Assembly: GCF_000233695.2 (NCBI RefSeq) | Contig: NZ_CM001488.1 | Span: 78,549-142,548, forward strand | DNA from: Desulfobacter postgatei 2ac9 | Lineage (GTDB): Bacteria; Desulfobacterota; Desulfobacteria; Desulfobacterales; Desulfobacteraceae | Direction of reading: 5' to 3' | Length of the DNA: 64,000 bases | Part shown: piece after piece, positions 1-64,000 of the stretch | How the letters are laid out: every line of letters starts with the position of its first letter | Numbering within the stretch: position 1 is the stretch's first letter | Notes under the pieces: generated by a model | What the model was told of the DNA's origin: nothing | The model's input: only the letters and a program-made list of their open reading frames with translations | Database searches by the model: none | Made by a program: the position numbers and the translations under genes

Positions 1-1310
1 GCGGCTTGCGCATCTTCCGGCGTCACTTCAATTACGCTGCTTTTTTCTATTATAAGATCAATGGCCTTTTTTTCAAGCTGGGTATGTTTATAATATTCAA
101 ACTGACGCTGGTCCAGGTTGAAAAAATTCTTGATGGCATCTTTTGTCGCACTCATGGCCTGAGCCATCTCTTCAAAGCTTGCATCAAGTTCTTCATCGCT
201 AAGCTCAATCTTCTCCTGGGCAATCATCTTATCCAGAATCAGGTGACGGCGGGCCTGCTTTTCAGCCACATACCTGTATTTTTCCTGCATAAGTTCCCGG
301 CTTAAGCCGACTTCTTCAAGGGAGGTATTGTTCTGGGAATAGGCCTGTTCCGTTTCGGAAATAATCCCGTTAAGTTCACCTTCAACCAGGGCTTGAGGAA
401 CTTCAAAGTCTATTTTTTCAAGGATTTGACTAAAAACCTGTTCGCTCATCTCATGCTTGACCCGCTGGGCAATACCCTTTTCCAGGTTATCCCGGATGGC
501 AGCTTTTACCTCATCAAGGGTTTTGTATTGTTCAAGGCCTTTTACAAGATCATCATTGGCTTCGGGCAGCACCTCTTCCTGGATCTCCTTAAGTGTAACC
601 TTATATTCAATGGTTTTTCCTTTCAGATTCTCATCATGAAAATCATCTGCGTAAACCACTTCAATGTCCAGATCCTGAACCGGAATGGCACCGATAAGTT
701 TTTCGGAAAATTCCTTAGGCAACGGCGCCATGTTAATAGCCGTAACATAATTTTCAACTTTAGGGGTATGCTCAAAGGGTTCGCCATTTAGAAAGCCTTC
801 ATAATCAATCAGAACAAAGTCGCCTTCTTTTACCGGACGGGCGTCTTCGACCTTCCGCTTTGTGGCCATGGTCTTTTGCAGCATATATATCTGGCTTTCA
901 ATCTCAGCCTCGCTTACTTCATAAAGTGTCTTTTTAATTTCAAGACCTTGGAAATCAATATCATCCAGTTGGGGTTTAACCTCCACAGTGATCTCAAATG
1001 CATAATCAGCATCCGGCTTGAGTTCCGGCGGATCAAGTTGGGGCCCGCCCACGATATCCAACTTATGATTTTCAACAGCTTCAATAAAAGATTCCTGGAT
1101 CAGGCGCGGGGCAACCTCGGCATGAACGTCTGCGGCAAACCGGTTTTCAAGCACTTTTCTGGGAACTTTTCCTTTTCGAAAACCTTTGATCTCGACCGTC
1201 TTTTTCAAATCGGCATAGGCTTTATCTAACTCTTTGGAAATTGTTTCCTTAGGGATTTCAAAAGAAAGCACTTTTTTAATACTGCTCTGATCTTCGATTT
1301 TTACCTGCAT
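1..1310 (-). CDS. tig: Trigger factor, peptidyl-prolyl isomerase chaperone (3' end cut by window edge)
   Basis: Ribosome-associated chaperone that binds nascent chains at the exit tunnel. The reading frame on the minus strand is open from ATG at 1310 to the window start (about 436 codons), close to the usual 430-450 residue length, so only a few C-terminal residues should be missing. The ribosome-docking signature GFRKGKVP is at residues 43-50. A PPIase FKBP-like middle domain (GDFVLIDYEGF region) and a helical C-terminal arm domain follow. The start is preceded by a 289-bp gap up to the tRNA gene. Identification rests on the signature and overall layout. Confidence 0.95.
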   Translation of the reverse strand, partial: MQVKIEDQSSIKKVLSFEIPKETISKELDKAYADLKKTVEIKGFRKGKVPRKVLENRFAADVHAEVAPRLIQESFIEAVENHKLDIVGGPQLDPPELKPDADYAFEITVEVKPQLDDIDFQGLEIKKTLYEVSEAEIESQIYMLQKTMATKRKVEDARPVKEGDFVLIDYEGFLNGEPFEHTPKVENYVTAINMAPLPKEFSEKLIGAIPVQDLDIEVVYADDFHDENLKGKTIEYKVTLKEIQEEVLPEANDDLVKGLEQYKTLDEVKAAIRDNLEKGIAQRVKHEMSEQVFSQILEKIDFEVPQALVEGELNGIISETEQAYSQNNTSLEEVGLSRELMQEKYRYVAEKQARRHLILDKMIAQEKIELSDEELDASFEEMAQAMSATKDAIKNFFNLDQRQFEYYKHTQLEKKAIDLIIEKSSVIEVTPEDAQA

Positions 1311-1599
1311 GATTTTGTCCTGTTTAATCCTGTTAATTGGCGTTTTTTCTTCAACGCACCTTCAAAAAATAATAATTGTACCCTAACTGATTCATTACAT
1401 GGCACAAACACTTTACACAAAGTTTATTAAGATACCCCGTCTTCATGGTGGTGTCAAGGAAATTGCCACGCCCCATAGATAGGCCAAGGCCTGTGCCATG
1501 TAGCGTTTGACTCCATTTCAAAATTATGGGACGGGGCTGACCGGCAAGATTGATCTTGATTTTTTTTATTCCAAATGATAAATGTTGTTTTTATTTTAT

Positions 1600-1676
1600 C
1601 GGGGCGTAGCGCAGCCTGGTAGCGCGCCTGCTTTGGGAGCAGGATGTCGGAGGTTCAAGTCCTCTCGCCCCGACCA
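1600..1676 (+). tRNA. tRNA-Pro (anticodon TGG)
   Basis: 77-nt cloverleaf with encoded CCA. The acceptor arm CGGGGCG (1600-1606) pairs with CGCCCCG (1666-1672), followed by discriminator A and CCA. The anticodon stem CCTGC/GCAGG (1627-1631/1639-1643) encloses a TTTGGGA loop with anticodon TGG at 1634-1636. The T arm contains GGTTCAAGTCC. The 3' half of this gene is the attachment site of the prophage that follows, and integration leaves the tRNA intact. Confidence 0.97.
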
Positions 1677-1677
1677 G
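1630..1677. repeat. attL: 3' half of tRNA-Pro
   Basis: Identical over 48 bp to 15762-15809. It covers the anticodon loop to the CCA end plus one base. The matching copy at the far end lacks the tRNA 5' half, as expected for tyrosine-recombinase integration into a tRNA 3' end. Confidence 0.93.
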
Positions 1678-1688
1678 CACGACTAAAG

Positions 1689-1719
1689 GCTTTCAGTGTT
1701 TTTGCTGAGAGCTTTTTTT
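1689..1719 (+). terminator. Rho-independent terminator downstream of tRNA-Pro
   Basis: Stem GCTTTCAG / CTGAGAGC (one G-T pair) with an 8-nt loop, followed by a run of seven T on the plus strand. It overlaps the last codons of the convergent integrase gene, so the phage supplies a terminator for the tRNA transcript. Confidence 0.6.
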
Positions 1720-2778
1720 ATTTTTGGTTGCGGATTCTGGTTGCGGGTTTTCATTTTTTGGCTCAAATCTCCCGGATATGGAATCCATAGCATTCTCTAT
1801 GGCACCATCCAGTTTATGAAGATATATTTCAGTTGTCCTAGATTCTGAATGACCTAAAATATTCTGAATCGTTTTCGTTGAAATTTTGGGGTTGTCAGCC
1901 AGGAGAGAAGCCATAAGGTGCCGCAAGGTATGAAATCCAAAAGAGGGATTTATTCCGGCTCTTATACAAAGCCCTTTCATGAATTTTGGGCGATGCTTAA
2001 AACGATCATTTGTTTTTTCATTGAAAAACACCCAAGAGTCTTGTTTCCGATTCTTCCACATTTTCCATAAGGTGAAATACAATTCATCGTTGATGGTAAC
2101 GGTAACAGCCTTGTATGATCCACCATAGGTTTTTCGGGTCCATTTGGTTAAGAGCCGTTTCTCAAAATTGATGTCTTCCCAGGTTAAGCGCAACACTTCA
2201 TCAATTCGGGCCAAAGTATGAAGCAGAACGATTAACAAATCTTTTTCATCGGTTTCCGGATTTGCAGCCAAAAGAAGTTTGATAATGTCCTGTTCCTGGG
2301 GGACTCGTTTCCGGGCTACGGAATGAGGAAGTTTTTCAATTTTTTTTACCGGATTTCGGTCAATGGATTCAAGAACATTTTCTGCATAACTGAACAAGGA
2401 CGATAATTCTTTACGGTGGACATTGTAATTATTATTGCTTGGACGGGCACCCAAATATTTCGCGATGATATCCGGGGTAATTTTTGAAATGGGAAAATCA
2501 TCACCACCAAGGAAACGACCGAAGGCCACAAAAACACTTTTTTTGTATTTCCATGTTTTTGAAACATGACGCCGTGATGAAAAATCAAGATACAAATTGC
2601 ATAGCGTCAAGTAACCCATGCCGGTTGAGATCGGAGCTTTTTTTAAATCTTCCTTTCTTTTTGCCCGAGCGGCCACCGCTTCCATCTTTGTCTTGAATCC
2701 CCTGGCCGCATAAATTTCGTTTTGATACTGAAAACTGTAGCACCAATGCTTCCGCGTCTTGTCCTTCCATAATCCCAT
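1693..2778 (-). CDS. int: Phage tyrosine recombinase / integrase
   Basis: 361-residue site-specific recombinase. The N-terminal part (MGLWKDKTRKHWCYSF) resembles an arm-site DNA-binding domain, the middle a SAM-like core-binding domain, and the C-terminal half is catalytic: Arg in the LLHTLARIDEVLRL segment, HTLRHLMAS (H-x-x-R) and the nucleophile Tyr in TTEIYLHKL. The gene ends 17 bp from the attL tRNA, the classical position of an integrase acting at that att site. Its first 194 bp overlap the upstream HTH gene in another frame. Inoviruses often borrow host XerCD, so an own integrase is a notable trait. Confidence 0.93.
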   Translation of the reverse strand: MGLWKDKTRKHWCYSFQYQNEIYAARGFKTKMEAVAARAKRKEDLKKAPISTGMGYLTLCNLYLDFSSRRHVSKTWKYKKSVFVAFGRFLGGDDFPISKITPDIIAKYLGARPSNNNYNVHRKELSSLFSYAENVLESIDRNPVKKIEKLPHSVARKRVPQEQDIIKLLLAANPETDEKDLLIVLLHTLARIDEVLRLTWEDINFEKRLLTKWTRKTYGGSYKAVTVTINDELYFTLWKMWKNRKQDSWVFFNEKTNDRFKHRPKFMKGLCIRAGINPSFGFHTLRHLMASLLADNPKISTKTIQNILGHSESRTTEIYLHKLDGAIENAMDSISGRFEPKNENPQPESATKNKKSSQQKH

Positions 2779-2941
2779 AAATTACCTCTTGTCTAAAGCG
2801 CCAAACCCCAATACCACCAGGCTTGAAGCCACCTAATTTTTTCACATGTTTATAAACGGTATTTTCTGAAATTTGTAATAATTCCGCGACATCGGAAGGG
2901 GTTAATAACTTGTTTCTGTTATGTTCAGGAGATTCTTTCAT
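2585..2941 (-). CDS. Excisionase-like helix-turn-helix protein overlapping int
   Basis: 118-residue frame with an N-terminal HTH_17/excisionase-type winged helix (LLTPSDVAELLQISENTVYK, then a GVWRFRQE wing), typical of recombination directionality factors. The HTH part ends near residue 55. The remaining codons run 194 bp inside the integrase gene in a different frame, and their Gly/Lys-rich translation looks non-conserved. Either the two genes are translationally coupled with a long overlap, or a frameshift has separated an HTH-integrase fusion. Starts at ATG 2941. Confidence 0.7.
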   Translation of the reverse strand: MKESPEHNRNKLLTPSDVAELLQISENTVYKHVKKLGGFKPGGIGVWRFRQEVIYGIMEGQDAEALVLQFSVSKRNLCGQGIQDKDGSGGRSGKKKGRFKKSSDLNRHGLLDAMQFVS

Positions 2942-2976
2942 CTTTCATCCTCGAAGCGCGGTTACAGTTCTATTAA

Positions 2977-3150
2977 TTATTTTTTCTTCTTTGAGAAATG
3001 CCCTTTGGCACAATCCGTACAGCAATAATGCAAATAGGTATTGTAATCAATTTTGCCTGTCATGTATTCATACTCAAGCTTAGTTATGCTGCTTTCACCG
3101 CTTTTCTTTACCAGACGGTAAAGGTGATTTTTCAATTCTCGTGGATTCAT
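2977..3150 (-). CDS. 57-residue Cys-containing small protein
   Basis: Short gene starting ATG 3 nt after the TraX-like stop codon and ending TAA. The translation is hydrophilic and begins MNPRELKNHLYRLVKK. It has a CCTDC cysteine cluster (LHYCCTDCAKGH) near the C terminus that could bind a metal, and a Lys tail. It shares the minus-strand operon direction and is tightly coupled to its neighbour, which supports a real gene. No function is recognised. Confidence 0.6.
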   Translation of the reverse strand: MNPRELKNHLYRLVKKSGESSITKLEYEYMTGKIDYNTYLHYCCTDCAKGHFSKKKK

Positions 3151-3153
3151 TAT

Positions 3154-3777
3154 TTATGTCGGGTATCTAATCGAATTGATGAGAATAATAATTAAAAAAT
3201 GACCAGGATAGGCCACATAATAAAAATACTTTTGAATCGTTTTAGGTATCCGGGGACCCTGGTGAAAGCTGGGGGAATACATGAGGGCAACGGAAACCGG
3301 ACCGAACAAAACATAAAGGGAGCCGGATAAATAATAAACAAAAACATAAAAGGCGGTCATCACGCCCAGGAGGATCCCCGGCCGAGGGTGCAAAAAATAA
3401 ATGGCAAAGACTATGAAAATATAGATTGATACGACATTGGAAAAGACAAGAAGCAGAGTCAAATAAAAAGCATGGAAGCCGTACCGCTCATAAAGGAAAA
3501 GAATAATCAAACCGAAAAGCAGGGTATACAGATCATTGAGCCTATGCAGATCCGGGAACAAGATATTAAAAAGCGGCTGAGTCACACAGGCACAAGTAAC
3601 CAGGGCAATAATATAAAGCTGAAGATCCTTGGTATATTTTAGGCCCTGGGTAATGAAGTAAGCAAACAAGGGAAAAGAAAGGGCACCCAGGGAGCGCATT
3701 ATAAATTCATATTCCGGGAAAAAGAAAATAGCTGAATGATCAATCGCCATTGTTATGAAGGCAATAAGCTTGATCAA
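3154..3777 (-). CDS. TraX-like integral membrane protein
   Basis: 207-residue polytopic membrane protein with about seven hydrophobic segments. It has the TraX-family N terminus (MIKLIAFITMAIDH followed by RSLGALSFPLFAYF). F-plasmid TraX acetylates the pilin N terminus, and TraX-family proteins are membrane acyltransferases. In a filamentous phage, a role in modifying coat protein or host pili/envelope is inference. The start overlaps the stop of the upstream 48-residue gene by 4 nt (ATGA-type). Confidence 0.8.
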   Translation of the reverse strand: MIKLIAFITMAIDHSAIFFFPEYEFIMRSLGALSFPLFAYFITQGLKYTKDLQLYIIALVTCACVTQPLFNILFPDLHRLNDLYTLLFGLIILFLYERYGFHAFYLTLLLVFSNVVSIYIFIVFAIYFLHPRPGILLGVMTAFYVFVYYLSGSLYVLFGPVSVALMYSPSFHQGPRIPKTIQKYFYYVAYPGHFLIIILINSIRYPT

Positions 3778-3920
3778 TTTTTAGAACCCAAGCTCATTGA
3801 ATATGTAATCAATCTAAAAATACAGAAAGAAAAGGCAATCGTAACAATGGGAATGCCGATATAAGTCACGATATCACCAATAAAAAGGGAAAGGTCAAAA
3901 CCTTCAGGTAAAGAAATCAT
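3774..3920 (-). CDS. Small single-span membrane protein (48 aa)
   Basis: Start chosen at ATG 3920 because GAGGT lies 8-9 nt upstream; a longer in-frame start at 3962 has no comparable site. Acidic N terminus (MISLPEGFDLS), then one long hydrophobic segment (IVTYIGIPIVTIAFSFCIF) and a basic/polar tail. It starts right after the preceding gene's stop. It resembles minor coat or morphogenesis proteins of filamentous phages in size and design, but no specific homologue is recognised. Confidence 0.6.
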   Translation of the reverse strand: MISLPEGFDLSLFIGDIVTYIGIPIVTIAFSFCIFRLITYSMSLGSKN

Positions 3921-3922
3921 TT

Positions 3923-4384
3923 TTAAAACCTCAAAGATAGGCCCAAAGCCAGGGCATTGCATGAAAGAGCACCAATGATCAAAGAAATACTCTTTGACAT
4001 TAAATCAGAGGTATCCGTGGTCTGAACGTAATCAACCCAGCCTGGATTTGAATCAAGATCCGCGACATCAACAACCGTACGCTGATAATAAGCTTTATTC
4101 ACCAAGTCAATCTGATTAGCATCCGATGTCATGTATGATTGTCCATCCACCATGAAATAAATTGACCCTGATTCAACCCGGTAAAGATCCACTGAACCAA
4201 TACTGGTGACGGCTGCATATGATTGAGTATTTGATAAAATTATTAAAAAAAACACGATGCCTATTGAATGAAAACGAGAAGAACCAATCCGAAGGGCTGA
4301 TATGATAGCACGAAGAATGATACCAAAAAGCAACGAAATAACTACAAGGCCAAAACCGTTACCAAATGCCTCTAAATCAATCAT
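3923..4384 (-). CDS. Membrane protein of unknown function (153 aa)
   Basis: It has two N-terminal hydrophobic helices (about residues 10-28 and 40-58), a roughly 70-residue polar domain probably facing the periplasm (SIGSVDLYRVESGSIYFMVDG) and a C-terminal hydrophobic segment. The gene overlaps the upstream stop codon by 1 nt and the downstream start closely, so it belongs to the phage morphogenesis operon. No family recognised; a minor virion or export accessory protein is possible. Confidence 0.6.
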   Translation of the reverse strand: MIDLEAFGNGFGLVVISLLFGIILRAIISALRIGSSRFHSIGIVFFLIILSNTQSYAAVTSIGSVDLYRVESGSIYFMVDGQSYMTSDANQIDLVNKAYYQRTVVDVADLDSNPGWVDYVQTTDTSDLMSKSISLIIGALSCNALALGLSLRF

Positions 4385-4725
4385 TATTTATATCCTAAAG
4401 ATTTCATTCTATCATCGTAAATTTCATCAAAAGATTCTGCATAACGTTCGCCCCTCACATCCATTAAATTAGAGCGGTATTCCTCTTTCATCAAAGGTTC
4501 ACGCCAAGTACCTTTGGAAGACTGCCAACGATTGAAAGAATTTTTAGCCGCAATTTCATTATCAGTCATACCGATATTTAAAAATTCTCGAATTTTGAAA
4601 TAGGCAAAAATAATAAAAATGAGAGAAACCATACCGAGAAGCATCACGGAAATATCATTCGCAATAAAACTTTGAAGTGAAATTGTAATACTATCAAAAA
4701 GTAAACTTATTAAATCAGTTTCCAT
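4384..4725 (-). CDS. Small membrane protein with charged cytoplasmic tail (113 aa)
   Basis: One transmembrane segment (about residues 24-44, SVMLLGMVSLIFIIFAYF) is followed by about 65 charged residues (REPLMKEEYRSNLMDVRGERYAE). It lies directly downstream of the coat-gene terminator and heads the distal small-membrane-protein cluster. The architecture is like phage assembly or accessory proteins. No specific family recognised. Confidence 0.55.
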   Translation of the reverse strand: METDLISLLFDSITISLQSFIANDISVMLLGMVSLIFIIFAYFKIREFLNIGMTDNEIAAKNSFNRWQSSKGTWREPLMKEEYRSNLMDVRGERYAESFDEIYDDRMKSLGYK

Positions 4726-4788
4726 AAAGCACCTTTAAAGCATGGTATCAAGCACATTATGTGCAGCAAATGGACATACCCAGAGAAT

Positions 4789-4822
4789 AAAGGGAAGGGG
4801 GAAAGAAATCCCCCAACCCTTT
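4789..4822 (-). terminator. Hairpin after the coat protein genes
   Basis: Imperfect stem AAAGGG-AAGGGGGA / TCCCCC-AACCCTTT with a 6-nt loop, immediately downstream of the second coat gene. There is no long T run on the minus strand, so it may be a partial terminator or an mRNA stabiliser. A strong hairpin after gene VIII is known in Ff phages. Confidence 0.65.
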
Positions 4823-4830
4823 AGATGAAA

Positions 4831-5058
4831 TTAACCTTTACCCATGGTACGCCGGATATATCTGTAGGCGAGGAAAGCAAGGTTAATGGTGACAAACGTG
4901 GTCAGGATAGTAAGAACCTGACTGTTAATGGTGGAAATGTCAAAGGCCGTCCAGAGATCAGCGACGGAAGGCGTGGCAAAAGACATACCAAACAGACCGA
5001 AGAAAGCGGAAAAAATGGACGCAGTGAAAAACTGTGAACGAGTGACGAGATTCTTCAT
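4831..5058 (-). CDS. pVIII-like coat protein, second copy
   Basis: 75 residues. A basic start (MKNLVTRSQ), a hydrophobic signal region and the cleavage-like site MSFA|TP leave a mature protein of about 47 residues. That has a short amphipathic N terminus, a membrane helix (QVLTILTTFVTINLAFLAY) and a basic DNA-facing tail RYIRRTMGKG. This is the inovirus major-coat layout. It is located 31 bp after a second, similar coat gene; which one dominates in the virion cannot be told from sequence. Confidence 0.75.
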   Translation of the reverse strand: MKNLVTRSQFFTASIFSAFFGLFGMSFATPSVADLWTAFDISTINSQVLTILTTFVTINLAFLAYRYIRRTMGKG

Positions 5059-5089
5059 AACAAAACTCCTTTTAAAAAATTAAAAAAAA

Positions 5090-5299
5090 TTAACGAAAAA
5101 CTTTAACAAGCAACCCAAGACCCACAACAATTATCAATATGGTGACAATGCCAGCCGCCGCCGTGTTAACGTCAGTTCTGATACCGTCAAACATATCTGA
5201 TGAAATTAAAGAGGTATATCCGGTTGTTGCCAAAGCACGACCAGTGATCCCAAAAAGGACCAAAGATACAAAGAAGAGGGTTCGCTTAAGAAAAGACAT
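5090..5299 (-). CDS. pVIII-like major coat protein
   Basis: 69 residues with a signal peptide ending GRALA, then a 44-residue mature chain: acidic/polar N terminus (TTGYTSLISSDMFDG), a hydrophobic helix (AAAGIVTILIIVVGLGLLV) and a short basic end KVFR. This is a textbook filamentous-phage major coat. The start overlaps the end of the secretin gene by 14 bp, so it was co-transcribed with the secretin before the IS insertion. Confidence 0.85.
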   Translation of the reverse strand: MSFLKRTLFFVSLVLFGITGRALATTGYTSLISSDMFDGIRTDVNTAAAGIVTILIIVVGLGLLVKVFR

Positions 5300-5943
5300 A
5301 GCGTATCACCTCACTATTAATTAATATGGAAACCGAAAATTGAATAGTTTCCTGATTATCAAGACCAGTCTTTAACCAACTTAAAGAGGACCTTGATACA
5401 CTTCCTTTGTTATACTTCAAACCGCCGATCAAGGTGGTTTCACCAGCCCGAAAAACAATCTGATTATCAATTTTACGAATAGATGTCCGCGGCTGCCTAA
5501 CAAGATGAGGTTCCGTTCCAACCTCAAGAAATTCAATCAAACTTTGAATACTTCCAGAAAATTGGGTTGAAATAATGTTCCCGGAAACAGACGGTTTAAG
5601 AGTTAAAATAAGACCGGAAGAAACAGTCCCGAATTCATAACCCTGGGCCACGGTATCAGAAGAATCATGCATAGAAGAAACGGTAATTTCCTTAACATAA
5701 GGAATTTTTTCAGAGACATCGAGTTCAGCGGTAGAACCGTTCATGACAGAAATCCGGGCAGATTGAAGGACAGAAAAATCTTTCAATTCGTCCAAGGATT
5801 CAACAACGGATTGAAGTGATAGGTGGCCACCGCCAAGATTCAGGGAAAAGCCGTCATCTGAACCAGTCGCAGAAAATTCAAAAGGATTATCATATAAATC
5901 AGACAAACTAACAGCCAACTGGGACCAATCAATACCATGCTTA

Positions 5944-7062
5944 AGTAGGTGGACAAATATAATTCCTGTATAATCTTGCTTTGCAACAAATCATTGTTTT
6001 TTTAAATTTGCATAGCAAGGATATCAGATGAGACGTACGGGTAAAAAATTTATTTCTCCAATTGAGCCGTTGGCATTAAAATGGCTGTCACTTATTGAAT
6101 TTTCGGATGAAGAGTCAAACCGTACTAAACTCAGGGCTCAAGCAATCCGATTGAGCAACTCTGGGTATAGTATCAGTCAGATTTCACAAATATGTTTGAC
6201 CACTCAGGAAACAGTTTCGAAGTGGATTGATGGATGGGAAAAATATCAATTTGACTCTTTAATTGATAAACCACGTTCTGGAAGAACGCCGCTGATCCAT
6301 AGTGAGATGCATGATGAAGTTATTGATATTGTGAAGAAAATCCAAGACAACTTAAAAGTGCCATTACTGAAATACAGGAAAATTTGGTAAAAAGTCAGCG
6401 TAAAAACCCTGAAACGGATTATAAAAAAAACTGCGTTGGTGTCGAGGACGGAAATCTCTCAAAAGCAAACGCAATGAGAACGAGTTCAGGGAAGCGCAAA
6501 AGGAAATTGAAATCTTGAAAGATGAAGATCAGGCAAATATCATTGACTTGTATTATTTTGATGAATCTGGCTTTACCGGCGTGCCTGAGATTCCATATGC
6601 CTGGCAAGATGAGGATGAGCAGCTTTTGCTTCCGAGTGGAAAAACCTCAAGAATCAATGTGTTGGGATTCTTGAATAAGCAAAATGATTTCTTTCCTTGC
6701 GTTTTTGACTGCTCAGTTACTTCAGATATTGTAACCGCCTGCTTTGATGCGTTTTCACGTTACATAACAAAAAGAACCATTGTTGTTCTGGATAATGCTC
6801 CAATACATCACAGCGCCATTTTTAAATCTCAAATTGGGACATGGGAAGAAAGAGGCCTTTTTCTATACTTTATCCCCAAATATTCACCGGAGTTGAATCT
6901 GATTGAAATTTTATGGAAACATATCAAGTACTTTTGGCTATCAACATCTGCTTATAAAGGATTTGAATTTTTGAAAACTGAGTTGAATAATATATTGGCA
7001 AGCGTCGGTAAGGAATTTACAATTTCGTTTTCTTAACCTGGATTTATATTTGTCCATGTACT
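5944..7062 (+). mobile_element. IS630-family insertion sequence (1119 bp)
   Basis: Terminal inverted repeats start AGTAGGTGGACAAATATAA on the left and AGTACATGGACAAATATAA on the right (reverse complement). They are flanked by the TA target duplication (5942-5943 and 7063-7064) typical of IS630/Tc1-mariner elements. It contains one degenerate transposase gene and sits in the phage secretin gene. Confidence 0.9.
6028..7036 (+). pseudogene. IS630-family DDE transposase, frame-disrupted
   Basis: The N-terminal 120-residue frame (6028-6390) holds the HTH domains (LSNSGYSISQISQICLTTQETVSKW, shown in two parts of the family motif). The C-terminal 173-residue frame (6515-7036) holds the DDE core: YYFDESGF, VVLDNAPIHHS and SPELNLIEILWKHIK. 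The parts are in different frames. The stretch between them needs more than one shift to restore, including one at the run of eight A near 6424, so this is probably an inactive copy rather than a single programmed frameshift. Confidence 0.85.
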
Positions 7063-7785
7063 TATATGTATGGCTGTCCTGAGACTCAAGAATCATGATA
7101 TCGAAAACAACAAGGGTAAGGTATGGATTATTCTTGAAGTAATCGTAGATGGTCAAATAAGTATAATAATCGGTATTGAATACGATCCGTGAAGAAAGTT
7201 CGTCATAAAAAGACTCCTGAACACCGAAAGAACTTAATAATTTTATCAAATTTTCCTGGATGCCCGGCATAACAACCTTCACATAAGCCGGGGAAGTCTT
7301 GCGGACGATCAACACCCCTTGTTTATATTTAAAAAACAAACCATGACTGATTTGCAAAGATTGTAACAAGGTTTTAAGAGTGCCATGGTAAGAAGGCATG
7401 GAAACTGTTTGAAACTTAGGTTCTTCTTTTTTCTTAGAAACAGGGCCAGCAGACGGGGACCCGGGAAGGGAAGAATCATTTTGTTCTATGTTCTGCTCGA
7501 CGGAACAACCGATATCAGCAACAATATTTATGCCCTGACCAATAAGAATCTGCAAAAAATCACAAAGTGAAACCGGAGCTATTAAATTAATAGAAACTTT
7601 AATATCGTCCGGAATTTTATCTAAATCATCATCAAATTTAATAAAATCCTTAACAAAAACATCCCTTATGCTGGACTTATTACGATGAAGGTCTAAAGGC
7701 TTATGCTCATCATAAACAGGCACTTTAAAAGAAGGTTGAACACAACCGGCACAAAAAATTAATGTCATTACAAGATAAAAATATT

Positions 7786-8733
7786 TCATTCAATCACCAG
7801 AACAGAACCGTCAATTTTTGATTTCAGAATTCTTTTTGAATTAATAATGCCAACGACTAAATAATCAGACAAAGAATCAGATTGATCCGAAGAAAAAGAA
7901 TCAGACGGCTGATCAAAGGTATCAGGCTGATCCAAAGAATCAGGCTGATCCGAGATATCAGGCTGATCAACTTCAAGAAAAGATTCTTGCCTTTTTTCTT
8001 CAATAGAATCCGCAATGGCCTGGGTACCGAAAAGGTCACCGCTTAACAGACTTGACTGACTTAAAAAATAAAGAAAAAGGCCAAGAACCAGGGGAATTGC
8101 GTAGAATATGGGATGCTTCAAAATATTGGCAGGTTTTTCAATGCCAATTTCTTTGGTACCATTTGTAAAATAACTTTTATAACATTTAAATATTTTGGGA
8201 TCATAAGTACAAGTTTTCTGACCAATTTGATCAAGAGTGGGGCCATAATAACAAAACCGAATATATTTTTTATTGATCAGGTTCCCAAACATATTCAATT
8301 TCTTATACCGATAGGTAAATTCAATCAGAGACCTGACAGAACTTTCAATACGTTCAACGTTTTGGGTTATAAGAATCAGGTCGACGCCCTGGTGACGGTG
8401 TTCACTTGCCCACTTTCCGAATTCTCTATTCTCTTTTTTCTGCCAATCCCGGGAATTAAAAAAATTCTGTGCCTCATCAATGATGATCAAATCCCCAGGC
8501 TTTATATGGTTCCAAAATTCAGTTACATGGTGTTCCTGAAGAGTAACAAGGTTTTCTTTAAGCTGGCTGTCATCCAGGTTAAGGAAATGCTTTATGATTT
8601 CCTGTTTTTCTTCCTGATCCGGACCGGAAATATTGGTCAAAATGCGCCGGCCCTGGGAAAGATTATCCAAAAGTTTACGCATGGCATCATAAGTTTTTCC
8701 GGCTCCGGGCAGGCCCTCGTAACAAGATATCAT
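7786..8733 (-). CDS. zot: Zot/pI-like phage assembly ATPase
   Basis: 315 residues. Inner-membrane motor that drives filamentous phage assembly and extrusion. Walker A GLPGAGKT is at residues 7-14, Walker B DLIIIDEAQ at 81-89, HRHQGVDLILITQN at 112-125, and one transmembrane helix at about 207-226 divides the cytoplasmic ATPase from a short periplasmic tail. The tail has a low-complexity run of DQPD/DS repeats (residues 256-290). The stop overlaps the secretin start by 4 nt, fitting their joint role in the export channel. Confidence 0.93.
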   Translation of the reverse strand: MISCYEGLPGAGKTYDAMRKLLDNLSQGRRILTNISGPDQEEKQEIIKHFLNLDDSQLKENLVTLQEHHVTEFWNHIKPGDLIIIDEAQNFFNSRDWQKKENREFGKWASEHRHQGVDLILITQNVERIESSVRSLIEFTYRYKKLNMFGNLINKKYIRFCYYGPTLDQIGQKTCTYDPKIFKCYKSYFTNGTKEIGIEKPANILKHPIFYAIPLVLGLFLYFLSQSSLLSGDLFGTQAIADSIEEKRQESFLEVDQPDISDQPDSLDQPDTFDQPSDSFSSDQSDSLSDYLVVGIINSKRILKSKIDGSVLVIE

Positions 8734-8734
8734 T

Positions 8735-9067
8735 TTAGACCCTTGTGAATGCTGCGGGAATAAGATTAAGGGTTAAACGGATCAGGCAGGCAGCGGCCAA
8801 CATGCTAAGACATTGAGCGATATTCAATTTATAAAGAATGTATAAAATTTGATCAGGTAAAATATTCCAATCACCAAATGAACTAAGGGCGGTCACCTGG
8901 GCAAAATCAATAGCGGAAATGATTGATTCAATAATAGAAAAGAATACATCCAAAAACAGATAAAAAATTTCTGACAGCAGGTATAAAATACCGTCAAGAA
9001 CCCAATTGAAAAAACCGATTAGCATTTCCCAAAACTTGGAACAGAAATCTATTATCTTATTAATCAT
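8735..9067 (-). CDS. pVI-like minor coat protein (DUF2523 type)
   Basis: 110 residues, strongly hydrophobic with about three membrane helices. The final one has the ACLIRLTLNLIPAAF pattern common in DUF2523 inovirus proteins that precede Zot. It lies between the pIII-like and Zot genes with 1-2 bp spacing, the conserved inovirus order III-VI-I. In the virion, pVI anchors pIII at the terminal cap. Confidence 0.8.
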   Translation of the reverse strand: MINKIIDFCSKFWEMLIGFFNWVLDGILYLLSEIFYLFLDVFFSIIESIISAIDFAQVTALSSFGDWNILPDQILYILYKLNIAQCLSMLAAACLIRLTLNLIPAAFTRV

Positions 9068-9068
9068 G

Positions 9069-10439
9069 TTACCCCTTTTTCAGCACCAAAATTTTAAAAC
9101 ATGAAAAGCTTGTCAATAGGAGAAGAACTGTGCGTAAGATATCCCAAATATTATCATAATCTGAATAGTCTATAGTCGCAGTTTGATCAGTCGAAGAGCC
9201 CCATTTACCAATATTAACGGTTTGGATGGAAGAACCGGAACCGGATGGACCAGCAAAAATGCCAAAGGGAAGACTAAAAAGGTCTGATCCTTTTAAAGTG
9301 GTTATAAAAGAATCAAACCTGCCAGAATACTTGGTATTGATTGAAGTTAAGGTTTCTGTTCTATCAAGAGCAGAAATATTATCTGTACTTGTCGTATCTA
9401 TTGTTTGAGAAGAATCTATCAAATTATCTTTGACAGATTGACCGATATCTTCAGCCGTGGGAAAAGAATCCTGCACACCGTCAGAGAAATTGCCGGAACC
9501 AGAACCAATTTTAGAATTTACAATTGCCAGTAAATCATTCGTAATACCGAGAGAATCAGAAATACGTTTTAAGTTCTGGTTTGACGCATCGGTATTACCT
9601 ACAATTTTTCCGAAAGAATCACTATCACTATCACCTGTGCTTCTACCTTGAGAATCAGATGTACCTGAACCAGAGACAGAAGGTGTAGTAGGCGTTTGAG
9701 CTGTAACATTTCGTTCTGCATCAGTAATTAAACCAACAGCATCAGTGGATGTTAGAGGAGTGTTAGCAGTACCTGAAGGCATATTTTCTGTGGTTGTAGT
9801 AGTACCGCCACCACCGGGAATTAAATCAGTAGAATCTTGCCAAATCTGACTATTAACATATTGAGGTGAATAAGTTCCAGAAGAAACACCGGCATTTAGT
9901 TCAGATATAGTAAAATCAGACATAAGGACATAATCACCTTTAGAGGTGACGATGGCGGTTCCGACAATATTTCCTTGTGAATCAACCCAACGGGATATAA
10001 TACGAAATTGATAGGGAAGAGGATCATCGGGATAAGCATCATATTCATCTGGTATGCCATCATCATCAGAGTCAGAGTCAGGAATAAAAAAATCAGGGTC
10101 AGAACCGGAAGGAGAGCAAGACAATATAACAGAATAGGCATTAAACGGATACCAATGCTGTTCAGGACCTGATGCAGCAACATACCAAGCCCACCCATAA
10201 ACGACAGAAGCACCTGAAGATTTATTTAAAGCATAACAAGCCCCCGTCGGAGATGCAGCGCGACAAGCAGCTACCGCAGAAACAGAATTGTCGTAAGCCC
10301 CTTCTACTAAAATATCAGAAGGTAAGGCGTCAAAAAAAGAACCACAATCTGTTTCAGCGTGGACAGACTGCAAACCGAAACAAACAGAAAAATTAAACAC
10401 AAAACTAAAAAAAATTACTTTAATTGCACCATCAATCAT
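9069..10439 (-). CDS. pIII-like adsorption/attachment protein with TSP3-type repeat
   Basis: 456 residues from the ATG at 10439, which overlaps the upstream 33-residue gene; the in-frame start at 10451 lies inside that gene. The signal peptide ends near SVHA. A Cys-containing N-terminal domain follows, then an acidic calcium-binding type thrombospondin-3-like run (DSDSDDDGIPDEYDAYPDDP, about residue 123). Next come Ser/Thr/Gly-rich linkers (residues 200-340), and a C-terminal hydrophobic helix and basic end (LVLKKG) anchor it before virion release. Receptor-binding function follows from position and layout; the binding domains themselves are not recognisable. Confidence 0.8.
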   Translation of the reverse strand: MIDGAIKVIFFSFVFNFSVCFGLQSVHAETDCGSFFDALPSDILVEGAYDNSVSAVAACRAASPTGACYALNKSSGASVVYGWAWYVAASGPEQHWYPFNAYSVILSCSPSGSDPDFFIPDSDSDDDGIPDEYDAYPDDPLPYQFRIISRWVDSQGNIVGTAIVTSKGDYVLMSDFTISELNAGVSSGTYSPQYVNSQIWQDSTDLIPGGGGTTTTTENMPSGTANTPLTSTDAVGLITDAERNVTAQTPTTPSVSGSGTSDSQGRSTGDSDSDSFGKIVGNTDASNQNLKRISDSLGITNDLLAIVNSKIGSGSGNFSDGVQDSFPTAEDIGQSVKDNLIDSSQTIDTTSTDNISALDRTETLTSINTKYSGRFDSFITTLKGSDLFSLPFGIFAGPSGSGSSIQTVNIGKWGSSTDQTATIDYSDYDNIWDILRTVLLLLTSFSCFKILVLKKG

Positions 10440-10533
10440 TAGAAAATCCACTTAGGTACAGCGCCACGAATGAAGAAATGGTCACTGTACCAAAGATAAA
10501 ATTAATAATTATTAAAGGGTTGCCGTCGATCAT
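10432..10533 (-). CDS. 33-residue pVII/pIX-like minor coat protein
   Basis: Short gene (MIDGNPLIIINFIFGTVTIS...) with one hydrophobic helix and 33 residues, the same size class as Ff pVII (33 aa) and pIX (32 aa). It starts 3 nt after the ssDNA-binding gene stop. Its stop codon lies inside the ATGATTGA start region of the pIII-like gene, so it is coupled at both ends. These caps start assembly at the packaging-signal end of the virion. Confidence 0.7.
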   Translation of the reverse strand: MIDGNPLIIINFIFGTVTISSFVALYLSGFSND

Positions 10534-10536
10534 AAA

Positions 10537-10821
10537 TCAGTTGCTTTCCTGCCAGTAAACACGCCCATTAAATTCCTGGAACGTGATGGAATTGGAGTAG
10601 GGTGTCATCTCCAATGAATCATCATAGATTTCCTTGGCAACCCTGATTTTGAGAAATTTCTCAAGGCCTTTGACGGCAACAGACAAGTGATAGGTTTCGT
10701 CTCCCTTGGAAGTGGTGCCGGCGATCTTTTCCATAATCAAACCTTTAACGGATAGGCCCATGGGGATACCCTTCATAGGAAGCACTTTTTTTTCTTCTGA
10801 CTTTTCTGCAACTAAAGACAT
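10537..10821 (-). CDS. ssDNA-binding (pV-like) protein
   Basis: 94 residues from ATG 10821, chosen because AAAGGAG lies about 11 nt upstream; a longer start at 10845 lies in the end of rep. The beta-rich small protein (GLSVKGLIMEKIAGTTSKGD... LSVAVKGLEKFLKIRV) has the size and position of gene V proteins, which coat plus-strand DNA and switch replication to ssDNA. Assignment relies mostly on synteny between Rep and coat genes. Confidence 0.65.
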   Translation of the reverse strand: MSLVAEKSEEKKVLPMKGIPMGLSVKGLIMEKIAGTTSKGDETYHLSVAVKGLEKFLKIRVAKEIYDDSLEMTPYSNSITFQEFNGRVYWQESN

Positions 10822-10837
10822 AATTTTAATTTCTCCT

Positions 10838-12133
10838 TTACACATAAGTTTTTGATAAATTTAAATTGTTACGGTTAAAAACGATTTCCATTTTTTCATA
10901 AAGTTCATCTGTGTGAAGTTCAATACGATTTCGCAATTCACGCCAAACGATAGTTGACGCATCTATGGCGACATCTTTAAAATCATCCATGCTTTCAATT
11001 GTAGCGGCTACAGCAGAAGTCAGGCAGCCAATCCCTTGATCAATTAAAGCTTTGACATTGATATATTGATTCTTTTCACGATGCCGCCAGAGATTAGAAT
11101 TTTCTGCATTAAAATCAACCAACTGTACAAGCTTCCAAAACGGAGAGATAACAGCATCCCGGGACTGATTATTATTTGACCTATCAACCTCGGTTTCACA
11201 ATGTTTGGCCCAAGATTTGGAAGAATACCCCCAAAGGCCATTTAAAACGCCCTGGAGATCATCCACAGTATCAATTTGATACAAATCATCAGTTTTAAAT
11301 TCCTTCAACGCTTCACGCCGAAACTGAAATTCTACACGAACGACGGGTGTTTTTTTATCATCAGACACTAAACCCCATTGCCGATTGAAAAAATCCGTCT
11401 TGGCCGTTGCCTGCTTAACGTTCAGTTCTTTTCGCTTATCGTAAATCCGACACATCAAAGCACCTTTGCCTATTGAGATACCGGATACCGACCTACCGAC
11501 GTAATGAACATGGGCATCAATGGCCCTGGTGATCCATTTTTCAATATTGTGCAAATCCAAATCTCGAAAATTGATATTCACAAAGTCTGTGGATAAATCC
11601 ACACGGGTAACATGATGTTTTTTAATAGAGATATCGCAGGATTTTAAAAACTTTTTGATATCTTCAAAAACACTGAAAGCTCCGGGATGGTGTGAAGACA
11701 TTGACCCAATTTCAATGAGGCAGGTGGGGAAATCCCCATGCACAGACCTTTTATTGAAATAGATATGAGTATCGGCCATTGATATATGATAAGTAAAAAA
11801 ACGACGCCCGGACCGGTGCACATTCCATTGAGGTGAAAAATAAGTAAAGGGTATGCACTCTTTTTCAAATTCTCTGGCAACTTCACGGGACTTTTCAATT
11901 TCTTCTAAAAGATTTGATCCAGAAAGATCGGCATAAACTGAAAGATGCAAGGTATCAATGTTAGAATAGACAGTCTTTAAACTGACTAATTGGGGGGTAC
12001 ATGTTATAAGGGCCTGTACCCCCTCACTGGAAAGCACCTGCGCTTCGCGCATGGGCTTTCCAGTGAGGGGACCCCCGAGGGGACTTCCATCAATTGATTG
12101 ACAATTTTTATTCAAATCTTTAGAATTAGACAT
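10838..12133 (-). CDS. Rolling-circle replication initiation protein (Rep_trans/RstA-like)
   Basis: 431 residues. Nicks the phage plus-strand origin to start rolling-circle replication. Recognisable blocks are NIDTLHLSVY, HVTRVDLSTDFV, ALMCRIYDKRKEL and VVRVEFQFRREAL, the pattern of the phage/pT181 Rep_trans fold. A Shine-Dalgarno AGGAAA precedes ATG 12133. The first ~45 codons are Gly/Pro-rich and contain a 16-bp perfect hairpin (12020-12070), so translation could also begin further in, and this part may exist for the DNA structure it carries. Confidence 0.85.
   Translation of the reverse strand: MSNSKDLNKNCQSIDGSPLGGPLTGKPMREAQVLSSEGVQALITCTPQLVSLKTVYSNIDTLHLSVYADLSGSNLLEEIEKSREVAREFEKECIPFTYFSPQWNVHRSGRRFFTYHISMADTHIYFNKRSVHGDFPTCLIEIGSMSSHHPGAFSVFEDIKKFLKSCDISIKKHHVTRVDLSTDFVNINFRDLDLHNIEKWITRAIDAHVHYVGRSVSGISIGKGALMCRIYDKRKELNVKQATAKTDFFNRQWGLVSDDKKTPVVRVEFQFRREALKEFKTDDLYQIDTVDDLQGVLNGLWGYSSKSWAKHCETEVDRSNNNQSRDAVISPFWKLVQLVDFNAENSNLWRHREKNQYINVKALIDQGIGCLTSAVAATIESMDDFKDVAIDASTIVWRELRNRIELHTDELYEKMEIVFNRNNLNLSKTYV
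12020..12070. other. Large perfect hairpin in the 5' end of rep: candidate replication origin
   Basis: Arms CCCCTCACTGGAAAGC (12020-12035) and GCTTTCCAGTGAGGGG (12055-12070) pair perfectly over 16 bp, with a 19-nt loop that holds a smaller GCG/CGC stem-loop. G/C runs (GGGGACCCCC) follow directly. In pT181-type replicons the double-strand origin lies inside the rep coding region, so this is the best candidate for the phage nick site or packaging hairpin. Confidence 0.6.
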
Positions 12134-12156
12134 GTAAAGTTTCCTGGTAAGGGGTT

Positions 12157-12315
12157 TTACAGCTCGGAAAGGTCAATAGCGTCAACTATTGGCCTTTCAC
12201 TTTCATAATCAAAGCCATCATGAAATTCATGCTCCCCGAAGGGATCAGAATAATAGCTATCCGGGTGTTCCTCTTTGCAAACACAGGGATATTCTCCGCA
12301 GTCTGGGCAATACAT
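12157..12315 (-). CDS. 52-residue Cys/acidic small protein
   Basis: Begins MYCPDCGEYPCVCKEEHPDS with C-x-x-C and C-x-C pairs, a likely zinc-binding knuckle, followed by an Asp/Glu-rich tail ending DLSEL. Its ATG follows the upstream gene's TAA by one nucleotide (TAA-A-ATG), so translation is coupled. It sits at the head of the replication operon. No known family recognised; a small regulator or replication accessory is possible. Confidence 0.6.
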   Translation of the reverse strand: MYCPDCGEYPCVCKEEHPDSYYSDPFGEHEFHDGFDYESERPIVDAIDLSEL

Positions 12316-12316
12316 T

Positions 12317-12502
12317 TTAAACCGCCTCAAAATGAAATGATTCGTCTATACGTTTTTCAAGGATAGGTAACAGCGCTTCTTTGATAGCTGCCTTCATTTC
12401 TTCATCGAGTTCGAGTTCTCCGTATGATGTATTAAGAGAATGGACAGAAGGAAGTTGCTTTGCTTTGGCATATGAAAAACAATAGGATGATATCTCGGGC
12501 AT
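12317..12502 (-). CDS. 61-residue protein of unknown function
   Basis: Start taken at ATG 12502 with AAAGGAT about 8 nt upstream; the longer in-frame start at 12532 overlaps the HTH gene. The translation is mixed, ending in an amphipathic helical stretch (ELDEEMKAAIKEALLPILEKRI). It is coupled to the HTH gene upstream and the 52-residue gene downstream. No family recognised. Confidence 0.55.
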   Translation of the reverse strand: MPEISSYCFSYAKAKQLPSVHSLNTSYGELELDEEMKAAIKEALLPILEKRIDESFHFEAV

Positions 12503-12507
12503 GTGTT

Positions 12508-12762
12508 TTATCCTTTCTTTATTTTTTTGCACTTTATTTGAGCGAATGCTCGTTTAATGTCATCAGGGGTTGCGTTCTTCCACTGATGGATTGTGCGGTC
12601 TGGGAATAGTTCGGCCAGGCGTTCGGCAAGCGGCCAGGAAACCTGGCGTTTACCTGTCAACAATTTATTGACATATGTTTTGTCAACTCTGCCAATTGCA
12701 ACCGCTATGTCATTTTGTGTCATCATACTTGTCATCTTTATACAAATAATGGCAAGAGTCAA
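12508..12762 (-). CDS. Small XRE/Cro-like HTH regulator
   Basis: Up to 84 residues. The core MTQNDIAVAIGRVDKTYVNK-LLTGKRQVSWPLAERLAELF is a lambda Cro/C1-type helix-turn-helix, with the Lys-rich end KCKKIKKG. Several in-frame ATG codons (12762, 12735, 12726, 12723) exist. The ones nearer the HTH core are plausible because the operator-like palindrome lies just upstream of 12762. It is the first gene of the leftward replication/morphogenesis operon, divergent from another HTH gene, and so probably acts as the Cro-like side of the lysogeny switch. Confidence 0.75.
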   Translation of the reverse strand: MTLAIICIKMTSMMTQNDIAVAIGRVDKTYVNKLLTGKRQVSWPLAERLAELFPDRTIHQWKNATPDDIKRAFAQIKCKKIKKG

Positions 12763-12768
12763 GCAAAA

Positions 12769-12785
12769 AGTGACAAAATGTCACT
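12769..12785. promoter_or_regulatory. Perfect palindrome, candidate repressor operator
   Basis: AGTGACAAAATGTCACT: two 7-bp arms with a 3-bp centre, in the 100-bp gap between the divergent HTH genes. A binding site for one or both HTH proteins is the simplest reading. Confidence 0.65.
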
Positions 12786-12806
12786 ATAATAAATAACAAT
12801 CTGTCT

Positions 12807-12819
12807 TTATTGACAATAA
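12807..12819. promoter_or_regulatory. Second short palindrome between the divergent HTH genes
   Basis: TTATTGACAATAA, 6-bp arms around one central base, next to the rightward start region. It contains the core TTGACA that is also shared with a TGTCAA/TTGACA inverted pair at 12655-12673 inside the HTH gene. Possible second operator or -35 element. Confidence 0.45.
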
Positions 12820-12862
12820 TGTGAATTTAAAAGTTTACTGGTGGTGTGTTATGTTTATTTGT

Positions 12863-13372
12863 ATGGAAAATGAGCCTAAAATATTTGCCGCATGGCTGAA
12901 AAAATTTATAAAAGATGACAAGAAAATTACGGCCAAGGCGCTTGCAAAAAAAATTAACTGTGACCCAACAACTATATCATCATATATCCGTGGCAGGACT
13001 CAACCAGGATATGAAGTTCGAAAAGCTATCTTAGATATTACAAGTGTACCACACGAAAAAATGATGGCAGATGGTAGGGCTGCATTAGTGAAGCCAAATG
13101 ACCCTGCAATTGAAAAAAGATTATCCGAACTGGAAAAAAGGCTAAATCAAGGGAAAGAAACCCTGAGAACAGACATAGCCACAGAAAGACACCGGAAGGT
13201 TATAGATAAATTTAAAGACAAAGACTTAGCCTTAAAATTAAACGAAATATTATTAGAAATCGAACAAATGGATAATTCAGCTTTGAAAGAAGCAGAAACT
13301 GTCCTGTCTTTATTGAAGATTAAAATAGAACAGGAGTCCACAAAAAAGAGAACAGCCAACGGCGAAGACTAA
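12863..13372 (+). CDS. HTH repressor with C-terminal helical domain
   Basis: 169 residues from ATG 12863; an in-frame ATG at 12851 follows a weak GGTGG site and is an alternative. The N terminus carries a DNA-binding HTH (KALAKKINCDPTTISSYIRGRTQPG). The rest is a charged, coiled-coil-like region (EKRLSELEKRLNQGKE and KLNEILLEIEQMDNSALKEAE). Divergent from the Cro-like gene across palindromic sites, it is the likely lysogeny repressor. There is no LexA-type cleavage motif that I can see. Confidence 0.75.
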   Translation: MENEPKIFAAWLKKFIKDDKKITAKALAKKINCDPTTISSYIRGRTQPGYEVRKAILDITSVPHEKMMADGRAALVKPNDPAIEKRLSELEKRLNQGKETLRTDIATERHRKVIDKFKDKDLALKLNEILLEIEQMDNSALKEAETVLSLLKIKIEQESTKKRTANGED

Positions 13373-13443
13373 CGGCAGGATCATACCCTTTACCAGAAAG
13401 AAAGACCCAAAAGAATAAAATCGATCGAAATTGAAAGATAAAC

Positions 13444-14199
13444 ATGGATAGATCATTTAGAAACAAATATCCCGAATATAAAGAATACGACAAGAAAAAA
13501 AAATTCCCGACATGGATATTAATCATAGTTTGTTTGATTATTAGCGGCCTTCCCGGCTACCTATTATTAATACAAAACAAAACCACATTTAATAAGCTTT
13601 TCGGAAAAACTAAGACCACCACGCAGCCAACACCACAGGAAATCCTATTTTATCGGAAAACACCGAACATAATTAAAGCACCCAACATAACTAAAAAACC
13701 TCAAGATACGACTGAGAAAATATATTCCTGGACAGATGAAACCGGAATTAAGCATTTTTCAAATGTTCAACCTTCCCAAACTATCAAAAACTTAACAACA
13801 ACTAAAAACGTATCAAGCCGTGAAGATTCAATAATCATTAGAAATAACCAAATATTGATTCCCGTAACATTGAGTTATAACAAGAAAAAAACATCAACTT
13901 TCCTTGTCCTTGATACAGGAGCATCATTCACAACCATCCATGATGATTTTGCAATTTTTTTTGAACCAATCCAATACAGAGAAACAGTATCAACTGTTGC
14001 GGATGGAAGACAAGTAAACACAAAGACAACAACCTTTGATTATATTTCAGTCGGTCCCTATACCTATAAAAATATGCGTGTTGATATTATTCCATATGAA
14101 AAACAATCTAAAATAGATAACGGCCTTTTGGGTATGAATTTCTTAAAGCACTTCAAATACCAAATAGACTATAAGAAAAAAGTCATACGATGGCTATAG
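13444..14199 (+). CDS. Membrane-anchored retropepsin-like aspartic protease with DUF4124-like segment
   Basis: 251 residues. N-terminal cytoplasmic basic stretch, one transmembrane helix (WILIIVCLIISGLPGYLLLI, about residues 24-43), a DUF4124-like motif (IYSWTDETGIKHFSNVQP, residues 95-112), then a clan AA retropepsin-like domain with active-site LVLDTGASFTTIHDDF (about residue 158) and the family motif NGLLGMNFLKHF near the C terminus. The topology puts the protease in the periplasm. It lies in the rightward arm with the repressor, so it may be expressed in the lysogen. Substrate unknown. Confidence 0.85.
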   Translation: MDRSFRNKYPEYKEYDKKKKFPTWILIIVCLIISGLPGYLLLIQNKTTFNKLFGKTKTTTQPTPQEILFYRKTPNIIKAPNITKKPQDTTEKIYSWTDETGIKHFSNVQPSQTIKNLTTTKNVSSREDSIIIRNNQILIPVTLSYNKKKTSTFLVLDTGASFTTIHDDFAIFFEPIQYRETVSTVADGRQVNTKTTTFDYISVGPYTYKNMRVDIIPYEKQSKIDNGLLGMNFLKHFKYQIDYKKKVIRWL

Positions 14200-14224
14200 C
14201 CACTTAAACAAAGGAAAGGATAAA

Positions 14225-14485
14225 TTGGAAAACGGGATATTTGAACTTTTCAAAACAGGAATATTGTCAACCTTAATTATTGGAATTTCATTCATTAGTT
14301 TTAATATAGCAATATGGTTAATTCTGAGACCGGTGATATGCTGGTACTTCAAAATAAATGAAAAAATTGAACTGCTTTCAGAAATTCTCGACCTACTTGA
14401 AGAACAAAATATAAGTCAAAAACACACAATTAAAAATAAACCAGAAGATAACAGTCTTGGGCACCAATTTAAAAAATATAGGTAA
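14225..14485 (+). CDS. Small membrane protein with charged tail (86 aa)
   Basis: Start TTG 14225 with AAGGA about 8 nt upstream. One or two hydrophobic segments (ILSTLIIGISFISFNIAIWL, residues 13-32) precede a basic residue and then a Glu/Leu-rich helical stretch (KIELLSEILDLLEEQN). It follows the protease by 25 bp and is probably co-transcribed. No family recognised; cargo such as superinfection exclusion would be typical at this location but is not shown. Confidence 0.55.
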   Translation: MENGIFELFKTGILSTLIIGISFISFNIAIWLILRPVICWYFKINEKIELLSEILDLLEEQNISQKHTIKNKPEDNSLGHQFKKYR

Positions 14486-14850
14486 ACACGAAAAACTTAT
14501 GGCGGATAGCGCCGATCACCCAAACAGTTTAATGAATTCGACTGGAAAAATTTAAAAGCAGTCTGTAAGGAGAAAATAGGATAGCACCCAGGGAGAGCAG
14601 AGTATGGGAGCAGATTCGGATTGGGAAACAGCGCCGGCACGACTGGGGGCGGAAGAGATAGCCACCTGGAACAGCGCAATGGCCCAAGGCCCAAACTGCC
14701 CAGGTTATCCCCGTTGGTGTGTTGGGGATCTCCGATGGCCCTGCCGGGAGCTCGCTTGCGCGATGCCCAATAGAGTGAACAACCCAGGGTGGGACGGGTT
14801 CCGGTGGAAATATCCTACAGGAAACCGACAGGAGAACCCCGGCGGGGACT

Positions 14851-14881
14851 TGACCAACGGGAACCCGATAGGGATGATCCC
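14851..14881 (+). repeat. Module A copy 1
   Basis: 31-bp core identical to the copies at 15043, 15446 and 15582. It includes the short palindrome GGGATGATCCC. Confidence 0.85.
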
Positions 14882-14915
14882 GCCGAATAGCTACCAAAGG
14901 GGCACGACCAGGGGA

Positions 14916-14945
14916 AGTCGGTCAGAAGATGCCCGGCTGGTGATG
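14916..14945 (+). repeat. Module B copy 1
   Basis: 30-bp core shared with 14972 and 15511. It is followed by GGATCACC, which can pair with GGTGAT at the end of the core. Confidence 0.85.
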
Positions 14946-14971
14946 GCCGGAAAAGGATCACCGCCAGGGGA

Positions 14972-15001
14972 AGTCGGTCAGAAGATGCCCGGCTGGTGAT
15001 G
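14972..15001 (+). repeat. Module B copy 2
   Basis: Direct tandem copy 56 bp after copy 1. Confidence 0.85.
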
Positions 15002-15042
15002 ACTGGCAAGGGATCACCGCCAAGAGAACTCCGACGAGGAAA

Positions 15043-15073
15043 TGACCAACGGGAACCCGATAGGGATGATCCC
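15043..15073 (+). repeat. Module A copy 2
   Basis: Core identical to copy 1. It is followed by a degenerate A-like stretch (GGGAACCCGGTAGGGAT, 15103-15119). Confidence 0.85.
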
Positions 15074-15404
15074 GCCGAACAGCTCCCAAAGGGACCCGAC
15101 CAGGGAACCCGGTAGGGATATCTTGAAGACAGCAGCCAGAGGGGAACCGAAAAAGCACCCAGCAGGGAACGGCAGGACACACAGAAATGCAAAAGGTATT
15201 AAATATACATAGTGCTATATGTATTAAGCAATTAATATACCAATAACAAAAAACCTTGATATATCAATGAGTTATAGTTATGGCATAGATATTGCTTTGG
15301 CCACAAAAATATATAGAACACGATATAAAAAAGAACCCGAAGACGCCAACCAAAATTGATACAAGAAGGCCCAAGGAGCCTCGATGATACCGGTACCAGT
15401 AGGT

Positions 15405-15434
15405 GTGTCCTGGTAGCAAACACCAGGAGGACAC
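15405..15434. other. Hairpin at the start of the second repeat block
   Basis: GTGTCC-TGGT pairs with ACCA-GGACAC across a 7-nt loop, with a 3-nt bulge. It lies 11 bp before module A copy 3. Possibly part of a phage packaging or origin structure, or a terminator-like fold without a T tract. Confidence 0.5.
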
Positions 15435-15445
15435 AGACGGGAACT

Positions 15446-15476
15446 TGACCAACGGGAACCCGATAGGGATGATCCC
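15446..15476 (+). repeat. Module A copy 3
   Basis: Core identical to the others; the flank differs (GACGAACAGATCCC instead of GCCGAACAGCT). Confidence 0.85.
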
Positions 15477-15510
15477 GACGAACAGATCCCAAAGGGACCC
15501 GACCAGGGAA

Positions 15511-15540
15511 AGTCGGTCAGAAGATGCCCGGCTGGTGATG
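15511..15540 (+). repeat. Module B copy 3
   Basis: Core identical to copies 1 and 2. Confidence 0.85.
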
Positions 15541-15581
15541 ACTGGCAAAGGATCACCGCCAAGAGAACTCCGGCGAGGAAA

Positions 15582-15612
15582 TGACCAACGGGAACCCGAT
15601 AGGGATGATCCC
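15582..15612 (+). repeat. Module A copy 4
   Basis: Core identical to the others. The GC-rich block ends about 15 bp later and AT-rich phage sequence resumes up to attR. Confidence 0.85.
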
Positions 15613-15761
15613 GCCGAACAGCTACCAAATGTAAAATACAAATTTAAAATGGTTGCGGTTTTGGTTGCGGGTTTTATCCCAAAATAGACAAAAAAAGAAA
15701 GGATATGAGGACAGACATATTGAAACAAAAGGTTTTTAGGGCTTTTGCAGCAATAACAACG

Positions 15762-15809
15762 GCTTTGGGAGCAGGATGTCGGAGGTTCAAGTCCTCTCGC
15801 CCCGACCAG
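15762..15809. repeat. attR: partial tRNA-Pro 3' end
   Basis: 48 bp identical to 1630-1677. The upstream bases do not form the tRNA 5' half, so this is not a functional tRNA but the distal attachment site. Confidence 0.93.
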
Positions 15810-16256
15810 TAAAAATAGCCTTTCGGACGATTCCCAACAAAAGCAATTTTTCCTAAACGAAATTTTTTCAGACCACCGACTTTGATAACAAGCCTTTTCC
15901 GATACTTTACAATCAAAACATTTCATGGTCGCACGGTGAGCGCATCAAGGTGATTCAGAAAAATAGATTACCCATATAGCTGCACGCGCGCTGATGCCGT
16001 TTCCAATACGTTTCAAAGAGGCTCCCTGCTTGCGGCCAGGTTGGTATTCACAGGTCCGAAACCTTAACTACAACGAACTATAAATTCCTAAAAAATTATA
16101 AACAGGAATTATTCTTTCTCATCTATCAACCTTCAAAGCCTTCCACCTTTTTAATAAAAAAAATAGTTATTAAAAAATCAAATAGTTAAAAACAAAACAC
16201 ACTTGGTTCACCTCATGGCACCCATCCTGCATAATGTTCCCGTGCTTTTCAATCCA
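15810..16256. other. Intergenic region downstream of the prophage
   Basis: About 450 bp without a convincing gene on either strand. It contains host sequence originally downstream of tRNA-Pro, mixed in composition, with an AT-rich stretch at 16135-16205. I see no repeat or RNA gene here. Confidence 0.5.
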
Positions 16257-16317
16257 AGGGGCTCGAAAAAAATACATTCCGCAGAGTTTACCCCGGATTC
16301 ATTTCTTCCGAGCCCCT
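16257..16317 (+). promoter_or_regulatory. Possible structured mRNA leader before the radical-SAM gene
   Basis: AGGGGCTCG (16257-16265) and CGAGCCCCT (16309-16317) pair perfectly over 9 bp and enclose 43 nt, ending 24 nt before the start codon. A closing stem around an unpaired or sub-structured core is the shape of many riboswitches, but I recognise no known class. Confidence 0.4.
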
Positions 16318-16340
16318 AAGTAAAACAAAGGAAAAACCCC

Positions 16341-17756
16341 ATGGAGATGGCCGCTCAAATCCACAAAACCCGCAAAGCGTTCCCGGATCTTTACCACACC
16401 ATGCACTGGCTTTCCCCTGGGGCAACCAGCGCTGCTGAAGCCCTGCGAAGAGAACTGCTTGATGAGATATCCACCCACACCCAAGCCAGGTGGGAGTTTG
16501 CCGGCACCAAACTGTATACCCACGCCCTATCCCCGGGCTGTGCCCTGTGCGGACAAGGAACCTGGTCATGCCTGTTCATAAACGGCATCTGCAACGCACG
16601 ATGTTTTTACTGTCCATCGGAACAAAAAGACCCGGGTCCGCCAATGACAAGCTCAATTGAATTTGAACGGCCAAAGGACTATGCAGACTATGTAAAAAAA
16701 TTTGGCGTCCGGGGCGTGGCGTTCAGCGGCGGAGAACCCATGATCAGCTTTGACCGGGTCGCCCGTTTTTTAGATCTCCTTGGCCGGGATGCGCCTGATC
16801 TTTCCCATATATGGATGTATACCAACGGCATCCTTGTCACCACAGATCGGCTGAAAATCCTTAGAGACAATGGCCTTAAGGAAATTCGTTTTGATTTGTC
16901 CGCCGTGGACTATGCCCTGGATAACCTGAAAAAGGCCGTGGGAATCATCCCCATTGTAACAGTGGAAATCCCGGCAATCCCCGAGGATCTGGAACGAACA
17001 AAGCCCCTTCTCAAAACGCTTGCCGACCTTGGGGTCAATTATCTCAACCTTCACCAGATCCGGTGTACCCATTTCAACCTGCCGAAACTGATTCAGCGAG
17101 GCTACACATTTTTGCATGGTCCCGGGGTGGCTGTACTTGAAACCGAGCTTACGGCCCTTGAACTTATTCAATACAGCCTGGATAATAACATAAACCTGCC
17201 CATAAATTATTGCGCATTCACCTATCGCCACCAATTCCAGAAAGCTGCGGCAAGGAAACGAAATGCAAATCTTATCAAAAATGGGTGGGAGGACATTACA
17301 CCCACCGGATTTATCCGAACCATGATCCTTTCAGGAGACTTAAGTTCGGTCAACAACATTTCAAAATATCTTGAAACAAAAGGTAAAAAAGGAACAGACT
17401 GGACCACCGACAAAGAGGGCATTACCATCCCGGGGAGCCTGTGGCCCAACGGCCTGGATCTTTCAGGCTTGACCCTGACAGTGAAATACCATGCCACAGC
17501 CTTGCGCAGTGCCCCGTCAATGCGCTACCCGAATATACCGATTCAACTGAATCAAGACAGGCAGGTCATTATCGAAACGGACAACCAGCAGCAAAGTATT
17601 CAAATTGCCGGTCCAAAAATTCCTGGGTTTGCCAAAAAATTTCTGTACCCACAGGAACCTGATTCCAATCAGGCTCAATCCGGCCTTGATCTGGAATTGG
17701 AAGAAAAAATTTGCAGTTTTGAAAATTTTTCCCCAGGCCTTGCCCCCTATTATTAA
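16341..17756 (+). CDS. Radical SAM enzyme of unknown specificity
   Basis: 471 residues. The [4Fe-4S] site is CNARCFYC (C-x3-C-x2-C, about residue 94), preceded by extra cysteines (CALCGQGTWSC) that might bind another cluster. The GGE motif follows in FSGGEP, and SPASM-like cysteines are not obvious. Start ATG 16341 has AAAGGA 9 nt upstream. The N-terminal ~75 residues form a family-specific extension. It stands alone next to the Fic gene, so the substrate cannot be inferred from context. Confidence 0.85.
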   Translation: MEMAAQIHKTRKAFPDLYHTMHWLSPGATSAAEALRRELLDEISTHTQARWEFAGTKLYTHALSPGCALCGQGTWSCLFINGICNARCFYCPSEQKDPGPPMTSSIEFERPKDYADYVKKFGVRGVAFSGGEPMISFDRVARFLDLLGRDAPDLSHIWMYTNGILVTTDRLKILRDNGLKEIRFDLSAVDYALDNLKKAVGIIPIVTVEIPAIPEDLERTKPLLKTLADLGVNYLNLHQIRCTHFNLPKLIQRGYTFLHGPGVAVLETELTALELIQYSLDNNINLPINYCAFTYRHQFQKAAARKRNANLIKNGWEDITPTGFIRTMILSGDLSSVNNISKYLETKGKKGTDWTTDKEGITIPGSLWPNGLDLSGLTLTVKYHATALRSAPSMRYPNIPIQLNQDRQVIIETDNQQQSIQIAGPKIPGFAKKFLYPQEPDSNQAQSGLDLELEEKICSFENFSPGLAPYY

Positions 17757-17909
17757 CGACCTGTTAAGGACCGTTAAGAATTGAACCTGCGCCTTGACAA
17801 GAACCGAAGGCCTGCTCTACTGTAACCATAACCCATGGCTCTCACAGCAGGCAGAACAAACACAGCTCTGGCTGCCCGTATCTGTTGACCATTACAACTT
17901 GGTGGAAAA

Positions 17910-18575
17910 ATGCCTGCTAAATTCAGGATTAATCTTGAGGGCGTGGAATATTATCTTAGGACGGTTCAAAAAAATTTCGAGCATATTAACGACAGCCTGG
18001 ATATGCGCCGGGAACCCATGCGCAATGAAATTGTCGAAAACATGCTTGCCGGCTACCGTTACATCAACACCCTGCTTGACCAGGATTTAAGCATGGTGGA
18101 GCAGGACGGGCTGCACCATTTCCTTGAACTTAACCATATTGTCTTGTGCGGGGAGGACTTAAAAAAAAGAAAGGATTTCCAACAGCACATCCTGGCCACA
18201 AGCGAGCGGTTTTACAGCCAGAAGGAGTTCTGCATCAAAGACCTGCGTTCCTGGGCAAAGAATCATAAGCATGTCACTCCCTGGAAACGCGCCGCCGGCA
18301 TATATATTCTCCATGTCAGCCAGCCCCAGCTCTTTTTTGAAGGCAACCACCGGACCGGCGCACTTCTGATGAGCAGTATTCTTGTCCGTGCCGGCAAGCC
18401 CCCTTTTGTTCTGACGGTGGACAATGCCAAAGCATATTTTGACCCGTCAAGCCTTGCCAAAGCTACAAAAAAGGACCTGATGGGTAAATTATATAAACTG
18501 CCAAAAATAAAAAAGAGATTTGCAAAGTTCCTTGAAGCCCAAGCCAATCCGGAATTGCTGATTCGACCGTCTTGA
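17910..18575 (+). CDS. Fic/DOC family protein with altered catalytic motif
   Basis: 221 residues. Fic-fold enzymes transfer AMP or other phosphate groups to proteins. The signature here reads QLFFEGNHRTGALL (about residues 141-154) against canonical HPFxxGNGRxxR. The F, E-G-N and R positions remain, but the catalytic His is Gln and the second Gly is His. ATG 17910 follows GGTGGA by 6 nt. The gene is not paired with a visible antitoxin. It may be catalytically altered or a binding-only protein. Confidence 0.8.
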   Translation: MPAKFRINLEGVEYYLRTVQKNFEHINDSLDMRREPMRNEIVENMLAGYRYINTLLDQDLSMVEQDGLHHFLELNHIVLCGEDLKKRKDFQQHILATSERFYSQKEFCIKDLRSWAKNHKHVTPWKRAAGIYILHVSQPQLFFEGNHRTGALLMSSILVRAGKPPFVLTVDNAKAYFDPSSLAKATKKDLMGKLYKLPKIKKRFAKFLEAQANPELLIRPS

Positions 18576-18655
18576 CACCTGGAAAATCCTTGAAATATAG
18601 CCCTAAAGCGCCTTTTCTCCTCCTGCTGTGCTGACTTACAAGCCCCTCATCAAAT

Positions 18656-18673
18656 CTTAACAAAATCATAACA
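18656..18673 (+). promoter_or_regulatory. Putative Pho box upstream of pstS
   Basis: Two 7-bp direct repeats, CTTAACA and CATAACA, separated by AAAT, give the 11-bp periodicity of PhoB binding sites. The site lies about 90 bp upstream of pstS. Assignment from spacing and gene context only. Confidence 0.5.
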
Positions 18674-18762
18674 TTTCAAGAGTAGTAATATAGTACTAAT
18701 GTTGATGGTGTTAATTCTTAACCCAAAAGTATAGTTTGAAATGTTAACAATAGGAGAATCAA

Positions 18763-19797
18763 ATGAAACTCAAATCTTTACTTAATGTTGCTTTATCCGC
18801 TGCCGTTGCAGCATCCTTCATGATTGCGGGCTCCGCAACTGCAGCGCCAATCAAAATCACCGGTGCCGGCGCAAGCTTTCCTGCACCAATTTACAGCGAA
18901 TGGTTCAAAGACCTTGCCAAAAAAACCAATGGCGAAATCAAAGTGGATTACCAGTCCATCGGTTCCGGTTCCGGCATCAAAAACTTCATTGCTCACACCG
19001 TTGATTTCGCTGCAAGTGACGCGGCAATGAAACAGGAAGAAATTGATCAGGTACCCGAGGGTGTTCAGCTGCTGCCCATGACCGCAGGCGAAATTGTTCT
19101 TGCATATAACCTGCCCGGCATTGAAGGCCTCAAACTGCCCCGGGACGTATATCCCGAAATTTTCCTGGGCAAGATCACCAAGTGGAATGACCCCAAAATC
19201 GTTGCCACCAACCCCGGCGTAACCCTGCCTGATACCCCCATCACGGTTATTGTCCGTTCTGACAAATCCGGCACCACCTTTGGCTTCACCGGCCATTTAA
19301 GCGCCATCTCTTCTGATTTCAAATCTGCTGTAGGCCAGGGCACAATGGTTCAGTGGCCTGCCGGCAACATGGTAAAAGGCAAAAAAAATGACGGTGTATC
19401 TTCCGCCATTCGCCAGACCCCCGGGGCTATCGGTTACACCGAATACGGTTTTGCCAAGCTGAACAAACTGCCCACGGCATGCCTGGAAAACAAAGCCGGC
19501 AAATTTGTATGCCCCGGACCTGAAGGTGGGGCTGCTGCCCTTGCCAACGCTGTTCTGCCGGAAAACATGATCGTATTCATCGACGATCCTGCAGGCGATG
19601 CATCCTACCCCATTGCAACCTTTACCTGGATGCTGTTCTACAAAAAGAACAAAAGCCCGGAATTGGCCGCAGCGCTTCGCAACATGGTTGAATACTGCCT
19701 GGATGAAGGTCAGAAAATTGCTGACAAAGCCGGTTATATCCCCCTTCCTGAAAGTGTTGTAGAAAAAGTTAGGGAAGCCTCTAAAAACATCCAGTAA
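18763..19797 (+). CDS. pstS: Phosphate ABC transporter substrate-binding protein
   Basis: 344 residues with a Sec signal peptide (cleavage near SATA|AP), then the PstS core: GAGASFPAPIYSEWF, the phosphate-binding loop GSGSGIKNF with DFAASDAAM, and RSDKSGTTFGFT. Periplasmic high-affinity phosphate binder feeding PstCAB. A Shine-Dalgarno AGGAGA precedes ATG by about 6 nt. First gene of the pstSCAB operon, with a Pho-box-like repeat upstream. Confidence 0.97.
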   Translation: MKLKSLLNVALSAAVAASFMIAGSATAAPIKITGAGASFPAPIYSEWFKDLAKKTNGEIKVDYQSIGSGSGIKNFIAHTVDFAASDAAMKQEEIDQVPEGVQLLPMTAGEIVLAYNLPGIEGLKLPRDVYPEIFLGKITKWNDPKIVATNPGVTLPDTPITVIVRSDKSGTTFGFTGHLSAISSDFKSAVGQGTMVQWPAGNMVKGKKNDGVSSAIRQTPGAIGYTEYGFAKLNKLPTACLENKAGKFVCPGPEGGAAALANAVLPENMIVFIDDPAGDASYPIATFTWMLFYKKNKSPELAAALRNMVEYCLDEGQKIADKAGYIPLPESVVEKVREASKNIQ

Positions 19798-19877
19798 AAG
19801 AATCTTCTTTGTTGATCAGAGGGGCACTTTCATTTAAAATGAATGTGTCCCTGTTTCTTATCCGGAGACCTAAAAAA

Positions 19878-20855
19878 ATGGCCGACAATGAATCTTTGGG
19901 TAATGTCGGTGGCAGGACATTATCCAAACCGCCTACCCCGGGCGACATTTTTTTTGACAAATCATTCAGGTTTCTGACCCGCGCATTTACCTGGGCCACC
20001 ATTTTTCTGCTGGCGTTCATCGTTTATAAAATCGGCGGGAAAGCGTTGCCGGCGTTCCCTGACCTGGGAATTAAATTCCTGTTTACCTCTGTCTGGGACT
20101 CAGGACAGGACGTATACGGCATTCTTCCCCAGATTTGGGGAACACTCTACAGCTCATTTCTCGCCCTTATTTTTGGTGGGTTTTTCGGAATCACCATTGC
20201 AATATTCATTACCCAGAATTTTCTTCCCTATAAAATTGAAATTATATTAAAAAATATTATTGAACTGCTTGCCGCCATCCCAAGCGTTGTTTACGGACTG
20301 TGGGGCATTTATGTTCTGATTCCCCTGATCCGTCCCTTTGCCAATTTCCTGCACGAGTACCTGGGCTGGATTCCTTTTTTTTCCACACGGCTTTCGGGCC
20401 TGGGCCTTCTTCCGGCAGCACTGGTTCTCTCCATTATGATCCTGCCCACGGTTGCAGCCATTTCCCAGGATGCGTTCAAGGCCATACCCCATAAAACCAA
20501 GGAGGCCGCCTTCGGCATGGGCACGACCCGCTGGGAAGCCATTCTGCTGGTTTTGCTGCCCACGGCATCCGGTGGTATTTTCGGTGCCCTTGTACTGGGG
20601 TTTGGCCGGGCACTTGGTGAAACCATGGCCCTTGCCATGCTTGTCGGCAGCATGTCCACAGTTACGCTCTCCGTCCTTTCCCCGGCAGACACCATTGCAG
20701 CCCTTCTGGCCAATACCTTTTCCGAAGCAGACCCAGGACTTGAAACCGGCGCACTGATGTATGCCGCCTGCGTGCTCTTGCTGATCACCCTGATTGTTAA
20801 TATTGCAGGTGCTGTCATTGTTGCCAAGGCAACACCGGGAGGAGATAAAAGATGA
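19878..20855 (+). CDS. pstC: Phosphate ABC transporter permease PstC
   Basis: 325 residues from ATG 19878 (MADNESLGNV), preceded by GGAGA; an in-frame upstream TTG start would add a 23-residue leader without support. Six transmembrane helices, with the permease EAA loop (KEAAFGMGTTRWEAILLVLLP) near the middle. The stop overlaps the pstA start, so the two permeases are translationally coupled. Confidence 0.95.
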   Translation: MADNESLGNVGGRTLSKPPTPGDIFFDKSFRFLTRAFTWATIFLLAFIVYKIGGKALPAFPDLGIKFLFTSVWDSGQDVYGILPQIWGTLYSSFLALIFGGFFGITIAIFITQNFLPYKIEIILKNIIELLAAIPSVVYGLWGIYVLIPLIRPFANFLHEYLGWIPFFSTRLSGLGLLPAALVLSIMILPTVAAISQDAFKAIPHKTKEAAFGMGTTRWEAILLVLLPTASGGIFGALVLGFGRALGETMALAMLVGSMSTVTLSVLSPADTIAALLANTFSEADPGLETGALMYAACVLLLITLIVNIAGAVIVAKATPGGDKR

Positions 20856-21730
20856 GCCGGATCGGCCCTCAACGACCACGGCTGGAACGTCAGCCCATGG
20901 AGCCAAGAGCGCTTAAGTCCATCATTTTAAGCACCATCACCATTGTCTGCGCGATCATCGCCTGTATTCCATTATTTTCAGTTCTTATCATGCTGTTGTA
21001 CCGGGGTGGTAAACGACTGAGCCTTGAACTGTTCTACGCCCTGCCGCCGGGTGCATTTGACGCCCCGGGTGTGGGCGGTTTCGGCAATGCCATCTTGGGT
21101 ACGGCTTTTATGGTGGGAATTGCCGGTTTGATCAGTATTCCGTTCGGCATCCTGGCAGCGATTTCTCTGGCAGAACTTGACCCCCACAGCAAAGTTTCCG
21201 AAATTGCCAGATTCTGCGCAAAAACCATGACCGGTCTGCCGTCCATTATCGCCGGCGTTTTTGCCTACGCCATTGTTGTCATTGTCATGGGCCATTATTC
21301 ATCATGGGCCGGAGGCGTAGCCCTTTCCGTGCTGATGCTCCCGACCGTCATGCTCACCGCCGAAGAAGCCATTAAAATGGTGCCCAACCCCATGCGAGAA
21401 GCAGCCTACGGCATGGGGTGCACCCCGGCCCAGAGCCTGATAAAGGTCATTTTACCCGTTGCCATGCCAGGCATCATCACAGGTGTTGTCCTTGCCGTGG
21501 CCAGGGCTGCCGGAGAAACGGCACCGTTGCTGTTCACAGCACTTTTTTCCGAAAGCTGGCTTTCCCCCAACGATCCCACGGCATCTTTGGCCGTACTGAT
21601 CTACAACTGGTCATCCAGCCCCTATGAAAATCTTATTGAACTGGCCTGGGCCGCATCACTGATCCTCGTTGTACTGGTATTTATCCTCAACATTGTCAGC
21701 CGCACCATCGGTGGTAAAATAAAACGATAG
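20852..21730 (+). CDS. pstA: Phosphate ABC transporter permease PstA
   Basis: 292 residues, six membrane helices, EAA loop REAAYGMGCTPAQSLIKVILP at about 178-198 (spanning two lines of the motif). Pairs with PstC to form the inner-membrane channel. ATG overlaps the pstC stop by 4 nt. Confidence 0.95.
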   Translation: MSRIGPQRPRLERQPMEPRALKSIILSTITIVCAIIACIPLFSVLIMLLYRGGKRLSLELFYALPPGAFDAPGVGGFGNAILGTAFMVGIAGLISIPFGILAAISLAELDPHSKVSEIARFCAKTMTGLPSIIAGVFAYAIVVIVMGHYSSWAGGVALSVLMLPTVMLTAEEAIKMVPNPMREAAYGMGCTPAQSLIKVILPVAMPGIITGVVLAVARAAGETAPLLFTALFSESWLSPNDPTASLAVLIYNWSSSPYENLIELAWAASLILVVLVFILNIVSRTIGGKIKR

Positions 21731-21763
21731 CTTTAAATCATGAACAAGGGAGTATAAACGCCC

Positions 21764-22591
21764 ATGGAAGCATTAAAAGAAATAGATGCAAACGAAACCT
21801 ATGAAAACGACCTGCCGACGGATGTTGCATTGGATTGTAAAGCCGAACGAATTTATTACGGAGATTTCCTTGCAGTCCGGGACAGTCACGTACCCATCAA
21901 AAGAAACCAGATCACCGGCTTTATCGGGCCTTCCGGCTGTGGTAAAAGTACGGTGATTAAAAGTATCAACCGTATGAATGACCTGATCCGGGGGTTCCGG
22001 TTTGTGGGGGATATCCGTTTCCACGGAGTCAATATCTATGCCCCCAATATCGACCCCGTGTCGGTTCGTCGCAACATCGGGATGGTGTTCCAGCAGCCCA
22101 ACCCGTTCTCAATGTCCATCTTTGACAACGTGGCCTTTGGGCTGCGCTTGAACCGGTATAAAGGAAACATGCAAGAAAAAGTTGAAAAGGCCCTTAGAAG
22201 TGCTGCCCTGTGGAAAGAGGTAAAGGACAAACTTAAAAACAACGGACTGTCCCTTTCCGGCGGCCAGCAGCAGCGTCTGTGCATTGCAAGAGCCATAGCC
22301 ACCGAACCCCGTGTTCTTCTCATGGACGAACCCTGCTCCGCACTGGACCCCATTGCCACCCGCCAGATCGAAGAGCTGATGGTCAAACTGAAAGAACAGT
22401 TCACCGTTGCCATCGTAACTCATAATATGCAGCAGGCAATGCGTGTGGCGGACCAGACTGCTTTCTTTGCCGTGGACATCTCCAGGGGCGGCCGGACCGG
22501 CTACCTTGTTGAAATGGGCCCCACCAAAGAACTATTTGAAAATCCCCAGGAACAACTGACCAAAGAGTACCTGCAGGGCGAATTCTCCTGA
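21764..22591 (+). CDS. pstB: Phosphate ABC transporter ATPase PstB
   Basis: 275 residues. Walker [10 protein letters not shown] (about 65-73), Q loop [10 protein letters not shown], signature LSGGQQQRL and Walker [14 protein letters not shown]. It energises PstCA. It is followed by a strong terminator, so pstSCAB ends here and no phoU lies directly downstream. Confidence 0.97.
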
Positions 22592-22618
22592 TCCCACGTT
22601 TTTTACACAATTACCCGA

Positions 22619-22652
22619 AGAACCCCTGGAAAAAAGCTTTTCCAGGGGTTCT
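22619..22652 (+). terminator. Rho-independent-type terminator after pstB
   Basis: Perfect 15-bp stem AGAACCCCTGGAAAA / TTTTCCAGGGGTTCT with a 4-nt loop, 28 nt after the pstB stop. Only a weak T tract follows. Confidence 0.8.
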
Positions 22653-22717
22653 GTCGTTTATTGAACTTGTCACGCACGTCATATTGACGTATTTTCAATC
22701 TTAGCGCTTGTTTGGTA

Positions 22718-22734
22718 ATTGATGAGTCATCAAT
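22718..22734. promoter_or_regulatory. Perfect palindrome upstream of ppc
   Basis: ATTGATGAGTCATCAAT, 8-bp arms around a central G, 77 bp upstream of the ppc start. Likely a regulator binding site; regulator unknown. Confidence 0.5.
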
Positions 22735-22810
22735 CCACATTGAAATTTTACAATTTTCATGAACTGATACATACTTGTGTATTTTCTAAACCAATTAAGT
22801 TGATAATACT

Positions 22811-25579
22811 ATGAATACAGTTTTTACCCAAGTGAGAAATGCATTGGGCAAACCCTATGACGATCTTCACTTTCTATTGAAGTGCTTTAAAGAGGTGCTG
22901 GAGGAAAATAATCAGCAGAAGCTGGTTGGTTTGCTTCCATGGATAAACGCTACACTTCCCTCCGATTCAGACCTGACAAGCAATGAATATATCCATATGA
23001 TGTCGATGTGTTTTCAGCTGTTAAATCTGGTCGAGGTGAATGGGGCGGTACAAAGCCGTCGGCGTAAAGAAGATGAAAACATGGCTCAAGTGAACGGACT
23101 GTGGGCGAATCAATTCCAATATTTGAAATCCAAAGGTATCACCGAGTCCCAAATTCTAAACGTCTTGCCTAAAGTTTTGGTTGAACCGGTTTTAACTGCG
23201 CATCCGACAGAAGCCAAACGCACTGTGGTGTTACAGGCATACCGTGGGTTATATCTGTTGCTCGTTAAGCGCGAGAACCAAATGTATACCCGGATTGAAC
23301 AAGCGGACATCCAGCAGGAGATCAAACATATTTTGCATCGTTTGTGGCATGTTGGAGAGATCTATATTGAAAAGCCACAGTTGGAGTCGGAGCTGGACAA
23401 TATTCTGCACTATCTGACCCATGTTTTTCCCAGTGTGATTATGATGCTGGACAAGCGGTTGCGTCAAGCCTGGAAAGAATCCGGATTTGATCCGAAAGCG
23501 CTTAATAACTCGGATTTACTTCCGGTGCTGTCATTTGGAAACTGGGTTGGCGGAGACCGCGACGGCCACCCGCTGGTGACGCCGGAAATCACCATACAGA
23601 CGCTTAAAAAACTGCGTATTCATGCATTTTATATTATTAAAAATGAATTAAAAGACTTGGCGCAAACGCTCAGTATCTATCTTAATATCTCGGAGGTGAG
23701 CAAAGGTTTTGCTGCTCGGATTAAAGAACTCCAAGAGGAAGTTGGCGTTAATGCCGAAATTGAGCTCAAAGAACATACCGAGGAAATATTTAAAGCTTAT
23801 GTACTTATGTTAATTCAGAAAATTCCGATTGATCTGAGCCGGGAATTCAACCTTGAATTAAAAGATAAGCCCAATAGTTACCGCAGTTCCATCAATTTGA
23901 TTGCTGACTTAAACTTGCTATACCAGGAGCTGGAAAAATGTGGCATGGGCGAGATAGCCCATGTTGATGTTGGTCGGACAAAGCGACTCTTGAAAATCTT
24001 CGGTTTCCATTTAGCAAAATTGGATATTCGCCAAAACAGTGCCTATCATGAGAAGGCATTAACCCAGTTGATTACCGCATCGCTTGGGGCTGAAGCAGCC
24101 GCGCAGATTGACGCGTCACAGGAGGCAAGGCGCGCTTTTCTGGATCAGGAACTGAAAATCAACCGTCCGTTTTTGGTGCAGCATAACAACCTTGACCAGG
24201 AAGGACAAAATGTGATCGGGGCCTTTCAGGTTGTTAGTGATCATGTTCAACGTTACAGCCCCAATGCTTTCGGAAAATTGATTGTGAGTATGACCCGAAA
24301 TACGGAGGATCTGCTTACAGTTTACCTGTTCCTGCGTGAAGTCGGTTTAATTATAAAAAACAACGATGAGCTGGGTACACGTCTTCCAGTTGTGCCGCTT
24401 TTTGAAACCATTGAAGACTTGAAGTTAAGCGCAGGCATTCTGGCCGATTATCTGTGCCATCCGATTGTAAAAAAAAGTTTGCAGATGCAGTCGTGTAACA
24501 ATCCCAATGGTGAATTGATTCAGGACGTCATGATCGGTTATTCAGACAGTAACAAGGACGGCGGCGTTCTGGCGAGCGCCTGGTTCTTGCACGAGGCACA
24601 GAAAGAATTGACCCAAATAGGCGAAAAACACGGCGTGAAAATCCGTTTCTTCCACGGTACCGGTGGCAGCATCAGTCGTGGCGCGGGACCAAGTCATTGG
24701 TTCATCAAAACTTTGCCGCACGGATCAATAAATGGTAAATTTCGAGTTACCGAGCAAGGCGAGACAATTGAGAGAAAATATGCCAACCTGGTGAATGCAG
24801 CATATAATCTAGAGCTGATGGTTTCGAGTGTTACAGCACAAACCGTGTTACACGAAAACACCAAAGGCAAGCACGAAGAAGTTGAGAGTCTATTCCATCG
24901 CTTAGGTGATCGGGGGCGTCATTATTACCGGCAGCTGATTTCCGATCCTGATTTTATCACCTTCTTTTCCCAGGCAACACCAATTGATGTTATCGAGTCG
25001 AGTAAAATTGGTTCTCGCCCGGCACGTCGTACCGGGAAACGCAGCATGGAAGACCTTCGGGCAATTCCTTGGGTGTTCAGCTGGTCGCAATCGCGCTTCA
25101 ATATTACCAGTTGGTATGGTGTCGGCGCCACCTTGAATGAACTGAAAAACCAAAGCCCGAAGGCGTACGAAAATTTGCTTCATTTCGTTGAATACGATCC
25201 TTTTGCACGTTATGTGATGACAAATTTGGACAGTAGCCTGGCATCCACGGATGTGCGGATTATGGAAAAGTATGCTTCGTTGGTTCAGGAGGTGGAGATT
25301 CGTGACCGAATCATGGGGATGATTAAAAATGAACTGGACTTAACGCGTAAGATGGTCGCCGATGTGTTGAAACGACCAATTAACGAACGACGCATTAATC
25401 ACTATTACTCAACCATACTCAGAGCCGAGGCGCTTAATAATTTGCATGATGCGCAGGTTCAATTGCTACAAAAATGGCGCGAAGCTAAAAACGCCAAGTC
25501 GAAAAAAGAGGACCATTATCTATTTGCCCTTTTGCAGTGTGTTAATGCAATTGCCAACGCACTCGGCGCAACAGGTTGA
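22811..25579 (+). CDS. ppc: Phosphoenolpyruvate carboxylase
   Basis: 922 residues; carboxylates PEP to oxaloacetate, an anaplerotic step. Catalytic motif VLTAHPTEAKRTV (His131), GNWVGGDRDGHP, GYSDSNKDGG and the mobile loop FHGTGGSISRGAGP. The usual loop is FHGRGG, so the first Arg is replaced by Thr. The C-terminal region (ADVLKRPINERRI and INAI-type end) is complete. Codon use is more mixed (TTG, TAT, CGC) than in the GC-biased neighbours, suggesting a different origin. Transcribed alone behind the palindrome at 22718. Confidence 0.93.
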   Translation: MNTVFTQVRNALGKPYDDLHFLLKCFKEVLEENNQQKLVGLLPWINATLPSDSDLTSNEYIHMMSMCFQLLNLVEVNGAVQSRRRKEDENMAQVNGLWANQFQYLKSKGITESQILNVLPKVLVEPVLTAHPTEAKRTVVLQAYRGLYLLLVKRENQMYTRIEQADIQQEIKHILHRLWHVGEIYIEKPQLESELDNILHYLTHVFPSVIMMLDKRLRQAWKESGFDPKALNNSDLLPVLSFGNWVGGDRDGHPLVTPEITIQTLKKLRIHAFYIIKNELKDLAQTLSIYLNISEVSKGFAARIKELQEEVGVNAEIELKEHTEEIFKAYVLMLIQKIPIDLSREFNLELKDKPNSYRSSINLIADLNLLYQELEKCGMGEIAHVDVGRTKRLLKIFGFHLAKLDIRQNSAYHEKALTQLITASLGAEAAAQIDASQEARRAFLDQELKINRPFLVQHNNLDQEGQNVIGAFQVVSDHVQRYSPNAFGKLIVSMTRNTEDLLTVYLFLREVGLIIKNNDELGTRLPVVPLFETIEDLKLSAGILADYLCHPIVKKSLQMQSCNNPNGELIQDVMIGYSDSNKDGGVLASAWFLHEAQKELTQIGEKHGVKIRFFHGTGGSISRGAGPSHWFIKTLPHGSINGKFRVTEQGETIERKYANLVNAAYNLELMVSSVTAQTVLHENTKGKHEEVESLFHRLGDRGRHYYRQLISDPDFITFFSQATPIDVIESSKIGSRPARRTGKRSMEDLRAIPWVFSWSQSRFNITSWYGVGATLNELKNQSPKAYENLLHFVEYDPFARYVMTNLDSSLASTDVRIMEKYASLVQEVEIRDRIMGMIKNELDLTRKMVADVLKRPINERRINHYYSTILRAEALNNLHDAQVQLLQKWREAKNAKSKKEDHYLFALLQCVNAIANALGATG

Positions 25580-25897
25580 TCTGAAAAACAGATTTCAATT
25601 TTGCCGAGGCTCTTTTTATATAACGGCCATGTCTTGACGGATACAACAAACAATGAAAGATGTGAGTAGTGAGTATTGAGAAAACAGCTTGTTTTAAATC
25701 TCACTACTCAATACTCATAACTTTCTTATAAAAAGCAATGCAGGGCTAAAAGGGCCGCTGTAGGCGCTTCTCCCTCTTGTTTCCTCTATCTTGTTTCTAA
25801 TTTCTTGCAAATATCATTGAAAAACCTTGCTCAATTTGATTTAATCCATAGTTTATGATTATTTAATGGTATTCTAACCCGTTAAAGAAAGGGCGGC
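25580..25897. other. Intergenic region with short inverted and dispersed repeats
   Basis: About 320 bp with no convincing gene. It holds GAGTATTGAG / CTCAATACTC inverted segments (about 25669-25715) and ACTTTCTTATAAAA (25720-25733), the same motif found at the end of the 97-bp repeats flanking korABC and again near 35221. Confidence 0.5.
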
Positions 25898-26581
25898 ATG
25901 TTACCCGATATCAGCGGCATCATTATAATAGCCGGAAATTACGGCAGCGGCAAAAGTGAAACGGCCGTCAACCTGGCAGTCGTTTCCCGGCGGGCGGGAA
26001 AAAGTGTCAAGATAACGGATCTGGACCTGGTCAACCCCTATTTCAGAAGCAGGGAAGCCAAAAAACCTCTGGAAGATTTGGGCGTGGAAGTGGTGCTGCC
26101 GGACAAAAAATACATGCATGCGGATCTGCCCATCCTTAGCTCTGCTGTGGGTGACATGATTAAAAATCCAGCCCAGGTGACCATTTTGGATGCAGGTGGC
26201 GATGGTGCAGGAGTGACTGTTCTTGCCGCCCTGGCAGATGTGCTTAAGAAAAGCCATGTCAAACTGCTGCAGGTCATTAACCCGTTGCGACCCAATACCA
26301 GGGATGTCCAAGGCTGCATTAAAATAAAGGCGCAGATCGAAGCCGCCGCAAAATTGCCTGTCACGGGCCTGATTTCCAATGCCAACCTTCTTGACGAGAC
26401 CACGCCGCAAATTATTTATGACGGTTACAATCTGGTGACCCGGGTATCCGAAGCCACCGGTCTTAATATTGAATTTATAACAGCGTCGACCAGGCTTATG
26501 CCCCAACTTGCCACGGAACGGATATCCTGCCCGATCCTGCCCATTGACCGGTTGCTGGCATTCCCCTGGACACGCACTTAA
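25898..26581 (+). CDS. P-loop ATPase of the CobQ/ParA-like class
   Basis: 227 residues with a Walker A-type loop GNYGSGKSETAVNLA (residues 13-27), a conserved ITDLDLVNPYFRSRE (DxD-NPYF) signature and LDAGGDGAG. It starts ATG 25898 and lies 21 bp upstream of the korD ferredoxin gene, so it is probably co-transcribed with the 2-oxoacid oxidoreductase. A maturation or metal/cofactor-loading role is possible but not shown; databases often label such proteins cobalamin-biosynthesis-like. Confidence 0.75.
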   Translation: MLPDISGIIIIAGNYGSGKSETAVNLAVVSRRAGKSVKITDLDLVNPYFRSREAKKPLEDLGVEVVLPDKKYMHADLPILSSAVGDMIKNPAQVTILDAGGDGAGVTVLAALADVLKKSHVKLLQVINPLRPNTRDVQGCIKIKAQIEAAAKLPVTGLISNANLLDETTPQIIYDGYNLVTRVSEATGLNIEFITASTRLMPQLATERISCPILPIDRLLAFPWTRT

Positions 26582-26602
26582 CACCAAGGAGTACTACTTA
26601 CA

Positions 26603-26821
26603 ATGGCATATAAACACATTATTGATGCCGAAAGGTGCAAAGGGTGCGGTCTTTGTGTGCATTTCTGCCCGAAAAACGTGCTTGAGATCACCGACAAGGT
26701 AAATGCCAAAGGGCATTTTCCGGCCTTCCAGGCCAGACCGGAGGACTGCATTTACTGCGCCATCTGCTGCACCATGTGTCCGGATGTGGCTATAAGTATA
26801 GTTGAAGAACAAAGTGCTTAA
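26603..26821 (+). CDS. korD: 2-oxoacid:ferredoxin oxidoreductase, ferredoxin-like delta subunit
   Basis: 72 residues with two [4Fe-4S] motifs: CKGCGLCVHFCP and CIYCAICCTMCP. Electron-transfer subunit of the Kor/Vor complex. AAGGAG precedes the ATG. Separated from korA by a 115-bp gap that contains the left 97-bp repeat. Confidence 0.92.
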   Translation: MAYKHIIDAERCKGCGLCVHFCPKNVLEITDKVNAKGHFPAFQARPEDCIYCAICCTMCPDVAISIVEEQSA

Positions 26822-26826
26822 TTTTT

Positions 26827-26923
26827 TATAACAGCCATGGGCTGACCTGACATATCAACTGCCAGGCATAGCCCACAACAAAGGTTGAAAGATCTGAGTA
26901 ACGTACCCAGACTTTCTTATAAA
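26827..26923. repeat. Left copy of a ~97-bp inverted repeat pair flanking korABC
   Basis: Runs TATAACAGCCATGGGCTGAC to ACTTTCTTATAAA and ends 13 bp before korA. The reverse complement of 29499-29596 matches it with one indel and about six substitutions. Confidence 0.9.
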
Positions 26924-26936
26924 AGGACAAGAGAAA

Positions 26937-28007
26937 ATGGCTAAAGTCTTAATGAAAGGCAATGAAGCAATCGGCGAAGCCGCCATCAGGGCCGGTTGTC
27001 TAAACTATTTTGCATACCCCATCACGCCCCAGTCGGAAGTCGCCGAATATCTGAGCAAACGCCTGCCCGAAGTGGGTGGTGTGTTTCTTCAGGGCGAAAG
27101 TGAAGTGGCCGTGGGGTATATGATTTTTGGCGCATCAGGTGCCGGAGAGCGTGTTATGACGACGTCATCATCTCCGGGCATAAGTCTGATGAGCGAAGCA
27201 ATTTCCTATATTGCCGCGGCCGAGTGCCCGGCCGTATTTGTCAATATCATGAGGGGCGGACCGGGGTTAGGCGGAATTTTGCCGTCCCAGGGTGATTATT
27301 TCCAGGCAACCAAGGGCGGCGGCCACGGCGACTATCATCTGTTGGTCCTGGCACCGGACGGTGTTCAGGAAGCCGTGGAGATGACCATGCAGGCATTCAC
27401 CCTGGCTGAAAAATACAGAAATCCCGTCATGATCATGGGTGACGGCATGATCGGTCAGATGATGGAACCGGTGGAATTTCCCGATGATCTGAAAACCGAA
27501 CCCAGCAATAAGGATGACTGGGCCACCAACGGTATGTCTACCCGGAAGAGCAAAAAGCCCAATCTGGTGAAATCTCTGTTCCTGGATTCGACTGAATTGA
27601 ACCAGCACAACATGAAGCTTAAGGCTAAATACGAACAGATGAAAAAGGAAGATGTTCAGTATGAGCTTTATAATGCGGACGGGGAGTATCAAATTCTGCT
27701 GGCAAGCTACGGTACCATGAGCCGTGTATGCCGCACCGCCATTGACATGCTCAAGGAAGAGGGTATTGAAGCCGCCATGTTCCGACCCAAGACCTTATTT
27801 CCCTTTCCTGAAAAACAGGTGCATGATGCCGCAGCTAAAGATAGCTGTAAATGCGTTATCAGCATTGAAATGAGCATGGGTCAGATGGTGGAGGATGTCC
27901 AGCGTTGCGTTATGGGCAAAAAACCGGTGGAATTTTACGGGGAGTGTGGTGGTGAAATCCCGTCGCCTGAAAAAATCATCGAAATCGTAAAAGAGCTGAT
28001 CGGGTAA
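26937..28007 (+). CDS. korA: 2-oxoacid:ferredoxin oxidoreductase alpha subunit (KorA/VorB type)
   Basis: 356 residues. Pyrimidine-binding transketolase-like domain ([13 protein letters not shown], residues 28-40; [18 protein letters not shown]), followed by domain II ([13 protein letters not shown]). Oxidatively decarboxylates 2-oxo acids to acyl-CoA, reducing ferredoxin. Length and motifs fit both 2-oxoglutarate and branched-chain (VorB) enzymes, and the nearby ilvE and acyl-CoA dehydrogenase favour branched-chain substrates by inference. Confidence 0.92.
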
Positions 28008-28029
28008 TGCGCCGGTCAAGGAGAAAATA

Positions 28030-28773
28030 ATGGGAAAAGCTTTTTCTACGCCAGAGGCGTTAACAGACAATTACACCCACTATTGTCCCGGCTGCACCCA
28101 CGGCATTGTCCACCGGCTGGTGGCCGAGGCCATAGACGAATTAGGCATTCGGGAAAAGACCGTTGGCATCGCCCCTGTGGGATGCGCTGTCCTGATCTAC
28201 AATTACTTTGACTGTGACTTCCAGGAAGCCGCCCACGGCAGGGCCCCTGCCATGGCAACCGGCATCAAGCGGGTACGTCCGGATCTGATGGTATTCACCT
28301 ACCAGGGAGACGGTGACCTTGCCAGTATCGGCATGGGTGAAATCATTCATGCAGCTAATCGGGGGGAGAAAATCACCGTCATCTTTATCAACAACGCCAT
28401 TTACGGCATGACCGGCGGCCAGATGGCCCCCACCACCATGCCGGGACAGCGGGCCACCACGGCCCCGGCCGGCCGTGATACGGCACTGACAGGGATGCCC
28501 ATTCGCATGGCCAATCTCATGAGTGAAATTGTGACCCCGGGTTATGTGACCCGGCAGGCCGTACTCAAGCCACAGATGGTGAACAAATGTAAAAAGGCCA
28601 TTAAAAAGGCCTTTGAGTATCAGATGAACAATACCTGTTTCAGCTTTGTGGAGGTGATCTCCACCTGTCCCACCAACTGGGGCATGACACCCGTCGATGC
28701 ATTGAAATGGGCCGAAGAAAATATGCTGCCTTACTATGAACTGGGCGATTACAAAACCCCTGAAGAGGCCTAA
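28030..28773 (+). CDS. korB: 2-oxoacid:ferredoxin oxidoreductase beta subunit (TPP-binding)
   Basis: 247 residues. Thiamine diphosphate/Mg site [14 protein letters not shown]...[11 protein letters not shown] (residues 96-138), plus CPGCTHGI at the N terminus. AAGGAG precedes ATG by 8 nt. Partner of KorA in the catalytic core. Confidence 0.94.
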
Positions 28774-28791
28774 AAATATCGGGAGAGACCC

Positions 28792-29328
28792 ATGCAGACA
28801 GAAATTAAATTTGCAGGATTTGGCGGCCAGGGCATTCTTCTCAGTGCCAAGCTACTGGCCTATGCCGCAATGAAGCAGGGATACCAGGTCGCCTGGATTC
28901 CCTCCTATGGACCTGAAATGCGGGGCGGCACCGCATATTGCACCGTTGTGATCAGTGACAAGCTCATTGGATCACCCATTATAAAAAACCCCACCCACCT
29001 GGTGGCCATGAACCGGCCCTCCCTGGAAAAGTTTAACGACACCATCAAGCCCGGCGGGGTTGTCTTCATCAACTCATCACTGATTCCGGTCAGAAGCCGG
29101 CGCAAGGATGTGATTGAGCTGGTGGTGCCGGTCAATGATATTGCCATTGAGGCCGGATCCGTAAGAGCTGCGAACATTGTTGCCCTGGCCGCATTTGCAG
29201 CCAAAAGCAAGGTGGTGGATCTGGATATTTTGAAAAAATGCATCCAGGAGGAATTTTCAGCAAAGCCGAAAATTATTCCCTTGAACATGGAGGCGTTTGA
29301 CAGGGGCGTGGCTGCGGCCCAGGCATAG
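28792..29328 (+). CDS. korC: 2-oxoacid:ferredoxin oxidoreductase gamma subunit
   Basis: 178 residues, with the typical start IKFAGFGGQGILLSAKLLA and PSYGPEMRGGTAYC motif. Rossmann-like gamma domain closing the KorDABC complex. Last gene of the operon, followed by a strong hairpin. Confidence 0.94.
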   Translation: MQTEIKFAGFGGQGILLSAKLLAYAAMKQGYQVAWIPSYGPEMRGGTAYCTVVISDKLIGSPIIKNPTHLVAMNRPSLEKFNDTIKPGGVVFINSSLIPVRSRRKDVIELVVPVNDIAIEAGSVRAANIVALAAFAAKSKVVDLDILKKCIQEEFSAKPKIIPLNMEAFDRGVAAAQA

Positions 29329-29352
29329 TCTAACGAACGATCTCCAAAAAAT

Positions 29353-29400
29353 AACAAAGGTGGGAAAAAGTCCTTTAAAAGTCTTTTTCCCACCTTTGTT
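29353..29400 (+). terminator. Terminator hairpin after korC
   Basis: Perfect 18-bp stem AACAAAGGTGGGAAAAAG / CTTTTTCCCACCTTTGTT with a 12-nt loop, 24 nt after korC. Confidence 0.8.
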
Positions 29401-29498
29401 CAGAGGGACAGTACCAGTGGCTTAATGCACACAGAGCTTTGCGGTCACAGCGGCGGGACTGCTCCCGAATTTCACGCGATTCCCTTTTGACTACTTTC

Positions 29499-29596
29499 TT
29501 TATAAGAAAGTCTGCGTAGCTTACTCAGATCTTTCAATCTTTGTTGTGGGCTATGCCTGGCAGTTGATATGTCAGGTCACCCATGGCTGTTATAAA
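29499..29596. repeat. Right copy of the ~97-bp inverted repeat pair
   Basis: Inverted copy of 26827-26923, beginning TTTATAAGAAAGT and ending GGCTGTTATA, next to the 3' end of the convergent acyl-CoA dehydrogenase gene. The two copies bracket korABC like ends of a mobile cassette, although no transposase is present. Confidence 0.9.
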
Positions 29597-29601
29597 ATAT
29601 T

Positions 29602-30756
29602 TTATGGTTTTCGTTTATCCTTGAGTACTGAATTTGAAATGACAATACGCTGAATTTCGCTGGTGCCTTCGTAGATGGTAAATACCCGGGCGTCCCTGTA
29701 AAACCGTTCCACCGGGTAATCTGTGGTAAACCCGTATCCCCCGTGGATCTGGATGGCCTGGGCCGTGATTTCCTGCACCATTTCAGAGGCAAACAATTTG
29801 GCCATGGATGCTTCCCGGGTGAACTTTTCACCCCGGTCCTTCATGGATGCCGCGGAAAGAGTCAACTGCCGCGCGGCTTCTATCTTTGTGGCCATATCCG
29901 CAATCTGAAAACGAATGGCCTGGTGTTTGGTGATGGACACGCCGAACTGTTTGCGTTTGCCGGCATACTTGATTGCTGCATCAAAGGCGGCCTGGGCCAC
30001 ACCAAGGGACTGGGCTGCAATGCCGATCCTGCCGCTGTCCAGGCCGGACATGGCGATTTTAAACCCATCCCCTTCCTTGCCCAGGATATTGGCGGCCGGT
30101 ACCCGGCAATTTTCAAAGATCAGATCCGTGGTGTCCGATGCCCTCAGACCCATCTTGTCTTCATGATGCCCCACGATAAGACCGGGTGTTGCCTTGGGTA
30201 CAATAAAACAGGATATACCTCTATAGGCCTGGGCTTCGTCGGTTTTGGCCGTGACAAGGACCACGGAACTGCTTTCCCCGGAAGTGATAAACCGCTTGGT
30301 TCCGTTAATCACGTAATCATCGCCGTCCTTCACCGCTGTGGTGGTCTGGCTCACCGGGTCAGACCCGGCATCGGGTTCGGTCAGGGCAAAGGCCCCGAGG
30401 ATCTCCCCGGAGGCCAGGGGCACCAGAAATTCCTGCTTTTGCTTTTTTGTGCCGAATTTATTGAGGGATTCACACACAATTGAATTCTGCACAGACATTA
30501 CCACGGAAGTGGATGCACAGGAATATGCGATTTCGGACAGGGCCAGCACATAGGAAACCGCATCTGCGGCTTCCCCGCCGAACTCTTCGGGTACCATCAT
30601 ACCCATCAGCCCAAGCTCCCCCATCTGTTTAAAATTGTCGGAGGGAAACTCCCGGGTTTTATCCCGTTCCGCAGCCGTGGGGGCAACCACTTTGCGTGAA
30701 AATTCACGCACCATATTCTGGATCATCACCTGTTCATCAGTTAACTTGAATAACAT
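29602..30756 (-). CDS. Acyl-CoA dehydrogenase
   Basis: 384 residues, the standard length. FAD/substrate motifs FALTEPDAGSDP (about 124-135), GTKRFITSG, and the C-terminal IHGGYGFTTDYPVERFYRDAR with catalytic-base Glu in IYEGTSEIQR. Oxidises acyl-CoA to enoyl-CoA, passing electrons to ETF. AAGGAG precedes ATG 30756. Probably co-transcribed with the XRE-cupin gene 30 bp upstream. Chain specificity unknown; short or branched chain is plausible from context. Confidence 0.93.
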   Translation of the reverse strand: MLFKLTDEQVMIQNMVREFSRKVVAPTAAERDKTREFPSDNFKQMGELGLMGMMVPEEFGGEAADAVSYVLALSEIAYSCASTSVVMSVQNSIVCESLNKFGTKKQKQEFLVPLASGEILGAFALTEPDAGSDPVSQTTTAVKDGDDYVINGTKRFITSGESSSVVLVTAKTDEAQAYRGISCFIVPKATPGLIVGHHEDKMGLRASDTTDLIFENCRVPAANILGKEGDGFKIAMSGLDSGRIGIAAQSLGVAQAAFDAAIKYAGKRKQFGVSITKHQAIRFQIADMATKIEAARQLTLSAASMKDRGEKFTREASMAKLFASEMVQEITAQAIQIHGGYGFTTDYPVERFYRDARVFTIYEGTSEIQRIVISNSVLKDKRKP

Positions 30757-30785
30757 GGTATCTCCTTTTTTTCAAAAAAACGGAT

Positions 30786-31331
30786 TCAAGGCGCATAGAC
30801 CACCACAATCAGTTCGGCATCGTGGTCCCCGATATTGCGCAGGTCATGCTTGACCCCTGAATTAAAATGAAGGGATTCCCCTGTTTTCAAGACATTGATA
30901 TGGTCGCCCACCTGGATTTCAACGTCACCGTCCAGCACATAGGCAAACTCCTCGCCCTCGTGCTGAAACCCAACGCCTTCATGGCTGGCACCGGCTTCTA
31001 CAACGATGCGGAATGCCTTTAAATGGTTGTTTTCAGCGCCGGGCGACAACGGTGTATACGCATAATGATCCGTGCGCTTGGTATAGGCATCGGTCCTGGC
31101 TTCCACGGAATCATCCGACTCCTTGAGCAAGAAACCGGAAGCCAACTGAAGGGTGCGTGAGAGCTGGAGCAGCGTTCCCACCGAAGGACGCTGCTCTCCG
31201 CTCTCGATTTTCTTAATGACATCTTTTGACAGTCCGGTCTCATTGGCCATGGCGTCCAGGCTGAGTTTTTTATCCAGCCTGGCTTGCCTGATTCGAACGC
31301 CCACATGGGTAACTTCTTTGTCTTTAGCCAT
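30786..31331 (-). CDS. XRE-family regulator with C-terminal cupin domain
   Basis: 181 residues from ATG 31331 with GGAG 5 nt upstream (an in-frame ATG at 31367 has no site). HTH VRIRQARLDKKLSLDAMANE-TGLSKDVIKKIESG, residues 11-45; cupin barrel GVGFQHEGEEFAYVLDGDVEI, about 112-132, and SLHFNSGVKHDLRN. Such proteins sense small ligands and regulate catabolic genes. It heads the operon with the acyl-CoA dehydrogenase, so local regulation is likely. Confidence 0.9.
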   Translation of the reverse strand: MAKDKEVTHVGVRIRQARLDKKLSLDAMANETGLSKDVIKKIESGEQRPSVGTLLQLSRTLQLASGFLLKESDDSVEARTDAYTKRTDHYAYTPLSPGAENNHLKAFRIVVEAGASHEGVGFQHEGEEFAYVLDGDVEIQVGDHINVLKTGESLHFNSGVKHDLRNIGDHDAELIVVVYAP

Positions 31332-31374
31332 ACGATCTCCAATAGTTTGAGGGTGATCAAACTTCATCTTTGAC

Positions 31375-31388
31375 TGAGCGCTCGTTCA
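31375..31388. promoter_or_regulatory. Imperfect palindrome upstream of the XRE-cupin gene
   Basis: TGAGCGCTCGTTCA: TGAGCG and CGTTCA arms with one mismatch, the shape of TetR-type fatty-acid-degradation operators. Located 44 bp upstream of the chosen start. Confidence 0.35.
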
Positions 31389-31420
31389 GCGCCGATGGAC
31401 TAAAAATACATAAGGTTAAT

Positions 31421-32485
31421 TTACTCTACAACTTCAATCCAGCCTTGCGTATCTTCAGCTTTTCCGTACTGAATGTCAGTCACGGCATTATAAAATTTCA
31501 TGCATGTTTCACCGGGAGTACCGTCGCCGATATGAATCACCCGGTCTTTATAGCGCAACTCTCCCACCGGGGAAACAACGGCTGCAGTGCCGGAGCCAAA
31601 CATTTCCTGCAGGGTGCCGTTGTCAGCCGCGGCAATGACCTCATCAATGCTGATCCTGCGCTCGCTGACCTTGATGCCCCATTTTTTGGCCAGCTCAATG
31701 ACTGAAAACCGGGTAATGCCGGGCAGGATGCTGCCGTTGAGCATTGGGGTGATCAGTTCGTCATTGATGAGAAAGAAAATATTCATGGCCCCGACCTCTT
31801 CAATATATTTGAGCTCGATACCGTCCAGCCACAGGACCTGATTATATCCCTCTTTTTTTGCCTTTTCCCCGGCCAGAAGACTGGCTGCATAGTTACCCGG
31901 GGTTTTGAACTCACCGACACCGCCGCGTACGGCCCTGACATGGTCTTCGCAGACCCAGATTTTGACGGGCTGCAAACCCTGGGCATAGTATGATCCCACA
32001 GGAGAGAGAATGATAAAAAACTTGTATGTATAGGATGCCCGGACACCAAGAAAGGGGTCAGTTGCCACGATGGTAGGCCGGATGTATAAAGAGGTTCCCG
32101 GGGTTTCGGGAATCCAGGCTTCTTCGATTTTAAGCAGTTTTTTAAGTGCATCCATGACGAAATCGATATCAATTTCAGGAATGCAAAGGCCCTGGCTGGA
32201 ACGGTTCATGCGGGCAAAATTATCCCGGGCCCGGTAGAGCTGAATTTTACCGTCTTCTGTTTTATATGCTTTAAGTCCCTCAAATACGGCCTGCCCGTAA
32301 TGCAGCACCATGCTTGCCGGCGACATGGAAAAATCGCCGAAGGGTTCAATGCGGGCATTGACCCATCCCTTGTCCTTTTCATAATCCATGACAAACATAT
32401 GGTCGGTAAACACCGTACCAAATCCCAGATCTTCATCCTTGGGGCGGGTTCCTGGTTCAGATACCCGGGTAACTTTAACCTCCAT
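31421..32485 (-). CDS. ilvE: Branched-chain amino acid aminotransferase
   Basis: 354 residues, fold-type IV PLP enzyme of the longer (BCAT-like) class. PLP-Lys in EFKTPGNYAASLLAGEKAK, then QVLWLDG and the EVGAMNIFF strand, and the C-terminal PVG(E)L motif. Interconverts Val/Leu/Ile and their 2-oxo acids. GGAGG precedes ATG 32485. Just upstream of the start is a CCTTAT-N5-ATAAGG inverted repeat (32539-32555). Confidence 0.94.
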   Translation of the reverse strand: MEVKVTRVSEPGTRPKDEDLGFGTVFTDHMFVMDYEKDKGWVNARIEPFGDFSMSPASMVLHYGQAVFEGLKAYKTEDGKIQLYRARDNFARMNRSSQGLCIPEIDIDFVMDALKKLLKIEEAWIPETPGTSLYIRPTIVATDPFLGVRASYTYKFFIILSPVGSYYAQGLQPVKIWVCEDHVRAVRGGVGEFKTPGNYAASLLAGEKAKKEGYNQVLWLDGIELKYIEEVGAMNIFFLINDELITPMLNGSILPGITRFSVIELAKKWGIKVSERRISIDEVIAAADNGTLQEMFGSGTAAVVSPVGELRYKDRVIHIGDGTPGETCMKFYNAVTDIQYGKAEDTQGWIEVVE

Positions 32486-32815
32486 TGCGCCTCCGTTCTC
32501 AATTGGTTTTAACTGTCATTTAACCGGCCGGCCTTATACCTTATTATATATAAGGGTGCATTCCACAAAATACCGGTTAAGCCGCTCACAGCAAAGCAGC
32601 CCATACTTTTAGCAAGTTGCCATATTAGGACAATAATAAATTGAAAGCAAAGACATTTTAAGACGTTAGTCAATTTTATGCCCGGGAGCGCAGATAAAAT
32701 AAATTTAACGCTTATTGATACGGATCATGAATGATAAAAAATTATTTTAACATCCTAAAAATATCAATACCTTCATCACTCTCTTGTTTCCAGTTTCTTG
32801 CCATTAACGCTTAAA
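32486..32815. other. Intergenic region between ilvE and a radical-SAM gene
   Basis: 330 bp with no gene seen. It holds the CCTTAT-TATAT-ATAAGG palindrome at 32539-32555, possibly an ilvE operator, and AT-rich sequence. It also has a CTCTTGTTTCCAGTTTCTTGC stretch (about 32781) resembling CTCTTGTTTC...TTTCTTGC near 25775. Confidence 0.45.
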
Positions 32816-34111
32816 TTAATAATCTTGATTGGATGGATTGAAATAACCGTGGATCAGATGAGGGAAAGTTTGACTCAATTCTTTTACCAGATTTGCCATG
32901 CCGGTCGGGGAGCCGCCCGGGGCTGCTTTTTCCATAATGCGGATGTAATGCCGGGGGTCAAAATTAAGGTTGCGCCACTGAATCATGTTGATGTCCGTGG
33001 TGCGGATAAAATCAAAAAGCGCCTGTTTTTCCTGTTCACAATCGGTAAATCCCGGGCAGTTCAGGTAATTGATTGCCACAAAACGGCCTTTTGCCCTGGC
33101 CCTTTTGATACTCTCCACAACATCTTCAAAACAGTAGGATTTGGGACGAAAATAGGCGGTATAACACGATTTGCGCACCGAGTTCATACTCACACGCATG
33201 CTGTCCAGGCCAACATTGCACAGACGTTCCACCCGGTCGGGCAAACTGGCATTGGAGTTCAGATTGATGGTGCCTTGATCGGTCTTTTCCCGGATCAGGA
33301 CAATCGCTTTTTCAATGGCATCTGCCGAGGTTAACGGCTCTCCCTCACACCCCTGGCCAAAACTGACCACGGCCTTTTCAACTTTCAGGATATGTTCCAG
33401 GGCAACGCCTGCAATCTCTTCCGGATCAGGGATAAAGGATATTCTCTCCTGGCAGGCGCAAAGATTATTTTCCGTTTGAAGGGAGATACATCCAAGGCAC
33501 CGGGCGTTGCAGACCACGGATGTCGGCAGCGGGGCTTCATACCGGCCCAGGAAAAAATTTTTACCGGCCGGGCACCCGTATTCCAGGGCGCATTTCTCCA
33601 AATGGCGCATCAGCCGGTTGTCCGGATATTTTTTTCTATATTTGTCAACCCCTTTCTGAACCTGGTCAATTGGCATCAGCCGCAGATCCTGACGGGGTTC
33701 GTCATCCACCTGAAGGGCCGCGGAGCGGAAATTATTTTTCCCAAACCCCAACGCGCCGTAGGAAAAAAGAGGCAAAGGCGTATCCATGCCAACATCATCA
33801 TAGGCACAGAAATGCAAGTTCACATACCCCGGGGAGTTGAACACACCCACCGGATAAATACGCTGATCCGGCTGGAAAGGATTGGTTTCAAGGGTTTCAA
33901 AGCGGTCGGTGGCAAGGTTGAACACAATGGGCGCTCTGCCGGGCAGCATCATCAGTTCACTGCCGTGGGGCATGGGACAGGTACCGGATTTTGTCAGAAT
34001 AAAAAAATCATTTCCGGACATGCCTGCGGCAGCATATCCGTCCAGTTCAAAAATATTGCCGTGTTCATCAGCCACCACAGCCGTGAGCATCTGTTTATTA
34101 ATATATGCCAT
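32816..34111 (-). CDS. Radical SAM protein of unknown specificity
   Basis: 431 residues from ATG 34111; extension to 34150 would use TTG without a ribosome site. The cluster motif CNARCLGC (C-x3-C-x2-C) is unusually far in, about residue 198, after an N-terminal domain beginning MAYINKQMLTAVVADEHGNI. FGQGCEGEPL replaces the usual GGEP, and NLNSNASLPDRV follows. Stand-alone gene; substrate unknown. Confidence 0.8.
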   Translation of the reverse strand: MAYINKQMLTAVVADEHGNIFELDGYAAAGMSGNDFFILTKSGTCPMPHGSELMMLPGRAPIVFNLATDRFETLETNPFQPDQRIYPVGVFNSPGYVNLHFCAYDDVGMDTPLPLFSYGALGFGKNNFRSAALQVDDEPRQDLRLMPIDQVQKGVDKYRKKYPDNRLMRHLEKCALEYGCPAGKNFFLGRYEAPLPTSVVCNARCLGCISLQTENNLCACQERISFIPDPEEIAGVALEHILKVEKAVVSFGQGCEGEPLTSADAIEKAIVLIREKTDQGTINLNSNASLPDRVERLCNVGLDSMRVSMNSVRKSCYTAYFRPKSYCFEDVVESIKRARAKGRFVAINYLNCPGFTDCEQEKQALFDFIRTTDINMIQWRNLNFDPRHYIRIMEKAAPGGSPTGMANLVKELSQTFPHLIHGYFNPSNQDY

Positions 34112-34273
34112 GATGATGCAGGATATACCAGAATGGGGCCGGGATCTCAATTAAAGATTGTTTCCGAATATCAATTTTTGAACGAAAAACTTACCCATCG
34201 ACCGCGTTGCATTAGGCATTTTAAAAAAAATTTACATGCATCAGCACTGTCCGGGTGCGGCGGGTATTGACAG

Positions 34274-35119
34274 GTGGAAGGGAATAACGCATTCTACGCC
34301 TTGATGTCAAAAATTTCCCCCATATCCGTCCCTGAAAAGGACAAAAACAGGACCGATGTCCCGGTCACCGTCATGACGATGAATCTTAGGTTCGGCCTGG
34401 CCAAAGACGGTCCCCATGCCTGGGACCACCGTAAGCCCCTGGTGGAGAAAATCCTGGAAACCTACCCCTGCGATTTTATCGGATTCCAGGAGGTCAACCA
34501 TTTCCAGGCCGAATTTCTGACCCGGTCACTGAGGTGCCACGGTCATATTGGCTGGCATAACAAAAGGGTTACATGGTGGCAAAGCAACCTGATCCTGTTC
34601 GACCCGTCCTGGGAATGCCTGGGTCATCGCCATTTTTTTTTGAGCCCCACCCCGGAGATCCCCTCCCGGCTTCCCGGTTCCAGATGGCCCCGGCAGTGCG
34701 TCATTGGATGGTTTAAAAAAAACAACCGGTATATGCTGATGGCCAACACCCACTTTGATTTCACATCCGAAGTCCAGCAAAAAAGCGCTGGTCTGGTCAT
34801 GGCGTTCTTGAACCGCTTTCCCATGGGAATGCCGCAAATCATCACCGGAGATTTTAACACCACCCCGGGGTCACCAGCCCATCGGTGTTTTAAATCCCGG
34901 GGATTTGGTCTGGTCATGGAAGGCAGGCCCGTCACCACCTTCCACAAGTTTACCGGAAAAGAGACAGGGCGTCACATCGACTGGATACTATACAGAAACG
35001 GTCTGTATACCGTGTTCGAAGAGGTGATACAGGATTCCTTTAACGGCCTTTTTCCATCCGATCACTACCCCGTCCGGGCCGGTTTTGCCTGGACGCGCCA
35101 AGCCCCCCACACATATTGA
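34274..35119 (+). CDS. Endonuclease/exonuclease/phosphatase family protein
   Basis: 281 residues from GTG 34274, with ATG 34304 as an alternative start. EEP motifs are in order: VMTMNLRFG, IGFQEVN, ANTHFDF, ITGDFNTTPGSPAHR and PSDHYPVRAGF, giving all metal and catalytic positions. Could act on phosphodiester or phosphomonoester substrates; no signal peptide. Divergent from the radical-SAM gene. Confidence 0.87.
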   Translation: MEGNNAFYALMSKISPISVPEKDKNRTDVPVTVMTMNLRFGLAKDGPHAWDHRKPLVEKILETYPCDFIGFQEVNHFQAEFLTRSLRCHGHIGWHNKRVTWWQSNLILFDPSWECLGHRHFFLSPTPEIPSRLPGSRWPRQCVIGWFKKNNRYMLMANTHFDFTSEVQQKSAGLVMAFLNRFPMGMPQIITGDFNTTPGSPAHRCFKSRGFGLVMEGRPVTTFHKFTGKETGRHIDWILYRNGLYTVFEEVIQDSFNGLFPSDHYPVRAGFAWTRQAPHTY

Positions 35120-35250
35120 ATGCTGTTTTAAAATAGGCCGGGACAAGGATAAATACCATCCTTGTGGGGGAAATTTGCTATCTTTTAATTGAGATCGGCC
35201 AAGTCCCTAAGTAGTTTCTTTTTTATAAGAAAGTCCTGGTTAAGTTAGGT

Positions 35251-35916
35251 CTACTCCATAATACCAATATGACCCGTTTTTTCAAAATGCACTGCGCAGC
35301 GGACCAGTTCGCTTGCATGTTTAATATTCAACTTTTTTTTAATGCGCTCCCTGTAGGTGCCAATGGTTTTAATACTCAAAAACAGGCGCTCGGCAATTTC
35401 CCGGGTTGAAAAGCCCCTGCCGATAAGCTTGAAAACCTGAAGCTCCCGATCGGTTAAACGGTCGAAGGGACTTTTTTCCTGTGCCTCGGGTGGATTGGCC
35501 ATGGACAAAAGAATATGTTCTTTGACTTTTTCATTGAGGTATATTTTTCCGGTAAGCAGAAGACGGGCGGCCTTCACAACCGACTCCACAGCCTCCTGTT
35601 TCATAATGTAGCCATGGGCACCGGCAGACAAGGCCCTGGGTGCATAAAGGTATTCATCATGCATGGAAAGCACCAGCACAGGGATATTGCTATGATGCTG
35701 TTTCACATATTTGACCAGATCAAGCCCGTCAGACTGTTTTAAGGAAAGATCCACAATGATCAGATCCGGGTTTATATGATTTATTTCATCAATGGCCTGC
35801 TCAACGTCTCTGGCACTTCCATGTGCGGCTAAGTCGGGCTCCTGATTGATCAATTCCGCCAGACCCAGCCTGAAAATGGGGTGATCTTCCACCAGCAAAA
35901 TTTTCTTTTTGGACAT
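35251..35916 (-). CDS. NarL/LuxR-type response regulator (orphan)
   Basis: 221 residues. Receiver domain with acidic pocket ED and phospho-Asp in DLIIVDLSLK (about Asp56), Lys in the MKQEA loop; C-terminal LuxR HTH (LTDRELQVFKLIGRGFSTREIAERLFLSIKTIGTYRERI). No histidine kinase lies nearby, so the partner is elsewhere. Confidence 0.93.
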   Translation of the reverse strand: MSKKKILLVEDHPIFRLGLAELINQEPDLAAHGSARDVEQAIDEINHINPDLIIVDLSLKQSDGLDLVKYVKQHHSNIPVLVLSMHDEYLYAPRALSAGAHGYIMKQEAVESVVKAARLLLTGKIYLNEKVKEHILLSMANPPEAQEKSPFDRLTDRELQVFKLIGRGFSTREIAERLFLSIKTIGTYRERIKKKLNIKHASELVRCAVHFEKTGHIGIME

Positions 35917-36049
35917 ATGCCATCCGTATTGACTGTGATATCGTTCGTTTTTTATATCACCAACCAGGTATGAATACCAGATTTTTCAGAGATTACGAAG
36001 CGGTGCTGTTCGGAAGGGTCAACGAAACCTAAAAAAAGCAGAACGCGAC

Positions 36050-36625
36050 CTAATCCTTTAACGCAACAGGTTTTCCAAGGATCTCCGACCAGATCACGGC
36101 CTTTCGAAGTCCCCGGACCCTGGCCGGCAGTCGTCTTGGGCCTGACTTATGACACCGTGCCGGTGTGGCATCATGCCCAGAAGAGTTTCGGGCTGAAGCC
36201 TTCGAAACCCTTGTTTCAGGTATCTTGGCGGCTTTTCTGCGGGGTTCTTTTTTTGCGGAAACTAAAAGAGTTTTTTCATTAACAGCCTCAATCTGCTTCA
36301 GGACTCGAACACCCGGCTCTTCAGGATAAAAATCAAATTCTTTTCTGTCATCAATTTTATCCCAGAAGGTTTGATTTACAGACGCTTCCCCGGTTCGATC
36401 AAAGGGCGGTTTGTTTTGCCTTGACGCCTCTTTTTTGCGGGCCTGCTCAGCCTGGGCTTCCATTTCCCGGGCCGCCTCTCTAATTGCCTCACTTATTTTT
36501 CCCAGAACGGAAAATCCGCTCTGCTTTGATTTCCCTGGTTTTTGTGCCTTTTTTCTTTTCAATAAAGGCGCCCCAATAAAAATCAGAAATAAGATCAAAG
36601 TAATAACATCACCAAAATCCATCAT
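36050..36625 (-). CDS. Membrane-anchored basic protein downstream of floA
   Basis: 191 residues. One N-terminal membrane helix (VITLILFLIFIGAPLL), then a highly charged, Lys/Arg/Ala-rich tail with a coiled-coil-like stretch (AIREAAREMEAQAEQARKKEA). The gene starts 24 bp after floA and belongs to the same operon, so a link to membrane microdomains is plausible. No family recognised. Confidence 0.7.
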   Translation of the reverse strand: MMDFGDVITLILFLIFIGAPLLKRKKAQKPGKSKQSGFSVLGKISEAIREAAREMEAQAEQARKKEASRQNKPPFDRTGEASVNQTFWDKIDDRKEFDFYPEEPGVRVLKQIEAVNEKTLLVSAKKEPRRKAAKIPETRVSKASARNSSGHDATPARCHKSGPRRLPARVRGLRKAVIWSEILGKPVALKD

Positions 36626-36649
36626 GTTCTCCTGATCTTGTTTTGACTA

Positions 36650-37633
36650 TTATTTCTGCTCGGTATCATCAGGCTGATCAGGGGCTGCAATGGTATCCCT
36701 CATCCGGGTGTCGGCACTGATATTCTGCATCTTATAATAGTCCATAATCCCAAGGTTGCCGCTTCTGAAGGCCTCGGCGATGGCCAGGGGCACCTGGGCT
36801 TCGGCCTCCACCACCTTGGCCCTCATTTCCTGGACCCGGGCCTTCATCTCCTGTTCCTGGGCATAGGCCATGGCCCGTTTTTCCTCGGCCTTGGCCTGGG
36901 CAATCTTCTTATCTGCCTCGGCCCGGTCGGTTTCAAGTTCAGCCCCGATGTTTTTGCCCACATCCACGTCTGCGATATCAATGGAGAGAATTTCGTAGGC
37001 CGTACCTGCATCCAGGCCCTTGCTTAAAACAGTTTTGGAAATGGTATCCGGATTTTCCAGCACCTGTTTATGAGTGACGGCCGACCCAATCGTGGTAACA
37101 ATGCCCTCGCCCACACGGGCCAGAATGGTCTCTTCGCCGGCACCGCCCACCAGTCGGTCAATATTGGCGCGCACCGTGACCCTGGAGATGGCTTTAAGCT
37201 GGATACCGTCCTTGGCCATGGCCGCGACAATGGGGGTTTCAATAACTTTAGGGTTAACCGACATCTGGACCGCTTCCAGCACGTCCCTGCCGGCAAGATC
37301 AATGGCAGCGGCGCGGTTAAAGGGAAGGTCAATATTGGCCTTGTCCGCGGCAATCAACGCCTGGATTACCCGAGAGACATTGCCGCCGGCAAGGAAATGG
37401 GACTCAAGGCTGTCCGTGGCAATATCAATCCCGGCTTTTACGGCCATGATCTTGGATTCCACGATCAGTTTGGGCGGCACTTTCCGGAACCGCATGAAAA
37501 TAATGTTGAGCAGCCCCACCCGGGCACCTGAGACCAGGGCCTGGACCCACAGACCAATGTAGGAAAACGCAAAGTAAACAATCACCAGGCCGAGAATACC
37601 GGCAATGATCAGAAGAATGGACATAATTTCCAT
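36650..37633 (-). CDS. floA: Flotillin-like protein FloA
   Basis: 327 residues. N-terminal membrane hairpin ([21 protein letters not shown]), SPFH/PHB-like domain ([34 protein letters not shown]), and the AEA-rich C-terminal helix ([21 protein letters not shown] and the following repeats). Organises bacterial functional membrane microdomains. Downstream of two nfeD genes, the usual floA-nfeD pairing. Confidence 0.93.
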
Positions 37634-37703
37634 GTCAAACTACCTTTTTTTTAAAGTTATTGTTTCTGGACAGACACTATTTAAAACTTTTAAGTGCCTT
37701 GGT

Positions 37704-38186
37704 TCAAAGATTTTCCAGACGACAGACGATCACCTGGTTACCTGTGACCTTGCAAACCCTTAACGGGGTATCGGCCTCGATAAATTCGCCGTCCGTGACC
37801 ACATCCAGGCGGACACCGTCAATCAGCGCCGTTCCGGACGGACGAAGGGTTGAGAGGCTGTGTCCGGTGCAGTTCAGATAATTTTTAAGCTTCGGGGACT
37901 GGGAAACCACACCCTGGGATGCAGATAATTTTTTTTTAAGAGATAAAGGAGAAACCTCCAGTGCTTTAAATCCCAGAATAAACAGTACTGGCAGAACAAT
38001 TAAATCAACCCCTATAACCACATAAAACACGGACATGGAGAAGGTAGTGAACACAAGAAAAAGAGAGTATCCGATAAGACTTAAGGCAATGATGGACAAA
38101 AGCCCCATAGACGGAATAAAAATTTCGGCAACAACGGTAACCATTGCCATGATCTGGAGAACTAACGGCAGGATCCAGGGACTCAT
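37704..38186 (-). CDS. Short NfeD-family membrane protein
   Basis: 160 residues. Three or four membrane helices at the N terminus and an OB-fold NfeD C-terminal domain (GHSLSTLRPSGTALIDGVRLDVVTDGEFI, given here as two halves of the motif). The start overlaps the stop of the long NfeD gene by 4 nt. Partner of the flotillin. Confidence 0.85.
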   Translation of the reverse strand: MSPWILPLVLQIMAMVTVVAEIFIPSMGLLSIIALSLIGYSLFLVFTTFSMSVFYVVIGVDLIVLPVLFILGFKALEVSPLSLKKKLSASQGVVSQSPKLKNYLNCTGHSLSTLRPSGTALIDGVRLDVVTDGEFIEADTPLRVCKVTGNQVIVCRLENL

Positions 38187-39682
38187 TTTTTCTCCTTTTC
38201 CATAATCGTTTCAACAACTACATGGCCTGCTGTTACGCGGGCCACCCGGACGGGCGTAGCAGGATCAATAAAATCTCCCTGGGTAACGGCATCAACTTTT
38301 ATATCCCTGATACGGACCTTGCCCGAAGGCCGCAACGTCGTCAAGGCAATGCCCTGGTCACCGGCACATATGCCCAAGGCCTCGGTAGATTCGGCACGTG
38401 AATCCTGGAGTGTGGCGTCCAGATACGGCCCCTTAACCACCTTTGACAGTTTAGGCAAAACAAACCGCACCACAGACATTGAAACGAGCAGCGCCCCGAG
38501 GGCACTGCCCATGACCAGTCCCAAATTTTTTATCATAAGGTCGCTCTGCCATGGCAAGCTTGGATCGGGCAGCACAAAATCCTGAAAAGAGAGCACAAGG
38601 CCTGCGGCCAGGACAACAATGGCGCTGATACCGGCGATGCCGAATCCCGGCAGGACAAACATTTCCATGCCCAGAAGCAGAAAACCGATAATGAATACCA
38701 GGATTTCCGTATAATCGGCAAGCCCCACCAGATACTGGTTGAAAAAGACCAGGCCCAGGCAGATAATACCCACAATGCCGGGGATGCCGAACCCCGGTGC
38801 CTTGATCTCCGTATACACGGCACCAATACCCAGAAGCATGAGAATCGGCAGAAACGGCTGGATCCATCTGACAAACTTTTCCGACCAGTTTTCCTCAATC
38901 CGGACCTTTTGATACGCCCCGTACCCCATAACATCGAGGGCCTGGTCAAGGGTTGTGACACTCTGGCGGGAAAACCCAAGATCGGCAGCTTCTTTGTCAT
39001 CCATGGTCAAAAGCTCGCCTTCGCTTACAATTGTGGATTTACTGGTAATCGTTGCCTTTTCTTTTTCGGAAAGCTCCTGCCAGGTTGTTTTATCCATGTA
39101 TTCAGAATGCTCTCCCCGGGTAATTTTATATACCTCCATGGATTTGGACACCATGGATTCGGCCAGAACTTGGGGATAGTTGTTTCGCTTGGCCAGGGTT
39201 CGAAACTGTGCCCTAAGGACGGTCTGGGTTTTTTCACCGGCTTCCTCGTGGCCCTCACTGGTCTGAATAATGGGCGCACAGTCACCGATAAGGGTGTTTT
39301 CTTTCATGATCAGTGTACCGGCGGAAAGCGCGATCAACGCACCTGCGGAAATGGCTCTTTTCTCCACATAGGCAATGGTTCTTTCCCTTGGCACGGTGCA
39401 AATGGTTTCCACAATCTCAAAGGCTGCGTCCACCCGTCCCCCAAAGGTATCCATGACAAATACCAGAATGGCGGAGTCATCCTTTTCAAGGGAGGAAACC
39501 ACCCGTTTGAGGTATGCGGCCATACCCGGTTCAACAGTCCCGGAAACGGGAATGATGTGAACCACCGGACCGGCAGCCTCAACTGCAGTGGAAAGGATTA
39601 ATACAAACAACAGAACCGCAACCCATACCTGGGTGCTTTTTTGTTCCGGCAACATGGCAGATCTCGTTTTGAAAGGCATCAT
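38183..39682 (-). CDS. Long NfeD protein with ClpP-like serine protease domain
   Basis: 499 residues. Signal peptide (VLLFVLILSTAVEAA), then a ClpP-class 1510-N-type protease domain (VIPVSGTVEPGMAAYL; FVMDTFGGRVDAA; candidate nucleophile Ser in AISAGALIALSAGT). It then has four to five transmembrane helices (residues ~265-400) and a C-terminal OB-fold NfeD domain ending near VARVTAGHVVVE. Such proteases cleave stomatin-family partners; the flotillin two genes downstream is the expected partner. Confidence 0.9.
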   Translation of the reverse strand: MMPFKTRSAMLPEQKSTQVWVAVLLFVLILSTAVEAAGPVVHIIPVSGTVEPGMAAYLKRVVSSLEKDDSAILVFVMDTFGGRVDAAFEIVETICTVPRERTIAYVEKRAISAGALIALSAGTLIMKENTLIGDCAPIIQTSEGHEEAGEKTQTVLRAQFRTLAKRNNYPQVLAESMVSKSMEVYKITRGEHSEYMDKTTWQELSEKEKATITSKSTIVSEGELLTMDDKEAADLGFSRQSVTTLDQALDVMGYGAYQKVRIEENWSEKFVRWIQPFLPILMLLGIGAVYTEIKAPGFGIPGIVGIICLGLVFFNQYLVGLADYTEILVFIIGFLLLGMEMFVLPGFGIAGISAIVVLAAGLVLSFQDFVLPDPSLPWQSDLMIKNLGLVMGSALGALLVSMSVVRFVLPKLSKVVKGPYLDATLQDSRAESTEALGICAGDQGIALTTLRPSGKVRIRDIKVDAVTQGDFIDPATPVRVARVTAGHVVVETIMEKEKK

Positions 39683-39841
39683 CTCTAATCTTTTTGGAAG
39701 GTGATGAATTCAATTGACTATACCATGATTTAAAACAATTTTATCCATAATTTTTGATTTTACATAATTTTGAACTGGACCTGATCAGGCCCGTACACAA
39801 ACGTCGCCCCCTGGGCATTATCAAAGGATGATGGTTGACCA

Positions 39842-40228
39842 TCAGGAATCCAGTTTTGTAACAAAGGCCTTGAATTTCATAAAAGTTTTATGGTTCATGG
39901 CATGTTCCATACGGCATGCGGTTTGCTCTGCAATCGCTTCATCAAGTTCCACATGTTTAAATAAAAAATGCTTGAACACATTATGACGGGTTGTAACCTC
40001 TTTTGCGATTTTATCTCCTTTGGGGGTCAGGGTGATATAGCCGTAGGGCTCGTAATTAATCAACTTCCGGTCAGCCAATTTTTTAAGGGTGCCGGTAACG
40101 GAGCCGCATTTGATATTCAATTTAGCGGCAATATCTTTTGAACGTGCAACCGCATTCATGGTCTGAAGTTCAAATATGGCTTCAAGATAGTCTTCAAGGC
40201 TTTCGGAAAGGCTCTGTTCGCTGTTCAT
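39842..40228 (-). CDS. DtxR/MntR-family metal-dependent regulator
   Basis: 128 residues from ATG 40228, supported by GGAGAT 9 nt upstream; the frame extends further up without a start of similar quality. Winged HTH (SLEDYLEAIFELQTMNAVARSKDIA) and a dimerisation/metal domain with E/C/H ligands (ACRMEHAMNH). No SH3 domain, like MntR. Targets unknown; sits directly downstream of a DUF134 gene. Confidence 0.85.
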   Translation of the reverse strand: MNSEQSLSESLEDYLEAIFELQTMNAVARSKDIAAKLNIKCGSVTGTLKKLADRKLINYEPYGYITLTPKGDKIAKEVTTRHNVFKHFLFKHVELDEAIAEQTACRMEHAMNHKTFMKFKAFVTKLDS

Positions 40229-40299
40229 GGTTATAATCTCCGTAATTAAACTGCTGTCAAGCCGGGGAATTACGCCGACCGCTTGGCAGATTTTATCCT

Positions 40300-40641
40300 T
40301 TAACGTTCTGGTGGTTTTCTGCATCCATGCCGCCACCCCCTGCCCTTCCCCCGTCCTCGCATCTCATAGCACCCCCCCTGGACGGTAAGCCGCTTGGCTG
40401 TAACCAAGGATTCTGCGATTTTATAACGGGCGGCTTTCAGAATTCTTCCTACGGTCTGTCGGGAAACATCCATAACCTGCGCGACACCGGACTGATCCAT
40501 GCCCTCATAATCTATGAGTCTGAGGGCTTCAAATTCTTCCAGGGAAAGGATGACTTCTCCGGTCTCCACCGCCCCTCTGGGCTTAAACCCTTTAATTTCC
40601 GGTTCTGATGCAATACATCTGGGGCGCTTAGGTCTTGGCAT
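40300..40641 (-). CDS. DUF134 family DNA-binding-like protein
   Basis: 113 residues. Family start MPRPKRPR, GEVILSLEEFEALRLIDYEGM, and HTH-like VAQVMDVSRQTVGRILKAARYKIAESL; basic end with Cys/Gly (GRGWRHGC). DUF134 proteins resemble sigma-70 region-4 HTH folds and often sit with metal- or nitrogenase-related genes. The palindrome ATTTGATCAAAT lies 21 bp upstream of the start. Confidence 0.88.
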   Translation of the reverse strand: MPRPKRPRCIASEPEIKGFKPRGAVETGEVILSLEEFEALRLIDYEGMDQSGVAQVMDVSRQTVGRILKAARYKIAESLVTAKRLTVQGGCYEMRGRGKGRGWRHGCRKPPER

Positions 40642-40661
40642 AGTTCATCCTCGTTATGATC

Positions 40662-40673
40662 ATTTGATCAAAT
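40662..40673. promoter_or_regulatory. Palindrome upstream of the DUF134 gene
   Basis: ATTTGATCAAAT, perfect 12-bp palindrome inside a longer AT-rich dyad (ATGATC...). The half-site TTTGACCAAA recurs about 70 bp further up. Possible autoregulatory site. Confidence 0.45.
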
Positions 40674-41066
40674 CATAAATTGATATAAAAGTTGTGTCAA
40701 GAGAACTTTGATTATTTGACCAAAATAATTTTAATTATAGCTATTGGCCGCATATTATTATTAGTGGCTATAGGCGATCCATAGCTTCGGAAAGTTTTTG
40801 TCAATTCGGACAATGTATAACAAAGGAGACTGGTGTCAATGGAAAATTAAGTCACAATAACAGACAGTTGATTTTATTTTAACCATGTGACTGAGACCAT
40901 CTCCCGATTTTGCTTCAATATTTTTTCAACCCAGTGGACTTGACATTGGTTTTCTGTGCTAAAAATTGATATATTGATCTTTTATCCAGCGGCCCTGTTC
41001 CTTTGTTTTAAAAATGGAAAGAGCGTTTTTTGGCCGAAAATGAACATAACAATTAAGAGATATACC
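40674..41066. other. Intergenic region between the divergent DUF134 gene and hisD
   Basis: Nearly 400 bp, AT-rich. Apart from the ATTATTTGACCAAAATAAT dyad near 40714-40732, I see no gene, known riboswitch or attenuator. An upstream extension of the hisD frame (from 40956) is open but has no support. Confidence 0.4.
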
Positions 41067-42365
41067 ATGAAAATATTTAATTACCCTTCGCCGGAAGCGG
41101 AAAAAAGGGTTCAGGATACCATAGACAGAGGCTTGGGGTTTTCCAGGGAAGACCAGGACAATGTTCAGGCATTTCTGGATGATGTTAAAAAACGAGGTGA
41201 TGAAGCGCTTATCGAATACACCAACAAATTTGACTCCCCGGCGGTTACCCTGGATACATTTAAGGTAACGGAACAGGAGTTTGAAGATGCCCTGGAACAG
41301 ATGACCCCGCAGTTTTTAAAGGCCCTTGACCGGGCCGTTGAACAGCTCACAGCTTTTCACAGCCGCCAGAGGGAAAATTCATGGATGGACACCCCCAGAA
41401 ACGGGGTGATGGTGGGACAGATGGTTCGGCCGGTTGCCGCTGCAGGCATCTATGCCCCCGGGGCCAAGGGCGGCAAAACGCCCCTGGTCTCGTCTGTGCT
41501 CATGGGAGGAATTCCGGCCAAGGTGGCAGGCGTAAAATCAATCTCTTTGATGACCCCGCCCATGGCGGACGGAAAAATAAATCCCCATCTTCTTGCCGCA
41601 GCCCGGGCCGTGGGCATTGATTCCGTGTTCAAGGCCGGTTCTGCCTGGGCCATTGGCGCACTGGCTTACGGAACCTCCCAGGTGCCCAAGGTTGATGTGA
41701 TTGTGGGGCCGGGAAATATTTATGTTGCCCTTGCCAAGAAAATTGTTTCCGGAACCGTTGGTATTGATATGATTGCAGGTCCCAGCGAAATCTTAATCAT
41801 TGCAGATGAAACCGCAGACCCGGAATGTATTGCCGCAGACCTGCTTTCCCAGGCTGAGCATGATCTGCTGGCATCGGCTGTGCTGGTGACCGATTCTCAA
41901 GCTCTGGCGCAAAAGGTCTCTGCCGCGATTGAGCCCCAGCTCAATGCGTTGCCCCGCAAAGATATTGCCGGACAGGCCATCAATGCTTTCGGCGCAATCC
42001 TAGTGGTACCGGATATTGATACCGCCATTGATCTGTCCAACCGCCTGGCGCCTGAACACCTTGAAATCATGGTGGAATCACCTTTTGATTATCTTGACAG
42101 GATTCAAAATGCAGGCGCCGTGTTCCTGGGACCGTATACCCCCGAACCCATGGGCGACTATATTGCAGGCCCCAACCATGTGCTGCCCACAGCAGGCACG
42201 GCACGGTTTTCATCCGCCTTGAGCGTATCCCATTTTACCAAGAAAACCAGCCTGATCCATTATTCCAAAGCCGCCTTTGAAAAGGAGGCGGATGATGTCA
42301 TTACCCTGGCCCAAACCGAAGCCCTGGATGCCCATGCCAATTCAGTAAGCATCCGGCGAAAATAA
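41067..42365 (+). CDS. hisD: Histidinol dehydrogenase
   Basis: 432 residues from ATG 41067 (MKIFNYPSPE), the normal length and with AAGAGA 7 nt upstream. Oxidises L-histidinol to L-histidine, NAD and Zn dependent. Motifs: VIVGPGNIYVALAKK, GIDMIAGPSEILIIAD, the Zn/catalytic LLSQAEHDLLASA and NRLAPEHLE, and the C-terminal GPNHVLPTAGTARFSS. No other his genes are in the window. Confidence 0.96.
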   Translation: MKIFNYPSPEAEKRVQDTIDRGLGFSREDQDNVQAFLDDVKKRGDEALIEYTNKFDSPAVTLDTFKVTEQEFEDALEQMTPQFLKALDRAVEQLTAFHSRQRENSWMDTPRNGVMVGQMVRPVAAAGIYAPGAKGGKTPLVSSVLMGGIPAKVAGVKSISLMTPPMADGKINPHLLAAARAVGIDSVFKAGSAWAIGALAYGTSQVPKVDVIVGPGNIYVALAKKIVSGTVGIDMIAGPSEILIIADETADPECIAADLLSQAEHDLLASAVLVTDSQALAQKVSAAIEPQLNALPRKDIAGQAINAFGAILVVPDIDTAIDLSNRLAPEHLEIMVESPFDYLDRIQNAGAVFLGPYTPEPMGDYIAGPNHVLPTAGTARFSSALSVSHFTKKTSLIHYSKAAFEKEADDVITLAQTEALDAHANSVSIRRK

Positions 42366-42500
42366 CAGCCCTGTGCTTTCCAGATGAACTTCTTGTTGGG
42401 GCGCATTCCCATTTTCCCGGTTTTAAAAAAGTCTATCTTTTAGTGGAAAAAGCATGATATTTCCTGCTAAGCTGAAACAAACAAAAAATAGATTGTACTG

Positions 42501-43109
42501 ATGAAAAAAGCTGAAGATTGCAATACTGTTGATGAAGTCTATGCTTGCCTGAAAGAACTGGAAGAAGATCCGAATCGCTTGATTCGAAACGCTAAAGAAT
42601 TGGAACAGATGGAACAGGAACTTCTTGGGTATACGAATCGGATAAGCGCCTTGCTTTTAAAAAAAGTATCCAGGCCTCAGTAGATTCCCCGGATCGGGTT
42701 GATCAAGAAAAAGAATTGATGTCCAACTGGCCGGGGCGGATGAAAAGCGAAGGGTTTGAGACCGTTTCGATTCAGCTTTGTACAGGTATTTCGGTTGATA
42801 TTTGTGTTCGATATTATCGGCGATCCTGTGACCGTCGAAATCGAAAAAGGTATAAAGGTGCATACGCCGGTTTAATCCTTTATTGATGGCTGTTTCAGCG
42901 GTCCGGATGGCGTATTTCACTTGTTAAAGGGTTATTTGAACTCCCTTCGTATTCAGGCCTCAGACAAAATACTGTTTGTTGCAGATGGAGCACATTGGAT
43001 TTGGAATCGAATCCCCGGACTGATCAACGCATTGGGTTTGACTCCGGAGCGTGTGTATAAACTTCTTGATTTTTACCATGCCGTGGAGCATTTGGGTACA
43101 GTCGCGGGG
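42501..43109 (+). pseudogene. ISKra4-like transposase remnant
   Basis: A 60-codon start (KELEQMEQELLGYTNRISALLLKK) continues in a shifted frame with YYRRSCDRRNRKRYKGAYAGL. It then jumps to an internal transposase fragment, ILFVADGAHWIWNRIPGLIN and LLDFYHAVEHLGTVA (42963-43100), typical of ISKra4 enzymes. Frameshifts and internal deletion are clear. The 3' end is cut at about 43109, where an inverted IS110 fragment begins. Confidence 0.75.
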
Positions 43110-43448
43110 GGCGCATTCCGGTAACAGATCAACTCTGAGAAGGTCACATATTTTCTGGGCATCAGATAGATCGTTTTTCTTTTTAGCTGCTGTAATCGCT
43201 TTGAGCATTTCAGGATGAGCGACCTTGATATCATCGGCATAAGGTTTTATGAAGTCATAAATCCAGCCGGTAAACATTGTTGCTTCCATTGCAACCGTCC
43301 AAGGGCGGGGAAGTTGCTCCATCCATTCTTCCAATGCCGGCCTGGTTGCAGATATCACTCCATTCCCAAGAAGTGTTCCATCGCCTGCTTTAATACAATA
43401 AGCGATAATTTTTTTGTGGATATCTAAACCAATGTAATGCATACTCAT
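43110..43448 (-). pseudogene. IS110-family recombinase, truncated
   Basis: Only the N-terminal ~113 codons remain: MHYIGLDIHKKIIAYCIKAGDG (RuvC-like DEDD domain), AMEATMFTGWIYDF, KNDLSDAQKICDLLRVDLLPEC. The C-terminal Tnp20/serine domain is gone at the junction with the ISKra4 remnant. AAGGAGGTCATA provides a strong ribosome site for ATG 43448. Confidence 0.85.
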
Positions 43449-45780
<2,332 letters not shown>

Positions 45781-45784
<4 letters not shown>

Positions 45785-46152
45785 GTAGACAAAAGCCCGG
45801 TAAGTGCAACGGGAATAAATTCCGCCAAACCGTTGGCAGCAAGGAGCAGCGTAAAATCCGTGCGAAGCAGAAAGGGACTGTGGAGGCGTGGTCTGCTTTT
45901 GGGGCCATGGGGGCTGTTGGCTGGCTGGTGGCCCTGCCCGTTGTTCTGGGGAGTCTGTTTGGCGCGTGGCTGGATTACCGCTGGCCCACTAAAATTAATT
46001 GGACAATGACCATGCTCGGCGCGGGGCTCGCTATAGGCTGCCTGTTCGCCGGGATATGGATGAATCGAGAAAAAAATAAAATTATTAAGGATCGTGAAGA
46101 ATGCGAGCGGAAGGGCATAGAACCCAAGGACAGAGAAGAAGAGGATCATTAG
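45781..46152 (+). CDS. atpQ: N-ATPase accessory membrane protein AtpQ (AtpI-like)
   Basis: 123 residues. Basic N terminus, two membrane helices (GAVGWLVALPVVLGSLFGAWLD and MTMLGAGLAIGCLFAGIWM) and a charged tail. Homologous in layout to AtpI, which helps c-ring assembly. Position between atpC and atpR is diagnostic. Confidence 0.85.
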
Positions 46153-46159
46153 CCGTTTT

Positions 46160-46459
46160 ATGATAACCATTGCTGCGTTCGGTATCGGATTGCTCCTTTC
46201 GGCAATTCATTTCGGCGGCTTATGGCTGACTGTACGGCGGTTACCCCGTTGTGAACAGCCGCGATTGTTTTTCTGGTCCAGCTATCTGGGTCGTTATGGC
46301 ATCACTCTATGGGGTTTTGCGCAGATCATAAGTTACGGGCCGTTGCCGTTTATATCTGCTTTTCTGGGTTTTTATGTGTTGCGAACTTATGCGCTGGCAA
46401 ATTATTGTGGTATAAAGATACTCGAGTTCGTTAAAGTGAAGGGGCCTGAATGGAAATAA
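46160..46459 (+). CDS. atpR: N-ATPase accessory membrane protein AtpR
   Basis: 99 residues, three membrane helices, with the conserved-looking intramembrane Arg (SSYLGRYGITLWGFAQ). AtpR is found only in N-ATPase operons and is thought to interact with the c subunit. Overlaps atpB by 10 nt. Confidence 0.85.
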   Translation: MITIAAFGIGLLLSAIHFGGLWLTVRRLPRCEQPRLFFWSSYLGRYGITLWGFAQIISYGPLPFISAFLGFYVLRTYALANYCGIKILEFVKVKGPEWK

Positions 46460-47121
46460 GCCCGGACCATATCATCTATGTCAGCTTTGGTTTTTTCAAG
46501 CTGAATGCCACCATTGTCTATACATGGCTGGTAATGATCCTGCTTGCTGGATTTTCATGGTTTGTGACCCGCAGGGTTACATCCTCGGCGCAGATTTCCG
46601 GTCAACAGAATCTGTTGGAAGTATTGGTGGACGGTTTACTCAGCCAGATCAGGGACACCACCAGTCAGCGGCCGGAAAAATTTTTGCCGCTGCTCGGGAC
46701 GATGTTCATTTTCATTTCAGTATCCAATCTGCTTTCTGCCGTACCGGGATTCAAGCCGCCCACGGGGTCGCTTTCTACCACTACGGCGTTCAGTCTGATC
46801 GTATTTTTTGCCGTTCCATATTACGGAATTAAAAAGAACGGTTTACGCAACTATCTTAGAAGTTACGTGCAGCCTTCGCCGTTCATGCTGCCGTTCAACA
46901 TAATCGGCGAGGTCAGCCGGACTTTTGCGCTGGCCGTGCGTCTTTTCGGGAACATACTCAGCGGAACCATGATGAGCGCGATTCTGCTGATCATCATGCC
47001 GCTGTTTGTGCCGGTGATCATGCAGATTCTGGGGCTGTTCATCGGAGTGGTGCAAGCCTATATTTTTACCGGACTGGCGGCTGTGTTCATCGCCGCAGGT
47101 TTAGAGGTACATGAGAGTTGA
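46450..47121 (+). CDS. atpB: N-ATPase subunit a
   Basis: 223 residues, five or six membrane helices. The essential stator Arg164 is in LAVRLFGNILSG, preceded by PFNIIGEVSRTFA. Provides the ion half-channels. Confidence 0.93.
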   Translation: MEISPDHIIYVSFGFFKLNATIVYTWLVMILLAGFSWFVTRRVTSSAQISGQQNLLEVLVDGLLSQIRDTTSQRPEKFLPLLGTMFIFISVSNLLSAVPGFKPPTGSLSTTTAFSLIVFFAVPYYGIKKNGLRNYLRSYVQPSPFMLPFNIIGEVSRTFALAVRLFGNILSGTMMSAILLIIMPLFVPVIMQILGLFIGVVQAYIFTGLAAVFIAAGLEVHES

Positions 47122-47151
47122 TGCGCGTTGCGCTTTTGAAGGGGGATACTT

Positions 47152-47430
47152 ATGGACACTATGGGTTGGATTGCGTTTGGGTCGATTATTGCGGCAGGGA
47201 TTTGTATGGGCATCGGGTCCATTGGTCCGGCGATCGGTGAGGGGATGGCCCTTTCCCGGGCCCTCAATTCCATTGCCCAGCAGCCGGATGAGACCAATAC
47301 TATTGTGAAATTCCTTTTTGTGGGGATGGCAATGGTTGAATCCACGGCGATTTACTGCTTTGTGCTGGCTATGATTCTACTCTTTGCCAATCCGTTCTGG
47401 TCTTATTTCCTTGAAAAGGCCGGAGGCTGA
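47152..47430 (+). CDS. atpE: N-ATPase subunit c, Na+-type site
   Basis: 92 residues, hairpin of two helices. Ion-binding residues are Glu30 (GEG, at the place of Gln32 in the Ilyobacter Na+ c ring), Glu63, Ser64, Thr65 and Tyr68 (VESTAIY). The E-S-T...Y set is the Na+ signature, and the second carboxylate at Glu30 is typical of N-ATPases. Confidence 0.95.
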   Translation: MDTMGWIAFGSIIAAGICMGIGSIGPAIGEGMALSRALNSIAQQPDETNTIVKFLFVGMAMVESTAIYCFVLAMILLFANPFWSYFLEKAGG

Positions 47431-47432
47431 TA

Positions 47433-48164
47433 ATGCTGCTGGACTGGTTCACGATCTTTGCTCAGATTGTGAATTTCTTTGTGCTCATCGTGTTGCTCAG
47501 GCTGTTTCTGTATAAGCCTATTGTTAAGGCTATGCTGGAACGAAAGGCGCGTATAGCGAATGAAACGCGCGAATTGCGTGAGGCCCGTATTGAGGCAGAC
47601 AGGCTCAAGGCTGAGCTGCGCCGTAAGCATGAAGATCTGGAAAACCGTGAATCAGAGGTTATGTCGGAAATTCATGCCGAGGCAGAAAAGTGGCGGCAGC
47701 AGGCTATGGCGTCCGCCGGCGCTGAGATCGAGATCATGCGCAAGGAATGGCTGGCTGCGCTGGAGCGGGAAAAGGAATCTGTCGCACTCAACTTGCGCAA
47801 GAAGCTTGTGCATGAAGTCTCAGCCACAGCCGCACGTATTGTGCGGGACCTTTCCGGCAGCGATCTTGAGCAGTTGATCTTAAGCGGATTCATGCATCGG
47901 ATTGCTGAAGAAGCCCGCGGCATGGAGTGTGGCAATTCTGACATTCTAATTCGTACCGGATTTGAATATGATGATCCACAAGAACAAAAAATTCAGCAGT
48001 TGCTTAAAGGTTTGTTTCCGGCACAAAACGAACGAATTTTTATCACGGATGCCAGACTGGGCCTGGGCATTGAACTCATCGCCGGAGATCGAAAATGGGA
48101 ATGGAATCTCAATTCTTATATCACTGAACTTGAAAACAAAATTTTGCATGAAATCAACAGCTAA
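47433..48164 (+). CDS. atpF: N-ATPase subunit b (long form)
   Basis: 243 residues, longer than housekeeping b (about 160). One N-terminal membrane helix (IVNFFVLIVLLRLFLY), a long coiled coil (residues 40-130) and a globular C-terminal domain that resembles delta (VARIVRDLSGSDLEQ-like, DARLGLGIELIAGDRKWEW). This fits the absence of atpH in the operon. Confidence 0.92.
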   Translation: MLLDWFTIFAQIVNFFVLIVLLRLFLYKPIVKAMLERKARIANETRELREARIEADRLKAELRRKHEDLENRESEVMSEIHAEAEKWRQQAMASAGAEIEIMRKEWLAALEREKESVALNLRKKLVHEVSATAARIVRDLSGSDLEQLILSGFMHRIAEEARGMECGNSDILIRTGFEYDDPQEQKIQQLLKGLFPAQNERIFITDARLGLGIELIAGDRKWEWNLNSYITELENKILHEINS

Positions 48165-48179
48165 GGCACAGAAGGCAAC

Positions 48180-49709
48180 ATGGGTTTCCTTGAAAAAAAT
48201 ATAAATCAGGCGCTATATGCCCATGAAAAAGGGCGCAAGAATATGGAATATAGCCCGAAATCGCGTGAAGTTGGCCGGGTTTTATCCGTGGCACGTGGCG
48301 TGGCACAGGTCCAGGGGCTTGGCTCCGTGCGTTCAGAGGAGCTGATTACGCTGGGCAACAATATTCCGGGCATGGCGCTTGATTTATTGCCGGAGGCCAT
48401 CGGCGTAGCGCTGCTGGGGGACAATACCGGGCTGAAGGCCGGGGATGAGGCGGTTCCCTCAGGCACAGTATTGAGCGTCCCCGTGGGGGATGCGCTAATC
48501 GGACGCATCGTTGATCCGCTGGGTAATCCGCTGGACGGGGGGCCGGCTCCGGAAACATTTGAGCGCCGTACGGTGGAATCGGAAGCACCGCCTATCCTTA
48601 TGCGTGCTCCGGTGGATATGCCTATGGCAAGCGGCATCAAGGTCATTGATGCGCTGATCCCTATCGGCAGGGGCCAGCGGGAATTGATCCTTGGTGACCG
48701 CCAGACAGGAAAGACGGCCATAGCTCTCGACATTATCCTGAATCAGAAAAAAGGCGATGTGGTCTGCGTGTATTGCGCTATCGGTCAGCGAAGTAGCTCG
48801 GTAGCACGGGGTATTGATACCCTGCGCAACCACGGGGCCATGGATTATACTTTTGTGGTTGTGGTTGAGGGCGATGCGCCCTCGGGTTTGCAGTATATCG
48901 CACCCTATGCGGCAACGAGCATGGCTGAATATTTCATGGCGCAGGAGGGCAAAGACGTGCTTATTGTTTATGATGATTTGACCCGACACGCACAGGCATA
49001 CAGGCAGCTTAGCCTGCTCATGCGCCGCCCACCGGGGCGTGAGGCCTTTCCGGGGGATATCTTCTATATCCATTCAAGGTTGCTTGAACGTTCCACAAGA
49101 CTCAAACCGGAACATGGTGGGGGGACGCTGACCGCACTGCCCATTGTGGAAACCGAGGCCCAGAATATCTCAGCCTACATTCCCACCAACCTTATTTCTA
49201 TCACTGACGGTCAGATTTATCTCTCTCCGGTGCTGTTCCAAAAAGGCATACTCCCGGCAATTGACGTGGGCAAGTCGGTTTCCCGCGTGGGAGGTCGCGC
49301 ACAACCCAAGGCTTACGGCAAGGTGTCCGGCGATTTGCGGTTGACCTATTCCCAGTTTCAGGAACTGGAAGCTTTCGCAAGGTTCGGCACAAGGCTTGAT
49401 CAGGATACCCGAAAACGCATTGAACACGGTCTGCGGGTGCGTGAATTGCTCAAACAGGATCGTTTATCACCGCTTACAGCCGCTCAGCAGGTGGTGATTC
49501 TCTGGGCGGTCTCGCTTGGTTTACTTAATGATATCGCGCTGGAACGTATTGCCGAAGTTGAGGGATATCTGCTCACCCGCATGGAAGAGAGCTTTGAGTC
49601 TATGAGCCGTCTTGCACAGGCAGAACCCAATGATGAAATCTGGGCTGAGCTTGAGAAAGTGGTCATGCAGCATATTCGGAATTGGAGGGAGGCTAATGCA
49701 GCAGCTTGA
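48180..49709 (+). CDS. atpA: N-ATPase alpha subunit
   Basis: 509 residues. Walker A GDRQTGKT (172-179), [15 protein letters not shown], and the alpha signature [13 protein letters not shown]. The start at 48180 keeps the N-terminal helix ([18 protein letters not shown]); a second ATG at 48243 is possible. The end overlaps atpG by 14 nt. Confidence 0.95.
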
Positions 49710-50556
49710 AGCCGTCCGCAAAAAAATTGGGACGAATAGCGATCTGCTTTCGGTGGTCAAAACCATGAAGGCCCTTGCTGCGGTTAATATCCGTCATTTT
49801 GAAACCGCGGCCAAGGGCGTCGGCGAGTATGCCGAGGTCATTGAGCAGGGCTGGACTGTCTTTTTCCGTAATGCCGGAATTTTACCCCAGGGACCGAAGG
49901 TTGGTGTCGCCGTCGTGCTGGCAATCGGTTCCGATCAGGGAATGTGCGGGCAGTTTAACGAATTGGCACGGGCTGAGGCTGTATCGGTTATTGAAGAACT
50001 GCGGGTGGCTGGACATAAGGTAATCTGTTGGACCTGCGGAGACCGGCTGCGTGGCGCGTTGGAGGATTGCGGGGTCAAGGTGGATTTGAATTTCCGGGTA
50101 CCGGGCAGCCTGCGTGGGGTGGATGCCATTGTTGACGAGATAGAACAGAATCTTGAGCTGTGGCGAACCAAGCACGGAATGAATCGTTTCAGCATAGTGA
50201 ATAATCTGCATGTCAGCGATGACGCCAAGGTCGCGGCCCGTCATATCCTTCCACTCGATAAACGCAGCGGAAGCATGAAATGGGATGGAAAATCTCTGCC
50301 CATGACCAACTGTCCGGTTCAAGATTTATTCTCAAATTTATTCAGCGAATATTTATACATCTCCGTATACGGCGCAATAGTTCAATCTTTAGCTGCAGAG
50401 AACAGTTCCCGTCTTGCCGCCATGCAAGTAGCCGAGAAAAACATCATTGAGCATATTGAGGTCCTTGAGTCTGAGTTCCGCACCACTCGACAGGGAGCAA
50501 TTACCGGGGAGTTATTGGATATCGTTTCCGGGGCGGAGGCCATTGTTGGGGGATGA
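49696..50556 (+). CDS. atpG: N-ATPase gamma subunit
   Basis: 286 residues from ATG 49696 ([17 protein letters not shown]), with GGAGG directly upstream; the longer frame start at 49612 lies deep inside atpA. Coiled-coil central shaft at both termini, C-terminal [23 protein letters not shown]. Last gene of the operon. Confidence 0.93.
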
Positions 50557-50679
50557 AACAAAGGTACCTGAATTCTGATAGAGCAGGTCAGCCCGTCGCT
50601 GTATTGCCTTGTAAATACTGAAAACTTCCGGATATCAATATGATATGTTTATATGTATTTACAGGCCAAAATTAAAAAT

Positions 50680-51438
50680 TCATTTTCGTCCAGATCTTGA
50701 ATCAGATGTCGGGGGGATTTGTGCTCTTGAAGTACGATTGCCGTGTATCCACACAGCAAACTCGCTTAACGCAACGGATTCCATTAAATACGGCTCCTTG
50801 TATTTAAATGCCAGGTCCTGAATCCGGGCCAGCAGATCCGTCAGGGCCCATCCGTGCAAAGGCTCCCGCGACTCTTCATATCTGTCCGACACATACCCCC
50901 ACATGTGCTGCAGCGCGTTTTTTAATCCGCCCTGGGATGGCGGCGTTCTCAACGTTTCCACAAGAAGACGGGCCAGGCCGCTGAAATCATCCCGGGGGCG
51001 CATCCGGGACACATCCGCACCGATTTTTTTGTACAGGCCCACATCCCGGGCCATGACGGCGTATTTATGCTGACGCCACATCTGCTGGGCGTTTTGGGGT
51101 AAAGGAATGCGTCCCGGTTCCTTGTCCCGGTATTTTTCCCTGAGCAACCGAATCTGGACATAGGGCTCGTCGATAAATGTGTCAGGCCACATCCCATTGT
51201 TGTCCTGGATTTGCACAGGGGATTTATCATTGTACCCCCGTAACTTCATTTCTGCGGATAGAAGCTGATGGCGTTTATTCAGCGCCCAGCCGAAATCCAT
51301 CCAGCGCAGGGTTTCCGGATGCCGGGAATAGCCTTTTTTCCCGTTGACAATAATGGAGACCATACCGTGAAGTTCCCGGTGTTCGCCTAAAAGACTTTGG
51401 CGGTTCAGGTATCCCGGATGAAGATCCCAGATTCTCAT
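50680..51438 (-). CDS. Pyrimidine-dimer DNA glycosylase-like protein (T4 endonuclease V family)
   Basis: 252 residues. N-terminal MRIWDLHPGYLNRQSLLGEHRELHGMVSI with the R/H/E pattern of Pyr_excise proteins, GKKGYSRHPETLRW, then a family-specific C-terminal extension. T4 endonuclease V nicks at UV dimers and is about 138 residues, so this protein has a second domain (residues ~130-250) of unknown role. AAGGAG precedes ATG. 19 bp downstream of the endonuclease IV gene, fitting a base-excision-repair pair. Confidence 0.75.
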   Translation of the reverse strand: MRIWDLHPGYLNRQSLLGEHRELHGMVSIIVNGKKGYSRHPETLRWMDFGWALNKRHQLLSAEMKLRGYNDKSPVQIQDNNGMWPDTFIDEPYVQIRLLREKYRDKEPGRIPLPQNAQQMWRQHKYAVMARDVGLYKKIGADVSRMRPRDDFSGLARLLVETLRTPPSQGGLKNALQHMWGYVSDRYEESREPLHGWALTDLLARIQDLAFKYKEPYLMESVALSEFAVWIHGNRTSRAQIPPTSDSRSGRK

Positions 51439-51457
51439 GAAAACTCCTTCATTCTGC

Positions 51458-52303
51458 CTATGACTTGATCAATGATTTTAGCAGGGAAATTTCTTTAGCC
51501 CATATGTCATCATCAGGTGTTTCCAGAATCATGGGAATATTGTTCAGACGTTTGTCTTCCATGATGTGCCGGAAAGCGGCAAGGCCAAGTTGTCCCTTTC
51601 CGATGCTTTCATGCCGGTCCACCCTGGAATTGAGGGGCTTTTTGGCATCGTTCAGGTGCATGCCCTTTAATTTTTCAAAGCCGATAATTGCGTCAAACAG
51701 GTCCCAGGTTTTTTCATAACCGTTCCGGGAAACAAACTCATATCCGGCAGCAAAGGCGTGGCAGGTATCAATGCATACCCCGATGCGGGATTGATCTTCC
51801 ACCCGGTCGATGATGGTTTTTATCTGTTCAAATACAAATCCCACATTGCTCCCCTGGCCTGCGGTGTTTTCAATGACGGCAATGACGTCCGGCACCTTTT
51901 GAAGGGCAAGGTTAATGGATTCGGCAATGGTTGCAAGGCAGTTATCCATGCTGATTTTCTTTAAGGTTGATCCCGGGTGGAAATTGAGCATGGCAATGCC
52001 AAGCTGATGACATCTCTGCATTTCATCTATAAAGGCAACTCTGGATTTCTCCAAGGGTGCTTGTTCAGGATGGCCCAGGTTGATGAGATAGGAGTCGTGG
52101 GCAAGAATCTGATCGGGCCCGAAACCAAACGACCTGCAGTTTGATTTAAAATCATTGATGCTTTTGTCTGATAAAGGCTTGGCCTGCCACTGCCGCTGAT
52201 TTTTTGTGAAAAGTGCAAAACAGGATGCGCCGATTTTTTGGGCATTGACCGGCGCGTTTTCAACGCCGCCTGCAGCACTCACATGGGCGCCCAGATATTT
52301 CAA
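51458..52303 (-). CDS. nfo: Endonuclease IV (AP endonuclease)
   Basis: 281 residues from TTG 52303 ([12 protein letters not shown]), which has AAGGAGG 5 nt upstream; a TTG at 52333 would add ten residues and overlap the MATE gene. Zn-site residues are spread over [41 protein letters not shown], and ILETPD. Cleaves 5' to abasic sites. Operon with the MATE and glycosylase genes. Confidence 0.94.
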
Positions 52304-52329
52304 TTCTTCCTCCTTTTTTAACAGATAAC

Positions 52330-53727
52330 TCAAGAAATCTCGCCAGGTGATGTTTCCGTATCCGCCACAAGATCTTTAATCCATTTCTTTGAAAAAAAGC
52401 GGGGCAATCCGATAATCAGCTTGAACATCTCTTCCAAGGCAATCAGGGCCATGACACCGTAAACGGGCCAATGAAGGAGAAACGCACCTGTGAACGCCAT
52501 GGGCACGCCAATACACCATACCGCACTCAGGTCCATGAAAAAGCCGAATTTAGTGTCCCCCCCGCCCCGGAACACCGACACAACCGTTGTAAAATTGGTG
52601 GTCTTTGTCCAAAAAACAAGACCTGTTGTCAACATAAGGTAGTAGGCATTATCGTAAGCTGCCGTGGAAATATTGTAAAATCCGAGGATAAAATGTCTGC
52701 ACAGGATGAGTACAAGCCCTGCGCCAATGGCCATGGGAAGCTGGACCAAAAGCATGAATTTGCCATAGGCAAACGCCCGCTCATATCTTTTTGCCCCAAT
52801 GCTGTTGCCGATAAGAATGGAACCGGCATAAAAAATGCCGAAAAAGGGAACAAATAAAAATTCCTCAAAGGTGGCCACGATATTGACCGCAGCAATCGAC
52901 GGGGTGCCCATGCGGGCGTAAACCAGTTTGTACATACTCACCCCCGTAACCCAGAAAAATTCATTGAGAAACACAGGCCAGCAAGTGGTGGCAACCCGCT
53001 TGACAAAGGCAAAATCGAAGGAGAGCATTTTTTTTACTGATGCGGCAAGGGGATAAGGTTTCAGATAGATGATCGCCGTTAAAAGTCCGGTTTCAATCAA
53101 TTTTGCCGTGCAGGTGGCAATGGCCGCGCCTGTGACGCCCATGGCGGCAAAACCAAGGTTGCCGAAAATCAGGCAGTAGTTGAGCACAATATTGACAACC
53201 ACGGCTACAATTGAAGAGATCAAAGGAACACCGGCAAACCCCATACTCCGCAGATTGGTCATAAAGGAGAAGGTGACGCAAAAAGGAACAAATGAAAATC
53301 CCACAATACGAAGATATCCGGCCCCAAGGCGTACAACTTGGGCATCACTGGAAAAGAGTGAAATCACGGCTGCCGGAAAAAACAGCGCTGCACCGGCAAA
53401 CACGGAACCGATGGCAAATCCTGCCAGGATACCAAGACCGGATAACTGGTGGATCCGTGAGAGATCCTCTTTGCCCCAGTACTGGGCTGTGAATATGGCA
53501 ATGCCTGAGTGAACGCCGAACTGGATAACAAAAAAGATAAAAACAAACTGATTGGCAATGCCCACGGCCGCCACGGCTGCATCATGAAGCCGACCGATCA
53601 TGAGAATGTCTATCACAGCCATGGAACTGGTCAGAAGAAATTGCAGGGAAATGGGTAGCGCCAGACTGAAAAGCAGGCGTAAAAAAGTTTGGGGGGGGAT
53701 TGCCTTATCCCTATCTGTGGCGGACAT
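52330..53727 (-). CDS. MATE family multidrug/Na+ antiporter
   Basis: 465 residues, twelve membrane helices, duplicated six-helix halves ([24 protein letters not shown] in two pieces at the start; [18 protein letters not shown] in the second half). Exports cationic compounds in exchange for Na+ or H+. Starts ATG 53727; 26 bp upstream of nfo. Confidence 0.92.
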
Positions 53728-53768
53728 ATAAAAAAGGCCTGCTTTAAATCAAAATAAGGAACCCTATA

Positions 53769-53966
53769 TCAGCATGGGGGCCAGGTCAAGGCAATTTCCA
53801 GCCGCAGATTATATACACGCCAATAGGATATCCCGCCAATGCCCACCACAAAACCGGCCTTGAACCTGTCCGCATCTTCTGTCAGATCATCAACAATATC
53901 CGGGCCGGTTCCCCATGGACAATATCTCTTTGGGACCTGAATACTGAAAATTATTGACCTTGACAT
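53769..53966 (-). CDS. Uncertain small ORF (65 aa), possible gene fragment
   Basis: The C-terminal part (RFKAGFVVGIGGISYWRVYNLRLEIALTW) alternates polar and hydrophobic residues like a beta-barrel strand pair, so this may be a relic of an outer-membrane protein. No clear ribosome site. Upstream of cobT on the other strand, in an otherwise empty 281-bp gap. Low confidence that it is expressed. Confidence 0.25.
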   Translation of the reverse strand: MSRSIIFSIQVPKRYCPWGTGPDIVDDLTEDADRFKAGFVVGIGGISYWRVYNLRLEIALTWPPC

Positions 53967-54008
53967 CAGACAGGTTTACGGTACCCACTTTTAACATGAG
54001 GTAAAACA

Positions 54009-55091
54009 ATGTCCCTGCTTGAACAGACCATTTCGATCATCAAACCCGAACTTAATCAGGAAGCGTTTGCAAAGGCCAAACAGCGTCTTCAGGACCAGGC
54101 AAAACCCCCGGGCAGCCTTGGAATTATGGAAGATATCGGGGCTCGCCTGGCCGCCATTAAAGGAACCATTGACGTCCATTTAACCAATAAACAGATCATC
54201 ACCTGCGCCGGTGACCATGGTGTGGTTGAGGAAGGGGTCAGTGCCTTCCCCGCAGAAGTAACGCCCCAGATGGTGTTTAATTTCGTCGGGGGCGGGGCAT
54301 CCGTCAACATCATCGGCAGACATGCCGGGGCCCGGGTGAAAGCCGCGGATATCGGTGTGAATTATGATTTTGACCCCGTGCTTCCCATTTTTCATAAAAA
54401 AGTGAAGCACGGCACCGACAATTTTACAAAGGGCCCTGCCATGAGCCGGAAAGAGGCGGTTAAATCCATTGAAGCAGGCATTGAAATCGTCAACGAACTG
54501 CACGCCCAAACCCCTGTGGATCTTCTGGGCACAGGGGATATGGGCATTGGAAATACCACGCCCTCTACTGCCATTATTGCGGCACTTTCAGGCCTGCCGG
54601 TGGAGAGCCTGACCAGCCGTGGCACAGGGGTTGACGATAAAGGCCTTGCCAAAAAGATTGCTGCAATCCAAAAGGGACTGGAGATAAACAGACCTGATCC
54701 CAAGGATCCCCTTGATGTGCTGGCCAAGGTCGGGGGTCTTGAAATCGGCGGCTTGGCTGGGCTGGTGATCGGTGCTGCCGCTAAAGGCATTCCGGTGGTC
54801 TGCGACGGACTGATATCCACGGCAGGCGCCCTGATTGCCTGTGAACTGGCCCCGGCCGCAAAAAATTACCTGTTTGCCTCTCACAAATCCGTGGAGATCG
54901 GCCATAAATATATGCACGACCGCCTGGGTCTGGAGCCTTTGATAGACTTGAAATTCCGTCTTGGGGAAGGTACAGGTGCTGCTGTGTGTATGGCGCTTCT
55001 GGATCTTGCCACGCGCATTCTTGCGGATATTAAGACCTTTGAAGAAGTGTGTGTCTCCAATAAACAACACTATTCGTCCCACGCCTCGTAG
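54009..55091 (+). CDS. cobT: Nicotinate-nucleotide-dimethylbenzimidazole phosphoribosyltransferase
   Basis: 360 residues. Activates the lower ligand base for cobalamin by transferring ribose phosphate from NaMN. Motifs: AKPPGSLGIMEDI near residue 40, CAGDHGVVEEGVSAFP, LLGTGDMGIGNTTPS, and the C-terminal RLGEGTGAAV with the catalytic Glu. GAGGT precedes ATG. No cobalamin riboswitch is visible upstream. Confidence 0.95.
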   Translation: MSLLEQTISIIKPELNQEAFAKAKQRLQDQAKPPGSLGIMEDIGARLAAIKGTIDVHLTNKQIITCAGDHGVVEEGVSAFPAEVTPQMVFNFVGGGASVNIIGRHAGARVKAADIGVNYDFDPVLPIFHKKVKHGTDNFTKGPAMSRKEAVKSIEAGIEIVNELHAQTPVDLLGTGDMGIGNTTPSTAIIAALSGLPVESLTSRGTGVDDKGLAKKIAAIQKGLEINRPDPKDPLDVLAKVGGLEIGGLAGLVIGAAAKGIPVVCDGLISTAGALIACELAPAAKNYLFASHKSVEIGHKYMHDRLGLEPLIDLKFRLGEGTGAAVCMALLDLATRILADIKTFEEVCVSNKQHYSSHAS

Positions 55092-55263
55092 CCTGGGTAA
55101 CGTTGTTCATTTTTTCTACGACCCCTTTTCTTTTTAGGCTTAAACGGTTACCTTATAGCTTCAATCCAGTGTGAAGGCCGGATAAAATTACCTTTTTCCC
55201 TTCAGTCATTGACATTGCAACCTGGATACCTTTAATTAACCACCCCAAGACAGGCAAAACCAC

Positions 55264-56502
55264 ATGAAATTTGACACCTATGCAATAAACAGCACCCTGA
55301 AAAAAAATCTGAAAGCCCAGGGGCTTATCAGGCCTACAGATATTCAGTACAAAGCGATTCCCTCTATATTAAAAGGGGAAGACGTCCTGGCTATTGCACA
55401 GACTGGAACCGGCAAAACCGTGGCATTTGCGGTACCGGTTATAGATATCATCCTGAATCTGAAAAAAACCAAAAAAGACCAGGGCATCCAAAGTATTATT
55501 ATGGTTCCCACCAGAGAGTTGGCCGTCCAGATACAGGACGTATTTATGGCGTTATGCCGCAAAACAAGGGTGAATCCCTTTGCCGTTTTCGGCGGTGTGG
55601 AACAGGAGCATCAGATTCAAACCCTTACTAAAGGGGTTGATATCCTGATTGCCACGCCGGGCCGCATGTTTGACCTGATCAGCCAGAAAGCCATTGATAT
55701 CCGACAGGTTAAAATTTTAATCCTTGATGAAGCCGATCAAATGCTGGCCAAAGGATTTTTTGATGATATCCAGTGCATCAAACGACTTTTAAAACAACGG
55801 CACCAAACCCTGTTTTTTTCAGCAACAATAGACAAAAACATTAAGAAGCTCGCCTATTCACAGGTTAAGTCATCTGCCGTACGGATCCAGATATCACCTG
55901 AAGATCCGGTATCAAAAAATGTATCCCACTATGTCCTTTTTGTGGAAATGGACGACAAACGCTTTTTCCTGCGCAAATTCATCCGGGAAAATCCGGAAAG
56001 CAAAATCCTGGTTTTTGTCAGGACGACCGTACGGGCCGAACGGGTGGCCAAAGCCCTGGAAAGAGCGGGCATAAATGCATTGACCATTTATGGCAAAAAA
56101 GATCAGGACGAGCGACTGGCGGTTTTGAACCGGTTTAAGCAGGGTGATGACAAGATACTGATTGCCACGGATGTGTCAGCCCGGGGCATTGACATCCCCA
56201 ATGTTGACTATGTGATCAATTATGATCTTCCGGAACAAAAAGAAATTTATGTCCATCGGGTCGGCAGAACCGGTCGCGGCCGATCCAAAGGCAAAGCCAT
56301 ATCATTTTGCAGCAGTGAGGAGAAGGATCTGTTAACACAAATCCAGGATTTTTTAGGTAAGGAAATAGAAAAAATAACCGTTTCCAAGGACGAATATACC
56401 TTTACGGTTGAGGTCACGGAAACATCAAAAAATATCAGAGAAATGATTCTGGCAAACGAAGAGTGGGAAAAGAAAAAAGGGCGTCGAAAAACCGGTAAAT
56501 GA
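55264..56502 (+). CDS. DEAD-box RNA helicase (RhlE-like)
   Basis: 412 residues with all core motifs: Q motif, AQTGTGKT (I), PTRELA (Ia), TPGR (Ib), DEAD in LDEADQM (II), SAT (III), ATDVSARGID (V) and HRVGRTGR (VI). Lys/Arg-rich short tail without the long C-terminal domain of CsdA. Could act in ribosome assembly or mRNA turnover. Confidence 0.93.
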   Translation: MKFDTYAINSTLKKNLKAQGLIRPTDIQYKAIPSILKGEDVLAIAQTGTGKTVAFAVPVIDIILNLKKTKKDQGIQSIIMVPTRELAVQIQDVFMALCRKTRVNPFAVFGGVEQEHQIQTLTKGVDILIATPGRMFDLISQKAIDIRQVKILILDEADQMLAKGFFDDIQCIKRLLKQRHQTLFFSATIDKNIKKLAYSQVKSSAVRIQISPEDPVSKNVSHYVLFVEMDDKRFFLRKFIRENPESKILVFVRTTVRAERVAKALERAGINALTIYGKKDQDERLAVLNRFKQGDDKILIATDVSARGIDIPNVDYVINYDLPEQKEIYVHRVGRTGRGRSKGKAISFCSSEEKDLLTQIQDFLGKEIEKITVSKDEYTFTVEVTETSKNIREMILANEEWEKKKGRRKTGK

Positions 56503-56573
56503 ACCACCTCATTTTATGATATACTGCGTTTAATGACTTAAAAATAAAAACAATAGGATGTAATTTAGAACAT

Positions 56574-56804
56574 ATGTGTTTGGCTGTACCTTCAAAAATT
56601 ATTGAAATAAACGATACCCTAGCAAAGGTAGCGGTGGACGGGGTGGTCCGTGAGGCCAGCCTGATGTTGCTCGACGATGCAGGGATCGGGGATTATGTTA
56701 TTGTTCATGCCGGATTTGCCATTTCAAAGGTAGATGAAGAAGCTGCCTTGCAAACCATTCAAGACATGCGCAGGATACTTGAACTGGGCGGCGACCCGGC
56801 CTGA
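56574..56804 (+). CDS. hypC: Hydrogenase maturation chaperone HypC
   Basis: 76 residues, starts MCLAVPSKI with the functional N-terminal Cys2, OB-like beta barrel. Delivers the Fe(CN)2CO unit with HypD to the hydrogenase large subunit. First of hypCFDE; hypA and hypB are not in the window. Confidence 0.95.
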   Translation: MCLAVPSKIIEINDTLAKVAVDGVVREASLMLLDDAGIGDYVIVHAGFAISKVDEEAALQTIQDMRRILELGGDPA

Positions 56805-56813
56805 CGTCTGTAA

Positions 56814-59162
56814 ATGGGTTCTTCCGGTATCGCGGCAAAAAAGATTGAAATTTCAGGGGTGGTCCAGGGTGTTGGATTCCGCCCTTTTTTATTTGGTTTA
56901 GCCTGCGCGCACCATCTTTGCGGCCATGTGTCCAATACTGATTTTGGTGTAGCGATTTTTATCCAGGGTGCGCCAAAGGATTTGGATGCGTTTATTTTGG
57001 ATGTCTTGGAAAAAAAACCGCTGCTGTCGCAGATTTCAGACATGGTATCAACGGATACACAGCCTTTGGAGCTGACTGATTTTAAGATTGTTAAAAGCCG
57101 GGATACCCAGACCAGATCTGCCTTGATCTCCCCGGATGTGGGGGTGTGCCCCGATTGCCTCAAAGAGATGCAGGATCCCGCTGACCGCCGGTTTGAATAC
57201 CCTTTTATCAATTGCACCAATTGCGGGCCAAGATACACCATCATCCGGGATATTCCCTATGACCGGCCAAAAACCGCCATGAAATCCTTTGCCATGTGCC
57301 CGGACTGCCGGAAAGAATATGAAGATCCATTAAACCGGCGGTTCCATGCCCAACCCAATGCCTGCCCGGTTTGCGGTCCCCAGGTGTTTTTGCTCGACAA
57401 TAAGGGAAAACAGGTGGACGGGAAGAACCCGGCACAGGCCATGGCACTTGCAGCCCAGTTTCTCAGGCAGGGAAAAATTGTTGCGGTCAAGGGGCTGGGC
57501 GGGTTTCACCTGGCTGTGGATGCCGCCAATGAGACGGCTGTTGAACGGCTGCGCCAAAGAAAAAAACGCCCCCATAAACCCTTTGCCTTGATGGCGGCCT
57601 GGGATTCTTCCCTGTTTCACCATGTTTGCATGGATGGGGATGAAAAAGCGCTGCTTTTATCCTATCAGCGGCCCGTTGTATTGTTGAAAAAAAAGGCCTT
57701 GTCCAAATCCGTGAGCACGGGTCCGGCCCCGAATCTGGCCCCGGACAATCGTTGTCTTGGTATCATGCTGCCCTATACACCGCTGCACTATCTGCTTTTG
57801 GAGAAGGGACCCGATATTCTGGTCATGACCTCGGGGAACCGGTCCGGCGAGCCCTTGTCCATTGACAATGCACATGCGCTGGATGCCTTTTCCCATATTG
57901 CCGACTATTTTCTGCTCCACAACCGGGATATATACTTTAGGGCCGATGACTCCATTGCCAAAATTCAGCAGGGTAAGGTGCGGTTTCTGCGCAGATCCAG
58001 GGGATATGCCCCCCTGCCTGTGGATATCACACCGCCTGTAAAAGACGGGTTTGCCAATATCCTTGGCTGCGGGGCGGGTATGAAATCCACCATCTGTCTG
58101 ACCAGGGACCGCTACGCCTTTTTAAGCCCGCACATCGGAGATCTGGAATCGGTGCAGGTCCATAATTTTTATAGCGCCACCATTGAACATATGCAAAAAA
58201 TCCTGGATATCCGGTCGATGTGTGTGGCCCATGACCTGCATCCGGGATATTTTTCCACCCGGTTCGCCAAAATGCTTAGCTGTCAGGGTCTGCCCCTGAT
58301 AGGGGTTCAGCACCACCACGCCCATGCCCTTTCCTGCATGGCGGAAAATCATCTGGACGGCAAGGTGCTTGCCCTGACCCTGGACGGCACCGGCCTGGGG
58401 ACGGACGGTCACATCTGGGGTGGTGAAGTCCTGGCCTGCACCTATGAGGGGTTTGAGCGCCGGGCCCGGCTCAATTACCTGCCCATGCCCGGAGGGGATG
58501 CGGCGGTGATGGAACCCTGGCGCATGGCGGCGTCCCTGTTATATAAGGTATATGGGTCAGGAATAATGGATCTGGATATCCCCTTTGTCCGGTCTCTTAA
58601 TACATCCAAGCTTGCATTTTTAATTCAGATGATGAAACAACAGGTGAACAGTCCGATGACATCCAGCACAGGACGTTTGTTCGATGCCGTATCCGCCCTT
58701 TTGATGCTCTGCCACAAAATCTCCTATGACAGCCAGGCAGCCATTGCCCTGGAGGCGGCTGCAGATTTTGAAGACTGCCGAACGGCGGCGTATCCCTTTG
58801 ACATGAAAACCGGGGCTGACGGCTGCCTTATTATCAATTCCGGGCTATGGGTACGACAGATGGTAACCGATATCAAACGTGGTGTGCCCCGGGGCCGGAT
58901 TGCGGCCCGGTTTCATCTGACCCTGGCCGGCATGATGGTGGATGCGGCCGTGAAGGTTGCTCAGGAAACCGGACTTGACCGGGTGGTTCTGTCCGGCGGG
59001 GTGTTTAACAATGATACGATTTTTTCCCACATAACCCGTATGCTTAAAACCAAGGGCTTTAAGGTATATACCCACAGTATTGTTCCCTGCGGCGATGGCG
59101 GTATTGCCCTGGGTCAGGCCATGGCGGCCGGGGCCCTTCAAGGCAAAATGAATGGAATTTAA
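56814..59162 (+). CDS. hypF: Carbamoyltransferase HypF
   Basis: 782 residues in the usual domain order: acylphosphatase (GVVQGVGFRPF, near residue 13), two zinc fingers (CPDCLKEM...CTNC and CPDCRKEY...CPVC, residues 108-185), YrdC-like domain (about 200-390) and a Kae1-like domain with HHHAH (about residue 502). Makes the cyanide ligand precursor from carbamoyl phosphate. Confidence 0.96.
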   Translation: MGSSGIAAKKIEISGVVQGVGFRPFLFGLACAHHLCGHVSNTDFGVAIFIQGAPKDLDAFILDVLEKKPLLSQISDMVSTDTQPLELTDFKIVKSRDTQTRSALISPDVGVCPDCLKEMQDPADRRFEYPFINCTNCGPRYTIIRDIPYDRPKTAMKSFAMCPDCRKEYEDPLNRRFHAQPNACPVCGPQVFLLDNKGKQVDGKNPAQAMALAAQFLRQGKIVAVKGLGGFHLAVDAANETAVERLRQRKKRPHKPFALMAAWDSSLFHHVCMDGDEKALLLSYQRPVVLLKKKALSKSVSTGPAPNLAPDNRCLGIMLPYTPLHYLLLEKGPDILVMTSGNRSGEPLSIDNAHALDAFSHIADYFLLHNRDIYFRADDSIAKIQQGKVRFLRRSRGYAPLPVDITPPVKDGFANILGCGAGMKSTICLTRDRYAFLSPHIGDLESVQVHNFYSATIEHMQKILDIRSMCVAHDLHPGYFSTRFAKMLSCQGLPLIGVQHHHAHALSCMAENHLDGKVLALTLDGTGLGTDGHIWGGEVLACTYEGFERRARLNYLPMPGGDAAVMEPWRMAASLLYKVYGSGIMDLDIPFVRSLNTSKLAFLIQMMKQQVNSPMTSSTGRLFDAVSALLMLCHKISYDSQAAIALEAAADFEDCRTAAYPFDMKTGADGCLIINSGLWVRQMVTDIKRGVPRGRIAARFHLTLAGMMVDAAVKVAQETGLDRVVLSGGVFNNDTIFSHITRMLKTKGFKVYTHSIVPCGDGGIALGQAMAAGALQGKMNGI

Positions 59163-59171
59163 AGGTCTTTC

Positions 59172-60260
59172 ATGAGTTTGACATATAATCAGGAATTCAA
59201 AGATCCTGAACTTTCAAAGGCCCTGGTGGCCCGTATCCGTGAAAAAAGCGCCCGCCCGTTGCGGATAATGGAAGTGTGCGGCACCCATACCATGGCCATT
59301 TTTCGCTACGGTATCCGCTCTGTACTGCCCGACACCATTACCCTTTTGTCAGGCCCCGGCTGTCCCGTGTGCGTAACCGCCCAAAAGGACATTGACGCCT
59401 ATGTAATGCTGGCACGCAGGCCTGATGTGATCCTGACCACCTTCGGTGATCTGATGAAGGTGCCGGGATCCGGGTCCAGCCTTGCTGCGGAAAAAGCCAA
59501 GGGTGCCGATGTCCGGATGGTCTATTCCATTTTTGATGCCCTGTCCGTGGCAAAGGAAAATCCGGACAAAGAGATAGTATTTTGCGCAGTGGGTTTTGAG
59601 ACCACCATTCCGACCATTGCAGGGGGAATACTCACAGCCAAAGCCCAGGGGATAAATAATTTCAGCGTTTATAGCGCAAACAAGCTGACTCCGCCGGCAT
59701 TAGCCGCGCTCATGGAGACCGACGGCGTGGAGATAGACGGATTTATTCTGCCCGGGCACGTATCAGTGATCACAGGGCCTGACGCATTTGCCCCGAGCTT
59801 TGAAAAATACCGGATACCTGCGGTGGTTACAGGATTTGAACCTGTGGATATCCTTAAGGCATTACTCATGCTGGTGGAACAAAATGCCTCCCAAGCACCC
59901 AGGCTGGTAAATGCCTATCCCCGGGCCGTGGCTGATGCCGGGAACCCCAAAGCCCGGGCAATCATGGATCAGGTGTTTGAAAAAGCCGACGCCCTCTGGC
60001 GGGGGATTGGCAATATTCCGGATTCAGGCATGGTGCTGAGAGACTTGTTTCATGAAGTTGACGCTGCCAGAAAATTTGATATCTCGATTCCGGATACCCC
60101 GGAGCCGGCCGGGTGCGACTGCGGCCAAATTTTAATGGGACTGAAACGACCGGACCAGTGCCGACTGTATAAAAAAGCCTGTACCCCCATCCACCCTGTG
60201 GGCCCCTGCATGGTCTCCAGTGAAGGGGCCTGTGCGGCTTTTTATAAATACAGCAGATAA
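59172..60260 (+). CDS. hypD: Hydrogenase maturation protein HypD
   Basis: 362 residues. MEVCGTHTMAIFRYGIRSVLP, GPGCPVCVT (redox Cys pair), GFETTIPT, and the C-terminal Fe-S cysteines (CDCGQILMGLKRPDQC...C). Scaffold for Fe(CN)2CO assembly with HypC. Confidence 0.96.
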   Translation: MSLTYNQEFKDPELSKALVARIREKSARPLRIMEVCGTHTMAIFRYGIRSVLPDTITLLSGPGCPVCVTAQKDIDAYVMLARRPDVILTTFGDLMKVPGSGSSLAAEKAKGADVRMVYSIFDALSVAKENPDKEIVFCAVGFETTIPTIAGGILTAKAQGINNFSVYSANKLTPPALAALMETDGVEIDGFILPGHVSVITGPDAFAPSFEKYRIPAVVTGFEPVDILKALLMLVEQNASQAPRLVNAYPRAVADAGNPKARAIMDQVFEKADALWRGIGNIPDSGMVLRDLFHEVDAARKFDISIPDTPEPAGCDCGQILMGLKRPDQCRLYKKACTPIHPVGPCMVSSEGACAAFYKYSR

Positions 60261-60277
60261 GATACAAGGAACATACC

Positions 60278-61291
60278 ATGAACGATAATGATACAATCCT
60301 TCTGGACCACGGTGCCGGGGGCAAGGTTTCCCATGCCATGTTTTCGGAATTGATTTTGCCTTTGTTCGATAACGGACTATTGGCGAAACAGGACGATGGC
60401 GCAATTTTTGAAGTACCCGCGGGGAAGCTCGCTTTTTCAACGGATTCCTATACTGTGGACCCCATCTTTTTTCCCGGCGGGGATATTGGTGAACTTGCCG
60501 TGAACGGTACTGTCAATGATGTAGCCATGTGCGGGGCAACCCCCTTATATATATCAGTCGGGCTTATCATTGAAGAAGGCATGAAGATTTCCGACCTTAA
60601 ACGCATCCTTCAATCCATGGCCGGGGCTGCCAAAAAGGCGGGGGTCCGGATAGTCACAGGCGACACCAAAGTGGTGCCCCGGGGAAAGGTTGATAAAATA
60701 TTCATTAACACCTCCGGGATCGGCCTTATTCCGGCCGGGGTCAATGTCTCGGGTGACAGGGCGCGACCCGGCGATAAAGTGATTGTTTCAGGTACAATTG
60801 CCGATCATGGCGTCACCATATTGAGCGAACGCGAAGGGCTAAAATTTGATTCAGATATAAAAAGCGATTCTGCACCCTTAAACCACATGGTCAAAGCGGT
60901 GCTGGAATCAGGCTGTTCGGTTCACGTGCTGCGGGACCCCACCCGTGGAGGCGTTGGTACAACATTGAACGAAATTGCCGTCCAGTCAAAGGTGGGCATC
61001 CAGCTTTTTGAGGACCGTCTGCCGGTGCGCGGTCCGGTCCGGGGCATTTGCGAGTTTTTAGGGTTTGACCCCCTCTACCTGGCCAATGAGGGCAAGCTCA
61101 TCGCCATTGTACCTGGAGCGGATGCCAAGAAGGTGTTGGATATTATTCGCCGGGATGAATTCGGCAAAGAGGCTGTGATTGTCGGAGAGGTTACAGATCA
61201 GGACCCCGGCCGGGTGGTGTTGGAAACGCTTATCGGCGGCACCCGGATTGTGGATATGCTAACCGGCGAACAGCTGCCCCGGATCTGCTGA
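60278..61291 (+). CDS. hypE: Hydrogenase maturation protein HypE
   Basis: 337 residues of the PurM/ThiL fold: LLDHGAGGKVSHAM at the N terminus, STDSYTVDPIFFPGGDIG, and the C-terminal PRIC, whose Cys carries the thiocarboxamide made with HypF. Ends the hyp operon. 17 bp after hypD. Confidence 0.97.
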   Translation: MNDNDTILLDHGAGGKVSHAMFSELILPLFDNGLLAKQDDGAIFEVPAGKLAFSTDSYTVDPIFFPGGDIGELAVNGTVNDVAMCGATPLYISVGLIIEEGMKISDLKRILQSMAGAAKKAGVRIVTGDTKVVPRGKVDKIFINTSGIGLIPAGVNVSGDRARPGDKVIVSGTIADHGVTILSEREGLKFDSDIKSDSAPLNHMVKAVLESGCSVHVLRDPTRGGVGTTLNEIAVQSKVGIQLFEDRLPVRGPVRGICEFLGFDPLYLANEGKLIAIVPGADAKKVLDIIRRDEFGKEAVIVGEVTDQDPGRVVLETLIGGTRIVDMLTGEQLPRIC

Positions 61292-61312
61292 TTTAAATAG
61301 GAAATCCAGATA

Positions 61313-61354
61313 TTGACAAAAACGCTTTACAGTAATAACATATCTACATATAAT
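61313..61354 (+). promoter_or_regulatory. Two overlapping sigma-70-type promoters for dksA
   Basis: P1: TTGACA (61313-61318), 17 bp, TAACAT (61336-61341). P2: TTTACA (61326-61331), 17 bp, TATAAT (61349-61354). They lie 54-95 bp upstream of the dksA start and share bases, so only one can be used at a time. Confidence 0.7.
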
Positions 61355-61407
61355 AATGAACTTTGTAGGTGTCGTGCAAAATCTATATTTAAGAGAAGGA
61401 CAACACT

Positions 61408-61770
61408 ATGAAACAAGAAGATTTGGATTATTTTAAAGCGTTGTTAACTGAACGGCTCAATGAGTTGCTTTCCCATGCCGACACAACCGTTACAGACATG
61501 ACCCAGCCCAAGGAGAACTTTGCTGATCCTACGGACCGGGCCTCCCATGAGGCGGACAGAACTTTTGAACTGCGCATCCGGGACCGGGAACACAAACTGA
61601 TTAAAAAAATCAAAAAGGCCTTAGAGCGAATTGAAAACGGTACATTCGGCCAGTGCGAAAGCTGCGAGGAGGAAATTTCCATAGAACGCCTCAAAGCCCG
61701 GCCGGTGACAACCCAGTGCATCACCTGCAAAACCCGTGAAGAGAACATGGAGAAGGCTCTGGGAATTTAA
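61408..61770 (+). CDS. dksA: DksA/TraR-type transcription factor
   Basis: 120 residues. N-terminal coiled coil (tip motif around DRASHEADRTFELRIRDRE), and a C4 zinc finger CESCEEEI...CITC near residues 85-109. Binds the RNA polymerase secondary channel with ppGpp. AGAAGGA precedes ATG. 28 bp upstream of the PHP-RNase III gene, so co-transcription is probable. Confidence 0.93.
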   Translation: MKQEDLDYFKALLTERLNELLSHADTTVTDMTQPKENFADPTDRASHEADRTFELRIRDREHKLIKKIKKALERIENGTFGQCESCEEEISIERLKARPVTTQCITCKTREENMEKALGI

Positions 61771-61798
61771 TTTCCCCTCTTAGGCTTTACAGCAGGAT

Positions 61799-63358
61799 TT
61801 GATCGATCTTCACACACATTCAACTGCCTCGGACGGGTCTCTGACGCCCAGACAGATCCTTGATTTGGCCAGAGACACCGGCATTGAGGCACTTGCGTTG
61901 ACTGACCACGATACCGTTGCCGGAATTCTGGAAATAAAAGATATTGTTCATTCATATCCGGTTGAATTTATCACCGGTGTTGAAATTTCGTGTTCTCCTC
62001 CGCCTGAGTTCAAATCCCTTGGCAGCATTCATATGCTTGGATATGGATTTTCCGTTTATGACTGTGGGTTGAACGAGGCACTGACTCGTGCGGCAGAGGC
62101 CAGGGCCAAGCGGAATCCCAAAATCATTAAAAAACTTAATGCATTGGGATTTGACATTACCCTGGACGAGGTGGAAAGTCGTTTTGGCGCCAGCCAGACA
62201 GGCCGCCCCCACATTGCCGAACTGCTTGTGGAAAAAGGCTATGTCTCTGATTTTCGCCAGGCCTTTGATCTTTACCTGGGTAAAAACAAACCCGCCTATG
62301 TTGATAAATTTAAAATATCCTGCAAAGAAGCGATCCGGCTGATTCTTGATGCCGGTGGTCTGCCGGTTCTGGCCCATCCGGGAATCATTGATTTTCAACG
62401 TCCCCATGATCTGGATACCTTTGTGAATCTGCTGGTCGCGGAGGGACTTGAAGGCATTGAAGTCTATTATTCAGGACATGACTCAGCCCTGCGACAACAT
62501 CTGTCTGAAATTGTACACAGTAAAGGACTGGTGGCTACGGGAGGGTCTGATTTCCATGGCAGTTTCAATAAAGGGGTGGATCTGGGCCGGGGCAGAGGCA
62601 ATTTGAATATAGCCATGTCCGTGTTCAAAACATTGAACGAACGAGTACTGGAAGTCCAGTCCGTTCCCCGTCTGGATCTGCTGGAACAAAACCTTGATTA
62701 CCGATTTAAGTCCCGGGCCTTTTTATCCAACGCCCTGTGTCATCGCTCCTATCTTAATGAAAATCAGAATACCTGCGATACGGATAATGAGCGCCTTGAG
62801 TTCCTCGGCGATGCCGTGCTAGGGGTATGTGTGGGGCATCTGCTTATGGAAAGCGATCCTTTAAAAAAGGAAGGTGACCTTTCCCGGCTGCGCTCAAATC
62901 TTGTCAGTGAAACAGGACTGGCGAACATTGCCCGCAGGATTGATTTGGGCCGCTTTATTAAGCTGGGTAAGGGAGAATCTCTTTCAGGGGGCAGTGACAA
63001 AAATTCGATTCTGTCAGATGCCTTTGAGGCTGTGGTTGCAGCGGTGTACTTGGATGCCGGATTTGAAAGAGCACAAACCATGGTGAACCGTCTTTTTCAA
63101 GAACCCGTGCAGCAGGTTCTGGCCTCATCTGATTTCATTGATTATAAAAGCGGTCTCCAGGAATTTACCCAGGAGCATTTTGGCAAAACCCCGGATTATG
63201 CCCTTGCAAAAGAGAAGGGTCCTGACCATGACAAAACGTTTGAGATCTGCCTGAATCTGGATTCGATTTCCACCATGGGTACTGGTAAAACCAAGAAAGC
63301 TGCTGAACAGGATGCCGCCAAAAAAGCGCTGGCTATTTTGAACCGCAATTTTGATTAA
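61799..63358 (+). CDS. rnc: Fusion of a PHP phosphoesterase/exonuclease domain with RNase III
   Basis: 519 residues in one uninterrupted frame from TTG 61799; an in-frame TAG at 61781 and no upstream ATG or GTG fix the start. Residues 1-280 are a PHP domain of the TrpH/RNase AM type: IDLHTHSTASDG (His5, His7), TDHD, GVEISC, AHPGI and GGSDFHG. Residues 292-430 are the RNase III domain: ERLEFLGDAVLG (Glu331, Glu334, Asp338) and SDAFEA (Asp407, Glu410). Residues ~445-516 are a dsRBD (DYKSGLQEFTQEHFG; KKAAEQDAAKKAL). All catalytic residues are present in both halves. RNase AM trims rRNA 5' ends and RNase III cuts rRNA precursors, so one polypeptide may do both. Confidence 0.93.
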   Translation: MIDLHTHSTASDGSLTPRQILDLARDTGIEALALTDHDTVAGILEIKDIVHSYPVEFITGVEISCSPPPEFKSLGSIHMLGYGFSVYDCGLNEALTRAAEARAKRNPKIIKKLNALGFDITLDEVESRFGASQTGRPHIAELLVEKGYVSDFRQAFDLYLGKNKPAYVDKFKISCKEAIRLILDAGGLPVLAHPGIIDFQRPHDLDTFVNLLVAEGLEGIEVYYSGHDSALRQHLSEIVHSKGLVATGGSDFHGSFNKGVDLGRGRGNLNIAMSVFKTLNERVLEVQSVPRLDLLEQNLDYRFKSRAFLSNALCHRSYLNENQNTCDTDNERLEFLGDAVLGVCVGHLLMESDPLKKEGDLSRLRSNLVSETGLANIARRIDLGRFIKLGKGESLSGGSDKNSILSDAFEAVVAAVYLDAGFERAQTMVNRLFQEPVQQVLASSDFIDYKSGLQEFTQEHFGKTPDYALAKEKGPDHDKTFEICLNLDSISTMGTGKTKKAAEQDAAKKALAILNRNFD

Positions 63359-63364
63359 GCCTTT

Positions 63365-64000
63365 ATGTCCCCGCCCCTGGTAATCCCTTTTTTTATTCCC
63401 CACCAAGGATGCCCCCATTTATGCGTATTTTGTAACCAACGCCTGATCGCAAAACAGACGTCCGAAACGCAGAAGTTTGACAATGAGACCGAACGTCTGT
63501 CAGATGCTATCCATACCTATCTTCAGTTTAAAAAAAATCGTTCCCGAGTGGAATTGGCTTTTTTCGGCGGCAATTTTCTTGGGCTGGAAAAAGCCAGAAT
63601 CCTTACACTGCTTAAGGCGGTACAGCCATGGATCCGGCAGGGCCAAATCCATGCCATTCGCTGCTCCACACGTCCGGATACTATCACTCGCCAGGTTATA
63701 GATCTTGCCCGGCCACTTGGCCTTGAAACCGTAGAACTGGGTGTCCAGTCCATGGATGATCAAGTACTTGCCCTGGCCGAAAGGGGGCACACAAGTGAGG
63801 ATACCCGCAAAGCCCTGGCCCTGCTTAAGGAAAATGGCCTTAAAACCGGGGTGCAGGTGATGGTTGGACTGCCCGGCGATAACGATTGCGGTGCTGTACG
63901 TACAGCAAAGGAACTATCGGAACTTAAACCGGATCTTGCTAGGATATACCCTCTGTTGGTACTGAATGGTTCCAGGCTTGCCCAATGGTACCGGTCCGGA
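63365..64000 (+). CDS. Radical SAM protein (Elp3/HemN-like), cut by the window end
   Basis: Starts ATG 63365 and stays open to 64000 (212 codons seen). Cluster motif CPHLCVFC (C-x3-C-x2-C, residues 16-23), AFFGGNFLGLE for the GGE position, RCSTRPDTI, VELGVQSMDDQVL and GLKTGVQVMVGLPGD, as in the Elp3/COG1243-like group. It follows the PHP-RNase III stop by 6 bp and is probably in its operon. Confidence 0.85.
   Translation, partial: MSPPLVIPFFIPHQGCPHLCVFCNQRLIAKQTSETQKFDNETERLSDAIHTYLQFKKNRSRVELAFFGGNFLGLEKARILTLLKAVQPWIRQGQIHAIRCSTRPDTITRQVIDLARPLGLETVELGVQSMDDQVLALAERGHTSEDTRKALALLKENGLKTGVQVMVGLPGDNDCGAVRTAKELSELKPDLARIYPLLVLNGSRLAQWYRSG

Follow-up and report, generated by a model that had tools for sequence, protein, structure and literature searches.

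A gene joining a PHP nuclease of the RNase AM/TrpH type to RNase III in Desulfobacter postgatei and its relatives

Within the 64,000-nucleotide stretch of the Desulfobacter postgatei 2ac9 genome analysed here (the window; contig NZ_CM001488.1, positions 78,549 to 142,548), a single gene at 61799..63358 on the forward strand encodes a PHP nuclease half of the RNase AM/TrpH type followed by a complete RNase III with its double-stranded RNA-binding domain (dsRBD). Both halves belong to known families, and the architecture itself was not seen in the literature searched, where no report of a PHP-RNase III fusion was found, most subscription journals being outside the coverage of the search. In this family of sulfate-reducing bacteria, the joining of the two neighbouring genes hints at a coupling of RNA cutting and end-trimming in one protein.

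The gene is one open reading frame of 519 amino acids plus a stop, with a TTG start, and the same fused frame is found in relatives. A preliminary description of this DNA had placed PHP and RNase III domains in one gene, and the Pfam and NCBIfam matches bear this out in the order that it gave, with the Pfam domains PHP at residues 3-139, Ribonucleas_3_3 at 308-432, Ribonuclease_3 at 331-421 and dsrm at 449-514. The PHP half (residues 1 to about 270; 61799..62608, forward strand) includes an inserted helical part that bears the phosphate-pocket arginines. Its best NCBI models are NF041577 (nucleoside bisphosphate phosphatase; residues 2-265, 182 bits) and NF047791 (RNase RNM, which is RNase AM; residues 2-264, 162.9 bits), the former scoring slightly above the latter and both falling below their cut-offs of 400 and 375 bits, respectively. 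A linker region recognised by junction comparison (about residues 271-292; 62609..62674, forward strand) leads to the RNase III half (residues 295-512; 62681..63334, forward strand), which passes the curated cut-off of TIGR02191 (238.8 versus 166.25 bits), and the dsRNA-binding domain (residues 449-514; 63143..63340, forward strand) matches Pfam dsrm (PF00035) with 55 bits against a cut-off of 23. An AlphaFold model of the single chain (mean pLDDT 66.1, pTM 0.37, residues 249-289 below 50) was too poor to show anything on how the halves sit and was left unused.

Metal and catalytic residues are intact in both halves when these are aligned with the E. coli enzymes, in agreement with the preliminary description. 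Conservation was followed in a set of 105 loci (49 fused and 56 unfused), with one locus per genome that has both halves. Residues E334, D338, D407 and E410 align with E41, D45, D114 and E117 of E. coli RNase III, which we take to be its four acidic catalytic residues, and are kept in all 49 fused rows. For the PHP half, H5, H7, D12, D36, H37, E62, H78, R102 and R105 are kept in all 48 fused rows covering them, R136, F156, H193, D251 and H253 in 49 of 49, and H138 in 48 of 49. The listed PHP residues are likewise kept in all 56 unfused rows, together with E334, D338 and E410, whereas D407 is kept in only 35 of them. At this last position (window 63017-63019, equivalent to D114 of E. coli), the other 21 unfused rows have N or G and all 49 fused rows have D; D407 may go with fusion, with only two independent pairs on well-supported branches.

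In PMC9410882, E. coli RNase AM is described as an exoribonuclease that works processively in the 5'-3' direction and has a metal site and a 5'-phosphate pocket, the residues of which are named there, and the alignment places both sets of residues in the PHP half of the window's gene. These residues are not specific, as six other aligned PHP proteins keep them, four with Lys for the third Arg; on this alignment, the metal and pocket residues are not enough to identify a protein as RNase AM. Relatives of the PHP half with solved structures are 9etk, 2yb1, 3e0f and 7ug9, the last of which is entitled 5'-3' exoribonuclease. The match to 2yb1 covers residues 2-281 at an E-value of 3.4e-33, and this structure is CV1693 of Chromobacterium violaceum, as named in PMC9410882. 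An alternative is that the PHP half serves chiefly as a 3',5'-nucleoside bisphosphate (pNp) phosphatase, or as a short-oligonucleotide scavenger of the end products of RNA decay, with no role in rRNA maturation. This reading draws on the higher score with the phosphatase model (both models being below cut-off) and on 2yb1, as we take CV1693 to be a pAp phosphatase; however, the families overlap, the phosphatase model giving 287.9 bits even for E. coli RNase AM, and six DHH-domain proteins are already present in the genome, and we consider it distinctly unlikely.

In agreement with the preliminary description, no stop separates the domains, and the only internal starts in this gene are weak ones, TTG at residue 269 (four matching ribosome-site bases) and ATG at residue 273 (none), both lying within the end of the PHP half. 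An ATG near the start of rnc, anywhere between 18 codons ahead of residue 293 and 6 codons beyond it, is found in 55 of the 56 unfused loci; the window's family (Desulfobacteraceae) has one in 8 of its 33 loci and the other fused loci in 7 of 16; such an ATG has at least four matching ribosome-site bases in 22, one and one of these loci, respectively. The old rnc ATG is gone from most loci of the window's family, and in the other fused loci, 7 of 16 of which have such an ATG, free RNase III may be made from an internal start. Among 14 genes of the genus, pN/pS is 0.32 for the linker (residues 266-296) versus 0.13 for the PHP and for the RNase III domain, and linker substitutions fall most often on third codon positions, a pattern by which the linker is relaxed but evolves as coding sequence. 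The order (Desulfobacterales) has many unfused pairs that are adjacent and in the same frame, and a missed stop or a frameshift might have joined two such genes in assembly, but the junction is open in many independent assemblies, single-contig genomes among them, and substitution across it is of the coding type, so that an artefact of this sort is extremely improbable. An assembly error is contradicted by full-length fused relatives without a junction stop, and as these occur in many assemblies, neither a frameshift nor a chimeric read explains the fusion.

The start of the fused gene was readable in 32 of 33 same-family loci, the remaining one being cut by a contig end, and is TTG in 28, GTG in four and ATG in none. 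A scan found no ribosome site at normal spacing before TTG 61799, the sole site-like stretch lying very close to the TTG. The weak TTG/GTG start is kept across the window's family and possibly holds expression low.

A search of relatives for the same PHP-RNase III-dsRBD order had been proposed, and the fusion is present in 45 of 47 genomes of the window's family, including the own genome. The count includes two fusions seen only as cut by contig ends (G008 and G040) and four genes that match in two pieces around an insert, with the open frame confirmed for G019 and G031 and the fusion in G037 and G046 assumed from a similar two-piece pattern. Eight genomes (G020, G022, G023, G025, G028, G032, G033 and G038) were counted as fused from tabulated matches alone, and the sole stop counted in G021 is the gene's own end. 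Named fused loci belong to Desulfobacter latus, D. vibrioformis, D. postgatei and Candidatus Desulfobacula maris, to which the window's fused protein is up to 89% identical. The two exceptions are G024 (70% complete), where only a distant PHP was found, and G029 (88% complete), which has dksA, a free rnc encoding 233 amino acids and the radical SAM gene with PHP absent between them (L054 1629-3789). The RNase III of G029 is placed inside the family clade (100/100), beside genus g2 (93/66), and this locus likely represents a natural deletion of the PHP half.

The genes on either side of the fusion are dksA (61408..61770, forward strand; TIGR02420 141.8 bits, cut-off 115.5) and, downstream, a radical SAM gene that runs off the window (63365..64000, forward strand; Pfam Radical_SAM). 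Further upstream, three open reading frames at 56814-61291 resemble, from their translations, the hydrogenase maturation genes hypF, hypD and hypE. The position next to dksA was correctly described, but dksA lies directly upstream in 102 of the 105 loci (two of the others are cut by contig ends and one has it at 423 bases), so that this linkage is an order-wide trait that is not special to the fusion. The radical SAM gene is downstream in 100 of the 105 loci, with four not seen and one cut. Across the loci compared, the dksA-PHP-rnc-radical SAM cluster marks the order.

The junction between dksA and the PHP gene could be read in 68 loci outside the window's family, and 42 of these (for instance L041, L089 and L104) have no canonical PHP start after the dksA stop; the sole in-frame start in these loci is inside the end of dksA and in nearly every case is the TTG of its C-TTG-G codons. 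At this place Leu is encoded by CTT in 41 of the 42 loci, versus 15 of 26 loci with other starts; in the window's family CTT is found in 8 of the 27 loci that could be read. Four further loci in this survey had no recognisable dksA end. The overlap of dksA and PHP suggests coupled translation of the two genes.

A sample of 69 genomes from the class, every one belonging to the window's order, includes 64 in which PHP and rnc are either fused or next to each other on the same strand; among the remaining five, three have both halves apart and two showed one half only, although in one of the latter (G153) the contig ends in a cut rnc that lies behind PHP. These 64 linked pairs comprise 17 fused and 47 unfused ones, the unfused pairs showing no excess of the same frame (16, versus 16 and 15 in the other two frames); for these counts G131 and G149 were checked to be unfused and G031 and G019 to be one frame, and G037 was treated by analogy. 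Beyond the order, a search of 66 genomes from the phylum at E-values up to 1e-25 gave matches in 65 and both halves in 40, and in none of the 40 are the halves within 5 kb, as they lie on different contigs in 31 and at least 127 kb apart on the same contig in nine. In an order sample, 73 of 291 genomes had a joint match at E <=1e-95, which is a lower bound because split matches miss the threshold; 30 of the 73 were without an internal stop, 14 of them in the window's family and 16 in eight other families (16 confirmed). In a phylum sample, 4 of 395 gave joint matches at E <=1e-90, all in the window's order and three without a stop. One scan reaching outside the phylum had 13 loci neither fused nor in tandem, each with one half only.

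The set of 105 loci omits duplicates of the own gene (L034, L035), the named loci L060-L072 (L071 and L072 are unfused pairs, and some of the others duplicate genomes that the set already contains), G040, the fusion of which is cut by contig ends, G029, one-half loci and later-added stretches; because it was picked largely at E <=1e-95, favouring same-frame pairs, its fused share is not a frequency. The fused label needs 10 changes on the joint tree of these loci, of which well-supported branches force only two, and 11 changes each on the separate PHP and RNase III trees, counts that do not tell gain from loss. A single clade of all fused rows was rejected (p-AU 0.0008). By these trees, fusion of the two neighbouring genes evolved more than once. 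Many unfused pairs have a single in-frame stop between PHP and rnc, and such junctions show how a fusion can be gained.

A serious alternative, though on the unlikely side, is that the fusion is neutral, a same-frame pair in a fixed dksA-PHP-rnc cluster having joined by loss of a stop, with halves that tolerate tethering, act independently and share only their expression. The lack of frame preference among unfused adjacent pairs, the many pairs that are one in-frame stop from fusion, the relative that dropped its PHP half (G029) and the fact that most of the order manages unfused all fit such an origin. However, the linkage extends through the order and is seen in none of the 40 genomes outside it that have both halves, nearly all genomes of the window's family retain the fusion, and both active sites were kept afterwards.

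The own genome is a single contig of 3.97 Mb, listed as 100% complete. A TIGR02191 search of it found no second RNase III, the fused gene being the sole match, and the check for a separate rnc proposed in the preliminary description thereby came out in its favour. The check for a separate trpH/yciV, proposed with it, did not, as a second, more distant TrpH-type PHP gene is present (G000:C1:2259108-2259941; L059 1991-2920), encoding 309 amino acids with 34% identity, Ile in place of the stacking Phe of RNase AM and a best NCBI score of 102.8 bits. One RNase J, two RNase E/G proteins and six DHH-domain proteins, some of which are possibly nanoRNases, also score above cut-offs, and given these and the second PHP gene the PHP half is not the sole candidate 5'-end enzyme.

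With linkage throughout the order and more than one fusion, the simplest functional reading is that the halves act in turn on the same RNAs. We give even chances to the gene product being a bifunctional RNA-maturation enzyme of this kind, with endonuclease and 5'-exonuclease activities, and its target would probably be pre-rRNA. In the mechanism proposed, the RNase III half would dimerise and, together with its dsRBDs, cut pre-rRNA in double-stranded stems as well as other dsRNA. The ends that RNase III leaves carry a 5'-phosphate, and from these new 5'-monophosphate ends the tethered PHP half would trim the RNA in the 5'-to-3' direction, tethering being expected to make the trimmer locally more concentrated where RNase III has just cut; the model for this sequence of events is RNase III followed by RNase AM on the E. 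coli 23S precursor. Counted for the enzyme reading are the fusion in 45 of 47 family genomes, the status as sole RNase III, the order-wide linkage, the rejection of a single fused clade (p-AU 0.0008), the residues kept in both halves, the loss of the rnc ATG in most members of the window's family, the coding nature of the linker and the processive 5'-3' activity of RNase AM, which has this metal site and pocket. Counted against it are the score of the PHP half, which at 162.9 bits falls far short of the RNase AM cut-off of 375, the occurrence of the pocket in other PHP proteins, the presence of RNase J and two RNase E/G proteins, the absence of the PHP half in G029 and the 47 of 64 linked pairs that are unfused. 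A more specific form of the proposal remains rather doubtful, namely a hard-wired endo-then-exo ribonuclease in which RNase III 5'-phosphate ends would pass directly to the PHP exonuclease of the same dimer, and which would give the Desulfobacter family its sole RNase III and a main trimmer of its rRNA 5' ends, having arisen several times independently out of a single old dksA-linked cluster.

E. coli makes RNase III and RNase AM as separate proteins, from genes that lie far apart, and a pair that is linked throughout an order and has undergone more than one fusion provides genomic evidence, independent of the work in E. coli, for a possible shared pathway. The fusion offers a single protein in which the handover from endonuclease to 5' exonuclease can be tested, and a functional lead for TrpH-type PHP proteins outside E. 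coli.

Compared with known systems, the C-terminal half of the window's protein is like E. coli RNase III (Rnc; b2567) in its catalytic residues and in having a nuclease domain plus dsRBD, with 33% identity; however, E. coli rnc encodes a free protein of 226 amino acids and adjoins era and lepB, whereas the RNase III of the window bears about 290 extra N-terminal residues with the PHP nuclease. E. coli RNase AM (Rnm, YciV, TrpH; b1266) is 30% identical over the aligned part of the PHP half, its metal residues D20, E72, D255 and H257 corresponding to D12, E62, D251 and H253 of the window and its pocket residues R107, R110, R141 and F161 to R102, R105, R136 and F156. Unlike the PHP half, it is free-standing, with its gene adjoining yciO, and it passes the NF047791 cut-off with 505.9 bits. 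The nucleoside bisphosphate phosphatase CV1693 has no RNase III attached, and the window's PHP half misses the cut-off of the NF041577 model. The unfused PHP-rnc pairs of the order's other families have the same PHP active-site residues as the fused gene and, in nearly all 56 loci, the same dksA-PHP-rnc-radical SAM order as the window, but they encode two proteins, with at least one stop between them and, in all but one locus, an ATG near the start of rnc.
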